Positions 1 to 43,500 of a stretch of 43,500 nucleotides of DNA are shown in pieces. The stretch covers positions 1 through 43,500 of IMG/VR virus record IMGVR_UViG_3300044615_000622. One strand, 5' to 3'. This stretch comes from a virus. The position numbers were made by a program, and so were the translations under genes. Positions within the stretch are counted from its first letter, which is position 1; every line of letters begins with the position of its first letter. The notes below the pieces were generated by a model. That model saw only the letters and a list, made by a program, of their open reading frames with translations. It had not been told where the DNA came from and ran no database searches.

Positions 1-149
1 GATGTACGGCCTTCGCGGATCATGTTTGGCGGGCTTGCTCCTGAAGCGGTTCCGCTTGAGCAAGCGTCCGGTCAATTCTTTGGCGGCTTCGCCATGGGCT
101 GGTATCGTCAAGCAATTAGCCAAGAGTTGGCGCAAATTGGCGATCCTCT
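1..149. repeat. Terminal overlap showing circular or terminally redundant genome
   Basis: Bases 1-149 match 43352-43500 except at two positions: T127 versus A43478 and A143 versus C43494. The match is exact for the first 126 bases. Because the overlap lies inside one continuous reading frame, it is best read as the closure of a circular assembly of 43,351 bp. A physical direct terminal repeat cannot be excluded from sequence alone. Confidence 0.93.
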
Positions 150-2652
150 TCTTAGCCCAGAAGGAAGCCGAGAGCTCACCACACAAGAGTTTGATGCTAT
201 TCGCCGCAGAGTAGCAGAGCGCCCTAGGTGGCAAACAGAGTTTAGCGACCGCCCCATTGAATGGGTAACCGGCCAGACCGGAGAAGCCGCAGCATCAGTC
301 TTTTTTGCTTTTTCCGCCACGCCCTTGCCAACAATCTTAGGAGCTGCTGCTGGCGGCGTTGTTGGCGCAGGCGCGGGCGCTGTGGTTGCTGCGCCGGCAG
401 CGGTTGGGGGGTTGCCGGGGTATGCCGCTGCTGCGTCACAAACCGTTCCCGCTGGCGCCGTTGCGGGCGCTCGCACTGGCGGCGGCATTGGTTTTCAAGG
501 CAGCATATATGCCCAGAATTTTAGCGTTGAATTCACAGAAGCTTATGTTCAGTACAAAGACACCCGCCTAAACACAGGCGAGAGGATGGACCACGATACA
601 GCCTTAGGTGCGGCGACGCTGACCGGGGTTGTCAACGGCGCGCTGGATGCGGCAGCCGATAGGTTCTTAATTGATCAAGTGCCTGGTCTCAATCGCTTGT
701 TTTCTCGCCGAGTTAGCGACACGGTCGACGAGCTTTTGCAAACCCCGCAAGGCCAAAACATTCTGCGCCAAATCGGGCAGAGAGCCGCGCAAGCAGCAAC
801 GATCGAAGGCGCAACAGAGTTTTTGCAAACCCTGGTGCAACTTGGCATTGGTGAAGGGGCGGTCGCCACAGCTGAAGGCGCTTTACCCCTTGAAGCCGTT
901 TCTGCAGGCATTGGCGAAGCCGTCTCTGGCGAAAGCTTGGCTCTTGGCTTTCAATCCGCCATTGCGGGCGCAGTCGGCGGGGGCACTCTTGTTTTGGGCG
1001 CTGCGCCTATCATCGGCCCCGCAGAAGCCTATTTCCAACGCCGCGAACAGCGCTCGCAGGAACAACGCGCCGCGACTGCAGAAGGCAGAATTGAGATTGT
1101 CGAAAACGCCATCGCAGCGGCCAGCGAAACCCGGCTGGTTGATCGGGACCGTGGCGAGCTGGCGCAGTTCATCAATGACGCCACAGCCGAAAGCCCGGTT
1201 TCGACAATCTATGTCGCGCCTGCGGATCTTCAGTCTTTGGCGCAAGAGCGCGGCGTCACTTATGAAGCTTTGGCGCAATCCATTGGCGCAAGTGCAGAGC
1301 AGATCGCTCAAGTTGACGCGACGCCTGGCACGCTGATCGAAATTCCGATTGGCGACTTCATTGCAGCGGTGGCCAAAACCGACTTGCAACAGGCGGCGGT
1401 GGAAATCATTAAGACCGACCCCATGCTTTTCACCCGGCGCGAGATCGGCGCTTTGCGTGAGGCAGGGCAAGAAGAAGCTATCACTGTCGCCGAGCGGCTG
1501 GCGAAAGACATGGCCGCAGACATCGAAGGCCGGACTGAGGTAGCGGCGCTAGAGCGGGACTTGGAAACAGAACTTGCGCCCGTGCAACAGGCGATCGAAG
1601 AAGGCCTTGCGCCGCTTATCACAGACGGCGCGGCGAGGCAGATCGGCGACAAGGGCGTCATTCCTTATGCTCGCATCACTGCGCAATCTTATGCCGTGAT
1701 CGGACAGATCGAAGGCATTACCGCCAGCGAGGCGCGGCAGCGTTATCCTTTGCGGTTTGCTGCTATGGGGCCCGCTCGCCCAAGCTACGGCCAACCAATC
1801 GAAGAAGGCGCTCCAGTCGAAGGCGGCCCCGCTGTGCGTGCTGGCAGGCGCGAGATCCCTGTTTTGCCTGAGCCTAACACCCCAGAGTGGAACACCTTGC
1901 TGCAAGCTGTTGCGGACAAGCAAGCTCGCGGCGAGCGCCTTACCGCCAATGAACGCGCAGTTGCTAATCTCAGTCGTGAAGATGCAGCCGAGCTGTCCCG
2001 TATCCTTCAGCGGATTCGCGAGGGCAAGGAACTTACCCCTGCCAGCCAGCGTTTCCTGCGTGAGCGCGGCTATGATCCGGTGACGGGGCAGCCGGTGGAA
2101 GAAGGGTTTGGCCAGTCGCAAAGGCGTTCGCGTCTTACGCCTGATGAGGCCAAATTGGTGCAAGAGCGGGCTGATGAGCTTGCCAATGCGGCCATTGCTG
2201 CATCCGCTTGTGCGGCTAAGCAAAAACAGCCGATTGTAATAAGCCGCGGCCTTGGTTCCATGGCGGACATCAGGCCAATCAGCCCCGGCGAGCAAGACCT
2301 GATCGCTTATGGCGCGGGTGGCATTGCAGCCTTAACCGCTTTGGCTATTCCGGCGACAATCACATTTGTCCATGTCAACACCAAAATGAACAGAGAGATG
2401 GCCGAGCAAAGGAGAATCCGCGAGCAAATGGTGCAGGGCACGCCACCCCTTCGCGAACGGCTCCAAACTGTCGCTTCTGAAACCACGCAACTGCGCGAGG
2501 AAATCGCTGCGTTTAGTCAGCCGCCAGAAGGCATGGTGCAATCTGACGTGCCTCGCGTAGCATACCCTCAGCCTAACGAACGCCGCCAAGCTCGCGACGG
2601 CTTTGTTGATGATTTTACGGAACCCGGCGATCCGGCAAGTGATCGGGACTAA
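1..2652 (+). CDS. Internal virion protein, 3' part (continues from 42938)
   Basis: This is the downstream part of a gene whose start lies at 42938. The reading frame is open from base 1, and joining 42938-43351 to 1-2652 gives about 1021 residues in one frame. The product is large and Ala/Gly-rich. It has hydrophobic stretches at about residues 234-278, 442-483 and 906-931 of the joined protein, the last followed by a helical, Glu/Arg-rich segment. I recognise no catalytic motif. Position between two helical virion proteins and the giant polyvalent protein, in the tail/internal gene block, suggests an internal or ejected virion protein that may insert in the host envelope; that role is inference. 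The TAA stop is five bases before the next start. Local codon choice looks more AT-rich than in the capsid genes. Confidence 0.75.
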   Translation, partial: DVRPSRIMFGGLAPEAVPLEQASGQFFGGFAMGWYRQAISQELAQIGDPLLSPEGSRELTTQEFDAIRRRVAERPRWQTEFSDRPIEWVTGQTGEAAASVFFAFSATPLPTILGAAAGGVVGAGAGAVVAAPAAVGGLPGYAAAASQTVPAGAVAGARTGGGIGFQGSIYAQNFSVEFTEAYVQYKDTRLNTGERMDHDTALGAATLTGVVNGALDAAADRFLIDQVPGLNRLFSRRVSDTVDELLQTPQGQNILRQIGQRAAQAATIEGATEFLQTLVQLGIGEGAVATAEGALPLEAVSAGIGEAVSGESLALGFQSAIAGAVGGGTLVLGAAPIIGPAEAYFQRREQRSQEQRAATAEGRIEIVENAIAAASETRLVDRDRGELAQFINDATAESPVSTIYVAPADLQSLAQERGVTYEALAQSIGASAEQIAQVDATPGTLIEIPIGDFIAAVAKTDLQQAAVEIIKTDPMLFTRREIGALREAGQEEAITVAERLAKDMAADIEGRTEVAALERDLETELAPVQQAIEEGLAPLITDGAARQIGDKGVIPYARITAQSYAVIGQIEGITASEARQRYPLRFAAMGPARPSYGQPIEEGAPVEGGPAVRAGRREIPVLPEPNTPEWNTLLQAVADKQARGERLTANERAVANLSREDAAELSRILQRIREGKELTPASQRFLRERGYDPVTGQPVEEGFGQSQRRSRLTPDEAKLVQERADELANAAIAASACAAKQKQPIVISRGLGSMADIRPISPGEQDLIAYGAGGIAALTALAIPATITFVHVNTKMNREMAEQRRIREQMVQGTPPLRERLQTVASETTQLREEIAAFSQPPEGMVQSDVPRVAYPQPNERRQARDGFVDDFTEPGDPASDRD

Positions 2653-2657
2653 ACCAC

Positions 2658-5600
2658 ATGCGACAACAGTGCATTAACTCCGCCGAAAAAGCTATTGGCC
2701 GTTCGTTTAATGACGGCGAAGTGGATTTTGTCGATGCGGCTATTGCGCGAGCTGGCGCGGACCTGCAAGCGCAAGACCCCGATGCTTGGAACCAGATGTC
2801 CCCCGCTGAGCAATGGCGCGCAGCGGGCCAGCGCGCGGCGGAAGTTATGCGTGCAGAAGCGCAGCAGCTTGTGGAGCAAGCTGAAGGTGGCGCGCAGATC
2901 GAAGAAACAAGAAGACCCGAAGGCGAAGCGTTTGGGCAGACCTTCTACAGCGCCGTTGAACGCTTTGTTGAATCCTCAACAACGCAGCGAGCCTCTGGCG
3001 CGCAATGGTGGGCCACTATTTCCAGAGCCCCTGGGGTGAAGCGGGAAGAGCTGGAGACTTTGGGGCTTGAAGAGTTTTTGCAACTGCGGGATGAGCCGTC
3101 AGAGACCATCCAACTTTTTAGAGGCGTGGGCGAAGGGCGCGGCGTCACCGACACCGATGGCACGGTAGCAAATGCCCTGTTCTATTCGCCAGAACGCCGC
3201 GTCGCCGAAATGTATGCGGGCGCCTCGGGCTCGGTGGATGAGCAATCCATCGACATCTATCGGCCGCTTGTTGCAGCCAACTGGATGGAGGCTAAAGCCT
3301 CTCTTGGCTTGCCGCCAAGCGCCACAATGGCAGAACTGGTCAACGCCGCTCGCGCGCGCAATCATGGCGCCTTGGTGTATTCCGGCGCCCATGGCGTGGA
3401 ATACATTGTCATTCCGCAAACCAACAAGCCCGAACCCGTCACCCGCGAAGAAGTTTTGTCCTTTATCCGCTCTAATGGGGTGAGGGTGGAAGAAACGGTG
3501 CTGGGGGGTGGGAGCAGTTATGTAGCCGACACCACCGAGCAACAGCAACGCTTGCTGCCTCTGATTGAAGAGCGCGACCGTCTAGTCAATGACCGAGACG
3601 AGCGCATAGGAGAGCGCTCTTTGAATGAACTGTCTCCGGACGAGCGGGCGGCAGATGCTGCGGACCAAGCACGCATTGTTCAACTAAGCGAAGAGATTGA
3701 CGTTCTTGAGGCCGCACTCGGCGCGATGCGCGTCAACCCCAACGAAACCAAGTGGTCCACCTACACCCTCCCTGGCGGCGAAGGGTATCGCGAGGTGTTG
3801 CTAAGGTTGCCGGAGAAGCCGCTTTTAAAGACGGTTTCCGAGGCGCTGGCGTCACCAGAGTCGCCGCCGCCTTTCCGCTCCTCCCATTGGGATCAACCCA
3901 ACGTCCTTGCTCACTTCCGCATGAAAGAACGCGAAGGCCCTAACGGCGAACGCATTCTGGCTTTGGAGGAAATCCAGAGCGATTGGCACCAGGCGGGGCG
4001 GGAGCGGGGGTATGATGACCCCGCAACAAAAGCCGCACTAGAAGCAAAAGCGGCAGCACTGACCGCTGAACTGGAGCAACTTGAACGGCAAATAACGCAA
4101 CCAACTTCAATTGAATTTGTGCGCGGCATTATGCCGGGCGGGCGGGAGCGCATAGAGAATTTGCGAACGCAATACGACGCTGTGCTTGATCAGCTTGATG
4201 CTATGAAAAGAACAAGGCTTGTTCCAGACGCCCCCTTCAAGAACAACGCTTGGACCTCGCTAGTCTTGAAGCGCGTCATCCGTCTTGCAGCGGATGAAGG
4301 CTTTGATGCTGTGGCTTGGATACCCGGCTCAGTCAAAAACGGAAAATACACCCCGCCCAAATCTGCCGCGCGGTTGAGGCTTGATCCCGAAGGCGACGGC
4401 ACGTTTATGCTTTACGCTTTAAACGCGGAAGGGCGCGAAGTTGATGCTGCTCGCATTAGCGCGGATCGCAGCCTTGAAAGCGTTATTGGCAACAGCGCGG
4501 CTAAAAAGCTTATGGCTGTGGAAGCTGCGCCGAATGGCGTGCGTCGCTTGGAAGGTGACTTTGTCATTCACCAAGTTCCAGGCTGGCAATTCTATGACCA
4601 GATCGTTCCCAACGCCGCCAACAACATCGGCAAAAAGTACGGTGCGCGGGTTGAGCGGGTTGAACTGACAGACCAGAATGTTCCGTTTCACGTTCTTCGC
4701 CTTACCGACTCTTTGCGCGAAGCAGCCTTAACTGAAGGCTTGCCGCTTTTTGCACGCGGCGAAGAACAACACATCGGCGAATACTACCCCGCCTTAACCG
4801 AGATCCGTCTCGGCCCCCAAAGCAATATGTCCACTTTCTTGCACGAGATGGGGCACCACTTTCTCGAAGTGCATGTCAAGGTGGCAATGAGCCTGCTCGA
4901 TCGCCAAGCGGCTGGCGAGACCCTAACCGATCGTCAGCTTCAGCACATCAGAGACATGGAATTTGCCATTGGCGAAATGGCGCGGCAAGCGGGGGAGCAG
5001 CCGGCGCCGCCTGAGGCTGAAGGCGATGTGTTAGCGCAGGCTCAAGGCGAGGGTTACGAAGGCTCCGATCAAAACGAAGCTGCGTCTTGGCTAAGGGCTA
5101 AGGCGAAGGGGCTTGATATGAGCCTAGAGGCGCGGATGGAGCGGGCTAGGGCGAACTGGATAATCGAAGAACCGCTCTATCGCGGCCTTACCTCTGCTCC
5201 TGCTGACCCGCGCAGCATTTCTCCGCCTAGTGGCGATGTAACGTACGCGTCTACTAGTCGCCCCATGGCCGAAGCCTACGCGGATGGCGGGCCAGTGTTT
5301 GAGGTTGTTGCGCGTCGGGGCAAATACTTTGACGGAAGCAATCCAGAACATATGGCAGACTTGCTTACGGAGGTAAAAAGAAATAGGCCCGCTTTGGCTG
5401 ATAGACTTGAAGAGGAATTGGAGCGCTGGACGCCAAACGGTAACAACGTAAATCAGGTCGAGCCGTATGTAGAAGAGCTTCAGCGCCTTGGCTACATTGG
5501 AATGCGTATTAGAGAAGATGGCGTCAACAATGTAGGGATCTTCGACCCCTCCAACATCCGCTCCATCCACGCCGCTTTTAATCCTGACGAAGCCGCCAGT

Positions 5601-8600
5601 GCGGACTTGTTAGCGCAAGGCGAACCCCCACCCCAAGGCCCCACCCCACCCTCAGGCGCTGACCTCATCCGCTGGTTCAATGGCCTAACCATCCAAGAAC
5701 GCACGGCCATGCATGAGGTCTGGGCGCGCATGACTGAGCGCTATTTCATGGAAGGCAGGTCGCCAACGCCAGCGCTCGACAACCTTTTCAACGTGTTCAA
5801 GGACTGGCTTGGCAAGGTCTATCGTTCGATGACGGACCTCAATGTTGAGCTGTCCGACGAAGTCCGCCAAGTCATGGACCGGCTCTATGTTGCGCAAGGA
5901 AACACGCAACGGGCGGAAGAAGCCCTTGGCTTCAAGCCTGCGTTTACCGCCAAGCCCGCCTTTATGACCGAGCAGGAATGGCGAGCTTACCAAGAGCTAG
6001 GACGACAAGCCACGCAAGAAGCAACTGCCGATCTTGGTGCGCGCACCTTGCGAGACATGCAATGGCTTGGCAACGCCAAAAGCCGCGAGCTGCGCAAGCT
6101 GCAAGCCCAACACCGCAAGCTTCGCAACGCGATTAAAGCTCAGGTCACGGAAGAGATCGCAGATTTGCCGGTCAACCGGGCGCGCCGCTTCATTGCGCGC
6201 GGCATTGGCCCAGACGGTCAGCCTATTCCAGGACCGCATAAGCTGTCGATCTCTGCATTGCGCGCGCAGTTTGGCGAAAGCCTTGACTGGCAAAGCCTTG
6301 GCTATGGCAAATATGGAATGCTGGCCGAAACGGGATTGGACGCCGACACTCTCGCCGGCATGCTTGGTTATGACAGCGGCCAGGCCCTAGTGACCGATCT
6401 TCTGACGCAACCTAAGCAGCAAGACGCGATTGAAGCCGAAACCGATCACCGCATGCAGATGCAATACGGCGACACCTACACGCCGCAGCAAATGGAGCGC
6501 CAAGCCCTTGACGCCGTGCACAATGGCCTGCGCGGTCGCTTCCTAGCGGCGCAGCATGCCGCTTTGGCAAAGGCTGTCGGCAAGCGCTCGCTCCTGCGTG
6601 AGAACGCCCGCGCTGCGGCTGAAATCATTGTCGGGCGCCAGACGGCTAGCAAGCTGAGTGCAAAGCAGGCAATTGCCGCAGAGCGCAAGGCCGGGCGCGC
6701 AGTGCTGATGGCGCTGAAGAAAAATGATCTTGAAGCCGCCGCAACCGCCAGCCGCGATCAGCTTCTTGCTTTCGAGATCACTGCCGAAACGCTGCGTCAG
6801 CAGAAAGCCTACCAAAGCGCCCGCGCTCTTTTCCGTAGGGTGCGTGCTGGCAAGAAAGAGAACGTCGCCAAGAACCGGAACTTCGATCTTGTCATGGCGG
6901 CGAGGGCGATCCTGAGCATCTACGGCGAAGGCACGCAGCGTCAGTTCGAGCAAAACATGGAGTATGTCGAACTAATTAAGAATTACCTGCCGACGGTTTA
7001 CTTCGAGATCGAGCCCACAATTGCAGCGGCCAACAAAAACAACACTCGCATTGATGACATGCGCGTCAGAGAACTGACGGATTTGCGCGACACGATTGAC
7101 CAGCTTTACACGCTTTCGCGAGAGCAGAAAAAGCTTGAGATGGAAGGCCGCGCGGTTGAGTTTGAAGCCGTTGTTGAAGGCTTGGTTCAGCAACTGGAGC
7201 AATGGAAAAAGCCCGGTCGCACACGTCCGACTACAGACCCGACAGATACGAAGAAATATGTCTTTTCGGTCATGGGCTTTAAAGCAGGCTTGCGCCGCGT
7301 GCAAAGCTGGGTGCGTCTGGCTGACGGCGGCAAGGTTGGCCCATGGACGCGGCTGAACCGCACTGTGTCGAAGGCGCGCGACGAATATCGAAAGGCTTCA
7401 GCGGGTTACACCGAGCGGCTGCTTGCGCTGTTTGAAACCATCAAGGACGGCATTCCCAACGGGCGCATCGACGCAACGCGCCCCGGCGAGTTGAACCATA
7501 TTTTCACGTCTAAACTGGAACTTCTGCACGCCATCCTGCACACAGGCAACGACAGCAATAAGCGTAAGTTATTGCTTGGCCATGGCTGGGGCACGCTTAT
7601 GCCCGATGGCAAAACGGTGGATGATAGCCGTTGGCGCGCCACAATCAACCGCATGGTGGCGGATGGCACGCTTACCAAAACAGACTTTGATTTTGTGCAA
7701 AGCGTTTGGGATTTGCTGGAAGACACCAAGGTGGGCGCGCAAGAGGCCCACCGGCGCATGTACGGGCGGTTCTTTAGCGAGATCACCGCGCAACCCGTTG
7801 TCACCCCTTTTGGCACATACCGAGGCGGCTATGCGCCTGCGATTTACGACAAGACCGAAGGCATTGATGCAGCTAGGTTTGAGGACAAAGGCATTCTTGA
7901 AAGAGATGTGCGCGTCATGTTTCCGACGCCAGAAAAGGGCTTTACCGAAGAACGCTCCGCTTATATTGGCAAGCTAGAGCTGAACATTCAGCTTCTGACA
8001 TCGCACGTCGATAAAGTGCTGCGCTTTACCCATCTTGGGCCGCCGGTGTCCCAAGCCGTTCGCGTGGTAAGCGATAGGCGGGTTCAAACCGCTTTGGCGA
8101 ATTATGACAAAGCGGCTTACGACGATATGTTTCTGCCTTTCTTTCAACGCACGTTCAGTCAGATCGTCGAGCAACCAAGCTTTAATAACAAATGGGCGCT
8201 GCTGCAAAACATCATGCGCGAAGTGCGCAGCGCATCTGGACTTGGCATTTTCTTTATGAGCGTGGTCGGCGCTGCGCAAAACATTGTCGGCGCGCCGTTT
8301 TTGACTCTTACGCGCATTGGCGGTGTCAAACCGCAAAGCCTTATGCAAGCCTATGGTCGCTACATTACAAATCCTGGCAAGGTTTCCAAAGCCGTGGCCG
8401 AAGCCAGCGTTTTCATGGAGGAAGACCTTAGCAACCGCATTCGCTTTATGGACGGGCGCATCAAGCAGATCATCGATCCCAACAACAAGCTGAAGCAGCT
8501 CAGCGAATGGTTTGCGCAGCATGGCTACTTCACGCTTGCGGCCACACAAAACATGTCGAGCATTATCGTTTGGTCTGCGGCATACGATGAGCAAACGGCT

Positions 8601-9359
8601 AATGGTTCAACGCATGAAGACGCTGTGCGGTTTGCAGATGAGTTAGTGAAGGAAACGCAGAGTTCGCAGAACCCAGAAGATATTTCTGCGATCGAAGCTG
8701 AGGGCCCGATCACACGCGCTTTGCTAACCCACATGTACAACTTCTTCAACGCGCAAGCGAACCTGCTGACGACGGAAACCCTTCTTATCAAGCGCACGCT
8801 TGGCTTAAAGCGTGGGATGGGTCGGCTTCTCTACGTCCATGTCATGGGTCTGGTGCTGGTGGCGGCAACCGGAGAGTTTATCGCCAATATGTTGCGCGGC
8901 CAGCCGGTTGAGGATGAGGATGAAGACGGCTACCTTGACGACTGGTTGGCTTGGTTCTGGAACCTTAGCTACAAAAACGCTACCGCGTTTATTCCTGGCA
9001 TAGGCCAGATTGCTCAAGCCTTAGCAAACAACGCAAACGATAAGCCTTTTGACGATCGCATCGGCGGGTCGCCTGCGATTGGTATGCTTCAAAACGCAGC
9101 TGCGGCGCCAGTTAATGTTTACAAAGCGATTATGGAAGAAGGCGACCAAAGCAGGGCTTTCAAAGACGCAATGAGCTTTTTGACGGTGACAACGGCGGTC
9201 ACTCCTGGGGTTCCCACTTTGCCGTTTACAATCTTTAATCGCCCCGTCGGCTACGCGCTCGATGTTGCAGAAGGCGATGTGGATCCCGTCGACGAATTGG
9301 ATTATGCACGGGGCTTGGTGACCGGCTCCGCATCGGAGGCAAGTAAGAACAACCAATGA
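2658..9359 (+). CDS. Giant polyvalent virion protein (ADP-ribosyltransferase-like and zincin domains)
   Basis: The protein has 2233 residues, the largest in the genome. Visible in order are: a polyvalent-protein motif begun at residues 112-146 (GVKREELETLGLEEFL) and resumed near 262 (VTREEVLSFIRSNGV); between them an ADP-ribosyltransferase-like insert (R155, YSPER at 176-180, E248); the hallmark EIQSDWH at 438-444; a conserved stretch GWQFYDQIVPN from 642; a zincin metalloprotease motif HEMGH at 729-733; a second ADP-ribosyltransferase-like domain (R842, STS 865-867, FDPSNIRS from 962); a long helical region; a second polyvalent block (HGWG at 1642, GGYAP near 1723); and a membrane segment at about 2057-2079. 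Phage polyvalent proteins of this layout are thought to enter the cell with the DNA and act on host targets. Its last bases overlap the tail fibre start. Substrates cannot be told from the sequence. Confidence 0.88.
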   Translation: MRQQCINSAEKAIGRSFNDGEVDFVDAAIARAGADLQAQDPDAWNQMSPAEQWRAAGQRAAEVMRAEAQQLVEQAEGGAQIEETRRPEGEAFGQTFYSAVERFVESSTTQRASGAQWWATISRAPGVKREELETLGLEEFLQLRDEPSETIQLFRGVGEGRGVTDTDGTVANALFYSPERRVAEMYAGASGSVDEQSIDIYRPLVAANWMEAKASLGLPPSATMAELVNAARARNHGALVYSGAHGVEYIVIPQTNKPEPVTREEVLSFIRSNGVRVEETVLGGGSSYVADTTEQQQRLLPLIEERDRLVNDRDERIGERSLNELSPDERAADAADQARIVQLSEEIDVLEAALGAMRVNPNETKWSTYTLPGGEGYREVLLRLPEKPLLKTVSEALASPESPPPFRSSHWDQPNVLAHFRMKEREGPNGERILALEEIQSDWHQAGRERGYDDPATKAALEAKAAALTAELEQLERQITQPTSIEFVRGIMPGGRERIENLRTQYDAVLDQLDAMKRTRLVPDAPFKNNAWTSLVLKRVIRLAADEGFDAVAWIPGSVKNGKYTPPKSAARLRLDPEGDGTFMLYALNAEGREVDAARISADRSLESVIGNSAAKKLMAVEAAPNGVRRLEGDFVIHQVPGWQFYDQIVPNAANNIGKKYGARVERVELTDQNVPFHVLRLTDSLREAALTEGLPLFARGEEQHIGEYYPALTEIRLGPQSNMSTFLHEMGHHFLEVHVKVAMSLLDRQAAGETLTDRQLQHIRDMEFAIGEMARQAGEQPAPPEAEGDVLAQAQGEGYEGSDQNEAASWLRAKAKGLDMSLEARMERARANWIIEEPLYRGLTSAPADPRSISPPSGDVTYASTSRPMAEAYADGGPVFEVVARRGKYFDGSNPEHMADLLTEVKRNRPALADRLEEELERWTPNGNNVNQVEPYVEELQRLGYIGMRIREDGVNNVGIFDPSNIRSIHAAFNPDEAASADLLAQGEPPPQGPTPPSGADLIRWFNGLTIQERTAMHEVWARMTERYFMEGRSPTPALDNLFNVFKDWLGKVYRSMTDLNVELSDEVRQVMDRLYVAQGNTQRAEEALGFKPAFTAKPAFMTEQEWRAYQELGRQATQEATADLGARTLRDMQWLGNAKSRELRKLQAQHRKLRNAIKAQVTEEIADLPVNRARRFIARGIGPDGQPIPGPHKLSISALRAQFGESLDWQSLGYGKYGMLAETGLDADTLAGMLGYDSGQALVTDLLTQPKQQDAIEAETDHRMQMQYGDTYTPQQMERQALDAVHNGLRGRFLAAQHAALAKAVGKRSLLRENARAAAEIIVGRQTASKLSAKQAIAAERKAGRAVLMALKKNDLEAAATASRDQLLAFEITAETLRQQKAYQSARALFRRVRAGKKENVAKNRNFDLVMAARAILSIYGEGTQRQFEQNMEYVELIKNYLPTVYFEIEPTIAAANKNNTRIDDMRVRELTDLRDTIDQLYTLSREQKKLEMEGRAVEFEAVVEGLVQQLEQWKKPGRTRPTTDPTDTKKYVFSVMGFKAGLRRVQSWVRLADGGKVGPWTRLNRTVSKARDEYRKASAGYTERLLALFETIKDGIPNGRIDATRPGELNHIFTSKLELLHAILHTGNDSNKRKLLLGHGWGTLMPDGKTVDDSRWRATINRMVADGTLTKTDFDFVQSVWDLLEDTKVGAQEAHRRMYGRFFSEITAQPVVTPFGTYRGGYAPAIYDKTEGIDAARFEDKGILERDVRVMFPTPEKGFTEERSAYIGKLELNIQLLTSHVDKVLRFTHLGPPVSQAVRVVSDRRVQTALANYDKAAYDDMFLPFFQRTFSQIVEQPSFNNKWALLQNIMREVRSASGLGIFFMSVVGAAQNIVGAPFLTLTRIGGVKPQSLMQAYGRYITNPGKVSKAVAEASVFMEEDLSNRIRFMDGRIKQIIDPNNKLKQLSEWFAQHGYFTLAATQNMSSIIVWSAAYDEQTANGSTHEDAVRFADELVKETQSSQNPEDISAIEAEGPITRALLTHMYNFFNAQANLLTTETLLIKRTLGLKRGMGRLLYVHVMGLVLVAATGEFIANMLRGQPVEDEDEDGYLDDWLAWFWNLSYKNATAFIPGIGQIAQALANNANDKPFDDRIGGSPAIGMLQNAAAAPVNVYKAIMEEGDQSRAFKDAMSFLTVTTAVTPGVPTLPFTIFNRPVGYALDVAEGDVDPVDELDYARGLVTGSASEASKNNQ

Positions 9360-10750
9360 CCATTAGTTCTGAAACCCGGCGCGCTGGCCCTTACGCAGGC
9401 AATGGATCAACCACGGCCTTTGCTTTCGCTTTTAAGGTCTTCACCACAGGCGAGGTGCAGGTTACGCGCACCGCCTCTGGCGTGGACACTGTGTTGACCC
9501 TGACCACGCATTACACGGTCACGCTCAACGCCAATCAGAACCTTAACCCAGGCGGCACGGTGACGATGTTGACGGCCCCTGCGGTGGGCCAGTCGATTAC
9601 GATCACTAGCAATGTGCTCAATCTCCAGCCCACGGCGGTAGCGAACCTTGGAGCGTTCTACCCTGAAGTCATCAACGATAGCCTCGACCGAGCCACGATC
9701 CAGATCCAGCAGCTCGATGAGCGGCTAGACCGGGCGCTGGTTGTGCCTGTGTCGTCGAGCGGCCTGAACACGCAACTGCCTGTGCCTCAAAGCAATGCGC
9801 TCATCGGCTGGAACAGCGGCGCGACGGCGTTGCAGAATGTCAACGGAACGGGCCTTGGCACAACGACTTACCAGTATGTGCATCGTGTGTTGGCCACGGC
9901 GGGCCAGACAGTCTTCACCTTGCCAACGCCTTATGTCCTTAACGCCAGCGCCATCACGGTGTTTGTCAATGGCCTGAAGGTGGAGCAAGGCTCTACGCAG
10001 GATTGGGTGGAGACCAACACGACGACCGTCACGTTTAATGCGGGCCTGACTGTTGGCGATTTGGTGGTGTTTGTCGTCAACGTAATGGCGAGCGCAGTGC
10101 CGTTGGCGGCCTTTCCTGCGGCGAGCGTCAGCGCGTTTGGCGCTGGCCTGGTGGACGATGCAGACGCGGCGGCGGGGCGCACCACGCTTGGCCTTGGCTC
10201 GCTGGCCGTGATCAATTCGCCTTTGCCGATCGCTAACGGTGGCACGGGCGCAACGGCGGCGGGAGCAGCCTTGACGGCGCTAGGCGGGCAGCCATTGGAC
10301 GCGACGCTGACGGCTCTTGCCGGGCTTGCGACGGGCGCGGACAAGCTGGCTTACAGCACGGGCACGGACACTTTCTCCCAGACGGACTTCACTAGCTTTG
10401 CCCGGACGATCCTAGACGACGCCAACGCAGGCGCCGTGCGAACCACGCTTGGCGTCGGCACAGGCGACAGCCCGACCTTCGCAGGCCTGACGATTGCAGA
10501 CGCTGGTAATATCGTTTTGGCTACAGGCACGGGAACGAAGATCGGCACGGCGACGGGGCAGAAGTTGGCTTTCTACAACGCCACTCCTGTTGTGCAACAG
10601 GCCGGGACGGGCGAAACCACAGGCGTTTCAGGTGGCGGCGGTACAAATATTCACGCCAACGCCACTTTTACTGGCAATGTCGGCTCTGCCGCTTACACAA
10701 TCAGCGACGTTGTTAAAGCGTTGAAAAACTTGGGGCTTCTAGCGTCATGA
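9356..10750 (+). CDS. Tail fibre protein with T7-type N-terminal domain
   Basis: The 464-residue protein begins with a domain resembling the T7 tail-fibre N-terminus, which anchors fibres to the tail: an early NGSTTAFAFAFKVF stretch, a Thr-rich beta region and VINDSLDRATIQIQQLDERL near residue 110. The rest is Ala/Gly/Thr-rich beta sequence with the fibre motif PIANGGTGATAAGAALTALG and repeated LDDANAGAVRTTLGVG-type segments, as in trimeric shaft proteins. It likely binds a host surface receptor. Its ATG overlaps the stop of the polyvalent protein by four bases, and its own TGA overlaps the next ATG. No chaperone or lyase domain is evident. Confidence 0.85.
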   Translation: MTISSETRRAGPYAGNGSTTAFAFAFKVFTTGEVQVTRTASGVDTVLTLTTHYTVTLNANQNLNPGGTVTMLTAPAVGQSITITSNVLNLQPTAVANLGAFYPEVINDSLDRATIQIQQLDERLDRALVVPVSSSGLNTQLPVPQSNALIGWNSGATALQNVNGTGLGTTTYQYVHRVLATAGQTVFTLPTPYVLNASAITVFVNGLKVEQGSTQDWVETNTTTVTFNAGLTVGDLVVFVVNVMASAVPLAAFPAASVSAFGAGLVDDADAAAGRTTLGLGSLAVINSPLPIANGGTGATAAGAALTALGGQPLDATLTALAGLATGADKLAYSTGTDTFSQTDFTSFARTILDDANAGAVRTTLGVGTGDSPTFAGLTIADAGNIVLATGTGTKIGTATGQKLAFYNATPVVQQAGTGETTGVSGGGGTNIHANATFTGNVGSAAYTISDVVKALKNLGLLAS

Positions 10751-11382
10751 GCGACATACACACAATCTTGGCGGACTGGCAGAATGTCCGCGTGCGGATG
10801 GTTGGCGATTTGGTGGTTATTGCCGGATCGTTTGACGGCGTTGAGCACAGCGGCGCGCGAGTGGATGGCGTCAGTCTGGCGCTTGATCTTGATCGCATTG
10901 CCCGCGGTGGGGCGAAGGTGGCGCCAGAACCCGTGGCGGAACCAGCGCCTGAGCCTGAGCCAGAGCCAGAGCCAGAGCCAGAGCCAATGTTTGAGTCCGA
11001 ATATCCTCCTGCCACGCCAACAAAGTTGTCGTTTGAGGAACTGACTGGCGGCGGGATTATGCTGGTTGAGGATGAGCTTCTTATCCGGCGCGGCTTGGCG
11101 TGGGCGGCGGTCAGCGATCATGCCGAAGTGCTGGTTGGCAATCTGATCGATCCCAATCGCCGCACCGAAATGATTAGCGAAATTGCACACATTGCCAACA
11201 AGCGGCAACTTGGCTTGTCGTTAACCGCGTCGGATATGGAAGCTGAAAGCGCCTTCGCCGCGTTGCAAGCGCGCGAGGATGAAATCCGTCGCTTTGAGCG
11301 GCAGATGCGCGAAGCGGTTCGGTATGCTAGTCTTGAGATGCTGAAGGACTTTGACGTGGAGGGCGCGGGATGGCCGACGTAG
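10747..11382 (+). CDS. Hypothetical protein with Pro-Glu repeat linker
   Basis: This 211-residue protein is not recognised. It has an N-terminal beta-looking segment, then a linker of alternating Pro-Glu dipeptides at about residues 57-80, encoded by a tandem hexanucleotide repeat around 10945-10985, and a helical charged C-terminus. The ATG overlaps the tail-fibre stop (ATGA), so it is translationally coupled to the fibre. A fibre-associated or lysis-block role is possible; neither is shown by a motif. Confidence 0.7.
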   Translation: MSDIHTILADWQNVRVRMVGDLVVIAGSFDGVEHSGARVDGVSLALDLDRIARGGAKVAPEPVAEPAPEPEPEPEPEPEPMFESEYPPATPTKLSFEELTGGGIMLVEDELLIRRGLAWAAVSDHAEVLVGNLIDPNRRTEMISEIAHIANKRQLGLSLTASDMEAESAFAALQAREDEIRRFERQMREAVRYASLEMLKDFDVEGAGWPT

Positions 11383-12362
11383 GACCAGAAGACGGCGGCC
11401 CGCGCGCGCGAGAATGGGCGGCGGGCATTCCTGTTTTTGAAGCTGCTGTGCAAGCTTTCTGGGCGCGCTGGCGACGTTGGATTGTTGCCGGTGCGGGAGG
11501 GGTGGGCCTTGTGTGGCTTGTGTTCCATCAGCTGGCGTTCTGGGCAGTCACAGTGGCTGCTCTTTTTGTTTGGTACTGGTTCGCCGACACGCCTCGCGTC
11601 CGCGCTTGGCTGCGGCATTTGCTGATGGCGCTGCGCTTGCGGTTGTTGCCACCGCAATCGGTGCACTTTGTGTGGCGTACGCCCGCGCAAGACTTTGACC
11701 ATCAGCAAGCACGCAAGGCCTTCGAGCAGGTCATGGTGTCCTTGCATTCGCTTCCTCGCGACGTGGAAGGCGATGGGCGCATCGAGCGGCGCAAGTGGAT
11801 TTATGCCGCCACGGAGCAGGCGGACGGGCTGATCATTCGGGGCGACGACCCTTTTCTTGCTATTCGGACACGACCCCAAAGCGCGGCCTCAGCCCCCGTG
11901 CAGGGGTTCGTGGGGGCGGCGGCGACAATGGGCCTGCCTCGCTGGCGCTCACTGGTCATGGTCGCGCTTGGCGTTGCCGCCGCCCTTTTCTATGCACGCG
12001 GTGAGATGCTTGAAACGCAGCGCAATGACGAACGCGCGCGCCGGGTTACCGCAGAAGAAACAGCGCGGGGCTGGCAAGCGCGGGCGCAGCAAAGCGAGAC
12101 CGATCTCGCCGCATGGCAAGAGCGCCGCGATGAGGATCTTGCGGCGTTGATCGAAGAAAGCCGCCAAAGCCGTGACCTGATGGAGCGATCATTGCGGCGG
12201 TCTAGCAGATTAACAGCACGGAGGGCTGAGCGTGAAACGATTGTTAATACCCCTGGCCCTGTCGATCTCGGCGACAGCCTGCGCGACCTCGCAGCCCCTG
12301 CCAGTGCCGACCCCCTGCCCGTCGTGCCCGGCCCCGCCCCCGGCAGTGATCCCGCCAGCTGA
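11370..12362 (+). CDS. Membrane protein with i-spanin-like C-terminal half
   Basis: The protein has 330 residues. It starts inside the preceding gene, with GGAGG eight bases upstream of the ATG. Residues 37-71 form a hydrophobic hairpin. A soluble middle domain follows, then one membrane helix at about 192-209 (WRSLVMVALGVAAALFY). The remainder, about 210-285, is a charged coiled coil with many Gln, Glu and Arg residues. A membrane helix followed by a periplasmic coiled coil is the design of Rz inner-membrane spanins, and the Rz1-like gene begins inside its 3' end in another frame, as in lambda-type spanin pairs. The first 190 residues are extra compared with normal Rz proteins (about 110-160 residues). 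The function of that extra part is unknown. Confidence 0.7.
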   Translation: MADVGPEDGGPRAREWAAGIPVFEAAVQAFWARWRRWIVAGAGGVGLVWLVFHQLAFWAVTVAALFVWYWFADTPRVRAWLRHLLMALRLRLLPPQSVHFVWRTPAQDFDHQQARKAFEQVMVSLHSLPRDVEGDGRIERRKWIYAATEQADGLIIRGDDPFLAIRTRPQSAASAPVQGFVGAAATMGLPRWRSLVMVALGVAAALFYARGEMLETQRNDERARRVTAEETARGWQARAQQSETDLAAWQERRDEDLAALIEESRQSRDLMERSLRRSSRLTARRAERETIVNTPGPVDLGDSLRDLAAPASADPLPVVPGPAPGSDPAS

Positions 12363-12558
12363 ATGCACGGTTGATCGGGATGCGCCCCCTGTGTTTGCTT
12401 TGCGCGAATTGCCGCCTGCAAGCGAGCAAGCGCGGCATGCGATCGAAGCAGCGCGCCAAGCGATCGACTATGCTGATGAGGTGCGCGTGTACGCGGTGGA
12501 TTTGCACGATGCATGGGGGCGTTGCGCGGCATGGGCGCGACGGGTGAACGATGAGTGA
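12232..12558 (+). CDS. Rz1-like outer-membrane spanin lipoprotein
   Basis: The protein has 108 residues and a GTG start with a strong GGAGGG site seven bases upstream. Its N-terminus is a lipoprotein signal (KRLLIPLALSISATAC) with the lipidated Cys at residue 17, followed by a Pro-rich segment (PLPVPTPCPSCPAPPP), typical of Rz1 outer-membrane spanins. It then carries a helical tail longer than classical Rz1. The first 131 bases overlap the 3' end of the putative i-spanin in another frame. Together the pair would fuse inner and outer membranes at the end of lysis. The lipobox has Ala rather than Leu at -3, slightly off consensus. Confidence 0.75.
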   Translation: MKRLLIPLALSISATACATSQPLPVPTPCPSCPAPPPAVIPPAECTVDRDAPPVFALRELPPASEQARHAIEAARQAIDYADEVRVYAVDLHDAWGRCAAWARRVNDE

Positions 12559-12907
12559 CTTCCTGACAAGCCGCGATATGTGGACCATCCAGCGCGAGCT
12601 TGGCATTGCCCAAGCGCGGGATGAGGCCCTGGCCAAAGAGCTGGCCGAGATCCGCACAAGCCTATCAAGGTTGTCCACGGAGATAGGCGCCCACGAGGGC
12701 CGCATGATTGCGCAAATGGGTTCGCTGCGGGCCGAGCTGATCACAGAGACAGACCGCGCGGGCCATAAGATGCACATGGAGTTGCGCGAGCTAAGCGCCA
12801 AAGTGGACGACCAAGGCCGCCAGAGCAGCCGGTTGCTGTTGATTGTGGCTGCTATTGCAGGCGCGGCATTGGGGCTGGAGGGTCTGAGCAAGCTTGGCTT
12901 GCTGTGA
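12551..12907 (+). CDS. Small coiled-coil protein with C-terminal membrane helix (holin candidate)
   Basis: The 118-residue protein is almost entirely helical and charged up to about residue 93. It ends in a hydrophobic helix (LLLIVAAIAGAALGLEGL) with a short tail, giving a tail-anchored topology. Its ATG overlaps the o-spanin stop. Small membrane proteins next to spanins are often holins or holin regulators, but one terminal helix does not prove it. The product could also tether another protein to the membrane. Confidence 0.7.
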   Translation: MSDFLTSRDMWTIQRELGIAQARDEALAKELAEIRTSLSRLSTEIGAHEGRMIAQMGSLRAELITETDRAGHKMHMELRELSAKVDDQGRQSSRLLLIVAAIAGAALGLEGLSKLGLL

Positions 12908-12925
12908 CGTTGAGAAAGGGCTGAG

Positions 12926-14335
12926 ATGTTTGACAAGCTAAAAGCACAGTGGGCGGCCATGCGACCGCCGAAGCCGGAGCGTGCGCCAAAACCAGAGCGC
13001 CCCGCCGATCCGCCTGGCGTTATCCCAGAAAGCCTAGTGCGCAGCGCAGAAATCGCTTCTTGGTTGGCGTTTGCGGCGCTGGTTTATTTCCTGTGGCTGT
13101 ACACGCTGGACATTGCCAAGGACCGCGCCGCCGCGTTGCAGCTGGAGAACGTCGGTCCCTTCATGGGCTTAGGGCTTGACTTCTGGTTCCCGTACATTGT
13201 CGGGTTTGGCATTGTAGCGGTGGGCATACCCTACGTGGCCAAGATCGCCATCCCCGTGTTTATGAGCCTGTCCTGGCGCGGGCAGGCTTGGCCGAAGGCG
13301 TGGGCGCTGGTGATCGCGTTGAGCGTGTCCAGTGTTATCATTGCAGGCACATTCGCCGTCCAGGGCGATGCGTTGATTGAACGCGATCGCGGGTCTGCGG
13401 TGGCGGTGGAAGAAGTGCGCCAAGGGCGAGCGGCGTTAGAAGCGCGTATCCAGGCTCGCACTGATGACCTCAACAGGCTGACAGCGCCGGAAGACGACAC
13501 GCCAAACATGCAACAGATGGCGGCTCGCGCCGGCGAGGAAGCGTGGTCTGAGCGGGTTGCTACGGCCACGGCGCAGAACAGTTCGCAACGGCTGTCCATT
13601 GAGCGCGCTCTATCAGACGCACGCGCAGCAGACCGCATTCGGGCGGACATCGAAACTTTACGTGTTGAGCTGGCAACTGCACCCACTGAGGCCGCAGTGA
13701 GCGCGACTGTCGAAAGCGCGAGCGGCAGTGTCATTAGCGGGATGTTGGCGTGGGTCGAGACCTATCGGGCAATCCTGCTTAGCCTCGTTATGGACATTGT
13801 CTGCCTGATGATGCCGTGGATCGCGCTGCGCCTGCGCCAAGCGCGAGAGGCTCAGCTGGCAGGCCACGAGCCGCCGACGGTGGAGCCGATTGCAGATGAA
13901 GCGCATATGCTTTCCGACCTGCGCGGCCAGGAGCCGATAGAGCCTGAGGTGGATGCATACTTTGAGGACATCGCGGCGCGGCGATCGGAGGCTGCGCGCA
14001 AAGGTTGGAACAAGCGCAAGATGAAAGTGCAGACGCGCGAGGGCGGTGCGTTCGAGACGGCTGGCGTGGTCGAAGAGCGATCGACGCAAAGCCCATCAGA
14101 TGAGCGTGTGGTCAGAGAAGTTGCGCCTGTTGTGGTTGCGGCTGTGGCTGAGCCTGAGCCTGAACCCGTCACCAAGCCTGAGCCCGTCATTGAGCTTGAG
14201 CCTGCCATTGAGCTTGAACCCGCCATCGAACTGACAGAGGAAGAAGAACTTCTTGCCCTTTACGGCGATGACGCCGTGGCCCTGCCCGATGGCGAAGGCG
14301 TCATGGTGGGAGACAATGCGCCTAAGGCACAATGA
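12926..14335 (+). CDS. Polytopic membrane protein with coiled coil and acidic tail
   Basis: The protein has 469 residues and a GAAAGGG-type ribosome site nine bases before ATG. A Pro/Lys-rich cytoplasmic start is followed by membrane segments at about 44-62, 88-115 and 125-147. A charged coiled coil runs about 155-270, a fourth membrane segment about 280-303, and then comes a long soluble tail that ends in Glu/Pro-rich repeats (PEPVIELEPAIELEPAIEL). I do not recognise a family. The layout of three helices, an extra-membrane coiled coil and one helix resembles the protein encoded on the other strand at 14497-15198. It is the last gene of the rightward transcript and is followed at once by a terminator. 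Superinfection exclusion or lysis control are possible roles, not shown. Confidence 0.72.
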   Translation: MFDKLKAQWAAMRPPKPERAPKPERPADPPGVIPESLVRSAEIASWLAFAALVYFLWLYTLDIAKDRAAALQLENVGPFMGLGLDFWFPYIVGFGIVAVGIPYVAKIAIPVFMSLSWRGQAWPKAWALVIALSVSSVIIAGTFAVQGDALIERDRGSAVAVEEVRQGRAALEARIQARTDDLNRLTAPEDDTPNMQQMAARAGEEAWSERVATATAQNSSQRLSIERALSDARAADRIRADIETLRVELATAPTEAAVSATVESASGSVISGMLAWVETYRAILLSLVMDIVCLMMPWIALRLRQAREAQLAGHEPPTVEPIADEAHMLSDLRGQEPIEPEVDAYFEDIAARRSEAARKGWNKRKMKVQTREGGAFETAGVVEERSTQSPSDERVVREVAPVVVAAVAEPEPEPVTKPEPVIELEPAIELEPAIELTEEEELLALYGDDAVALPDGEGVMVGDNAPKAQ

Positions 14336-14338
14336 GTT

Positions 14339-14375
14339 GAGGCCCCCGACCGCTAATCGGGAGCCTCAGATTTTG
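14339..14375 (+). terminator. Rho-independent terminator of the rightward late transcript
   Basis: An 11-bp stem with one mismatch (GAGGCCCCCGA at 14339-14349 with TCGGGAGCCTC at 14357-14367) and a 7-base loop is followed by AGATTTTG. It begins four bases after the stop codon of the last rightward gene, so it likely ends the late transcript. Confidence 0.75.
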
Positions 14376-14459
14376 TCAGCCCAGACGCGGCTCTAGGGAG
14401 GGATGTGGAAGACGCGCTGTAAAATCACATTGGCAAACGCTGGCGCGTGCGTCAAGCAC

Positions 14460-14502
14460 AAAAAAGCCCCCACGGCGTGAACCGTGAGGGCTTCTTCTAT
14501 TT
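14460..14502 (-). terminator. Strong terminator of the leftward membrane-protein gene
   Basis: The stem is 14466-14475 paired with 14482-14491 (GCCCTCACGG / CCGTGGGGGC on the minus strand, one mismatch, 6-base loop), followed by six T at 14465-14460. It sits directly after the stop codon at 14497. The plus-strand side has a weaker T-rich tail (TTCTTCTATTT), so it may stop read-through from both sides. Confidence 0.85.
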
Positions 14503-15198
14503 GACCTTGGCCCAGCGGCGTTGAGCCAACAGGCTTGCGGGACTGGACGCGGTTTGCGCCGGAATTGGTTGGCGTTGCTGGCTGACGGCCCAAAGACCGG
14601 CTACCTTGAGGGCCTCGATCAACACCACAATCGCCTTAAGAACGATGGGCGGCGTCGCAGGCGGCGGGGCTTCGACCGTCGGAAGCGAGGCTAAGCGCTG
14701 ATGCGCCGCCGCTCGCTGCGGCTCGAGACGGGCCAGCTCAGCATTGCGCGCTTCTTGGTAAGCGCGAAGCCGAACTGCCGGGACGTTGGCCGGGAGAACC
14801 GGGACCGCAGCAATTGCCGCTTCGATCCGATTCACCTCGGCCTGCGCCTCAACCCGTGCCGCTTCCGCAGCCAAATGGGGCGCCGCCCGTTCCGTCTCGA
14901 TCATGGTCAGCGCCCGATGCCCGCTGTAGGCATTGAACAGGCTGACCCCGATCAGAAGAACCCCCGCAACCACAACACGAGCCCAAGCCTTGCGGCCAAC
15001 GCTGTGTTCAATCGCGAGCGCTAGAGTGATACCGAGAATCTCGGACGCCAACACTAGCGTAACCAGGACCACCGCGACCAAACCCGCCGCGCTGGCCCAC
15101 CAACCCCAGGCGTTGAGCAGCCCTGAAGCCGCTGCAATCGCCCAGATCGCAACCCCAGCAGCAATGACGCTAGCCGGGACAGAAGGTGCTTTCGACAT
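14497..15198 (-). CDS. Membrane protein with coiled coil, moron-like unit
   Basis: The protein has 233 residues when started at 15198, where AAGGAGT lies six bases upstream; an upstream ATG at 15240 lies within the promoter region and is rejected. Three hydrophobic segments lie at about 10-30, 33-57 and 68-90. An Ala/Glu/Arg-rich coiled coil runs about 95-190 and a fourth hydrophobic segment lies near 205-225. No family is recognised. The gene has its own near-consensus promoter (15231-15259) and terminator, and points against the late genes, the layout of a phage moron. A membrane role such as excluding other phages is only inference. Confidence 0.78.
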   Translation of the reverse strand: MSKAPSVPASVIAAGVAIWAIAAASGLLNAWGWWASAAGLVAVVLVTLVLASEILGITLALAIEHSVGRKAWARVVVAGVLLIGVSLFNAYSGHRALTMIETERAAPHLAAEAARVEAQAEVNRIEAAIAAVPVLPANVPAVRLRAYQEARNAELARLEPQRAAAHQRLASLPTVEAPPPATPPIVLKAIVVLIEALKVAGLWAVSQQRQPIPAQTASSPASLLAQRRWAKVK

Positions 15199-15230
15199 GG
15201 ATTGACTCCTTGCTTGCTGTCGATGGGCGT

Positions 15231-15259
15231 AAGATAGCATCGTGGTACCCTCTTGTCAA
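15231..15259 (-). promoter_or_regulatory. Sigma70-like promoter for the leftward membrane gene
   Basis: On the minus strand TTGACA (15259-15254) is separated by exactly 17 bases from TATCTT (15236-15231). A start near 15224 would give a leader of about 26 bases that contains the AAGGAGT site of the gene starting at 15198. One of two GTGGTACC repeats lies in the spacer, so a bound protein would block the polymerase. Confidence 0.8.
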
Positions 15260-15272
15260 GCACGGTGGTACC
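15242..15272. promoter_or_regulatory. Paired GTGGTACC operator candidate
   Basis: GTGGTACC occurs at 15242-15249 and again at 15265-15272, 23 bp apart (about two helical turns). Each copy contains the palindrome GGTACC. The pair covers the divergent promoter zone between the leftward membrane gene and the rightward ribbon-helix-helix-like gene. Ribbon-helix-helix repressors often bind such spaced short repeats, so autoregulation by the product of 15289-15492 is plausible but inferred. Confidence 0.6.
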
Positions 15273-15288
15273 TGATACGGCTTAATTC

Positions 15289-15492
15289 ATGAAAAAGAAC
15301 CTGAGAGCGCAAAAGACGTTTCGCGTGTCGCCTGAAGAGGAAGCCCTTCTTGAGCGTCAGGCCGAACGCCATGGCGGCAGCGGCGCCGCGATCATTGCCG
15401 GCCTTCGCATGCTAAACGAAGAGGCCTATGATCTCCGCGCGGTATCCTCGCAGGAACTGCTCGCCGAACTGCAAAGGAGGCTCATCACATGA
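15289..15492 (+). CDS. Small ribbon-helix-helix-like protein
   Basis: The protein has 67 residues. The N-terminal KTFRVSPEEEALLERQA followed by a second helix resembles a ribbon-helix-helix DNA-binding fold (a short strand with FRV, then two helices), though the match is by eye only. There is no strong ribosome site before the ATG. The gene diverges from the membrane protein at 14497-15198 and its stop overlaps the next ATG. It could regulate both directions through the GTGGTACC pair upstream. Confidence 0.62.
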   Translation: MKKNLRAQKTFRVSPEEEALLERQAERHGGSGAAIIAGLRMLNEEAYDLRAVSSQELLAELQRRLIT

Positions 15493-15605
15493 ATGTGATT
15501 TGGATCGTTAAACCGCGCCGCGAAGCCATGCCTAGCTGGCTGATCTATGTCGGCGTGTTTGCTGTGATCTTTGGCGTCAGCATCGGCGTGTGGGTGGCGA
15601 GTTAA
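15489..15605 (+). CDS. Single-helix membrane peptide
   Basis: The 38-residue product starts with an ATGA overlap with the preceding stop and has GGAGG within the end of that gene. The basic N-terminus (KPRREAMPS) and a hydrophobic helix (WLIYVGVFAVIFGVSIGVWV) predict one inner-membrane span. Function unknown. Coupling to a regulator gene suggests that it belongs to the same small accessory unit. Confidence 0.6.
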   Translation: MNVIWIVKPRREAMPSWLIYVGVFAVIFGVSIGVWVAS

Positions 15606-15607
15606 TG

Positions 15608-15666
15608 TTATGCGCATCTGAGGCAGTCGCCGGAAACTTAAGGGGCGTAAGCATCGATGCGCATAA
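15608..15666. repeat. 10-bp inverted repeat at a convergent junction
   Basis: TTATGCGCAT (15608-15617) and ATGCGCATAA (15657-15666) are perfect inverted copies 39 bp apart. Each copy also contains the self-palindrome ATGCGCAT. They lie between the rightward unit ending at 15605 and the leftward operon ending at 15710. They may be a protein site or a structure ending both transcripts; there is no T-run, so this is not a standard terminator. Confidence 0.5.
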
Positions 15667-15709
15667 AGCCAATCGTGTGGCGAGTGCGATAGTTAATGTT
15701 TGGCGGCGC

Positions 15710-16102
15710 TCATGGCTGCGGCTCCTGTGCTTTTGCAATCTCCGCCCAAAGCAGGGCGGCGATGAGGGCGCGGGCGGGAGTTAAGCCAATGGCTCCGTGA
15801 TCGCCGATTATAGCGCTCCAATGAGCCGATCCGGCATGGCCTTCAACATCAAGCACGCACCCCGGCAACCGCCGCTCTACCAGCGCCACGGCGGCGTCAA
15901 GCGAGGTTGTAAAATGCGGCAGCGGCTCCCATTCGCAATCGTCCTGCCAGCGGAATTGCCATACGGCGTCTGAGTACCAACGCCTCATACAAAAGGCCTC
16001 ACCAAGATGCAGAGCGATCTCCGCATCCAGGGCTCTATCTTCTCCCTCCCCGCCTTCGATGCGGGCGAGGAGAGCCTGGAGGGTGGGCAGGTTAGGGCTC
16101 AT
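15710..16102 (-). CDS. Phage ABA-sandwich-like hypothetical protein
   Basis: The protein has 130 residues. A Leu/Glu-rich start (LQALLARIEGGEGEDRALDAEIA), a middle with many Trp and Tyr, SLDAAVALVE and TPARALIAALL resemble the small phage ABA-sandwich proteins of unknown function that occur in accessory operons. Its start lies in an 18-bp sequence (16097-16114) repeated at the neighbouring junctions, which carries GGAG eight bases before ATG and the ATGA overlap with the upstream gene. It ends in EPQP, as do the two genes upstream. After its stop, the same junction opens only a six-codon frame (MSAAKH). Confidence 0.75.
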   Translation of the reverse strand: MSPNLPTLQALLARIEGGEGEDRALDAEIALHLGEAFCMRRWYSDAVWQFRWQDDCEWEPLPHFTTSLDAAVALVERRLPGCVLDVEGHAGSAHWSAIIGDHGAIGLTPARALIAALLWAEIAKAQEPQP

Positions 16103-16848
16103 GGCTGCGGCTCCTGGTCAGCTTGTCTCAAAAGCTCGATAAGCCTCACCCTTTGCCATTGGTGCTCGGTTTGCAGATCGGCGGCAGCGTCGGCGGCAGC
16201 TCTGGGGGCAGCGGCGTAGGCTCTGGCGGCGTAGGCGTCGACGGCGGCGTCGTCGGCGGCGTCGGCGGCGAAGTCGTCGCGCTCGGCGGCAGCGGCGGCG
16301 TAGGCGTCGGCGGCGGCGTCGGCGGCTCTGGCGGCGGCGTCGGCGGCGTAAGCTCTGGCGGCAGCGTCGGCGGCAAAGTTGGCGGCGGACCGGGCGGCGG
16401 CGTAGGCGGCGTCGGCGGCGTAAGCTCTGGCGGCAGCGTCGGCGGCGTAGGCTCTGTTGGCAGCGTCGGCGGCAAAGTTGGCGGCGGACCGGGCGGCGGC
16501 GTAGGCGGCGGCGGTGGATTGTCGATTATCCGCGCTTGGATCGTCAATACATCGCCGGGTGGCCTCAATCGCGGCGCGAGGGCGCTTGTCGTTGGGATAA
16601 CGTCCCTCAAACACCGGCAACACCCGCTCGGCGCAATCCGCGGCCCACACCACGACGGCGCGCAGGTACGCAGGGCTGACACGCGCGGCGAGCCAAACGG
16701 CGTGACTGATCTCGCAGCCCGCCTCCAGGGCTTCGGCGATGGTCCACTCGCTGCGCTCCGCGGGCCAGTAGTCAACAAGCCAATTCTTGCCCTCTCGGCA
16801 GGCCATCGGCCAGCTGGTCAGGATTGTGTCTAGGGTCAGTGCGCTCAT
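16099..16848 (-). CDS. Ala-rich repeat protein, Imm-5-like
   Basis: The protein has 249 residues. The N-terminal third is ordinary sequence, with AEALEAGCEISHAVWLA and ATRRCIDDPSADNRQ. Residues about 113-225 are a low-complexity helical array of Ala-Ala-Asp-Ala-Ala with Tyr or Arg at intervals (YAADAAARAYAADAA). A 52-bp exact DNA repeat (16360-16411 and 16459-16510, offset 99 bases or 33 codons) shows growth by in-frame duplication. Such Ala-rich arrays occur in small phage proteins annotated as Imm-5-like; their function is unknown. The gene is coupled to both neighbours through the 18-bp junction repeat. The long glycine-rich frame on the other strand is a shadow of this repeat. Confidence 0.75.
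   Translation of the reverse strand: MSALTLDTILTSWPMACREGKNWLVDYWPAERSEWTIAEALEAGCEISHAVWLAARVSPAYLRAVVVWAADCAERVLPVFEGRYPNDKRPRAAIEATRRCIDDPSADNRQSTAAAYAAARSAANFAADAANRAYAADAAARAYAADAAYAAARSAANFAADAAARAYAADAAARAADAAADAYAAAAAERDDFAADAADDAAVDAYAARAYAAAPRAAADAAADLQTEHQWQRVRLIELLRQADQEPQP
16360..16510. repeat. 52-bp exact direct repeat, offset 99 bp
   Basis: Bases 16360-16411 are identical to 16459-16510. The 99-bp offset keeps the reading frame of the Ala-rich protein, and both copies encode AAARSAANFAADAA. The surrounding sequence is a degenerate GGCGGC-type array, so the copy number is probably unstable. Confidence 0.85.
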
Positions 16849-17222
16849 GGCTGCGGCTCCGCAAGGGCGGCTTCGATCAGTCCGATAGCGTCATCAGCAG
16901 TCGCAAGCCACGCGCCGATCTCCGCAATGCGCGGGCCGCCCGCAGCCTGCACTACGGCTGGGCGCAGCGCCTTGTCGGTCAGCGCAAGCGCCCCCCTCAG
17001 CCGCTCCCGCTCCTCCCGCAGGGCCAGCACCTCGGCGGCGAGGGACGGGGCGGCGGCGATCAGAACAGCGGTCGGCTCTGGCGCGCCCCGGTAGTCGTTC
17101 GGTTGAGCAAAGGCTACTTCGCCATAGCTGGCATGATAGACAGTGCGGCCCTTGGCCTTCCACGGCCCAGGCGTGCTTCTCTCGACCAGCGCCCGCAGTT
17201 TGTCGTTTGATAGGTCAATCAT
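16845..17222 (-). CDS. Ead/Ea22-like protein
   Basis: The protein has 125 residues when started at 17222 (GGAAAG six bases before ATG); longer frames upstream overlap the preceding gene and are rejected. The start (KLRALVERSTPGPWKAKGRTVYH) matches the pattern of Ead/Ea22-like phage proteins, small early accessory proteins of unclear role. The APSLAAEVLALREERERLRGALA stretch that follows is also usual in them. The gene overlaps the upstream stop and is joined downstream by the 18-bp junction repeat, ending in EPQP. Confidence 0.75.
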   Translation of the reverse strand: MIDLSNDKLRALVERSTPGPWKAKGRTVYHASYGEVAFAQPNDYRGAPEPTAVLIAAAPSLAAEVLALREERERLRGALALTDKALRPAVVQAAGGPRIAEIGAWLATADDAIGLIEAALAEPQP

Positions 17223-17430
17223 TGGTTTTCTTTCCATTGGGTTGGGACGCGCCACGCAGGCGATACGGAAACTCCGCCAGCGGCCAGTAGCCGGGGCAAA
17301 CATCGCCGCCCCACACAGATGGCCCCCAATTGTGATAGGACTGATAGTCAGAATAAGGCTCGGCGAGGTAGCGCCCGCACTCATATTTTCGCGGGCATTC
17401 CCCGCCTTGGCATAGGGCGATGTCAGGCAT
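17215..17430 (-). CDS. Small Cys/Trp-rich hypothetical protein
   Basis: The protein has 71 residues and starts at 17430 with CTGGAGG upstream. Cysteines at CQGGECPRKYEC and further at DVCPGYW suggest metal binding or disulfides. It has many aromatic residues (YSDYQSYHNWGPSVW). Family unknown. It shares a TAATG overlap with the membrane peptide upstream and overlaps the start of the Ead-like gene downstream. Confidence 0.65.
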   Translation of the reverse strand: MPDIALCQGGECPRKYECGRYLAEPYSDYQSYHNWGPSVWGGDVCPGYWPLAEFPYRLRGASQPNGKKTND

Positions 17431-17531
17431 TACAGCAGCCTCCAGAGCAACAGCCACGGCGCCCAGGACAGTGCAATAAGCACTGCCCAAATGCACGCGC
17501 GCACGAGCGGGGGGTAAGGGCGGTCAGTCAT
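17430..17531 (-). CDS. 33-residue membrane peptide
   Basis: The short frame starts at 17531 inside the end of the upstream gene (ATGACTGA overlap) and stops with TAATG onto the next gene. It encodes a basic head and one strongly hydrophobic Trp/Leu helix (CIWAVLIALSWAPWLLLW). Overlaps at both ends and the clean membrane-helix composition support a real gene. Function unknown. Confidence 0.6.
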   Translation of the reverse strand: MTDRPYPPLVRACIWAVLIALSWAPWLLLWRLL

Positions 17532-17841
17532 TCCCATCCCCCGCATCCGCAGCTGCATTGGCCAACCGGCGAAGGCTGGTCACCAGCGCTTCAATGTCCA
17601 CCAGCGTAGTTTCAATCTGGCGCGTGATCTCTACCGCGCTTTCCTCCAAGTAGTCACCGGCTCCAAAATCGGCGATGTCGCTGACGCTAAGCTGATTCAG
17701 CACTGCCGCTGCATGCAAGCGGCGCAGCTGCGTGATGCACGCCTCATACGCCTGCATGGCGCGAGTTGCTTGGCGCTCAACGTCCCAGCCCAAACCACGG
17801 CCTTCCTCGGCGATCAGCCGGTGCAAACCCTCAACGTCCAT
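17524..17841 (-). CDS. Small helical hypothetical protein
   Basis: The protein has 105 residues and is predicted all-helical, with DVEGLHRLIAEEGRG and TTLVDIEALVTSLRRL. No motif is recognised. It is preceded by AAGGGCAAG and overlaps the upstream GTG-started gene by 11 bases. Its place in the leftward operon suggests an early accessory role. Confidence 0.7.
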   Translation of the reverse strand: MDVEGLHRLIAEEGRGLGWDVERQATRAMQAYEACITQLRRLHAAAVLNQLSVSDIADFGAGDYLEESAVEITRQIETTLVDIEALVTSLRRLANAAADAGDGND

Positions 17842-17998
17842 TGTTCTTGCCCTTCACTTTTAACGTCTTTGGCGCAAGCGGCGCGCCGTTGATCGTGGCG
17901 CTGGTCAGCCCCTCAGGGCTTGGCGTCACCTTCACAACGTAACCCCGTTGCGCCCAGTATTGAGCGATCACACGGGCTAAGCGTTCGTTCTTAGTCAC
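17831..17998 (-). CDS. Small basic hypothetical protein, GTG start
   Basis: The protein has 55 residues. AAGGAGGTGC lies just upstream, and the nearby ATG is followed directly by TGA, so the GTG at 17998 is the usable start. The sequence begins TKNERLARVIAQYWAQRGY and continues with a basic C-terminus (KTLKVKGKNNGR). It recalls short phage proteins with a helix ending in Gly-Tyr; function unknown. It overlaps the next gene. Confidence 0.65.
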   Translation of the reverse strand: MTKNERLARVIAQYWAQRGYVVKVTPSPEGLTSATINGAPLAPKTLKVKGKNNGR

Positions 17999-18020
17999 AT
18001 GCACCTCCTTGGTTGTGAGG

Positions 18021-18467
18021 TCACCTTACCACCGATGATCGCAAAAGCAACCACTCTTGTAGCTTTTTTTGTGCATCGTCCAAGCCATGGCCAATGATGA
18101 CTGTGTGGCCAACGCTGGCAAGGTAGGCGTGCCAATCGGCCTGCACTGCTGACACGACCCCGCCATCGGCGCGCTTCATCTCGACCCACAAGCACCAAGC
18201 GGGAACGAAAAGGTCAGGTACGCCAGCGCTGACGCCTTCGACCTTAAGCCTTGCGCCTGTCGTGCGGCTTCGCGCTTCCCCATTGGGAATGGCAAAGATC
18301 CGCACTGGTTTGTGAGTCTGGCGAAACCAACTCACGAACTCGCGTTGCTCGACATGCTCAGAACGCGCGGCGACTTTGCGCCCATTGGCGATCGACAACG
18401 CGGAAGAAGCGGCTTTCTTGGCGGTATGTGATCGACGTCGGCGCGGGGGCAATTTGTAACTCCTCAT
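18021..18467 (-). CDS. VRR-NUC domain nuclease
   Basis: The frame encodes 148 residues from the ATG at 18467, but the true start is uncertain because this would overlap the helicase by 110 bases and has no good ribosome site; a TTG within the overlap is an alternative. The core has the VRR-NUC pattern of the PD-(D/E)XK superfamily: an N-terminal Glu (EQREFVSWF), IPNGEARS, GVPDLFVP with the catalytic Asp, EMK, and a later Gln (QADW). VRR-NUC enzymes cut branched DNA, such as Holliday junctions. Next to the helicase and nuclease genes it likely resolves replication or recombination intermediates before packaging. Confidence 0.88.
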   Translation of the reverse strand: MRSYKLPPRRRRSHTAKKAASSALSIANGRKVAARSEHVEQREFVSWFRQTHKPVRIFAIPNGEARSRTTGARLKVEGVSAGVPDLFVPAWCLWVEMKRADGGVVSAVQADWHAYLASVGHTVIIGHGLDDAQKKLQEWLLLRSSVVR

Positions 18468-19953
18468 AAACCTGATCTTCGTTCTGACCTTTTGATATGT
18501 TCAAGGCGCCTAGGATCTTTGTCAGCTTTTCCCACGCACGATGCGACGCCGCCCCGCCATGCCACACGGTAAAATACTCAGTTACAATAGGGTCAGTGTA
18601 GCTCGCGGGATAGTACCGCACCCGCAACATGTCCTGCCCATTGTTATGGATATCCCACCGCCAGCTGGCGACTTTCATCTCACGGCCTAAAGCCGCTTCA
18701 TCCGACATGACTGGCGCAATCTTAAGCGTCAGGTCCGCAGGCTTAGGCGGCGGAAACTTAAACCCACACTTGGGACATTCCCTCACTGCCGTGTGGCATA
18801 GCGTAAAGCATACCGGGCAGGCCTTGACCGGCGCTTCACCGCCTTCTGTTTTCTTGGGCCGCTTAACGACCGGATCATCAAAAAAGCCATGCGTGTAGGT
18901 CAGCCCGGCAAAGTCCAGAACCAGGCAATAGTCCACATTGTCTTTCAGCCTAGTCCCGCGCCCCAGCATCTGCACATAGAGCGAGGTCGAAAGGGTAGGG
19001 CGGCAGCAGGCGATCACGTCCACGTTAGGCGCGTCAAAACCAGTCGTTAGCACATTCGCGTTTGTCAGCGCCCTAATCTCGCCAGCCTTGAACGCGCGGA
19101 TAATCTCTTCCCGCTCCTTGGCTGGCGTGGTCCCGACAATCGTTTCCGCGATCACGTCTTTTTCCCGCAGCGCATCCCGCATTGCAAAGGCATGGCTGAC
19201 GCCGACGCAAAACACCAGCCAGCTTTGGCGCTGATAAGCCTTTTCGACAATCTCCTCAGCGACAGATTTGTTCAGCGCTTCCTTGTTAACAGCCGCGTCA
19301 AGGTCCGCCTCTACATATTCCCCGCCTTTCTTCTTGACGCCCGCAAGGTCAAATTGCGTGGCCGTAGCCAGCGAGCGCAAGGGCGCAAGATAGCCCTGCT
19401 TCACTAGATCCATCACTCCGATCGGCTCAAGCAGATCCGTGAAGAGCGCAGGCGCATCCGTGATGTAACCATGGCCCAGCCGGTAAGGCGTGGCCGTCAA
19501 GCCGATCACTTTGAGGTCTGGCGTCCTAGCCGTCAGCTGCGCGATCAACCGCCGATAATGGCCGTCCGCCGTGTGATTAATGCGGTGGGCTTCATCGATA
19601 ATCACGATGTCCACGCGGCCCAGCAGGTCCACTTTTTTAGCGACACTCTGAATGCCAGCAAACGTGATCGACTGCCCCGCGTCGCGTTGCCTAAGCCCCG
19701 CTGAATAGACGCCCAGCGGCGCATCTGGCCAGTGCTGGCGCATCTTCTCGGCGTTCTGCTCGATCAACTCCTTGACGTGAGTAAGCATAAGAATGCGCTG
19801 ATCGGGGTAGGCCATCACCACCAACCGACAAAACTCGGCGATGATGTGGCTCTTCCCCGCGCCCGTCGGCAGCACCAAGCAAGGGTGGCCGTCGTGGTGC
19901 TGGAAGTACTCGAACAGCATGTCCAGCGCGCGTTGTTGATACTCTCTGAGCAT
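18358..19953 (-). CDS. DEAD/DEAH-box superfamily 2 DNA helicase
   Basis: The protein has 531 residues. It has an N-terminal Q-like motif (REYQQRAL), Walker A PTGAGKS at 29-35, DEAH at 120-123, GLTATPYR (motif III region), and a second RecA fold with TTGFDAPNVD and QMLGRGTR (motif VI). A zinc-ribbon-like pair (CPVC, then CPKC) sits near residues 385-410. It resembles RadD/type III restriction-like SF2 helicases common in phage replication blocks, and probably unwinds forks or branched DNA. It lies 15 bases downstream of the nuclease gene and overlaps the VRR-NUC gene. Confidence 0.93.
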   Translation of the reverse strand: MLREYQQRALDMLFEYFQHHDGHPCLVLPTGAGKSHIIAEFCRLVVMAYPDQRILMLTHVKELIEQNAEKMRQHWPDAPLGVYSAGLRQRDAGQSITFAGIQSVAKKVDLLGRVDIVIIDEAHRINHTADGHYRRLIAQLTARTPDLKVIGLTATPYRLGHGYITDAPALFTDLLEPIGVMDLVKQGYLAPLRSLATATQFDLAGVKKKGGEYVEADLDAAVNKEALNKSVAEEIVEKAYQRQSWLVFCVGVSHAFAMRDALREKDVIAETIVGTTPAKEREEIIRAFKAGEIRALTNANVLTTGFDAPNVDVIACCRPTLSTSLYVQMLGRGTRLKDNVDYCLVLDFAGLTYTHGFFDDPVVKRPKKTEGGEAPVKACPVCFTLCHTAVRECPKCGFKFPPPKPADLTLKIAPVMSDEAALGREMKVASWRWDIHNNGQDMLRVRYYPASYTDPIVTEYFTVWHGGAASHRAWEKLTKILGALNISKGQNEDQVYEELQIAPAPTSITYRQESRFFRVVDRQWAQSRRAF

Positions 19954-19968
19954 TGGTCATCTCCCGGA

Positions 19969-20928
19969 TCAGAACGGCACCCAATGCTTGTCGATCAGCT
20001 CCTTCGACGACACATGGCCATCGCCGTTCATGACCTTCTGGCCGTCGATCATGTAGGCCCCGGTCACCCCGTCTGGGCTATCCAGCATTGTCCATGGCGT
20101 CAGGTCCGGGTGGATCACATGCTTGGGGCAACCCTCAATTTGCGCTTCAACGGGGATCTCTGAATCCCACACGGCGCAATGGCTTGTGCCATCTGTCCGC
20201 GCCGTGTAGTGCGCGCATGTGCGGCAATTGACCTCTTTCGTCAGCCCAGACACATGGCAAAAGTGAAAGCCGGGGCAGCTTTTACATTGCCACCAAGCCG
20301 CGCTGGCCTGATACATAGGCTCGGGCATATGATCGGAGCAGGACACCCTTAGGCCCCGCGCAATGGCGTTCTCCGCCACCAGTCGATCATACTTCACGCG
20401 CTCGAAATAGTAACGGTCATCGTCCTTGCAGATCGCCACATACAGCGCCCGCTCCAAGCCCGTCGCGTGCATGTAGACCTGCATCTGCACGTAGTGTTCT
20501 GGCTTGACCGTCTCGACGCCTTGTTTTGTCAGCGTGGTGAAGCTCGCTTTGTTGTGCGTCTTGAACTCGGCCACATGCTGCTTCGTTGGGGCCTCAGGCA
20601 CGCCAAGGACAATGGCGTCAATGGTCCCCGCAACATGGCCTTCGATCGCCACCCGCGCCTGCTCTGACACAATCTCAATTCCCGCCATCTGGAGATCCTT
20701 GAGGATCGTCTCTTCCTCGCGTTGGCCGCGCCGGAAAATGCGCAACACGCGCCCTTCAAAGCTGCGTGGTGCGGCCCAGCGAAAGCTAAGCCACAACCAT
20801 CGGTCGCAAGGGTGTCCAAGCATGGACGCCCCAAGATGGGGGCGAGGCTCGCGCCCCGCCTCCTCTTGTTGATGGGCCTTGTCGATCAGCGCCGCCAGAT
20901 CATTCTGGGCTTCGGGAAGGGCGCTCAT
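19969..20928 (-). CDS. PD-(D/E)XK nuclease (Cas4/RecB-like)
   Basis: The protein has 319 residues. The start at 20928 forms an ATGA overlap with the upstream stop and has GGAAG eight bases away, so it is preferred over the ATG at 20943. Motifs of the superfamily are visible: GHPCDRWLWLSF near the N-terminus, GTIDAI with the metal-binding Asp, EFKTHN (E-x-K) and HYVQMQVYMHATGL with the Gln-x3-Tyr of RecB-type nucleases. Cysteine pairs follow (CKSCPGFHFC and CRTCAH), so an iron-sulphur or zinc site is possible. It probably acts as the exonuclease partner of the adjacent RecA-like ATPase in recombination. Confidence 0.88.
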   Translation of the reverse strand: MSALPEAQNDLAALIDKAHQQEEAGREPRPHLGASMLGHPCDRWLWLSFRWAAPRSFEGRVLRIFRRGQREEETILKDLQMAGIEIVSEQARVAIEGHVAGTIDAIVLGVPEAPTKQHVAEFKTHNKASFTTLTKQGVETVKPEHYVQMQVYMHATGLERALYVAICKDDDRYYFERVKYDRLVAENAIARGLRVSCSDHMPEPMYQASAAWWQCKSCPGFHFCHVSGLTKEVNCRTCAHYTARTDGTSHCAVWDSEIPVEAQIEGCPKHVIHPDLTPWTMLDSPDGVTGAYMIDGQKVMNGDGHVSSKELIDKHWVPF

Positions 20929-21446
20929 GACCGCTTCTTCCATGGCGGGGTTTGGCCTGACAGCGCTTGGCTTGTCGCCGCGCCGGGCTGTGCGGCGGAC
21001 TGTGCGGCGGACTGTGCGGACGGTTGCGGGCTAAACGCAGTGGCTCGCGCGTCAAAGGCCTTCCATCCCTTGACATCATTGCTGGCTTTGTACTGCCCAT
21101 CGGCAGGGCGGATCTCCAGCTTGATTTCGCACGTCCCGCCGATTAGTTGATCGGTATCGGAAATGCGCTCCAGCCCGATCGCCATCATGAGCTGGCCCAG
21201 CTGCTGGCGGCCAATCTGCTCGGCTTTGGCCGATGGATTGGAGATATTGAGGTTGCCATAGATCACCCGGCCTTGGTGCGTCGGGCCGATGATGTCGTAT
21301 CTGACAGCGAGGTATTGGCCCGTGTTGGCCTTGTTTGGCCGGGCCTCAACCGCCGCCACCCGCGCCTGATACCAGCCGGGGGGCAGAGGATCGTAGGACG
21401 TGTCAAGGGCCTCGGGCAGGTCATCAAGGGAAAAATCAAGCTTCAT
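20925..21446 (-). CDS. DUF669-like protein
   Basis: The protein has 173 residues. PLPPGWYQARV near the N-terminus, GQYLAVRYDIIGP, and VIYGNLNISNPSAKAEQIGRQ near the middle are hallmarks of the DUF669 family, which accompanies Sak4-type ATPases in phages and is suspected of single-stranded DNA binding. The C-terminus is a Ser/Ala/Gln repeat tail (QSAAQSAAQPG). AAGGAGACC precedes the ATG. It sits between the nuclease and the ATPase pair in the leftward operon. Confidence 0.82.
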   Translation of the reverse strand: MKLDFSLDDLPEALDTSYDPLPPGWYQARVAAVEARPNKANTGQYLAVRYDIIGPTHQGRVIYGNLNISNPSAKAEQIGRQQLGQLMMAIGLERISDTDQLIGGTCEIKLEIRPADGQYKASNDVKGWKAFDARATAFSPQPSAQSAAQSAAQPGAATSQALSGQTPPWKKRS

Positions 21447-21473
21447 GGTGGTCTCCTTAAAAGTCTGTGCGAA

Positions 21474-21818
21474 TTAAAAGTCTGCGCGGATGGTAAAGGT
21501 CGGGCGGCCTGGCGTGATGGTGATCGCCGGGAGCAGGGGTTTCGTGATCTTAGATGCAGCGGCGTCCCAGATCTTCTTGTTCACCTCAGGCTTCCACCGA
21601 AACAACGTGGCGAGGTGATCGGTCAGGCCATTGGCCTCGGCCAAAGCCTGAAGCTTGTCACCGTCGATCTTCCAGTTGTCGCGCTCGGCGATGCGCACCG
21701 TGTAACCGGCCCATTCGGTTTGGCCTTTGGCAATCATGGCGTCTTCGATCTTCCGCCGCTTCTCAATAGCGGCAAGCTCGGCTTCTTTGGCTTCAAGCCA
21801 TTCGGCGGCGAGGTTCAC
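21474..21818 (-). CDS. Conserved phage hypothetical protein of the Sak4 block
   Basis: The protein has 114 residues. It starts at a GTG in a GTGA overlap with the ATPase stop, with GGGGGTG upstream. A helical N-terminus (EAKEAELAAIEKRRKIED) precedes a beta-rich part with YTVRIAERDNWKIDGDKL. Genes of this kind recur between DUF669 and RecA-like ATPase genes in many phages, so a recombination accessory role is likely, but no activity is known to me. Confidence 0.75.
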   Translation of the reverse strand: MNLAAEWLEAKEAELAAIEKRRKIEDAMIAKGQTEWAGYTVRIAERDNWKIDGDKLQALAEANGLTDHLATLFRWKPEVNKKIWDAAASKITKPLLPAITITPGRPTFTIRADF

Positions 21819-22486
21819 GACGCACCCCCTTGTATCTTCGCAATGATTTGCCCCAAATCAGCCGGTTCCCACGGTGCAAGCTGGCCAGAGCGATCCTTAG
21901 CCAGCCACAGCCCGTCGCTGTCGCACATCAGCGCCCGCTGCGGCACGCCATCTGCGTCCCTCTCCACACGCAAAGCCAGCACTTCATCAAAGAAGTAGGG
22001 CAAAGCTTGGCCGGTCTTGTTGCCGGGCATGCTAGGGCTGTACAGCATGCGGCCCATCTCATCGGCTTGCTTCTCAAGCTTGGCCGTCATGTAAACGTGC
22101 TTACCCGGAAGATCGCGGAAAGCGCGGATCACTTCGGTCATCGTGTCCTGCATGGCGCCATAGGCTTGGCGCGGGTCTTTGGCCACGCGCTTTTCGGCAT
22201 TCAGCACGACTTCAGCGATCTCGCTGATCGAGTCGATGGCCACGGACTGGAAATCTTGATCCGATTGCAGCCATGCCAAGGCCTCCCTGAGATCATTCAT
22301 GTTGCCGATCTCAAGGTAGGGCAGGTCAGCGCCAGCCACTGACAGCAACCCGCCTTCCGCTGATAGGGTAACAGGGTTTGGAAGGGTTGGAATCAGCGAC
22401 GTCTTGCCAGCGCCAGCCTGTCCGTAAACAAGCAGTTTCACGCCATCACGGGCAATCGCGCCCGTGCGTTTGAGGGTAATAGCCAT
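21815..22486 (-). CDS. RecA-like recombination ATPase, Sak4 type
   Basis: The protein has 223 residues from the ATG at 22486 (MAITLKRTG); a longer frame from 22519 is possible. Walker A is GQAGAGKTS near residue 26, and Walker B is VAIDSISE. The DLPGKHVYMTAKLEKQ and later YFFDEVLALRVE segments are typical of the short RecA-like ATPases called Sak4, single-strand annealing or recombination proteins of phages. It is the first gene of the leftward early operon, next to the divergent control region. Confidence 0.88.
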   Translation of the reverse strand: MAITLKRTGAIARDGVKLLVYGQAGAGKTSLIPTLPNPVTLSAEGGLLSVAGADLPYLEIGNMNDLREALAWLQSDQDFQSVAIDSISEIAEVVLNAEKRVAKDPRQAYGAMQDTMTEVIRAFRDLPGKHVYMTAKLEKQADEMGRMLYSPSMPGNKTGQALPYFFDEVLALRVERDADGVPQRALMCDSDGLWLAKDRSGQLAPWEPADLGQIIAKIQGGAS

Positions 22487-22547
22487 GGTGTTTGGCCTTT
22501 CGTTTGCCCCTTCGGCCAATCCGGTCGGGCAAAGCGACCTTGCGTGT

Positions 22548-22566
22548 GTTGACCAATTATGTCAAC
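22548..22566. promoter_or_regulatory. Palindromic operator in the divergent early control region
   Basis: GTTGAC (22548-22553) and GTCAAC (22561-22566) form a perfect inverted repeat with a 7-bp spacer. The minus strand reads TTGACA here (22565-22560), a perfect -35 hexamer pointing at the leftward operon, and the plus strand reads TTGACC toward the HTH and primase genes. The -10 matches are weak on both sides. The layout suggests an operator on overlapping divergent promoters, possibly bound by the small HTH protein encoded at 22601. Confidence 0.62.
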
Positions 22567-22600
22567 AGCAATGCGCAAAAAAATTATCAGGAGCGATTAC

Positions 22601-22771
22601 ATGCAGACCATTGAAGCCATTCGAAAACAGCTACAGGATCGGAACCTACGGGCTGTGAGCCGGTTGACGGGGGTTGGATATGCCACAATCCTGCGTCTGA
22701 TGCGCGGCGCGACGCCGTCTTACGCCGTGGTGAAGAAGCTGAGCGATTATTTGGGGGACAAGCGTGACTGA
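22601..22771 (+). CDS. Small HTH (Cro/CI-like) DNA-binding protein
   Basis: The protein has 56 residues. The start at 22601 has CAGGAG eight bases upstream; the frame is open further up, but that part would overlap the operator. The sequence AVSRLTGVGYATILRLMRGAT reads as a helix-turn-helix: helix 2 with SRLTG, a Gly turn, then recognition helix YATILRLM, as in Cro and other lambda-type repressors. It lies just downstream of the GTTGAC palindrome and overlaps the primase-helicase gene by eight bases. It may switch between the two early directions. Confidence 0.78.
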   Translation: MQTIEAIRKQLQDRNLRAVSRLTGVGYATILRLMRGATPSYAVVKKLSDYLGDKRD

Positions 22772-24782
22772 CCTGACGCATATCCTAGGCGGCCCATGGA
22801 GCCCACCAAGGCCCGCGCCGATTGACGATCAGATCCGCACCGCCATGCAAAACGCAGGCGTGACGCCGCCTAGCTCCATTGTCATTGACGGCACGCTGCA
22901 CCGCTACCAGACCGGCAGCAAGGGCCAGGCCGGGCACGATAAAGCAGGCTGGTACGTGTTTTTCCCCGACGGCGTGTGCGCGGGGATGTTTGGGGACTGG
23001 CGCACTGGCGTGACGCAGACCTTCAGGGCTGAGGTGGGGCGAGAGCTGACGGCCCAGGAGCAGATGGCCATCACCCGCAGGCAGGCTGAGGCCCGCGCCG
23101 CTCGGGACGCCAGGGCCGCGCAAGCCGCTGAGACGGTGGAGGCCATATGGTCACAAGCCGGGGCGGCGAGCGATGACCATCCTTACCTTGCGCGCAAGCG
23201 GGTTAAGGCCCACGGCCTTCGCATCACTGGCGATGGGCGGTTGATGGCTCCCCTCTACGATCACACGGGCGCGCTGTCGTCGCTGCAATATATAGACGCC
23301 GAAGGCGGCAAGCTCTATCACGCAGGGGCGGCGACAGGCGGGCGGTATTGGGTTGTTGGAAGCTGTGAAGGCGATGTCGTTTACATAGCCGAAGGCTTCG
23401 CCACAGCAGCCACCATTCACGAAGTGACCGGCAAGCCCTGCGTCGTGGCGTATAGCGCTAGCAATCTGGTCCCCGTCACCGGTTCTATACGCGAGGCCCA
23501 CCCGGACGCTGAGTTGGTTATTGTGGCTGACAATGACGCTAGCGGCGTTGGCCAGAAATACGCCGATCAAGCAGCCGCCAAGCACCGCGCCAAGGTTGTG
23601 GTCATTCCCATCCAAGGCGACGCCAATGACTACGTTGCTGGCGGGCATGACCTGCAGGCCCTGCTTAACCCGCCGATCGAGCAATGGCTCATTCCCGCCG
23701 ATGAGTTTGCAGCCCAGCCCGCGCCGCTGCGATGGCTGGTTAAAGGCTGGATCCAGGCCGAAGCCCTGCACATGATCCACGGCCCTTCAGGCGGGGGCAA
23801 GACGTTTGCCGTGCTTGATCTCATGCTGCACATGGCGGCGGGCCGCACCGAATGGAACGGCTGCAAGGTCAAGCCGGGGGCGGTGGTTTACCTCGCTGGC
23901 GAAGGACACCATGGCTTGCGAGGGCGCGTCGCCGCGTGGAAACAACACCACCAAGCCGACAGCCTGACAATGTGGTTGAGCCGAGAAGGGTGCGATCTCA
24001 ACACCAAAGAGGGCTTGCAGCATGTGATCGATCACATCAGAGGCCTGAACCACCAGCCCGACGTGATCGTGGTGGACACCCTGCATCGCTTTCTCAAGGG
24101 CGACGAGAACAGCGCCCAGGATGCCAAGACCATGCTCGACGCCTGCGCCCATCTCATGCGCGGCTTTGGGTGCGCGGTCATTCTCGTTCACCACACAGGA
24201 GTGAGTGAGGAAGCCCAGCATCGCGCCAGAGGATCGAGCGCTTGGAGGGGCGCCCTAGACATCGAGATTAGCGTGGTCCCCGGCGACAACGGGTGCCTGC
24301 GTTTGGTCCAGAGAAAGAGCAAAGACGCTGAGCTGAAGCCGCCCATGAATGGCAAGCTTGAGGCCGTTACCCTCTCCGGATGGGTCGATGAGGATGGCGA
24401 AGCCGTCACCAGCGCGGTCCTCGTCGCAGCCCCGCCAGAGCCGAAAGAAGCCGCTCTTGCCGGGCACGGAGCCATCCATCACCACCAGAAAATGTTTTCT
24501 AGGGCTTGGGTGGAAGGCGGCAAAATTTTGCTTGGCGAGGATCCATTCGTGGCAAGGGATGCCGTGGCCAGTTTGCTCCAAAATGATGGCTACAAGCCGG
24601 GGTCGGTCAAAAATATGCTTGCACCAAGCAGCAAAGGGAAGCCCGTGCATGACCTGCTGAACGCTGAATGGATTAAAAAGGCGTCAGACGAGGGGGAAAA
24701 TGGCGATGGCTGGATCATTATCGAGCCAGGGTGGAGGGCCTCACTTTTGGTCATTAGTGACTCACTAGTGACTCACCAGTGA
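22764..24782 (+). CDS. Toprim primase fused to RepA-like replicative helicase
   Basis: The protein has 672 residues and a GTG start with GGGGGA upstream. The N-terminal domain (GWYVFFPDGVCAGMFGDWRTG) is like that of plasmid and phage primases. The Toprim part has EGFATA at 210-215 and the metal-binding DND at 256-258. The C-terminal ATPase is RecA-fold: GPSGGGKT at 340-347, VIVVDTLHRFL (Walker B), VILVHHTG and a downstream RGSSAWRGALD, as in RepA/AAA_25 helicases. It should prime and unwind DNA at the origin. Its last 35 bases already carry the AGTGACTCAC repeats of the putative origin. No DNA polymerase gene accompanies it. Confidence 0.93.
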   Translation: MTDLTHILGGPWSPPRPAPIDDQIRTAMQNAGVTPPSSIVIDGTLHRYQTGSKGQAGHDKAGWYVFFPDGVCAGMFGDWRTGVTQTFRAEVGRELTAQEQMAITRRQAEARAARDARAAQAAETVEAIWSQAGAASDDHPYLARKRVKAHGLRITGDGRLMAPLYDHTGALSSLQYIDAEGGKLYHAGAATGGRYWVVGSCEGDVVYIAEGFATAATIHEVTGKPCVVAYSASNLVPVTGSIREAHPDAELVIVADNDASGVGQKYADQAAAKHRAKVVVIPIQGDANDYVAGGHDLQALLNPPIEQWLIPADEFAAQPAPLRWLVKGWIQAEALHMIHGPSGGGKTFAVLDLMLHMAAGRTEWNGCKVKPGAVVYLAGEGHHGLRGRVAAWKQHHQADSLTMWLSREGCDLNTKEGLQHVIDHIRGLNHQPDVIVVDTLHRFLKGDENSAQDAKTMLDACAHLMRGFGCAVILVHHTGVSEEAQHRARGSSAWRGALDIEISVVPGDNGCLRLVQRKSKDAELKPPMNGKLEAVTLSGWVDEDGEAVTSAVLVAAPPEPKEAALAGHGAIHHHQKMFSRAWVEGGKILLGEDPFVARDAVASLLQNDGYKPGSVKNMLAPSSKGKPVHDLLNAEWIKKASDEGENGDGWIIIEPGWRASLLVISDSLVTHQ

Positions 24783-24958
24783 CTTTTGGGGAAAAAGTCA
24801 TCGGTCATTTTCAGGTCATTTGTGAGTCATCGGTGAGTGGTCAGGAGTGAGCACAATTTCACTCAGTCACTCACTCACTTTTCACTCACACCTTAGGGTG
24901 AGTGAAGTGAGTGACTGAGTGAAGTGCTCACTGAAGGTGACTCCGGTGACGCGGTGAC
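24749..24958. other. Iteron- and hairpin-rich stretch, candidate replication origin
   Basis: There is no gene between 24783 and 25079. Repeats spaced by 11 bp start in the helicase 3' end: AGTGACTCAC at 24756, 24767 and a variant at 24778. GGTCATTT follows at 24803 and 24814, AGTCATCGGT at 24797 and 24825, and GGTGAC at 24936, 24945 and 24953. A long imperfect hairpin lies between them (24858-24892 with 24897-24923). Helical phasing, clustering and position right after the primase-helicase fit an origin, though regulation by a repeat-binding protein is an alternative. Confidence 0.6.
24858..24923. repeat. Long imperfect hairpin of GTGAGTGA repeats
   Basis: The left arm 24858-24892 is built of CACTCA-type units. 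The right arm 24897-24923 is its reverse complement, apart from a gap of about 8 bases, and the loop is only about four bases. The right arm reads GGTGAGTGAAGTGAGTGACT and on. No T-run follows, so this is not a terminator; it is the central element of the candidate origin. Confidence 0.75.
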
Positions 24959-24970
24959 GGTCGAAAGGGG

Positions 24971-25062
24971 GGTTAGCTAGGCTTAGCTAAGAGGTGATGT
25001 TTAAAAAGGCTGGTTAGCTAGACTTGGCTAAGTGGAGGGGCGTGGTTAACACAATGGTTAAC
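24971..25062. promoter_or_regulatory. TTAGCTA palindromes and TGGTTAAC pair before the regulator gene
   Basis: Two 21-bp copies, GGTTAGCTAGGCTTAGCTAAG (24971-24991, shown in two parts: GGTTAGCTAGG / CTTAGCTAAG) and a variant at 25012-25032, start 41 bp apart. Each is an inverted repeat of TTAGCTA around 4 bases, perfect in the first copy. TGGTTAAC then occurs at 25043-25050 and 25055-25062, 12 bp apart. Their place right before a winged-helix gene suggests operators for that regulator or part of the origin. Confidence 0.6.
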
Positions 25063-25079
25063 GGCAAAGGTGGAGCGAC

Positions 25080-25547
25080 ATGAACGAAGATTACTGGAAA
25101 GTAAGGTGCGAGGAGCTGGAGGAGGAACTGCGCCAGGTTCGCGATGTGCTGCGGAGGGAGATTCATCCCGTCGTGTCGGCGATGGGAATGATTGCCCCTT
25201 ACACGCCTAGCGGGGCGACCATGATCGTCGCAGCGCTTTACAAGGCCTACCCCCATGCCCTTACCCGCGAGCGCCTGATGCTCGCCAGGCGGGCTTGCAA
25301 GCAGGACGTGGACGACAAAGTCATCGATGTCCAAATCTGCAAGGCTCGCCAAGGGCTGCGAAAGGCCGGGGCCGAAGGGCCGATCATCGTCAACGTCTAT
25401 GCCGCTGGTTATCGAATGCACGCGGGGGCTTATGCGTGGTTGTCTGAGCGGCTGGTGGAGGTGGAATTAGCTGAGGCGCGGTTGACGGACACACGGTTGA
25501 CAGACGCGACGAACCTTGTTTCTGTCGCGACAAAACACAGGGGCTGA
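25080..25547 (+). CDS. Winged-helix transcription regulator, OmpR/PhoB C-terminal type
   Basis: The protein has 155 residues with GGTGGAG six bases before ATG. After a coiled N-terminus (EELEEELRQVRDVLRREI), the DNA-binding fold of response regulators is visible without a receiver domain. It shows KVIDVQICKARQGLRKAG (recognition helix) followed by IIVNVYAAGYRM, which is the wing strand with its terminal Gly-Tyr-Arg. It probably controls middle or late transcription. Several palindromes sit directly upstream, and its stop is inside the first copy of a 20-bp tandem repeat. The C-terminal tail after residue 120 is unlike the family. Confidence 0.8.
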   Translation: MNEDYWKVRCEELEEELRQVRDVLRREIHPVVSAMGMIAPYTPSGATMIVAALYKAYPHALTRERLMLARRACKQDVDDKVIDVQICKARQGLRKAGAEGPIIVNVYAAGYRMHAGAYAWLSERLVEVELAEARLTDTRLTDATNLVSVATKHRG

Positions 25548-25567
25548 CGACAAAACACAGGGGCTGA
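25528..25567 (+). repeat. 20-bp perfect tandem duplication with stop codon and ribosome site
   Basis: CGACAAAACACAGGGGCTGA occurs twice head to tail (25528-25547 and 25548-25567). The first copy supplies the stop codon of the regulator gene. The second supplies the AGGGG site for the gene starting at 25570. The exactness points to a recent slip or duplication. Confidence 0.9.
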
Positions 25568-25569
25568 TC

Positions 25570-25908
25570 ATGGGTAATCACTTGGACATGGCGCAACGCC
25601 AGATTGAAGACCGAGCAGAACTGAGCCGCGTGCGGGCAGAGCTGGCGATCCAGCGCAAGGCGCTCGCTAACCTGGAAGAGCGCGAGGTCGCCATCGTGGG
25701 GCGCATGGATGAGCGTTTGCTGGCCGTGGCGAGCTTGTTGGAGGCTGACAAGGTTGTGGGGTTGGCGGTTGAGCCGCCCGCTTTGGAAGTGACGATTGAG
25801 ACAACGCCGGTGGATGCGGATGCGGACGCGGTTGATCTAACTGCGGTTGACCTAGCCACCGTGTCCGACGCCCCTGTTGACCGGCCCAACGGCGCAGCCG
25901 CCTTCTGA
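25570..25908 (+). CDS. Small coiled-coil hypothetical protein
   Basis: The protein has 112 residues when started at 25570, just after the duplicated AGGGG site; upstream in-frame codons belong to the repeat. Residues 5-55 form a charged helix (RAELAIQRKALANLEEREVA), and the C-terminus is acidic with many Val, Asp and Thr. No family is recognised. The TGA overlaps the next ATG, so it opens a tightly coupled run of four genes before the terminase genes. Confidence 0.65.
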   Translation: MGNHLDMAQRQIEDRAELSRVRAELAIQRKALANLEEREVAIVGRMDERLLAVASLLEADKVVGLAVEPPALEVTIETTPVDADADAVDLTAVDLATVSDAPVDRPNGAAAF

Positions 25909-26312
25909 TGTCGGCTATCGGAAACCCCGCCGCCGTCCAGGCCGCAGCCGCCAAGCGAGACCAGTGGGGCCGCGAACGCTACGAACAAGGTCGCCGCGAT
26001 GGCGAGGCTCAAGCTGACGCCCGTTATGTTGATCGCCTTGACGCCGCCCGGCAAGAGCACCTGCAAGAGATCGCGCGCTTGGATGAGCGGCACAAAGCCA
26101 ACGACATTGAGATCCGCGGTGCAGCCTATTGGCGCGGCAAAGTGATCGGTGCTGTCGGCGGCCTTGTGGTGGGGTGCTTCCTTACGGTGCTGACCGGCGC
26201 TTTGATGTTTAACCAGAACGAACGCGCCTTGCAGGCTGGCGCTAATGTGGCCCAGGGCGGCATGACCGCGGGGCTGGCTATCGATGCTTTGCAACAAGGG
26301 GCAGAACAATGA
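25908..26312 (+). CDS. Single-pass membrane protein with coiled coil
   Basis: The protein has 134 residues. A long charged helix (about 15-78, RERYEQGRRDGEAQADARYVDRLD and on) is followed by one membrane helix at about 86-105 (VIGAVGGLVVGCFLTVLTGA) and a short tail. Function unknown. The stop overlaps the next ATG. The layout of small membrane proteins between the regulator and the terminase could be a second lysis or exclusion set, but no motif proves it. Confidence 0.7.
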   Translation: MSAIGNPAAVQAAAAKRDQWGRERYEQGRRDGEAQADARYVDRLDAARQEHLQEIARLDERHKANDIEIRGAAYWRGKVIGAVGGLVVGCFLTVLTGALMFNQNERALQAGANVAQGGMTAGLAIDALQQGAEQ

Positions 26313-26485
26313 AGATTGGCGTTGGACTTCCACCCGGTTGGTCCGTTATCGGGACGATCTTTACCGGCGCGCTGCTGTGGATTGGAGCCCAGCTTCCCGC
26401 TTGGCTTTCTTGGGGCTTTACCGTCTTGACGGCGCTTGTCCCTGATGTCAGTGTGGCCCCTGTTGTTGAGCCCCCTGTGCAGTGA
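26309..26485 (+). CDS. Small membrane peptide (58 residues)
   Basis: The frame starts with an ATGA overlap after the preceding gene and ends with TGATG onto the next. It has two short hydrophobic stretches (VIGTIFTGALLWIGAQL and WLSWGFTVLTALV) and a Pro/Val tail. The size and double hydrophobic segment would suit a holin, but position and family do not confirm this. Function otherwise unknown. Confidence 0.65.
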   Translation: MKIGVGLPPGWSVIGTIFTGALLWIGAQLPAWLSWGFTVLTALVPDVSVAPVVEPPVQ

Positions 26486-26634
26486 TGGCAAAACGTCCCG
26501 GCCTCTACGCTAACATCGCAGCCAAGCGAGCCCGCATTAAAGCGGGCTCCGGCGAGAAGATGCGAAAGCCAGGCGCAAAAGGCGCTCCTACCGCGAAGGC
26601 GTTTCGCGAGAGTGCGAAGACGGCGAAGCGTTAA
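26485..26634 (+). CDS. Small basic conserved phage protein
   Basis: The protein has 49 residues. It begins MAKRPGLYANIAAKRARIKA and continues with GSGEKMRKPGAKGAP, a very basic sequence of a kind often seen near phage structural genes. It starts in a TGATG overlap. Binding of DNA or RNA is likely from its charge only; the function is unknown to me. Confidence 0.75.
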   Translation: MAKRPGLYANIAAKRARIKAGSGEKMRKPGAKGAPTAKAFRESAKTAKR

Positions 26635-26670
26635 AGCGAAAAACAGAGTTAAACAGAGTTGTTTTGACAA

Positions 26671-26973
26671 ATGGGACTTCGCGGCCCTCAACCAGGCACC
26701 GTAAGGAAACCGCAAAACAGCGGGCGGAAAAAGGGTACGCTAAATAAGGCGACCGTGGACTTGAAAGCCATTGCGCGCACCATGGAGCCGGAGGCGACCA
26801 AGCGCCTTGGTCAGCTATTGCGATCGGAGAATGAGGCCGTCGCCCTTGGAGCCGTCAAAGAGGTGTACGACCGCGCGTTCGGCAAAGCTACGCAAGTGGT
26901 TAGCGGCGAGAACGGTGGGGCTATTTACCTGATGGTATCAACAGGCGTCCCGCATGCCTCAGAAACAGATTAG
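26671..26973 (+). CDS. Small terminase subunit candidate
   Basis: The protein has 100 residues. It starts with a basic Gly/Pro/Lys region (GLRGPQPGTVRKPQNSGRKK) and GTLNKATVDLKAIARTMEPE, followed by a helical part with AVALGAVKEVYDRAFGKATQV. Short proteins of this pattern directly before the large terminase act as DNA-recognition subunits in several podoviruses. The C-terminus overlaps the large-subunit start by 20 bases. The family link is by position and pattern only. Confidence 0.68.
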   Translation: MGLRGPQPGTVRKPQNSGRKKGTLNKATVDLKAIARTMEPEATKRLGQLLRSENEAVALGAVKEVYDRAFGKATQVVSGENGGAIYLMVSTGVPHASETD

Positions 26974-28279
26974 CCTCGCCTACTACCCCCGCGAATGGCA
27001 AGTGCAAGCTCACAAGCGCAAGGCGCGGTTTCGCGTGCTGGCGCTCCATCGCAGGGCCGGCAAGACCGAGCTTGCGCTGATGGAGCTAATCGACGCGGCG
27101 CTTAAGACCACCGCAGACCTGGCTTATTACGTTTACCTTGCGCCTTTCCTGAAGCAGGCCAAGACCATCGCATGGGCGCGGCTTAAACAGCGGCTGGTTC
27201 CGCTTTTAAACGTCAATGCTGTGGCGGTGAACGAAAGCGAACTGTCAATCAAGCTGGCGCACAATGGCGCCGTGATCCGGATCTTTGGCGGCGACAACCC
27301 AGACGCCTTGCGTGGCGTGCGCCTTGATGGCGTGGTCATCGATGAGGTGGCGCAGATCAAGCCCGAAGTCTGGCAGGACATTATTCAGCCGGCGCTGTCA
27401 GACCGCAAAGGTTGGGCGCTGTTCATTGGCACGCCGTCTGGCGTGAACTTGTTCAGCGAATTGTTTTTTCGCGCTAAGACCCTGCCGGATTGGGCTTCGG
27501 CGCTTTACACGGTCTATGACACCGACGCCCTTGATACCGACGAGATCGCGCGCTTGCGCCGCGACATGAGCGAGACATCATTCAGCCGCGAGTATCTGTG
27601 CGACTTCAGCGCGGCGGGCGAGGATCAGCTGATTAGCTTGTCTGACGTGCAAGCCGCAACCCAGCGGCACTACGCGATCACGGAATATCAATGGGCACCT
27701 CGCATTCTTGGCGTTGACCCTGCGCGCTTTGGTGATGATCGCAGTGTGATTTTTCCGCGTCAGGGTATGGTGGCTTTTCCGCCTATCGTCCTGCGTGGCG
27801 TGGACAACATGGACCTAGCCTCGCGTGTTGCAGCCAAGATCGCCGAGTGGCAGCCCGATGCGGTGTTCGTGGACGCAGGCAATGGCTCTGGCGTGATCGA
27901 TCGGCTGCGTCAGCTTAAGTATGAGGTTACCGAAGTCTGGTTTGGCGGACGGCCTATCGATGAGGCGTACAAGGACAAGCGCACCGAGATGTGGTGCGGG
28001 TTGGCCGAATGGATTAAGCTAGGCGGCGCGATTCCTGATGACGTGGCGCTTAAACAGGATCTCGCCGCACCGACCTACGCTTTTACCCAGACAGGCAAGC
28101 GTGTGCTTGAGAGCAAGGATGACCTTAAAGCCCGCGGGCTTCCCTCGCCTGACCTTGGCGACGCCTTGGCCCTGACCTTCGCCGCACCCGTTGCGGCTAG
28201 AACACGCTTTGAGCGCCAGCGCGATGAGCTAACCCGGCCTCGCTCGCGTGGTGAGTACAACCCTTTGGATATGGTCTGA
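26954..28279 (+). CDS. terL: Terminase large subunit
   Basis: The protein has 441 residues. The ATPase part has a Walker A variant HRRAGKTE at 32-39 and Walker B VVIDE at 127-131, followed by the coupling motif FIGTPSG. The nuclease part (RNase H fold) has GVDPARFGDD with D255, VFVDAGN with D307, and DLGDALAL with D400 and D403, which together would bind the metals. The enzyme cuts concatemers and drives DNA into the head through the portal encoded at 29069. It ends in an ATGG overlap with the acetyltransferase gene. Confidence 0.95.
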   Translation: MPQKQISLAYYPREWQVQAHKRKARFRVLALHRRAGKTELALMELIDAALKTTADLAYYVYLAPFLKQAKTIAWARLKQRLVPLLNVNAVAVNESELSIKLAHNGAVIRIFGGDNPDALRGVRLDGVVIDEVAQIKPEVWQDIIQPALSDRKGWALFIGTPSGVNLFSELFFRAKTLPDWASALYTVYDTDALDTDEIARLRRDMSETSFSREYLCDFSAAGEDQLISLSDVQAATQRHYAITEYQWAPRILGVDPARFGDDRSVIFPRQGMVAFPPIVLRGVDNMDLASRVAAKIAEWQPDAVFVDAGNGSGVIDRLRQLKYEVTEVWFGGRPIDEAYKDKRTEMWCGLAEWIKLGGAIPDDVALKQDLAAPTYAFTQTGKRVLESKDDLKARGLPSPDLGDALALTFAAPVAARTRFERQRDELTRPRSRGEYNPLDMV

Positions 28280-28767
28280 TGGCGATCCCGCGCGAGATTG
28301 TGGCCAGTGAGTGGATCGACCGCGCTTGGCCGCTGCTTGAAGAGCATTATGCCGAGTTGGCCACCGTGCCTGATATCATGCTGCTTAAGCCCGATGTCGA
28401 GCGCTACCAGACCCTTGAAGCGGCGGGGAACTTGTTTGCTATCGGTATGTTTGACACTCATGTCGACACTCATGTCGATGCTGATGGCAATGGCGGCGAA
28501 ACCCTAGTCGGCTACAGCGTTAACATTGTGTGCACTAACCTGCACTATGGCGACTTGCTAATGTGCCAGAATGACTTGCTCTTTGTCCGCAAGTCACACC
28601 GGCGCGGCATGACCGGCATGCGGCTTATCACGGCGACTGAGCGGGCCGCCAAAGAGCGAGGTGTCAAGATGATGCTGTGGCACGCCAAGCCTGGTACAAC
28701 CCTCGATCGGATGCTCCCAAAGCTGGGCTACGAGCCGTTTGAAACTATCCACTATCAGGTGCTTTAA
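28279..28767 (+). CDS. GNAT-type N-acetyltransferase
   Basis: The protein has 162 residues. The central strand-turn RKSHRRGMTGMRLI matches the acetyl-CoA pyrophosphate loop (R/Q-x-x-G-x-G/A) of GNAT enzymes. LLFVRKS is the strand before it, and MMLWHAKPGTTLDRMLPKLGYEPFE is the usual C-terminal end with a Gly-Tyr. Genes like it often sit between terminase and portal in podoviruses; their target is unknown. HVDTHVDADGN contains a small internal repeat (THVD twice). Confidence 0.85.
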   Translation: MAIPREIVASEWIDRAWPLLEEHYAELATVPDIMLLKPDVERYQTLEAAGNLFAIGMFDTHVDTHVDADGNGGETLVGYSVNIVCTNLHYGDLLMCQNDLLFVRKSHRRGMTGMRLITATERAAKERGVKMMLWHAKPGTTLDRMLPKLGYEPFETIHYQVL

Positions 28768-29072
28768 TGGTCCAAGCTATTGCAGCCGCCGCCGCTGTCG
28801 CTACCGCTGGCGCAACCGTTGCGCAAGGGCGTCAAGCGCAACGTGCTCAACGCAGGGCCGCCGATCAGGCTACCATGCAAGCCGAAATGCAACAGAGCCA
28901 GGCCGAGCGCGAGTTCAACCGCGCGAACCAGAAAAGGCCAAACATCGCAGCGCTCGCCGCACGCAATCGCGTTATGAGCGGCGGTGGCGTTGGCGGCACA
29001 TTTCTGACCGGCACAATGGGCGCGCCCACTAGCAGCGGCATGTTGGGCCGCACGAGCTTGCTTGGATCATGA
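28767..29072 (+). CDS. Ala/Gln-rich hypothetical virion-associated protein
   Basis: The protein has 101 residues. It has an Ala-rich hydrophobic N-terminus (VQAIAAAAAVATAGATVAQG), a Gln/Arg helix (QAEMQQSQAEREFNRANQKR) and a Gly/Ser/Thr tail with GGGVGGTFLTGTMG. Small proteins with this layout are often found directly before the portal gene in podoviruses; it also resembles the N-terminus of the internal protein at 40666. Structural role is inferred. ATGA overlap with the portal gene. Confidence 0.72.
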   Translation: MVQAIAAAAAVATAGATVAQGRQAQRAQRRAADQATMQAEMQQSQAEREFNRANQKRPNIAALAARNRVMSGGGVGGTFLTGTMGAPTSSGMLGRTSLLGS

Positions 29073-30739
29073 TCCCCAAAACCGACATGCTGCGCCGCTG
29101 GACGGCGCTTCAGACCGAGCGGTCTAGCTGGATCGCCCATTGGCGCGAGCTGTCGGATTATCTGCTTCCTCGCTCGACGCGGTTTTACAAGAGCGACCGG
29201 AACAAGGGAACGAAGAAGCACAACGCCATCTTTGACAGCACGGCTTCACGCTCCCTGCGCATCCTGTCAGCCGGCATGATGAGCGGCATGACCTCGCCTG
29301 CTAGGCCATGGTTTCGCTTGGCTTTGCCCGATGAAGATCTGATGGACTATGCGCCGGTCAAGTCATGGCTGGCCGAGACGCAGGGGCGCATGCTGAACGT
29401 GTTCGCTCGCAGCAACACCTACCTCATGCTCCATGCGTGCTACGAAGAGCTTGGCGCGTTTGGCACGAGCGCTTCTGTCATCATGGATGATTATGACGCC
29501 CTCATCCATCACTACCAGAGCCCCGTTGGCGAGTTCGCCTTGGCCACGGATTATCGCGGAAACGTCAACACGATTTACCGCGAGTTTGAGAAAACCGTTG
29601 CCGAGTTGGTTGCCGAGTTTGGGTATGATCAGTGCTCACGCACCACGCAGGCGCTCTACAACTCAGGCAATCTTGATGCGTGGGTGCCGATCATCCACGG
29701 TATTGAGCCCCGCAGCGATCGCGATGCACGCAAGGCCGATGGTAAGAACAAGCCATGGCGCAGCGTGTACTTCGAGCCAGGGCGCGAGGATGCAGGCGAC
29801 AAGGTGTTGCGCGAGAGCGGCTATGATCGCTTCCCCGGCCTCGCTCCGCGCTGGCACAAAATGCCTGGCGATGTGTACGGCAACAGCCCCGGCATGGAGG
29901 CCCTTGGCGACATCAAGCAGCTCCAGCACGAGCAGCTGCGCAAGGCCAACGCCATCGACTATCAGACCAAGCCGCCCTTGCAGGTGCCAGCTGGAATGAA
30001 GGGGCGCGACTTGGATTACCTGCCTGGCGGCGTGACCTACGTTGATGCGCCCGGCGCGCAGAACGCGGTATCGACCCTGTTCAACGTGCAGCTGGACCTG
30101 CAACATCTGCTCTTCGATATCCAAGACGTGCGCGAACGCATCCGTGGCGCGTTCTACGCCGATCTCTTCCTCATGCTGGCCTCAACCGTTCCAGGCCGCA
30201 TGACGGCGACTGAGGTGGCCGAGCGGCACGAAGAGAAGCTTCTCATGCTAGGCCCTGTGCTTGAGCGCCTGCACAATGAGCTACTCAAGCCCTTGATCGA
30301 CGAAACCTTTACCCGCATGGTGCAGGCCGATCTTATTCCGCCGCCGCCTGAAGCGTTGCAGGGCGTGGAGTTGGACGTAGAGTTCGTCAGCATGCTCGCC
30401 CAAGCGCAGCGGGCGATCGGCGTCAATGGCGTGGATCGCTTTGTCGGCGCTCTTGGCGCGGTGGCTCAAATGCGCCCTGAGGTGATCGACAAGATTGACG
30501 TGGACAAGTGGGCTGACAGCTATAGCGACATGCTTGGCGTCGATCCTGACATTATCGTCGCATCCGAGAACGTGGCCATCATCCGCCAGCAACGCGCCCA
30601 GGCCCAAGCCCAAGCTCAACAGATGCAGGCCGCGCAGATGCAGGCCGATGCAGCCGCCAAGCTTGGCACGGTCAAGACCGATGAGAAGAACGCCGCTACC
30701 GATCTCATCAACCTTTTTAGCGGCTATGGAGGAACCTGA
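29069..30739 (+). CDS. Portal (head-to-tail connector) protein
   Basis: The protein has 556 residues, the usual length of T7-type connectors (about 510-560). RSSWIAHWRELSDYLLPRSTRF near the N-terminus, ILSAGMMSGMTSPARPWFRL, GAFGTSASVI and later ALGDIKQLQHEQLRKANAIDY are signatures of the phage head-to-tail connecting family. The C-terminus is Gln/Ala-rich (RQQRAQAQAQAQQMQAAQMQ). It would form the dodecameric DNA channel at one vertex. It is coupled upstream by ATGA and followed by GGAGG and a short basic gene. Confidence 0.95.
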   Translation: MIPKTDMLRRWTALQTERSSWIAHWRELSDYLLPRSTRFYKSDRNKGTKKHNAIFDSTASRSLRILSAGMMSGMTSPARPWFRLALPDEDLMDYAPVKSWLAETQGRMLNVFARSNTYLMLHACYEELGAFGTSASVIMDDYDALIHHYQSPVGEFALATDYRGNVNTIYREFEKTVAELVAEFGYDQCSRTTQALYNSGNLDAWVPIIHGIEPRSDRDARKADGKNKPWRSVYFEPGREDAGDKVLRESGYDRFPGLAPRWHKMPGDVYGNSPGMEALGDIKQLQHEQLRKANAIDYQTKPPLQVPAGMKGRDLDYLPGGVTYVDAPGAQNAVSTLFNVQLDLQHLLFDIQDVRERIRGAFYADLFLMLASTVPGRMTATEVAERHEEKLLMLGPVLERLHNELLKPLIDETFTRMVQADLIPPPPEALQGVELDVEFVSMLAQAQRAIGVNGVDRFVGALGAVAQMRPEVIDKIDVDKWADSYSDMLGVDPDIIVASENVAIIRQQRAQAQAQAQQMQAAQMQADAAAKLGTVKTDEKNAATDLINLFSGYGGT

Positions 30740-30740
30740 C

Positions 30741-30845
30741 ATGCCTGGAATGAAACCCTACGGAGCCAAGCCCGCCGGCAAAGGCGGAAGAATGACACCC
30801 CCGCGCACGCCTCGTCGCCCCGCGCCATCTCGCAAAGGAAAGTAA
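30741..30845 (+). CDS. Short basic Pro-rich protein (34 residues)
   Basis: The frame starts one base after the portal stop, with GGAGGAAC directly upstream. It encodes MPGMKPYGAKPAGKGGRMTP and a Pro/Arg/Lys tail. The strong ribosome site and fit between two genes support it. Similar short basic peptides occur in phage head gene clusters. Function unknown. Confidence 0.65.
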   Translation: MPGMKPYGAKPAGKGGRMTPPRTPRRPAPSRKGK

Positions 30846-30848
30846 GCC

Positions 30849-31202
30849 ATGGGTGCGCCCGTCGTTTCACAAGCGCTTGAGACGCTCACAGCCACGATCG
30901 AAAACGGCGGCAGTTTGTCCGGCGCTGTGGATCTTGGCGGGCGCAAGCTCGTGGCGATCGACATGCCGTCGTCGTGGACGGCCGCGTCGTTGACCTTCCA
31001 GGCCAGCGTGGATGGCGTCACCTATGACGACCTGTACGATGGCGCGACTGAACGTGCGTTAACAGTCGCCGCTTCTCGCTACTTGGCGCAAGCCATTGGC
31101 GATTGGGTAGGCGTGCGGTTCCTGCGCATTCGCTCTGGCACAGCCGGTTCGCCGGTTAACCAAGGCGGCGCGCGTGTCATTACCTTGGTCGTGCAGCCGT
31201 GA
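30849..31202 (+). CDS. Small beta-rich hypothetical structural protein
   Basis: The protein has 117 residues, preceded by AAAGGAAAG. The sequence is beta-rich: IDMPSSWTAASLTFQASVDG, YDDLYDGATERALTVAASRY and FLRIRSGTAG. Such proteins recur near phage fibre genes and have a likely jelly-roll or adhesin-tip fold. A fibre or head decoration role is inferred. Its TGA overlaps a GTG that opens the next small gene. Confidence 0.72.
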   Translation: MGAPVVSQALETLTATIENGGSLSGAVDLGGRKLVAIDMPSSWTAASLTFQASVDGVTYDDLYDGATERALTVAASRYLAQAIGDWVGVRFLRIRSGTAGSPVNQGGARVITLVVQP

Positions 31203-31345
31203 GCATTCTGGCGCTTTGGCTTAAGCGAGGCTTTATTGGGGAACGGGCAAGCCCTGGCGGGTCCGTGGCCGAAGAAATTGTAGCGCGTACTGGCGTGGTA
31301 ATTGTAGCCCGTGATGGCTCAACGATTGTGGGGCGTGACCTATGA
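31199..31345 (+). CDS. Small hypothetical protein, GTG start
   Basis: The protein has 48 residues, begun by a GTG in a GTGA overlap and ended by a TGA overlapping the next ATG. The sequence is ILALWLKRGFIGERASPGG followed by a short internal repeat (EEIVARTGVVIVARDGSTIV). The double overlap argues for translation; no function can be given. Confidence 0.5.
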   Translation: MSILALWLKRGFIGERASPGGSVAEEIVARTGVVIVARDGSTIVGRDL

Positions 31346-32325
31346 GCACTATGCCAATCTATGCCCTTGTCGATACGTGGAACGCCTCCGGCACGACCTT
31401 CACCGGCATAGGCTTGAACGTCACCGACACCGCCTCCGCAGCGGGCAGCCTGCTGCTGGATTTGCAGGTGGGGGGAACGAGTCAGTTTAAGGTGAGCAAA
31501 GGCGGCGCTGTAACTGCGCTGGGCCGCGCTACCATCGACACCCTTACCATCGGCCTTGGCGGCCAGACGGCTGTGGCGAGCAATACCGCACTTGGCTTTG
31601 AGGCGTTAAACAGCGCCAGCCTCACGGGCATACGAAACACAAGCGTTGGATATCAGGCGCTGCGAGCAGTAACGACAGGCACGCCAAACACAGCCGTGGG
31701 CGCTTATGCCTTGACGGTTGCTACAACAGCGCAAAATTGCACAGCCGTGGGAAGCGAGGCCCTTTATAACTGCACGACGGCAAACGGAAATACAGCAGTT
31801 GGAAAAGATGCTTTACAAGGCACTACGACTGGCGCGCTTAATACAGCGATAGGTTTTCAGGCCGCAAGAGAAAACACAGGCGGCGAGCACAATGTCGCTA
31901 TTGGGTTTGACGCACTGCGCCGGTTTAACGCAAGTTACAACACAGCGGTGGGTTACAGGGCTTTACGTGGCGGTGACGCCACTACTGCCAACAACACCGG
32001 GACAAACAATATCGGCATCGGGTATCAGGCCGGGGATGCGATCACCACGGGCTCGACCAATATCGTAATTGGCTACGACATCGACGTGGACAGCGCCACA
32101 AGCAGCAATCAGATCAACATTGGGGACAGGTTCTTCCACGACCGCATCCGCCTTCTGGAGCGTACTAGCGACCCCGCCAAGCCCGCTGAAGGCAATATGA
32201 TTGTCTGGTTGTCTGACGGCACCGGGCTTGGCGATGACGGCGACGTCATCATTTCATCGACCGCAGGCGGCGTAACTAACTACGCCGTCCTCTTTGACCA
32301 CAGCGCAGGGACACTCTGGCCATGA
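31342..32325 (+). CDS. Fibre protein with YadA-head-like repeats
   Basis: The protein has 327 residues. The middle (about 85-250) is a run of roughly 14-22-residue repeats with the motif NTAVG-x-x-AL (NTSVGYQAL, NTAVGAYAL, NTAVGKDAL, NTAIGFQA, NVAIGFDAL, NTAVGYRAL), as in the head repeats of YadA trimeric adhesins and the collars of phage fibres. These fold as a left-handed beta roll. The C-terminus has WLSDGTGLGDDGDVIISSTAGG. It is likely a trimeric fibre or adapter next to the tailspike. Its ATG overlaps the preceding stop. Confidence 0.82.
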   Translation: MSTMPIYALVDTWNASGTTFTGIGLNVTDTASAAGSLLLDLQVGGTSQFKVSKGGAVTALGRATIDTLTIGLGGQTAVASNTALGFEALNSASLTGIRNTSVGYQALRAVTTGTPNTAVGAYALTVATTAQNCTAVGSEALYNCTTANGNTAVGKDALQGTTTGALNTAIGFQAARENTGGEHNVAIGFDALRRFNASYNTAVGYRALRGGDATTANNTGTNNIGIGYQAGDAITTGSTNIVIGYDIDVDSATSSNQINIGDRFFHDRIRLLERTSDPAKPAEGNMIVWLSDGTGLGDDGDVIISSTAGGVTNYAVLFDHSAGTLWP

Positions 32326-32534
32326 TCCCAACACCTGAAAAGATCGCACGCCACTACAGCGCCATGCTGGACAGCGTCACGCTGATCAACAGCCTCGTGC
32401 CAACCACGGACGCGGATGATCTCGACACGCTCGACCGCAATGTCCGTCACCTAGAGCACATGCTGCTCAATGACTGGTGGGCAGGCTATGACCTTGCACT
32501 GATCAACGCAGCAATCACGGCAGGCAAACAATGA
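32322..32534 (+). CDS. Small helical hypothetical protein
   Basis: The protein has 70 residues, beginning MIPTPEKIARHYSAMLDSV and ending GYDLALINAAITAGKQ. It is acidic and helical, has no recognised motif, and overlaps neighbours at both ends (ATGA). It lies between the two fibre genes and may be an assembly or attachment factor. Function unknown. Confidence 0.68.
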   Translation: MIPTPEKIARHYSAMLDSVTLINSLVPTTDADDLDTLDRNVRHLEHMLLNDWWAGYDLALINAAITAGKQ

Positions 32535-32698
32535 CCCTCGACCTCACCCCCGCCCAATTCCAGGTGCTCGCTGGCCTGCTTGACGCAGCGATCAAAACCC
32601 TCGGCATCCGCGCGATGGAGGATGACGTCGTCAGCCTAATGCAAGCGGTCAAAGCGGCGGCGCAAGCGCAACCCCAGCAGATGGACGAAGCGGCATGA
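32531..32698 (+). CDS. Small helical hypothetical protein (55 residues)
   Basis: The frame starts with an ATGA overlap and ends with an ATGA overlap onto the tailspike. The sequence TLDLTPAQFQVLAGLLDAAI, then VVSLMQAVKAAAQAQPQQ, is helical. Family unknown. The coupling on both sides supports a true gene, perhaps working with the tailspike. Confidence 0.65.
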   Translation: MTLDLTPAQFQVLAGLLDAAIKTLGIRAMEDDVVSLMQAVKAAAQAQPQQMDEAA

Positions 32699-34419
32699 GC
32701 AAAGCGCTTGAAAACGTAAAAATCCTTAGCGCTATTGCAAAATATGTGTACGTTACTGAATATGGCGCTGTTGGTGACGGCGTTACGGACGATGGGCCAG
32801 CATGTCGTGCGGCGGTTGCTGCGGCGGTTGCCGCGGGCGGCGGCACGGTTTACTTTCCGCCTGGCAAATATCGCCTTGTGAAAGACCCGCTCGACACCAC
32901 AGGTAATTCCTGTTTGACATTGCCCGGCGGCGTTAACCTCGTCGGCGATGGCTATGCGGGTTCTAATCCGATTGCCACGTCAGCGCCATCAATTGGCACG
33001 ACGCTTGTCCCAGGCGGCGCGTCAACTACGCTTATCCGCATCACTGGTATGTATAACAGCGTGTCTAATATGACGCTGTTCAATGAAGCGGCGCACGCAT
33101 CTACAAGCGCAATCCGGCTTGCGCCCCAAGATGAAGTACAAACATCTACCAGATCAGATACAAGCTTCAACAGCTTTAATGAGCTTTACGTCAACAACTT
33201 TGATGAAGGCGCCGTTCTCCGTCCGGGGCCGACCGTAAGTGGCGCTGACTCGTATTGTTATTACAATACGTTTAGAAATATGGTGTTCTTTAATTGCCGC
33301 ATTGGTCTGTGGCTAAAAGAGCCGCCAACTCAACCGGGCAGCGGCCCAAATCGCAATACGTTCATCTCCATGCGGTTTGGCGGAAACTCTATTGGTAACG
33401 TAGGCGTTTATATAGAGGCAGGGGACACGAACAAATTTATTGCGTGTTCGTTTGAAGGTTTGCAGTACGGAGTTAGCCCTCAAAACCCGCCGACCGCCAT
33501 TTACATTGCGTACAATTCCGCGACGTTTGCCGCGTCTGACAATATGTTTTTTGGGACGATTGTAGAAGCTTGTACGCGCGCAGTTACAAATGTAAACGAT
33601 AGACTTGAGTTCCACGGTGCTTTATTTTTTCCTATTACGACACACGAATTGGCCGTTTCGTCGGTAACAGGATTTGCGGTTGGTCAAGCTGTCACTGCAA
33701 CCAATATGTCAGCAGGCACAGTGACATTTGTTGCAACCTCACCTAACCGCGTGGGGGTAAAACGCACGGGCGGCAGCGGCGTGATTAGCGGCACGCTTTC
33801 GAACGGAACAAACACTGCAACGATAACAAGCGCAACCGTTGAAACTGGTGTGGTCAATGTGTCGCCCACCGGGGCCTTATCGTTGCTCACGGACCCGCGA
33901 ACGGGCGCGCAAGTAAAAGCGGTTGGCACAAATCGCGCACCAACAGTCGCAGGCGATTTTTATTCGCCTGCATCGGACATTGTTGTCAAAGCAAGTACGG
34001 AAACAGGAGGGGTTCCTGAATTTCGGATTGATACCGGGACCGCTTATGGCCTGTATAGCTTTTATTCTTCCGGGGCTAAGCAGTGGTCTATTGGCGCCCA
34101 AGCTACTGGCGTCGGGAATATAAGCTTTTTCAACTCTTCGGACACTGTTCTGTGTCAGATACGGCAGAACGGTGAGCTACGGCCTGGGGCAAATAACAGT
34201 TACGACATTGGTTCGTCCGGCAATGTGTGGGCAAGCACTTACTCAACTAATTTTCGCCCCGGCGACGGGTCGCCAATTTGGACTTCTGGCGCGGGCTCGC
34301 CTGAAGGGGCCGTGGCCGCGCCAGTCGGCTCTTTGTTTACGCGCACAAATGGCGGCGCAGGCACGACGCTTTACGTCAAAGAAAGCGGCAGTGGAAACAC
34401 AGGCTGGGTGGCAAAGTAA
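32695..34419 (+). CDS. Tailspike with pectate-lyase-like beta-helix
   Basis: The protein has 574 residues. Near the N-terminus, YGAVGDGVTDDGPACRAAV and GGGTVYFPPGKYRL are the opening of a right-handed parallel beta-helix (pectate lyase 3 type), the fold of phage tailspikes that cut host polysaccharides. The helix continues with NSVSNMTLFN, NTFRNMVFF and IGNVGVYIEAGD. The C-terminus holds the frequent phage spike end SYDIGSSGNVWASTY and GSPEGAVAAPVGSLF. The substrate cannot be told. Base composition looks more AT-rich than the neighbours, hinting at acquisition. It is coupled upstream to two small genes. Confidence 0.88.
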   Translation: MSKALENVKILSAIAKYVYVTEYGAVGDGVTDDGPACRAAVAAAVAAGGGTVYFPPGKYRLVKDPLDTTGNSCLTLPGGVNLVGDGYAGSNPIATSAPSIGTTLVPGGASTTLIRITGMYNSVSNMTLFNEAAHASTSAIRLAPQDEVQTSTRSDTSFNSFNELYVNNFDEGAVLRPGPTVSGADSYCYYNTFRNMVFFNCRIGLWLKEPPTQPGSGPNRNTFISMRFGGNSIGNVGVYIEAGDTNKFIACSFEGLQYGVSPQNPPTAIYIAYNSATFAASDNMFFGTIVEACTRAVTNVNDRLEFHGALFFPITTHELAVSSVTGFAVGQAVTATNMSAGTVTFVATSPNRVGVKRTGGSGVISGTLSNGTNTATITSATVETGVVNVSPTGALSLLTDPRTGAQVKAVGTNRAPTVAGDFYSPASDIVVKASTETGGVPEFRIDTGTAYGLYSFYSSGAKQWSIGAQATGVGNISFFNSSDTVLCQIRQNGELRPGANNSYDIGSSGNVWASTYSTNFRPGDGSPIWTSGAGSPEGAVAAPVGSLFTRTNGGAGTTLYVKESGSGNTGWVAK

Positions 34420-34428
34420 GGAAAGACC

Positions 34429-34476
34429 ATGCCCTTTAAACGCGGCTCATCGAGCAAGACCATCAGCTTAAGCTAA
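34429..34476 (+). pseudogene. Possible remnant of a DUF6496-like gene
   Basis: This 15-codon frame (MPFKRGSSSKTISLS) follows GGAAAGACC. Its start is close to that of the intact small gene at 34709 ([13 protein letters not shown]), and its first residues fit the N-terminus of the DUF6496-like family. A stop codon then ends it, and nothing like the rest of the family follows. It is best read as a cut-off duplicate. Confidence 0.5.
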
Positions 34477-34491
34477 GGATGAACCGGAATA

Positions 34492-34719
34492 ATGACCAAC
34501 GTCATCGACGCCCCCATTGTCACCCGCCTATCGCTTAACCCAGAGCGCGTGCTGGAAGCCGCCCTTGGCAAGCTGAGCGATGTGGTCATCATTGGCTACA
34601 CGCATGATGGCGAAGAGTACTTCGCATCGTCCGAAGCCAACGGCGCGGAAGTGGTGTGGCTGTTGGAGCGGGCTAAGCTTCAGCTTTTGCGCATGGGGGA
34701 CGGCGACAATGCCTCTTAA
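34492..34719 (+). CDS. Small hypothetical protein
   Basis: The protein has 75 residues. It has [20 protein letters not shown], then [20 protein letters not shown] and [19 protein letters not shown]. Proteins of this type are common in phages near structural genes, with a small alpha-beta fold; function unknown. AACCGG lies upstream instead of a good Shine-Dalgarno site. It overlaps the next gene by 11 bases. Confidence 0.68.
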
Positions 34720-34849
34720 GCGCGGCTCATCCAAGGCGACGGTAAGCGCTAACATCCGCACCGAAATGGCGGCGGGCAAACCGCAAAAGCAGGCGGTGGC
34801 GATTGCTTTGTCCAAGGCTGGAAAGAGTAAACCGAAAACAAAGCGTTAA
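34709..34849 (+). CDS. DUF6496-like small basic protein
   Basis: The protein has 46 residues: [20 protein letters not shown], then [20 protein letters not shown] and a Lys/Arg end. This is the pattern of the very widespread phage family DUF6496 (start MP-x-K-x-GSS, middle [10 protein letters not shown]). Its role is unknown; the charge suggests nucleic acid binding. It starts inside the previous gene. A truncated relative lies at 34429-34476. Confidence 0.8.
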
Positions 34850-34854
34850 CACAA

Positions 34855-35160
34855 ATGACCGACTTCGACCCCTTCGACATCCAAAGCGCCCAGGCCCGCG
34901 ACAATGATCGCCGGCACGCGGCGGCTATGGAGCGTCGCGCGGAGGCTGAAGATTGGTCCTGGCTCCTCGCCAGCAAGCGAGGCCGGCGCATTGTAAAGGA
35001 GCTTCTCGACGTGTCTGGCGTGGCGAGATCGAGCTTCACCGGGTCCAGCGAGACCTTCTATCGCGAAGGCCAGCGCGCCATTGGGCTGCATATCTTGCGC
35101 CAAGCCTGGACCTACGCGCGCGAAGAAGTGCCAAACCTACTGAGGGCTGACGATGAGTAA
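34855..35160 (+). CDS. Bbp19-like structural protein
   Basis: The protein has 101 residues. It contains RGRRIVKELLDVSGVARSSF and FYREGQRAIGLHILRQAW, the signatures of the Bbp19-like family found just before scaffold genes in Bordetella phage BPP-1 and many podoviruses. A head-assembly function is likely but unproved. It overlaps the scaffold gene by eight bases. Confidence 0.82.
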   Translation: MTDFDPFDIQSAQARDNDRRHAAAMERRAEAEDWSWLLASKRGRRIVKELLDVSGVARSSFTGSSETFYREGQRAIGLHILRQAWTYAREEVPNLLRADDE

Positions 35161-35785
35161 CGAAACGACACCAGAGACGTTGATGACCGCCGCAGAGATC
35201 ACCGCAGGCGAGCCATCTACGACGGCCAGCGCCACCGATGCATCGGTGACTGGCGACCAGCAGCCGGAGACCGGCAGTAGCACACCGCCCGCGGAAGACC
35301 AGCCCGCGACCAGTGGTGAAGAGATTGACTATGCTTTCACCTTTGAAGAGGACGTCGATGTTGACGCAACCTCCCTCGAAGACCTGAAGGCCCTAGCCAA
35401 GGATCTTAAGCTACCGATCGATCAGGCGCAGAAGATTGCCGATCTTGGCCAGAAGCAGGCCCAGCGCTGGCTTCAGGCCCAAGAGCAAGCGATCCAAGAC
35501 GCCACGGCCCAGTGGGTTGAACAGGTCAAGACCGACAAGGAGCTTGGTGGAGAGGCGCTTAACGCCAATCTGGCCACGGCCAAGACGGCCTTGACCCGCT
35601 TCGGATCTCCTGAGCTGACAAAGCTGTTGGACGAAAGCCGCCTCGGCAATCACCCGGAGGTTATCCGGTTCTTTCACCGCGTCGGCAAGGCCATCGGAGA
35701 TGATAGCCTAGTGCCTGGAGGCAGGACGACCAATCGCCCCGCTAACCCGGCGCAGCGTCTCTACGACAACTCTAACCTCTCATAA
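35153..35785 (+). CDS. Capsid scaffolding protein
   Basis: The protein has 210 residues. The first 60 are Thr/Ser/Glu-rich and disordered (SSTPPAEDQPATSGEEIDY). A helical core then has DVDATSLEDLKALAKDLKLP, QKIADLGQKQAQRWLQAQEQ and ELTKLLDESRLGNHPEVIRF, as in podovirus scaffolds. It lies directly before the capsid gene and should guide procapsid assembly and then leave. Confidence 0.88.
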   Translation: MSNETTPETLMTAAEITAGEPSTTASATDASVTGDQQPETGSSTPPAEDQPATSGEEIDYAFTFEEDVDVDATSLEDLKALAKDLKLPIDQAQKIADLGQKQAQRWLQAQEQAIQDATAQWVEQVKTDKELGGEALNANLATAKTALTRFGSPELTKLLDESRLGNHPEVIRFFHRVGKAIGDDSLVPGGRTTNRPANPAQRLYDNSNLS

Positions 35786-35810
35786 CGTAATGATGTAAGG
35801 ATACAGCCCC

Positions 35811-36815
35811 ATGGCAACCCTTTCGACGATCCACCCCACGCTGATGGACGTGGCCAAGCGCCTCGATCCGGACGGCAAAATTGACACTATCGTTGAGATC
35901 CTCGCGGAGACCAACGAAATCCTCGAAGACATGGTCTGGATGGAAGGCAACCTGCCGACCGGCCACCGCACCACGATCCGTTCAGGCCTTCCGGCCCCGA
36001 CCTGGCGCAAGCTCTACGGCGGCGTGCAGCCGACGAAGTCCCGCACCGTGCAGGTCACGGACACTTGCGGGATGCTCGAAGCTTACGCCGAAGTGGACAA
36101 GGCCCTTGCCGACCTTAACGGCAACACGGCTGCGTTCCGCCTGTCTGAGGATCGCGCCCACATCGAAGGCATGAACCAAGAGTTTGCGTCTTCGTTGTTT
36201 TACGCCAGCGAGGCCACCGCGCCTGAGGAGATCACGGGCTTTGCCCCGCGCTTCAATCTCAGCACGGCTGAGAACGGCGAGAACATCATTCGCCAAAGCA
36301 ATGCCCAACCGGACGGCACTGACAACGCATCGATTTGGCTGATTTGCTGGGGTGAGAACACCTGCCACGGCATCTATCCCAAGGCGTCTATCGGCGGCTT
36401 GCAGATGACCGACAAGGGGCAAGTGACCATCGAAAACATCGACGGTTCCGGCGGGCGCATGGAAGCTTACCGGACCCACTATCGCTGGGATTGCGGTTTG
36501 TCTGTCCGTGATTGGCGCTACGTGGTTCGCATCCAGTACAACAGCGAAGACCTCGTTGGCGATGCAGCCTCGGGCCCCGATCTCTTGGACCTTATGACCC
36601 AAGCGCTCGATGTGCCGCCCTCGTTGACCCTCGGTCGCCCGGCGTTCTACATGAACCGTCGCGCCCGCTCCTTCCTGCGTCGCCAGATGCTGGAGAAAGT
36701 CGCAGGCTCAACCCTGACGATGGAGCAGATCGGCGGCAAGCTTGTGCTGGCCTTCGCGGGCATCCCTGTGCGTCGCTGCGACGCCCTTCTCAACACTGAA
36801 ACCGGCGTCGCCTAA
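35811..36815 (+). CDS. Major capsid protein
   Basis: The protein has 334 residues. It begins MATLSTIHPTLMDVAKRLDP and has ILAETNEILEDMVWMEGNLP and HRTTIRSGLPAPTWRKLYGG, which match by memory the major capsid proteins of BPP-1-type podoviruses (HK97 fold). It continues with YAEVDKALADLNGN, EGMNQEFASSLFYASE and FYMNRRARSFLRRQMLE. Hundreds of copies form the head. A clear TAAGGA ribosome site precedes it, suiting high expression. It follows the scaffold and is followed by the cement gene. Confidence 0.93.
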   Translation: MATLSTIHPTLMDVAKRLDPDGKIDTIVEILAETNEILEDMVWMEGNLPTGHRTTIRSGLPAPTWRKLYGGVQPTKSRTVQVTDTCGMLEAYAEVDKALADLNGNTAAFRLSEDRAHIEGMNQEFASSLFYASEATAPEEITGFAPRFNLSTAENGENIIRQSNAQPDGTDNASIWLICWGENTCHGIYPKASIGGLQMTDKGQVTIENIDGSGGRMEAYRTHYRWDCGLSVRDWRYVVRIQYNSEDLVGDAASGPDLLDLMTQALDVPPSLTLGRPAFYMNRRARSFLRRQMLEKVAGSTLTMEQIGGKLVLAFAGIPVRRCDALLNTETGVA

Positions 36816-36839
36816 AGCGAACGGGCAGGAGACATTCCT

Positions 36840-37328
36840 ATGATTATGGACGAAAGACTTGAGTTCGCCGACAACGTGTCCGTGGCGGCTACCGCTGGCA
36901 CGGCGCTGATCGGCGATGTGATCGACCTCGGAGCCACGACCCAAGACATCGGCAATGGAGAACCGTTGTTTCTGGTCATTAAGACTGGCGCGACGGAAAT
37001 CATCACGGGCGGTTCCGCTGGTACGGTCAAGTTCCAGCTCGCCTCTGACGCGCAAGCGGCGATCGCTACGGACGGAACGGCCACGGTTCACTTTGACACG
37101 GGCACGATCGTCACTGACGACGCAGCAGCGAACAGCGCATTGCTGAACGCGGGTGCGACGATTGCCATGGTTGCTCTCCCTCTGGGAACCTACGAGCGTT
37201 ACCTTGGCGTCCTTTGCGTCACGGCGACGACCACGACCACGGCGGGCACGATCGACGCCTTCTTGACGAAAGATCCGTCGAAGTGGGTGGCCACGGCTAA
37301 CGCGCCTGGCGCAAGCATCAATCTCTAA
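36840..37328 (+). CDS. Capsid cement/decoration protein, Bbp16-like
   Basis: The protein has 162 residues. It has MIMDERLEFADNVSVAATAG, GDVIDLG, DIGNGEPLFLVIKTGA, and ends with TIDAFLTKDPSKW. The order and motifs match the cement protein Bbp16 of phage BPP-1, a jelly-roll that clamps the capsid surface. It lies 25 bases after the capsid gene, with CAGGAG upstream. Two ATGs are available (36840 and 36846); the first has the better spacing. Confidence 0.85.
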   Translation: MIMDERLEFADNVSVAATAGTALIGDVIDLGATTQDIGNGEPLFLVIKTGATEIITGGSAGTVKFQLASDAQAAIATDGTATVHFDTGTIVTDDAAANSALLNAGATIAMVALPLGTYERYLGVLCVTATTTTTAGTIDAFLTKDPSKWVATANAPGASINL

Positions 37329-37344
37329 CTGACGGAGGGTACAG

Positions 37345-37545
37345 ATGAAGATCGTGAAGGCGACAGCTTTAGGCTTTTACAAAGGGTCAAGGGTGCGTCC
37401 CGGCACGGTTTTCTCTGTGCCTGACAACATGGCCGGCAGTTGGTTCGAGCTTGTGGAACGGAGAGGGCCCGAGCCCGAACCGGAGCCCGCAGCCGAACCA
37501 GCAGCCGAACCAGCCCCCCGCCGCATCAAGCGTTTAGACTTGTGA
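37345..37545 (+). CDS. Small protein with SH3-like start and Pro-Glu tail
   Basis: The protein has 66 residues. Residues 1-40 (KATALGFYKGSRVRPGTVFS, VPDN and so on) look like the small beta domain of many short phage head proteins. The remainder is Pro/Glu/Ala-rich (EPEPEPAAEPAAEPAPRR). A GGAGG site precedes it. Possibly a minor head or connector protein; unproved. Confidence 0.72.
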   Translation: MKIVKATALGFYKGSRVRPGTVFSVPDNMAGSWFELVERRGPEPEPEPAAEPAAEPAPRRIKRLDL

Positions 37546-37557
37546 TAGGACGCCGCC

Positions 37558-38232
37558 ATGGCCAGCGTGATTGATATCTGCAACCTCGCTCTGAGCCATA
37601 TTGGTGACCGAGCCAACATCAACAGCATCAGCCCGCCTGAGGGATCGATCCAGGCCGAGCATTGCGCCCGGTTTTACCCTTTGGCTTTGGATACGTTGTT
37701 GCGCATGCACCCGTGGACCTTTGCCACGCGGCGCTTGCTTCTGGCTGATGCGTCGCTAGTCGTCCCGCCGGCGCATCCATGGCAATATAGCTACGCCATT
37801 CCGTCTGATCTTGTGACGGTCATCGGCATTTACTCCGGCGCGCGGCAGTTCGACGAAGACGCGCACGAATATGAGTTTGAGATTGGCAACGACGCCAACC
37901 GTACGCGCGTGATCTTCACGAACTGCGATGAAGCCACCATGCGCTACGTCTCAGACGTAACCGACAGCGCGCGCTTTCCCGCTTGGTTCGTGCAGGCTCT
38001 GAGCTGGATCTTGGCCAGCCACCTTGCAGGGCCCATCATCAAAGGCGAGCAGGGCGTCCGCACAGCCCAAGCCGCCTTGCAAACCGGCTTATCCTACGCG
38101 GTTAAGGCGGCGGCCAATGATGCGAACGAGCGCCGCCGCAGTCCTGTGCGCAACGACACACGCCACACTGCTCCATGGCTGGCCAACCGCGCGCTCATCT
38201 GGCCCTACAACGACGAGCCTTACAGCCCATGA
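37558..38232 (+). CDS. Tail tubular protein A-like (tail adaptor)
   Basis: The protein has 224 residues. MASVIDICNLALSHIGDRAN, AEHCARFYPLALDTLLRMHP and WTFATRRLLLAD at the start, followed by a beta-rich middle (YAIPSDLVTVIGIYSG), match the gatekeeper or T7 gp11-like tail adaptor family. It should sit under the portal and hold the nozzle protein encoded next. Its TGA overlaps the following ATG. Confidence 0.9.
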   Translation: MASVIDICNLALSHIGDRANINSISPPEGSIQAEHCARFYPLALDTLLRMHPWTFATRRLLLADASLVVPPAHPWQYSYAIPSDLVTVIGIYSGARQFDEDAHEYEFEIGNDANRTRVIFTNCDEATMRYVSDVTDSARFPAWFVQALSWILASHLAGPIIKGEQGVRTAQAALQTGLSYAVKAAANDANERRRSPVRNDTRHTAPWLANRALIWPYNDEPYSP

Positions 38233-40664
38233 GTAACAAGACCTACACACGGTCATTCAACGGCGGCATCGTCAGCCCGGAGATGTACGGGCGGCTGGAT
38301 GACGTTAAGAACAACACCGGCCTTGCCGTGTGTCGAAACTTTGTCGTGACCCCGCAAGGGCCAGTAGTCAATCGCCCTGGCACGCAATTTGTGCGCGAGG
38401 TTAAGACCAGCGCCAAGGCAACCCGCCTGATTCCGTTTCGTTACAGCGCGACCCAAACTGTCGTCATCGAAGCGGGAAACGCCTATTTCCGCTTTCACAG
38501 CTTTGGCGCAACGCTGCTTACCCCGACGACTGGCGTTAGTGCGTGGGATGTGGCAACGGCCTATGTCGCCGGCGATCTTGTCACCCGCAGCGGCTCGACG
38601 TGGTACGCTGTCGCAGGCTCGACAGGCTCAGATCCCGCGACCCCTGCAAACCAATATGGCGCAACGCCCGTCATTACCGCCACATGGGTGCAGGACGTAG
38701 GGCCAGTCTCAACCCCGCCAGCAGGCTACACTAACAGCGGCTCGACCCTGCCAACACAGGTTGTGATTGGCCAGAAGCTTTACATCAGCGAGATCACCTA
38801 CACTTATCAGCCGCCGTCATTTTACAACGAGTGGCTGTACATCGATCTCGAACCCATCGAGACGGTTGTTTACTACGGCTACACCGGCACGGCCAACACC
38901 AGCCCCACAGGGCAATGGTATCAAATGCCGACGGTTTATGAGATTCCGTCGCCCTACGCCGAGCAAGACCTGTTTGACCTGCACTACATCCAAAGCGGCG
39001 ACATCATTACCATCGTGCATCCCAACTATGCCCCGCGCGAGCTGAAGCGATTGGGCGCGACAAAGTATGTTTTGAGCACGGTCACCTTCGGCTCAACCCT
39101 GGCCGCGCCAACGATCTCCAGCGTGACGCCGACCTTAGGAACGTCGCCGTCTCTTGCCCAGACCTACAGCTACGTGGCCACGCGGGTGAGCGACAATCAG
39201 CTTGACGAAAGCGTGGCCAGCGCGGCTGTGACAGCCAGCAACCAGTTGTTTGACACAGGCGCAATTAACACGATTAACTTTGCCACCAGCGCACGGCGCA
39301 ACGTGTACCGCGAGAGCGGCGGGCTCTATGGCTTCATCGGTCAATCCACCGGCACAAGCCTAGTGGACGACAACATTGCGCCAGACACAAGCCGCACGCC
39401 GCCGCTCAACCAGAACCCGTTCGCGTCCGACTTCCCCGGCGCTGTGTGCTATTACGAACAACGCCGCGTCTTTGCCGGAACGCCGCTCTTCCCGCAAACC
39501 TTCTGGATGACCAAGGCCGGGACTGAGAGCAACCTAGACTACAGCATCCCGGTCAAGGACGATGACGCCATCAGCGTCAAGATCGCTGCGCGCGAGGCCA
39601 ACACGATCCAGCATGCGGTTGTGATCGGCGATCTTCTGTTGCTCACCGAAAGCGCGGAATGGCGCGTTGCCAGCGTTGGCGATCTTCTGACCCCAAGCAC
39701 GATCACGATCCGCCCGCAGAGCTATATCGGCGCAAGCAATGTGCAGCCTGTCACGGCCAACACTGTGGCCATCTACGCCGCCGCGCGAGGCGGGCACATG
39801 CGCGCCATTGGTTTTGACAACGACATTCAAAGCTACATCTCAGTAGACCTGTCCCTGCGTGCGGCGCACCTGTTTGATTACAAGACAATCAAAGACATGG
39901 CTTACGCCAAAGGGCCAACCCCGATCGTCTGGGCCGTCTCAAGTGACGGGCGCTTGCTGGGCATGACGTACGTTCCCGAGCAACAGGTTTACGCCTGGCA
40001 CTATCACGACACCCAGGACGGCGTTTTTGAAAGCGTGGCTGTCGTCAGCGAGGGCAATGACGACATTCTCTATGCCATCGTAAAACGCACGATTGGCACA
40101 AGCACCAAGCGCTACGTCGAACGCCTTGCCAGCCGCTACTTCCCTGACCTGAAGGACTTCATTGGGTCTGATTGCAGCTTGACCTACTCAGGCTCGCCGG
40201 CCACCACGATCAGCGGCCTTGGCCACCTTGAAGGCAAGACGGTCACCGTGCTCGCCGATGGCGCAGTCTTGACTTCCCGCGTGGTCACAAGCGGGCAGAT
40301 CACCCTCGACAAGGCCGCCAGCCTTGTGCATGTGGGCTTGCCCGTTGTGTGCGACTTGCAGACGCTCCCGCTCGCCATCGAAGCTGAAGCCTTGGCCCAA
40401 GGCACAAAGAAGAACATCAGCAGGGTCATGCTGCGGGTGTACAAAAGCAGCGGCATCTTTATTGGTCCGACGACGGATGAGCTTAAAGAAGCCAAGATCC
40501 GCACCAGCGAGCCCTACGGTTCGCCGCCGAACCTTTTCACCGGCGAAATTGAGGTTGAGATCCCGCCCGCTTGGACCGATGACGGGCAGATCATTGTGCG
40601 CCAGGCCGCGCCTGTGCCATTGACGATTGTGTCAATGACGACCACCCTGCAATTCGGAGGCTGA
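38229..40664 (+). CDS. Tail tubular protein B-like (tail nozzle)
   Basis: The protein has 811 residues when started at 38229 (MSNKTYTRSFNGGIVSPEMY, ATGA overlap); a start further up would lie within the preceding gene and is rejected. FNGGIVSPEMYGRLDDV, CRNFVVTPQGPVVNRPGTQF and RLIPFRYSATQTVVIE are hallmarks of podovirus nozzle proteins. The length fits T7 gp12-like proteins (about 790). It should form the distal tail tube. A GGAGG at its end serves the next gene. Confidence 0.92.
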   Translation: MSNKTYTRSFNGGIVSPEMYGRLDDVKNNTGLAVCRNFVVTPQGPVVNRPGTQFVREVKTSAKATRLIPFRYSATQTVVIEAGNAYFRFHSFGATLLTPTTGVSAWDVATAYVAGDLVTRSGSTWYAVAGSTGSDPATPANQYGATPVITATWVQDVGPVSTPPAGYTNSGSTLPTQVVIGQKLYISEITYTYQPPSFYNEWLYIDLEPIETVVYYGYTGTANTSPTGQWYQMPTVYEIPSPYAEQDLFDLHYIQSGDIITIVHPNYAPRELKRLGATKYVLSTVTFGSTLAAPTISSVTPTLGTSPSLAQTYSYVATRVSDNQLDESVASAAVTASNQLFDTGAINTINFATSARRNVYRESGGLYGFIGQSTGTSLVDDNIAPDTSRTPPLNQNPFASDFPGAVCYYEQRRVFAGTPLFPQTFWMTKAGTESNLDYSIPVKDDDAISVKIAAREANTIQHAVVIGDLLLLTESAEWRVASVGDLLTPSTITIRPQSYIGASNVQPVTANTVAIYAAARGGHMRAIGFDNDIQSYISVDLSLRAAHLFDYKTIKDMAYAKGPTPIVWAVSSDGRLLGMTYVPEQQVYAWHYHDTQDGVFESVAVVSEGNDDILYAIVKRTIGTSTKRYVERLASRYFPDLKDFIGSDCSLTYSGSPATTISGLGHLEGKTVTVLADGAVLTSRVVTSGQITLDKAASLVHVGLPVVCDLQTLPLAIEAEALAQGTKKNISRVMLRVYKSSGIFIGPTTDELKEAKIRTSEPYGSPPNLFTGEIEVEIPPAWTDDGQIIVRQAAPVPLTIVSMTTTLQFGG

Positions 40665-40665
40665 C

Positions 40666-41211
40666 GTGGGAACCGCTGCTCTAGCATTGCAGGCCGGGTC
40701 AGCCGTTACGGGCGGCATTGGCTCTTACTACGCCGCCCAAGGCCAGCGCACGGCGCTTAGAAGCCAGGCCCGCATTGCTGAGATCAACGCGCGCATCAGC
40801 GAAGGCCAAGCCCGCGACGCCATGTTGCAAGGCCAGATGCAGCAACAGGCCATCCGCGAGCGCGCGGGGCAGATCAGAGGCCAGCAGCGTGTAGCGCTTG
40901 GCGCTAACATGATCGACCCGACTTCAGAGACGGCGATCGCCCTGCAAACCTCAAGCGACTATCTCGCCGAGCGTGATGTCAACATGGCCGAAGCCAACGC
41001 CTTGCGCCAAGCATGGGGCTATCGCATGGAAGCCACCGGCCAGCGCAATCAAGCCATGATGGCGCGAGCGACAGCCAAAGGTATCAGCCCATTGCTGGCT
41101 GGCGCAACGTCGCTTTTGACAGGCGCTGCGCAAACGGGGATGACCTACACCAGCCTGAAGCAAGCGGGCTATGAATTCCCTGACTGGATGCGAAGAGGGC
41201 CACGAGACTAA
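40666..41211 (+). CDS. Internal virion protein (gp14-like)
   Basis: The protein has 181 residues and a GTG start with GGAGG seven bases upstream. It has an Ala/Gly-rich hydrophobic start (ALALQAGSAVTGGIGSYYAA), a long Gln/Arg/Ala helix (RSQARIAEINARISEGQARD) and a later hydrophobic stretch (PLLAGATSLLTGAAQTG). This is the design of T7 gp14-type internal proteins that make a channel in the envelope upon infection. It lies directly after the nozzle gene and ends in a TAATG overlap. Confidence 0.8.
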   Translation: MGTAALALQAGSAVTGGIGSYYAAQGQRTALRSQARIAEINARISEGQARDAMLQGQMQQQAIRERAGQIRGQQRVALGANMIDPTSETAIALQTSSDYLAERDVNMAEANALRQAWGYRMEATGQRNQAMMARATAKGISPLLAGATSLLTGAAQTGMTYTSLKQAGYEFPDWMRRGPRD

Positions 41212-42938
41212 TGCCGCGCGTCCCAACATACGAGAGCCAGATCCTGCAACCGACGATCCGCCAGGGCGAGGCCCGGCAGGTTATCACGTCGGAACAAGCC
41301 ACCCTGCCTGGCCGCCAAATGCAAGAGGTTGGCGAGGCCATGGGGCGCGTTGGGAGCGCGCTGGGTCAGTATGTTTTGCAGCGGCAGAATGACCTTAACG
41401 AGGCTCAAGCCATTGACGCCTTCAATCAAGCCGAGCGCATTACGCAAGAGCGCGTTAACGAATACAGGGCCCTGTCTAGCTTGAACGCCATACGTGACTC
41501 ACGCTTTGGCGAGGAAGGGCCAATCTCTTATTACACAAGCGAACTGTCTCGCGCTTACAGCGACATCACCGGCGGCCTTAACGCCAACGTCCAAGAACGC
41601 CTTCGTCCAAGGCTTTTTGCCCTGCAAACGCAGGCAAGCGATCAGCTTAACAGGCACTTCAACGCTCAAAGCACAGCGTTTGAAACAGAGACCTATGAGA
41701 CATCTAGGGCGCAAGCGCAACAAGCTATGATTGCCAGCCCGGATAATCCAGAACTTGTCTTTGACAGCATGACACGCATTGTTGAAGCAGAGGCGCGTCT
41801 TGGCCAAATGCAGGGCCAAGACCCAGAAACAATTAGCCTAAACACGCGCAACGCTATCAGCGAAACTATTGCCACCACGCACGCTGGCCTTTTGGATAGC
41901 AACAACATCCCCGCTGCAGAACGGTTCTTAGAGCAGTATCAGAGTCAGTTTCAGCCCGATGCTTTGGTGGAGGCGCGAAGCACCCAACGACAAGCGGGCG
42001 CGGTGTTCTATGGACGCCAAATTGCAGATCAGATCTTACGCGACATTCCCGTTACTCGTGATGATAACAGGGCGCGAGATCGAGATGCGGCAGCGCTGGC
42101 TGCGGCCACGATTGATGGCGTAGTGGATGAAGACCGTTTGGACGCGGCGCGGACCTTGCTTAACCGCGCCGTTAGCGCCGCTGAAAGCGACATCGCCGCA
42201 AACGATGTGCGGCTGCAAGATGAGCTAATCGCTTTGGCCACTACTAACCCCGCAGAAGCGCTTAGGCGCTTGCCTACGTCCGGCCTTCCTGTCAGCACGC
42301 AAGAGTATATTCGCTCGCAAGCAAGGCGCACAACGGGCGAAGCGGCGCAACCAAGTCGAGAGCAATATGACGCCTATCTGAATTTTGTTGAAAGCATTCC
42401 TGACCTGACGACGGTGACGCCGCAACAGCTTAACGAGTTGCGATCTCAGATTGGCGAAACGTGGTATGGCTATTTGCGAGAAGACATAACAGAAGCTGTT
42501 CGGATTAGGCGGCTTGGCGAAAGCGCAACCATTAGAGCCGCCGACCGCGACTCTTTGATGACCACTCTTGACATTGATCCAGACGACAGAGCCGCTTTTG
42601 AAGTGCGCGCTAGGCAGCTGATTGGCGTGGAGCAAGCGCGTCTTGGCCGCGAATTGACCGACGCAGAAAAGCGCGCCGCTGTGTTGAGCGGTTTTGGCAC
42701 AAACCCCACGGTCACTGTCGGGCCTACAAATTTGTTTGGCGGCGGACAAAGAAGACAGCTGGGCTTGCTGTCTGAAGAGGAAAGGGCGCAAGTTGTTGTT
42801 CCCGCTAGAGAAAGAGGAAGGATTATAACCGAAATAGAGGAAGCTGGCGGAACTGCAACAGAAGCAACTATTAGAGCGGTTTACATTGAAGAACTGCGAA
42901 GAGGGGTTCAGGCGCGGTTTGCACCGGAGGCCGATTGA
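41211..42938 (+). CDS. Helical internal virion protein (gp15-like position)
   Basis: The protein has 575 residues, mostly long charged helices with many Gln and Arg (NDLNEAQAIDAFNQAERITQ, DNRARDRDAAALAAA). Such a helical protein in this position is like T7 gp15, which joins the ejected complex. No enzyme motif is seen. A TAATG overlap couples it to the gene before, and TGATG to the large gene after. Codon choice is more AT-rich than in the capsid block. Confidence 0.75.
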   Translation: MPRVPTYESQILQPTIRQGEARQVITSEQATLPGRQMQEVGEAMGRVGSALGQYVLQRQNDLNEAQAIDAFNQAERITQERVNEYRALSSLNAIRDSRFGEEGPISYYTSELSRAYSDITGGLNANVQERLRPRLFALQTQASDQLNRHFNAQSTAFETETYETSRAQAQQAMIASPDNPELVFDSMTRIVEAEARLGQMQGQDPETISLNTRNAISETIATTHAGLLDSNNIPAAERFLEQYQSQFQPDALVEARSTQRQAGAVFYGRQIADQILRDIPVTRDDNRARDRDAAALAAATIDGVVDEDRLDAARTLLNRAVSAAESDIAANDVRLQDELIALATTNPAEALRRLPTSGLPVSTQEYIRSQARRTTGEAAQPSREQYDAYLNFVESIPDLTTVTPQQLNELRSQIGETWYGYLREDITEAVRIRRLGESATIRAADRDSLMTTLDIDPDDRAAFEVRARQLIGVEQARLGRELTDAEKRAAVLSGFGTNPTVTVGPTNLFGGGQRRQLGLLSEEERAQVVVPARERGRIITEIEEAGGTATEATIRAVYIEELRRGVQARFAPEAD

Positions 42939-43500
42939 TGGATGACGAAGAACTTTTTTCGTTAATTTTTCCAGACACGCCTCGCCGACCCGGCGCGCCA
43001 AGGCCAGCGGGAGCGCCACGTTCTGCTTTCAACGACGAGCAACGCGCTTACCTTGGCGGAGCCACGCCATCTCTTCGGATGAGCAGCACCATTGCGCGGG
43101 CCAACGCGGCACGTTTTGCCATTGGCGATTTTCAGCCAGATGAAGAAGCAGAGGTGCGGCAATGGGCCGATCGAGAGGGGGTCGCCCGCGAAGTTGCCCG
43201 CGCTTTGCCGCGTGAGGAACGGCAGACGCAAGCCACCGTCAACGCCATGAGCGGACGGGACGCCTTGATTAACCCAATGGCGGACGAAAATCGCGCGCGC
43301 ATAATAGCAGACGACATCCAGGCCCTTAGAAGGGTGGATCAAAATTTTGATGATGTACGGCCTTCGCGGATCATGTTTGGCGGGCTTGCTCCTGAAGCGG
43401 TTCCGCTTGAGCAAGCGTCCGGTCAATTCTTTGGCGGCTTCGCCATGGGCTGGTATCGTCAAGCAATTAGCCAAGAGATGGCGCAAATTGGCGCTCCTCT
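42938..43500 (+). CDS. Internal virion protein, 5' part (continues at base 1)
   Basis: The gene starts at ATG 42938 in a TGATG overlap and runs to the window edge without a stop. It is the start of the frame that continues at base 1: 43351 joins base 1 in frame, giving about 1021 residues in all. The visible start is MDDEELFSLIFPDTPRRPGA, then a Pro/Ala-rich, probably disordered region and charged helices (QPDEEAEVRQWADREGVARE). Bases 43352-43500 repeat 1-149, with two changes that would read Met for Leu and Ala for Asp. Confidence 0.85.
   Translation, partial: MDDEELFSLIFPDTPRRPGAPRPAGAPRSAFNDEQRAYLGGATPSLRMSSTIARANAARFAIGDFQPDEEAEVRQWADREGVAREVARALPREERQTQATVNAMSGRDALINPMADENRARIIADDIQALRRVDQNFDDVRPSRIMFGGLAPEAVPLEQASGQFFGGFAMGWYRQAISQEMAQIGAP
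43352..43500. repeat. Second copy of the terminal overlap
   Basis: These bases match 1-149 with mismatches at 43478 (A versus T127) and 43494 (C versus A143). See the entry at 1-149. Confidence 0.93.

Follow-up and report, generated by a model that had tools for sequence, protein, structure and literature searches.

Comparison with related phages supports, at the level of sequence history, the view that an 18-nucleotide joint repeated between small accessory genes marks positions at which genes were exchanged in the past. The window (the whole 43.5 kb stretch of DNA analysed here) comes from an IMG/VR virus record encoding a podovirus-type portal and capsid (Head-tail_con, GP7), and the gene array in question occupies the distal end of an operon of this uncultured podovirus-like phage which, judging from its gene content, is probably early. 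The 18-mer, GGAGCCGCAGCCATGAGC, is present as three exact minus-strand copies, all lying within 1.15 kb and at exactly the coordinates given in the original prediction. A fourth copy is absent from the window even when three mismatches are allowed (0.08 expected from shuffled sequence). Translation confirms that each copy supplies the C-terminal PQP of one gene, its stop, a GGAG site and the next start: the upstream frame ends in ...EPQP*, and the following gene begins at an overlapping ATGA, the spacer being CCGCAGCC. The last copy opens a six-codon frame only, also as anticipated. The features of the array and its flanks are as follows, other records being designated by L numbers.

16843..16860, minus strand: joint copy 1, GGAGCCGCAGCCATGAGC; end of the Ead-like gene (EPQP*), ribosome-binding site (RBS) and start of the Imm5-like gene
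16097..16114, minus strand: joint copy 2; end of the Imm5-like gene, RBS and start of the ABA-like gene
15708..15725, minus strand: joint copy 3; end of the ABA-like gene, opening only the six-codon frame
16845..17222, minus strand: cassette gene 1 (Ead-like), P0003, 125 aa; starts at a ATGATTGA overlap with the preceding gene
16099..16848, minus strand: cassette gene 2, P0002, 249 aa; Imm5_like domain plus Ala-rich in-frame repeats
15710..16102, minus strand: cassette gene 3 ("ABA-like"), P0001, 130 aa; relatives in several other records
15693..15713, minus strand: six-codon frame MSAAKH*; deletion scar, the beginning of a lost small ORF running directly into the conserved 3' flank
14497..15703, minus strand: conserved 3' flank, beginning CCAAACATTAACTATCGC; common to L007, L047, L054, L057 and L058
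17215..17430, minus strand: MPDIALCQGG... gene, the last common gene before the array; 3' end altered in L054 and L007
17524..17545, minus strand: second translational joint, TGCGGGGGATGGGAATGACTGA; single in the window

The three cassette genes had been assigned to unrelated families. Their proteins indeed show no sequence resemblance to one another, but the labels Ead-like and ABA-sandwich-like find no support in Pfam or PHROGs; P0003 weakly matches PHROGs with no assigned function. The middle gene alone has a Pfam match (Imm5_like, PF21805, 8e-11), the Ala-rich half of its protein being encoded by GC-rich in-frame repeats at window 16165-16517. Upstream, the minus-strand operon runs in the order Sak4-like annealase, DUF7173, DUF669/SSB-like protein, Cas4-type exonuclease, helicase, VRR-NUC-like protein (an assignment that falls under the Pfam cut-off), small genes and array. 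It thus holds a Sak4-type annealase with an SSB and an exonuclease nearby (PHROG 124, 6015, 1990), as in a phage single-strand-annealing module, and no integrase was found among the window ORFs scanned.

21815..22519, minus strand: Sak4-like single-strand annealing protein (PHROG 124, 1.3e-53), same operon
20925..21446, minus strand: DUF669/phage SSB-like protein, same operon
19969..20943, minus strand: Cas4-domain/YqaJ-type exonuclease, same operon
18358..19953, minus strand: SF2 helicase, conserved upstream flank and query for relatives

The three-joint arrangement is very probably real. Chance, base composition or an artefact of repeat assembly would be a most improbable explanation. In its favour, most of the 47 exact 18-mer matches among 2.9 million viral contigs are single and unrelated, which indicates that the motif arises by chance in GC-rich phages; these 47 matches (AGC), with 33 further ones (ACC), were rejected as relatives, being mostly single chance joints in unrelated GC-rich phages. 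Three identical consecutive joints are another matter, since no pair among 445 coupled SD-plus-ATGA joint pairs, counted within each of 20 control loci chosen without regard to the motif, agrees over 18 nt with two mismatches or fewer. The array also recurs in two other records, making an assembly accident unlikely: L051, from another metagenome, is 99.88% identical to the window array over 2.5 kb without gaps, and L052 is 100% identical as far as the Ala-rich repeats.

Relatives were retrieved using three queries, namely the helicase, the gene downstream and the ABA-like protein. They comprise a close group (L007, L047, L051, L054/L056, L057 and L058) and a distant one of ~70% identity (L062-L069). 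The flanks can be aligned well across the close group, in which the array is what differs; the conserved 3' block sets in at window 15703-15715, coinciding with the last joint copy. With up to two mismatches, the joint is found five times in L007, twice each in L054/L056 and L057, and once each in L047, L058 and L074. Among the joint-bearing relatives with ~86-95% DNA identity (L007, L054/L056, L057, L047 and L058) it is attached to different genes, and the 18-mer search proposed with the original prediction accordingly found different genes between copies. The gene chains are given below, J standing for a joint with at most two mismatches; the methylase assignments rest on Pfam.

Window: MPDIALC, Ead-like J Imm5-like J ABA J MSAAKH
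L007, first part: truncated MPDIALC fused to ABA tail J MSRPTCETC, fused scar of LYPDHRR tail J MSRNDML
L007, continued after MSRNDML: J LYPDHRR J N6-methylase J MSAALGLC, more small genes, MTGAKH
L054: MPDIALC J LYPDHRR J MRAAIALC
L057: inserted gene, MPDIALC, MTDLTT J MSGTTEQ, three genes, ABA J MTAALGLC
L058: other genes, PPGVPPW gene J MSAAMGLC scar, C5-methylase
L047: two-gene insert (no Pfam match), MPDIALC, MTDLSN, ABA J MSAAKH

The ~70% relatives also differ in gene content, yet the joint is missing from them, and no repeated joint of their own was found in the two array regions scanned (L062, L066). Cultured relatives are remote, with a single weak match to the ABA protein (40%) and a best helicase match of 49%, while host genomes hold seven distant ABA relatives, mostly in Hyphomicrobiales/Rhizobiaceae. 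The LYPDHRR and Imm5-like cassettes were found in no carrier beyond the known relatives.

Several genes behave as cassettes. The LYPDHRR gene is homologous from joint to joint between L007 (5769-5972) and L054 (7558-7761), with unrelated neighbours on both sides. The small ORF MSAALGLC... starts at the joint after the methylase in L007, after LYPDHRR in L054, after ABA in L057 and after yet another gene in L058. Conversely, the ABA tail plus joint is followed by MSAAKH in the window and L047, by MTAALGLC in L057 and, in L074, by MTAADLNRAR ahead of an integrase gene; in L007 a 25-bp remnant of the tail plus joint precedes MSRPTCETC. The L074 match is 99.6% identical over 269 bp, with adjoining genes ~74% identical to those of the window; its junction is situated at the end of a contig and may result from misjoining, a caution unnecessary for the L007 junction, which sits inside its contig. 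The protein ends are equally informative. The MPDIALC protein terminates in RGAFPQEPQP in L054, where its 3' end is replaced by the joint (QEPQP*), and in RGASQPNGKKTND or RGASQLKARGDQ elsewhere; L007 has the gene fused to the ABA tail and joint. No EPQP tail is present on the ABA protein from L076. The tail is therefore part of the joint and not of the gene. L057 and L083 have a 1083-bp block in common (98.6% identity), beginning 1 bp past the joint in L057, and show no detectable relatedness outside it. Positions 1-5000 of L083, an integrase-bearing record, hold this block together with two pieces of the ABA gene, and L083 looks like a prophage pool of the same cassettes.

The empty slot that had been proposed after the last copy proved to be a deletion scar. 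The window and L047 read ATGAGCGCCGCCAAACATTAAC where L057 reads ATGACCGCCGCTCTTGGCC...GTAAGCGCCCCAAACATTAAC, from which it follows that MSAAKH* is the start of a 24-codon ORF joined by deletion to the conserved flank. This ORF is kept at the same joint by four relatives, whole in L007, L054 and L057 and truncated in L058. A similar scar, MTGAKH, occurs at a different joint in L007. Joint duplication, for its part, is not peculiar to the 18-mer but accompanies insertion, given that the 22-bp joint TGCGGGGGATGGGAATGACTGA, single in the other relatives, is duplicated exactly in L057 (12475-12496 and 12779-12800), where it flanks the inserted gene.

Homology breakpoints were collected from seven arrays and fall into 79 clusters. 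Joint copies, which make up 3.6% of the length, account for 18 of these (binomial p=4e-10); other gene starts, making up 7.3%, account for 17 (p=5e-5), and the remaining 44 are intragenic; 14 of 15 joint copies are breakpoints as opposed to 13 of 30 other gene starts (Fisher p=0.0013), and 12 of 84 breakpoints fall at the joint in both partners against 0.13 in the null, all p-values being indicative only because the same event recurs across pairs and an identical 18-mer attracts the ends of local alignments. The intragenic clusters imply that joints are preferred, not required, and ordinary selection for whole genes would give the enrichment at other gene starts. Several cassettes are, moreover, joined by sequences other than the 18-mer, and the gene fusions and truncations indicate that illegitimate events also occur. 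The predicted gene swapping at the joint thus stands, resting on the different genes between copies, the homologous cassettes with different neighbours and the breaks of homology at the joint, whereas homologous recombination at the 18-mer as its route is weakened by the intragenic breakpoints, the other joining sequences, the fusions and truncations, and the jointless ~70% relatives.

In this context, we regard it as rather likely that recombination has propagated the 18-mer as a translational joint within a hypervariable stretch of cassettes with which the early operon ends. A gene would be gained through an event that exits the array and comes back into it where the stop/RBS/start region offers a short match. 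The only products retained would be those in which the incoming gene acquires a stop and the RBS and start of its successor stay intact, and the joint sequence would hence be duplicated with each insertion. Once several copies were present, pairing between them could swap or delete whole genes, in frame and coupled, most plausibly through single-strand annealing that relies on the phage-encoded Sak4, SSB and exonuclease. Slots would decay through separate microhomology deletions, one of which may have left the six-codon frame. For RecA-type pairing, 18 bp is short. We infer the enzyme, the order of the steps and joint-joint pairing as the driver of exchange, and the action of Sak4 at the joint is likewise presumed; the data fit a scheme in which genes enter by recombination at short matches, selection keeps the coupling intact, and copies of the joint then exchange with one another. 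Phage annealing proteins have been reported to recombine short, diverged sequences (PMC3945230, PMC8093625), and Sak4 with its SSB anneals and recombineers, its recombination in vivo being weak (PMC5928155). A stronger version, which makes the joint the functional element of a cassette system working without an integrase, with near-identical joints kept as annealing handles for Sak4-based, in-frame and coupled exchange of accessory genes with other phages and prophages, is conceivable but unlikely.

One competitor is pure illegitimate recombination with selection, whereby insertions would be random, in-frame coupled survivors would be retained, and the joint would be copied without copies ever pairing. 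The fusions, truncated tails and short-match scars, the many intragenic breakpoints and the different joint duplicated around the L057 insert all count in its favour. It does not easily explain how one cassette comes to be flanked on either side by the same joint in two phages whose neighbouring genes differ, nor why 14 of 15 joints are breakpoints, and we hold it to be possible but doubtful.

Selection on a start-associated element, keeping the sequence for its level of translational coupling or for the binding of a regulator while gene turnover reflects ordinary phage mosaicism, is in our judgment improbable. In its favour, the Shine-Dalgarno (SD) sequence, stop and start within the joint are spaced in the ordinary way, Cluster K mycobacteriophages and Cluster EF Microbacterium phages are known to carry repeated start-associated sequences, and several GGAGCCGCAGCCRTGA copies occur at gene starts in L096 and L102. 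Yet the 18-mer is missing from all other gene starts of the window, early genes of the same operon included, and the identity extends to the silent positions of the PQP codons and to the non-SD spacer. The joint also folds no better than shuffles (z-scores -0.5 to 0.5), and homologous genes can have quite different joints in relatives, as before the ABA gene in L047 and the window. Those z-scores, the position of the joint within coding sequence and the lack of an integrase among the scanned window ORFs likewise leave an integron-like or other site-specific cassette system with a practically negligible probability, despite the promoterless gene array with its repeated joint and an integrase gene near array genes in L074 and L083; with palindrome and recombinase both absent, an integron-like site was rejected.

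Repeated starts were also seen elsewhere. L096, an unrelated phage with 52% GC, carries four GGAGCCGCAGCCATGA-type starts in 0.7 kb (minus strand, 11803, 11957, 12309 and 12471), two of them within a longer repeat, AACCGAAGAGGAGCCGCAGCCATGA, and not all of its upstream genes overlap. In L102, a distant relative, two copies of AAGGAGCCGCAGCC(A/G)TGA (9754-9778 and 10053-10077), 299 bp apart, bound one small gene. Two prophage-like loci have repeats of their own: the RBS/start TAAGGAAGATCGAAATGG, exact twice in L077 (10639 and 11407), and AGAAGGAGGCAA..ATG, three times in L125 (4767, 5053 and 5893). The multi-copy GGAGCCGCAGCCRTGA starts that L096 and L102 have of their own suggest that accessory arrays may contain repeated starts more often than has been described.

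It is an old question whether phage mosaicism stems from illegitimate joining at random, with selection sorting the products, or from recombination that takes place at short conserved sequences on boundaries. With the same joint at different genes in several relatives, a joint-bounded cassette and base-level scars, the two views become testable in one small locus. The array likely carries accessory genes directed against host functions, such as the methylases (L007, L058) and the immunity-like protein of the window, and the joint offers a handle for finding more of them.

Among known systems, the start-associated sequences (SAS) of Cluster K mycobacteriophages (PMC3203893), also present in Cluster EF Microbacterium phages (PMC7302621), have been read as translational elements. 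They are 13 bp long (GGGATAGGAGCCC), end before the start codon, and are repeated 11-19 times across the non-structural half of the genome, frequently preceded by an inverted repeat. Like them, the joint is a short, asymmetric, SD-containing repeat of one orientation, confined to one phage group and placed just upstream of several unrelated small non-structural genes, here in three exact copies. Unlike them, it takes in the stop, the RBS and the start together and coincides with breakpoints of gene exchange; it is restricted to a single array, with three copies in 1.15 kb and none elsewhere instead of at least 10 across the non-structural half. It matches neither GGGATAGGAGCCC nor the EF variant GGGAAAGGACCCC, having only GGAGCC in common with the Cluster K form. 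The lambdoid nin region (Kroger and Hobom 1982, as cited in PMC8022706) resembles the array in that the early operon closes with small accessory genes, which vary between phages and are linked by ATGA stop/start overlaps. No nin homologues were found among the array genes in Pfam/PHROGs, the operon having Sak4, DUF669, Cas4 and helicase instead, and the lambda nin joints were rejected as an identical case, their sequences being only loosely alike with no exact repeat. Integron cassettes also form a swappable promoterless array, but with an IntI-type integrase and a palindromic attC, of which the scanned window ORFs and the fold z-scores give no sign. The mobile regulatory cassettes of T4-type phages (Arbiol 2010, Comeau 2014, cited in PMC4503421) are reportedly PeSLs, stem-loops combining promoter and terminator. 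PeSLs and the joint are alike as repeated regulatory sequences thought to allow the shuffling of small genes by recombination; the joint differs in being translational, inside an operon and without evident structure, the genes overlapping by 4 bp with no stable fold relative to shuffles in place of an early promoter and terminator stem-loop. The nearest described repeat is thus the SAS, the nearest gene arrangement the nin region and the nearest idea the T4 PeSLs, the joint departing from each in a defining feature.
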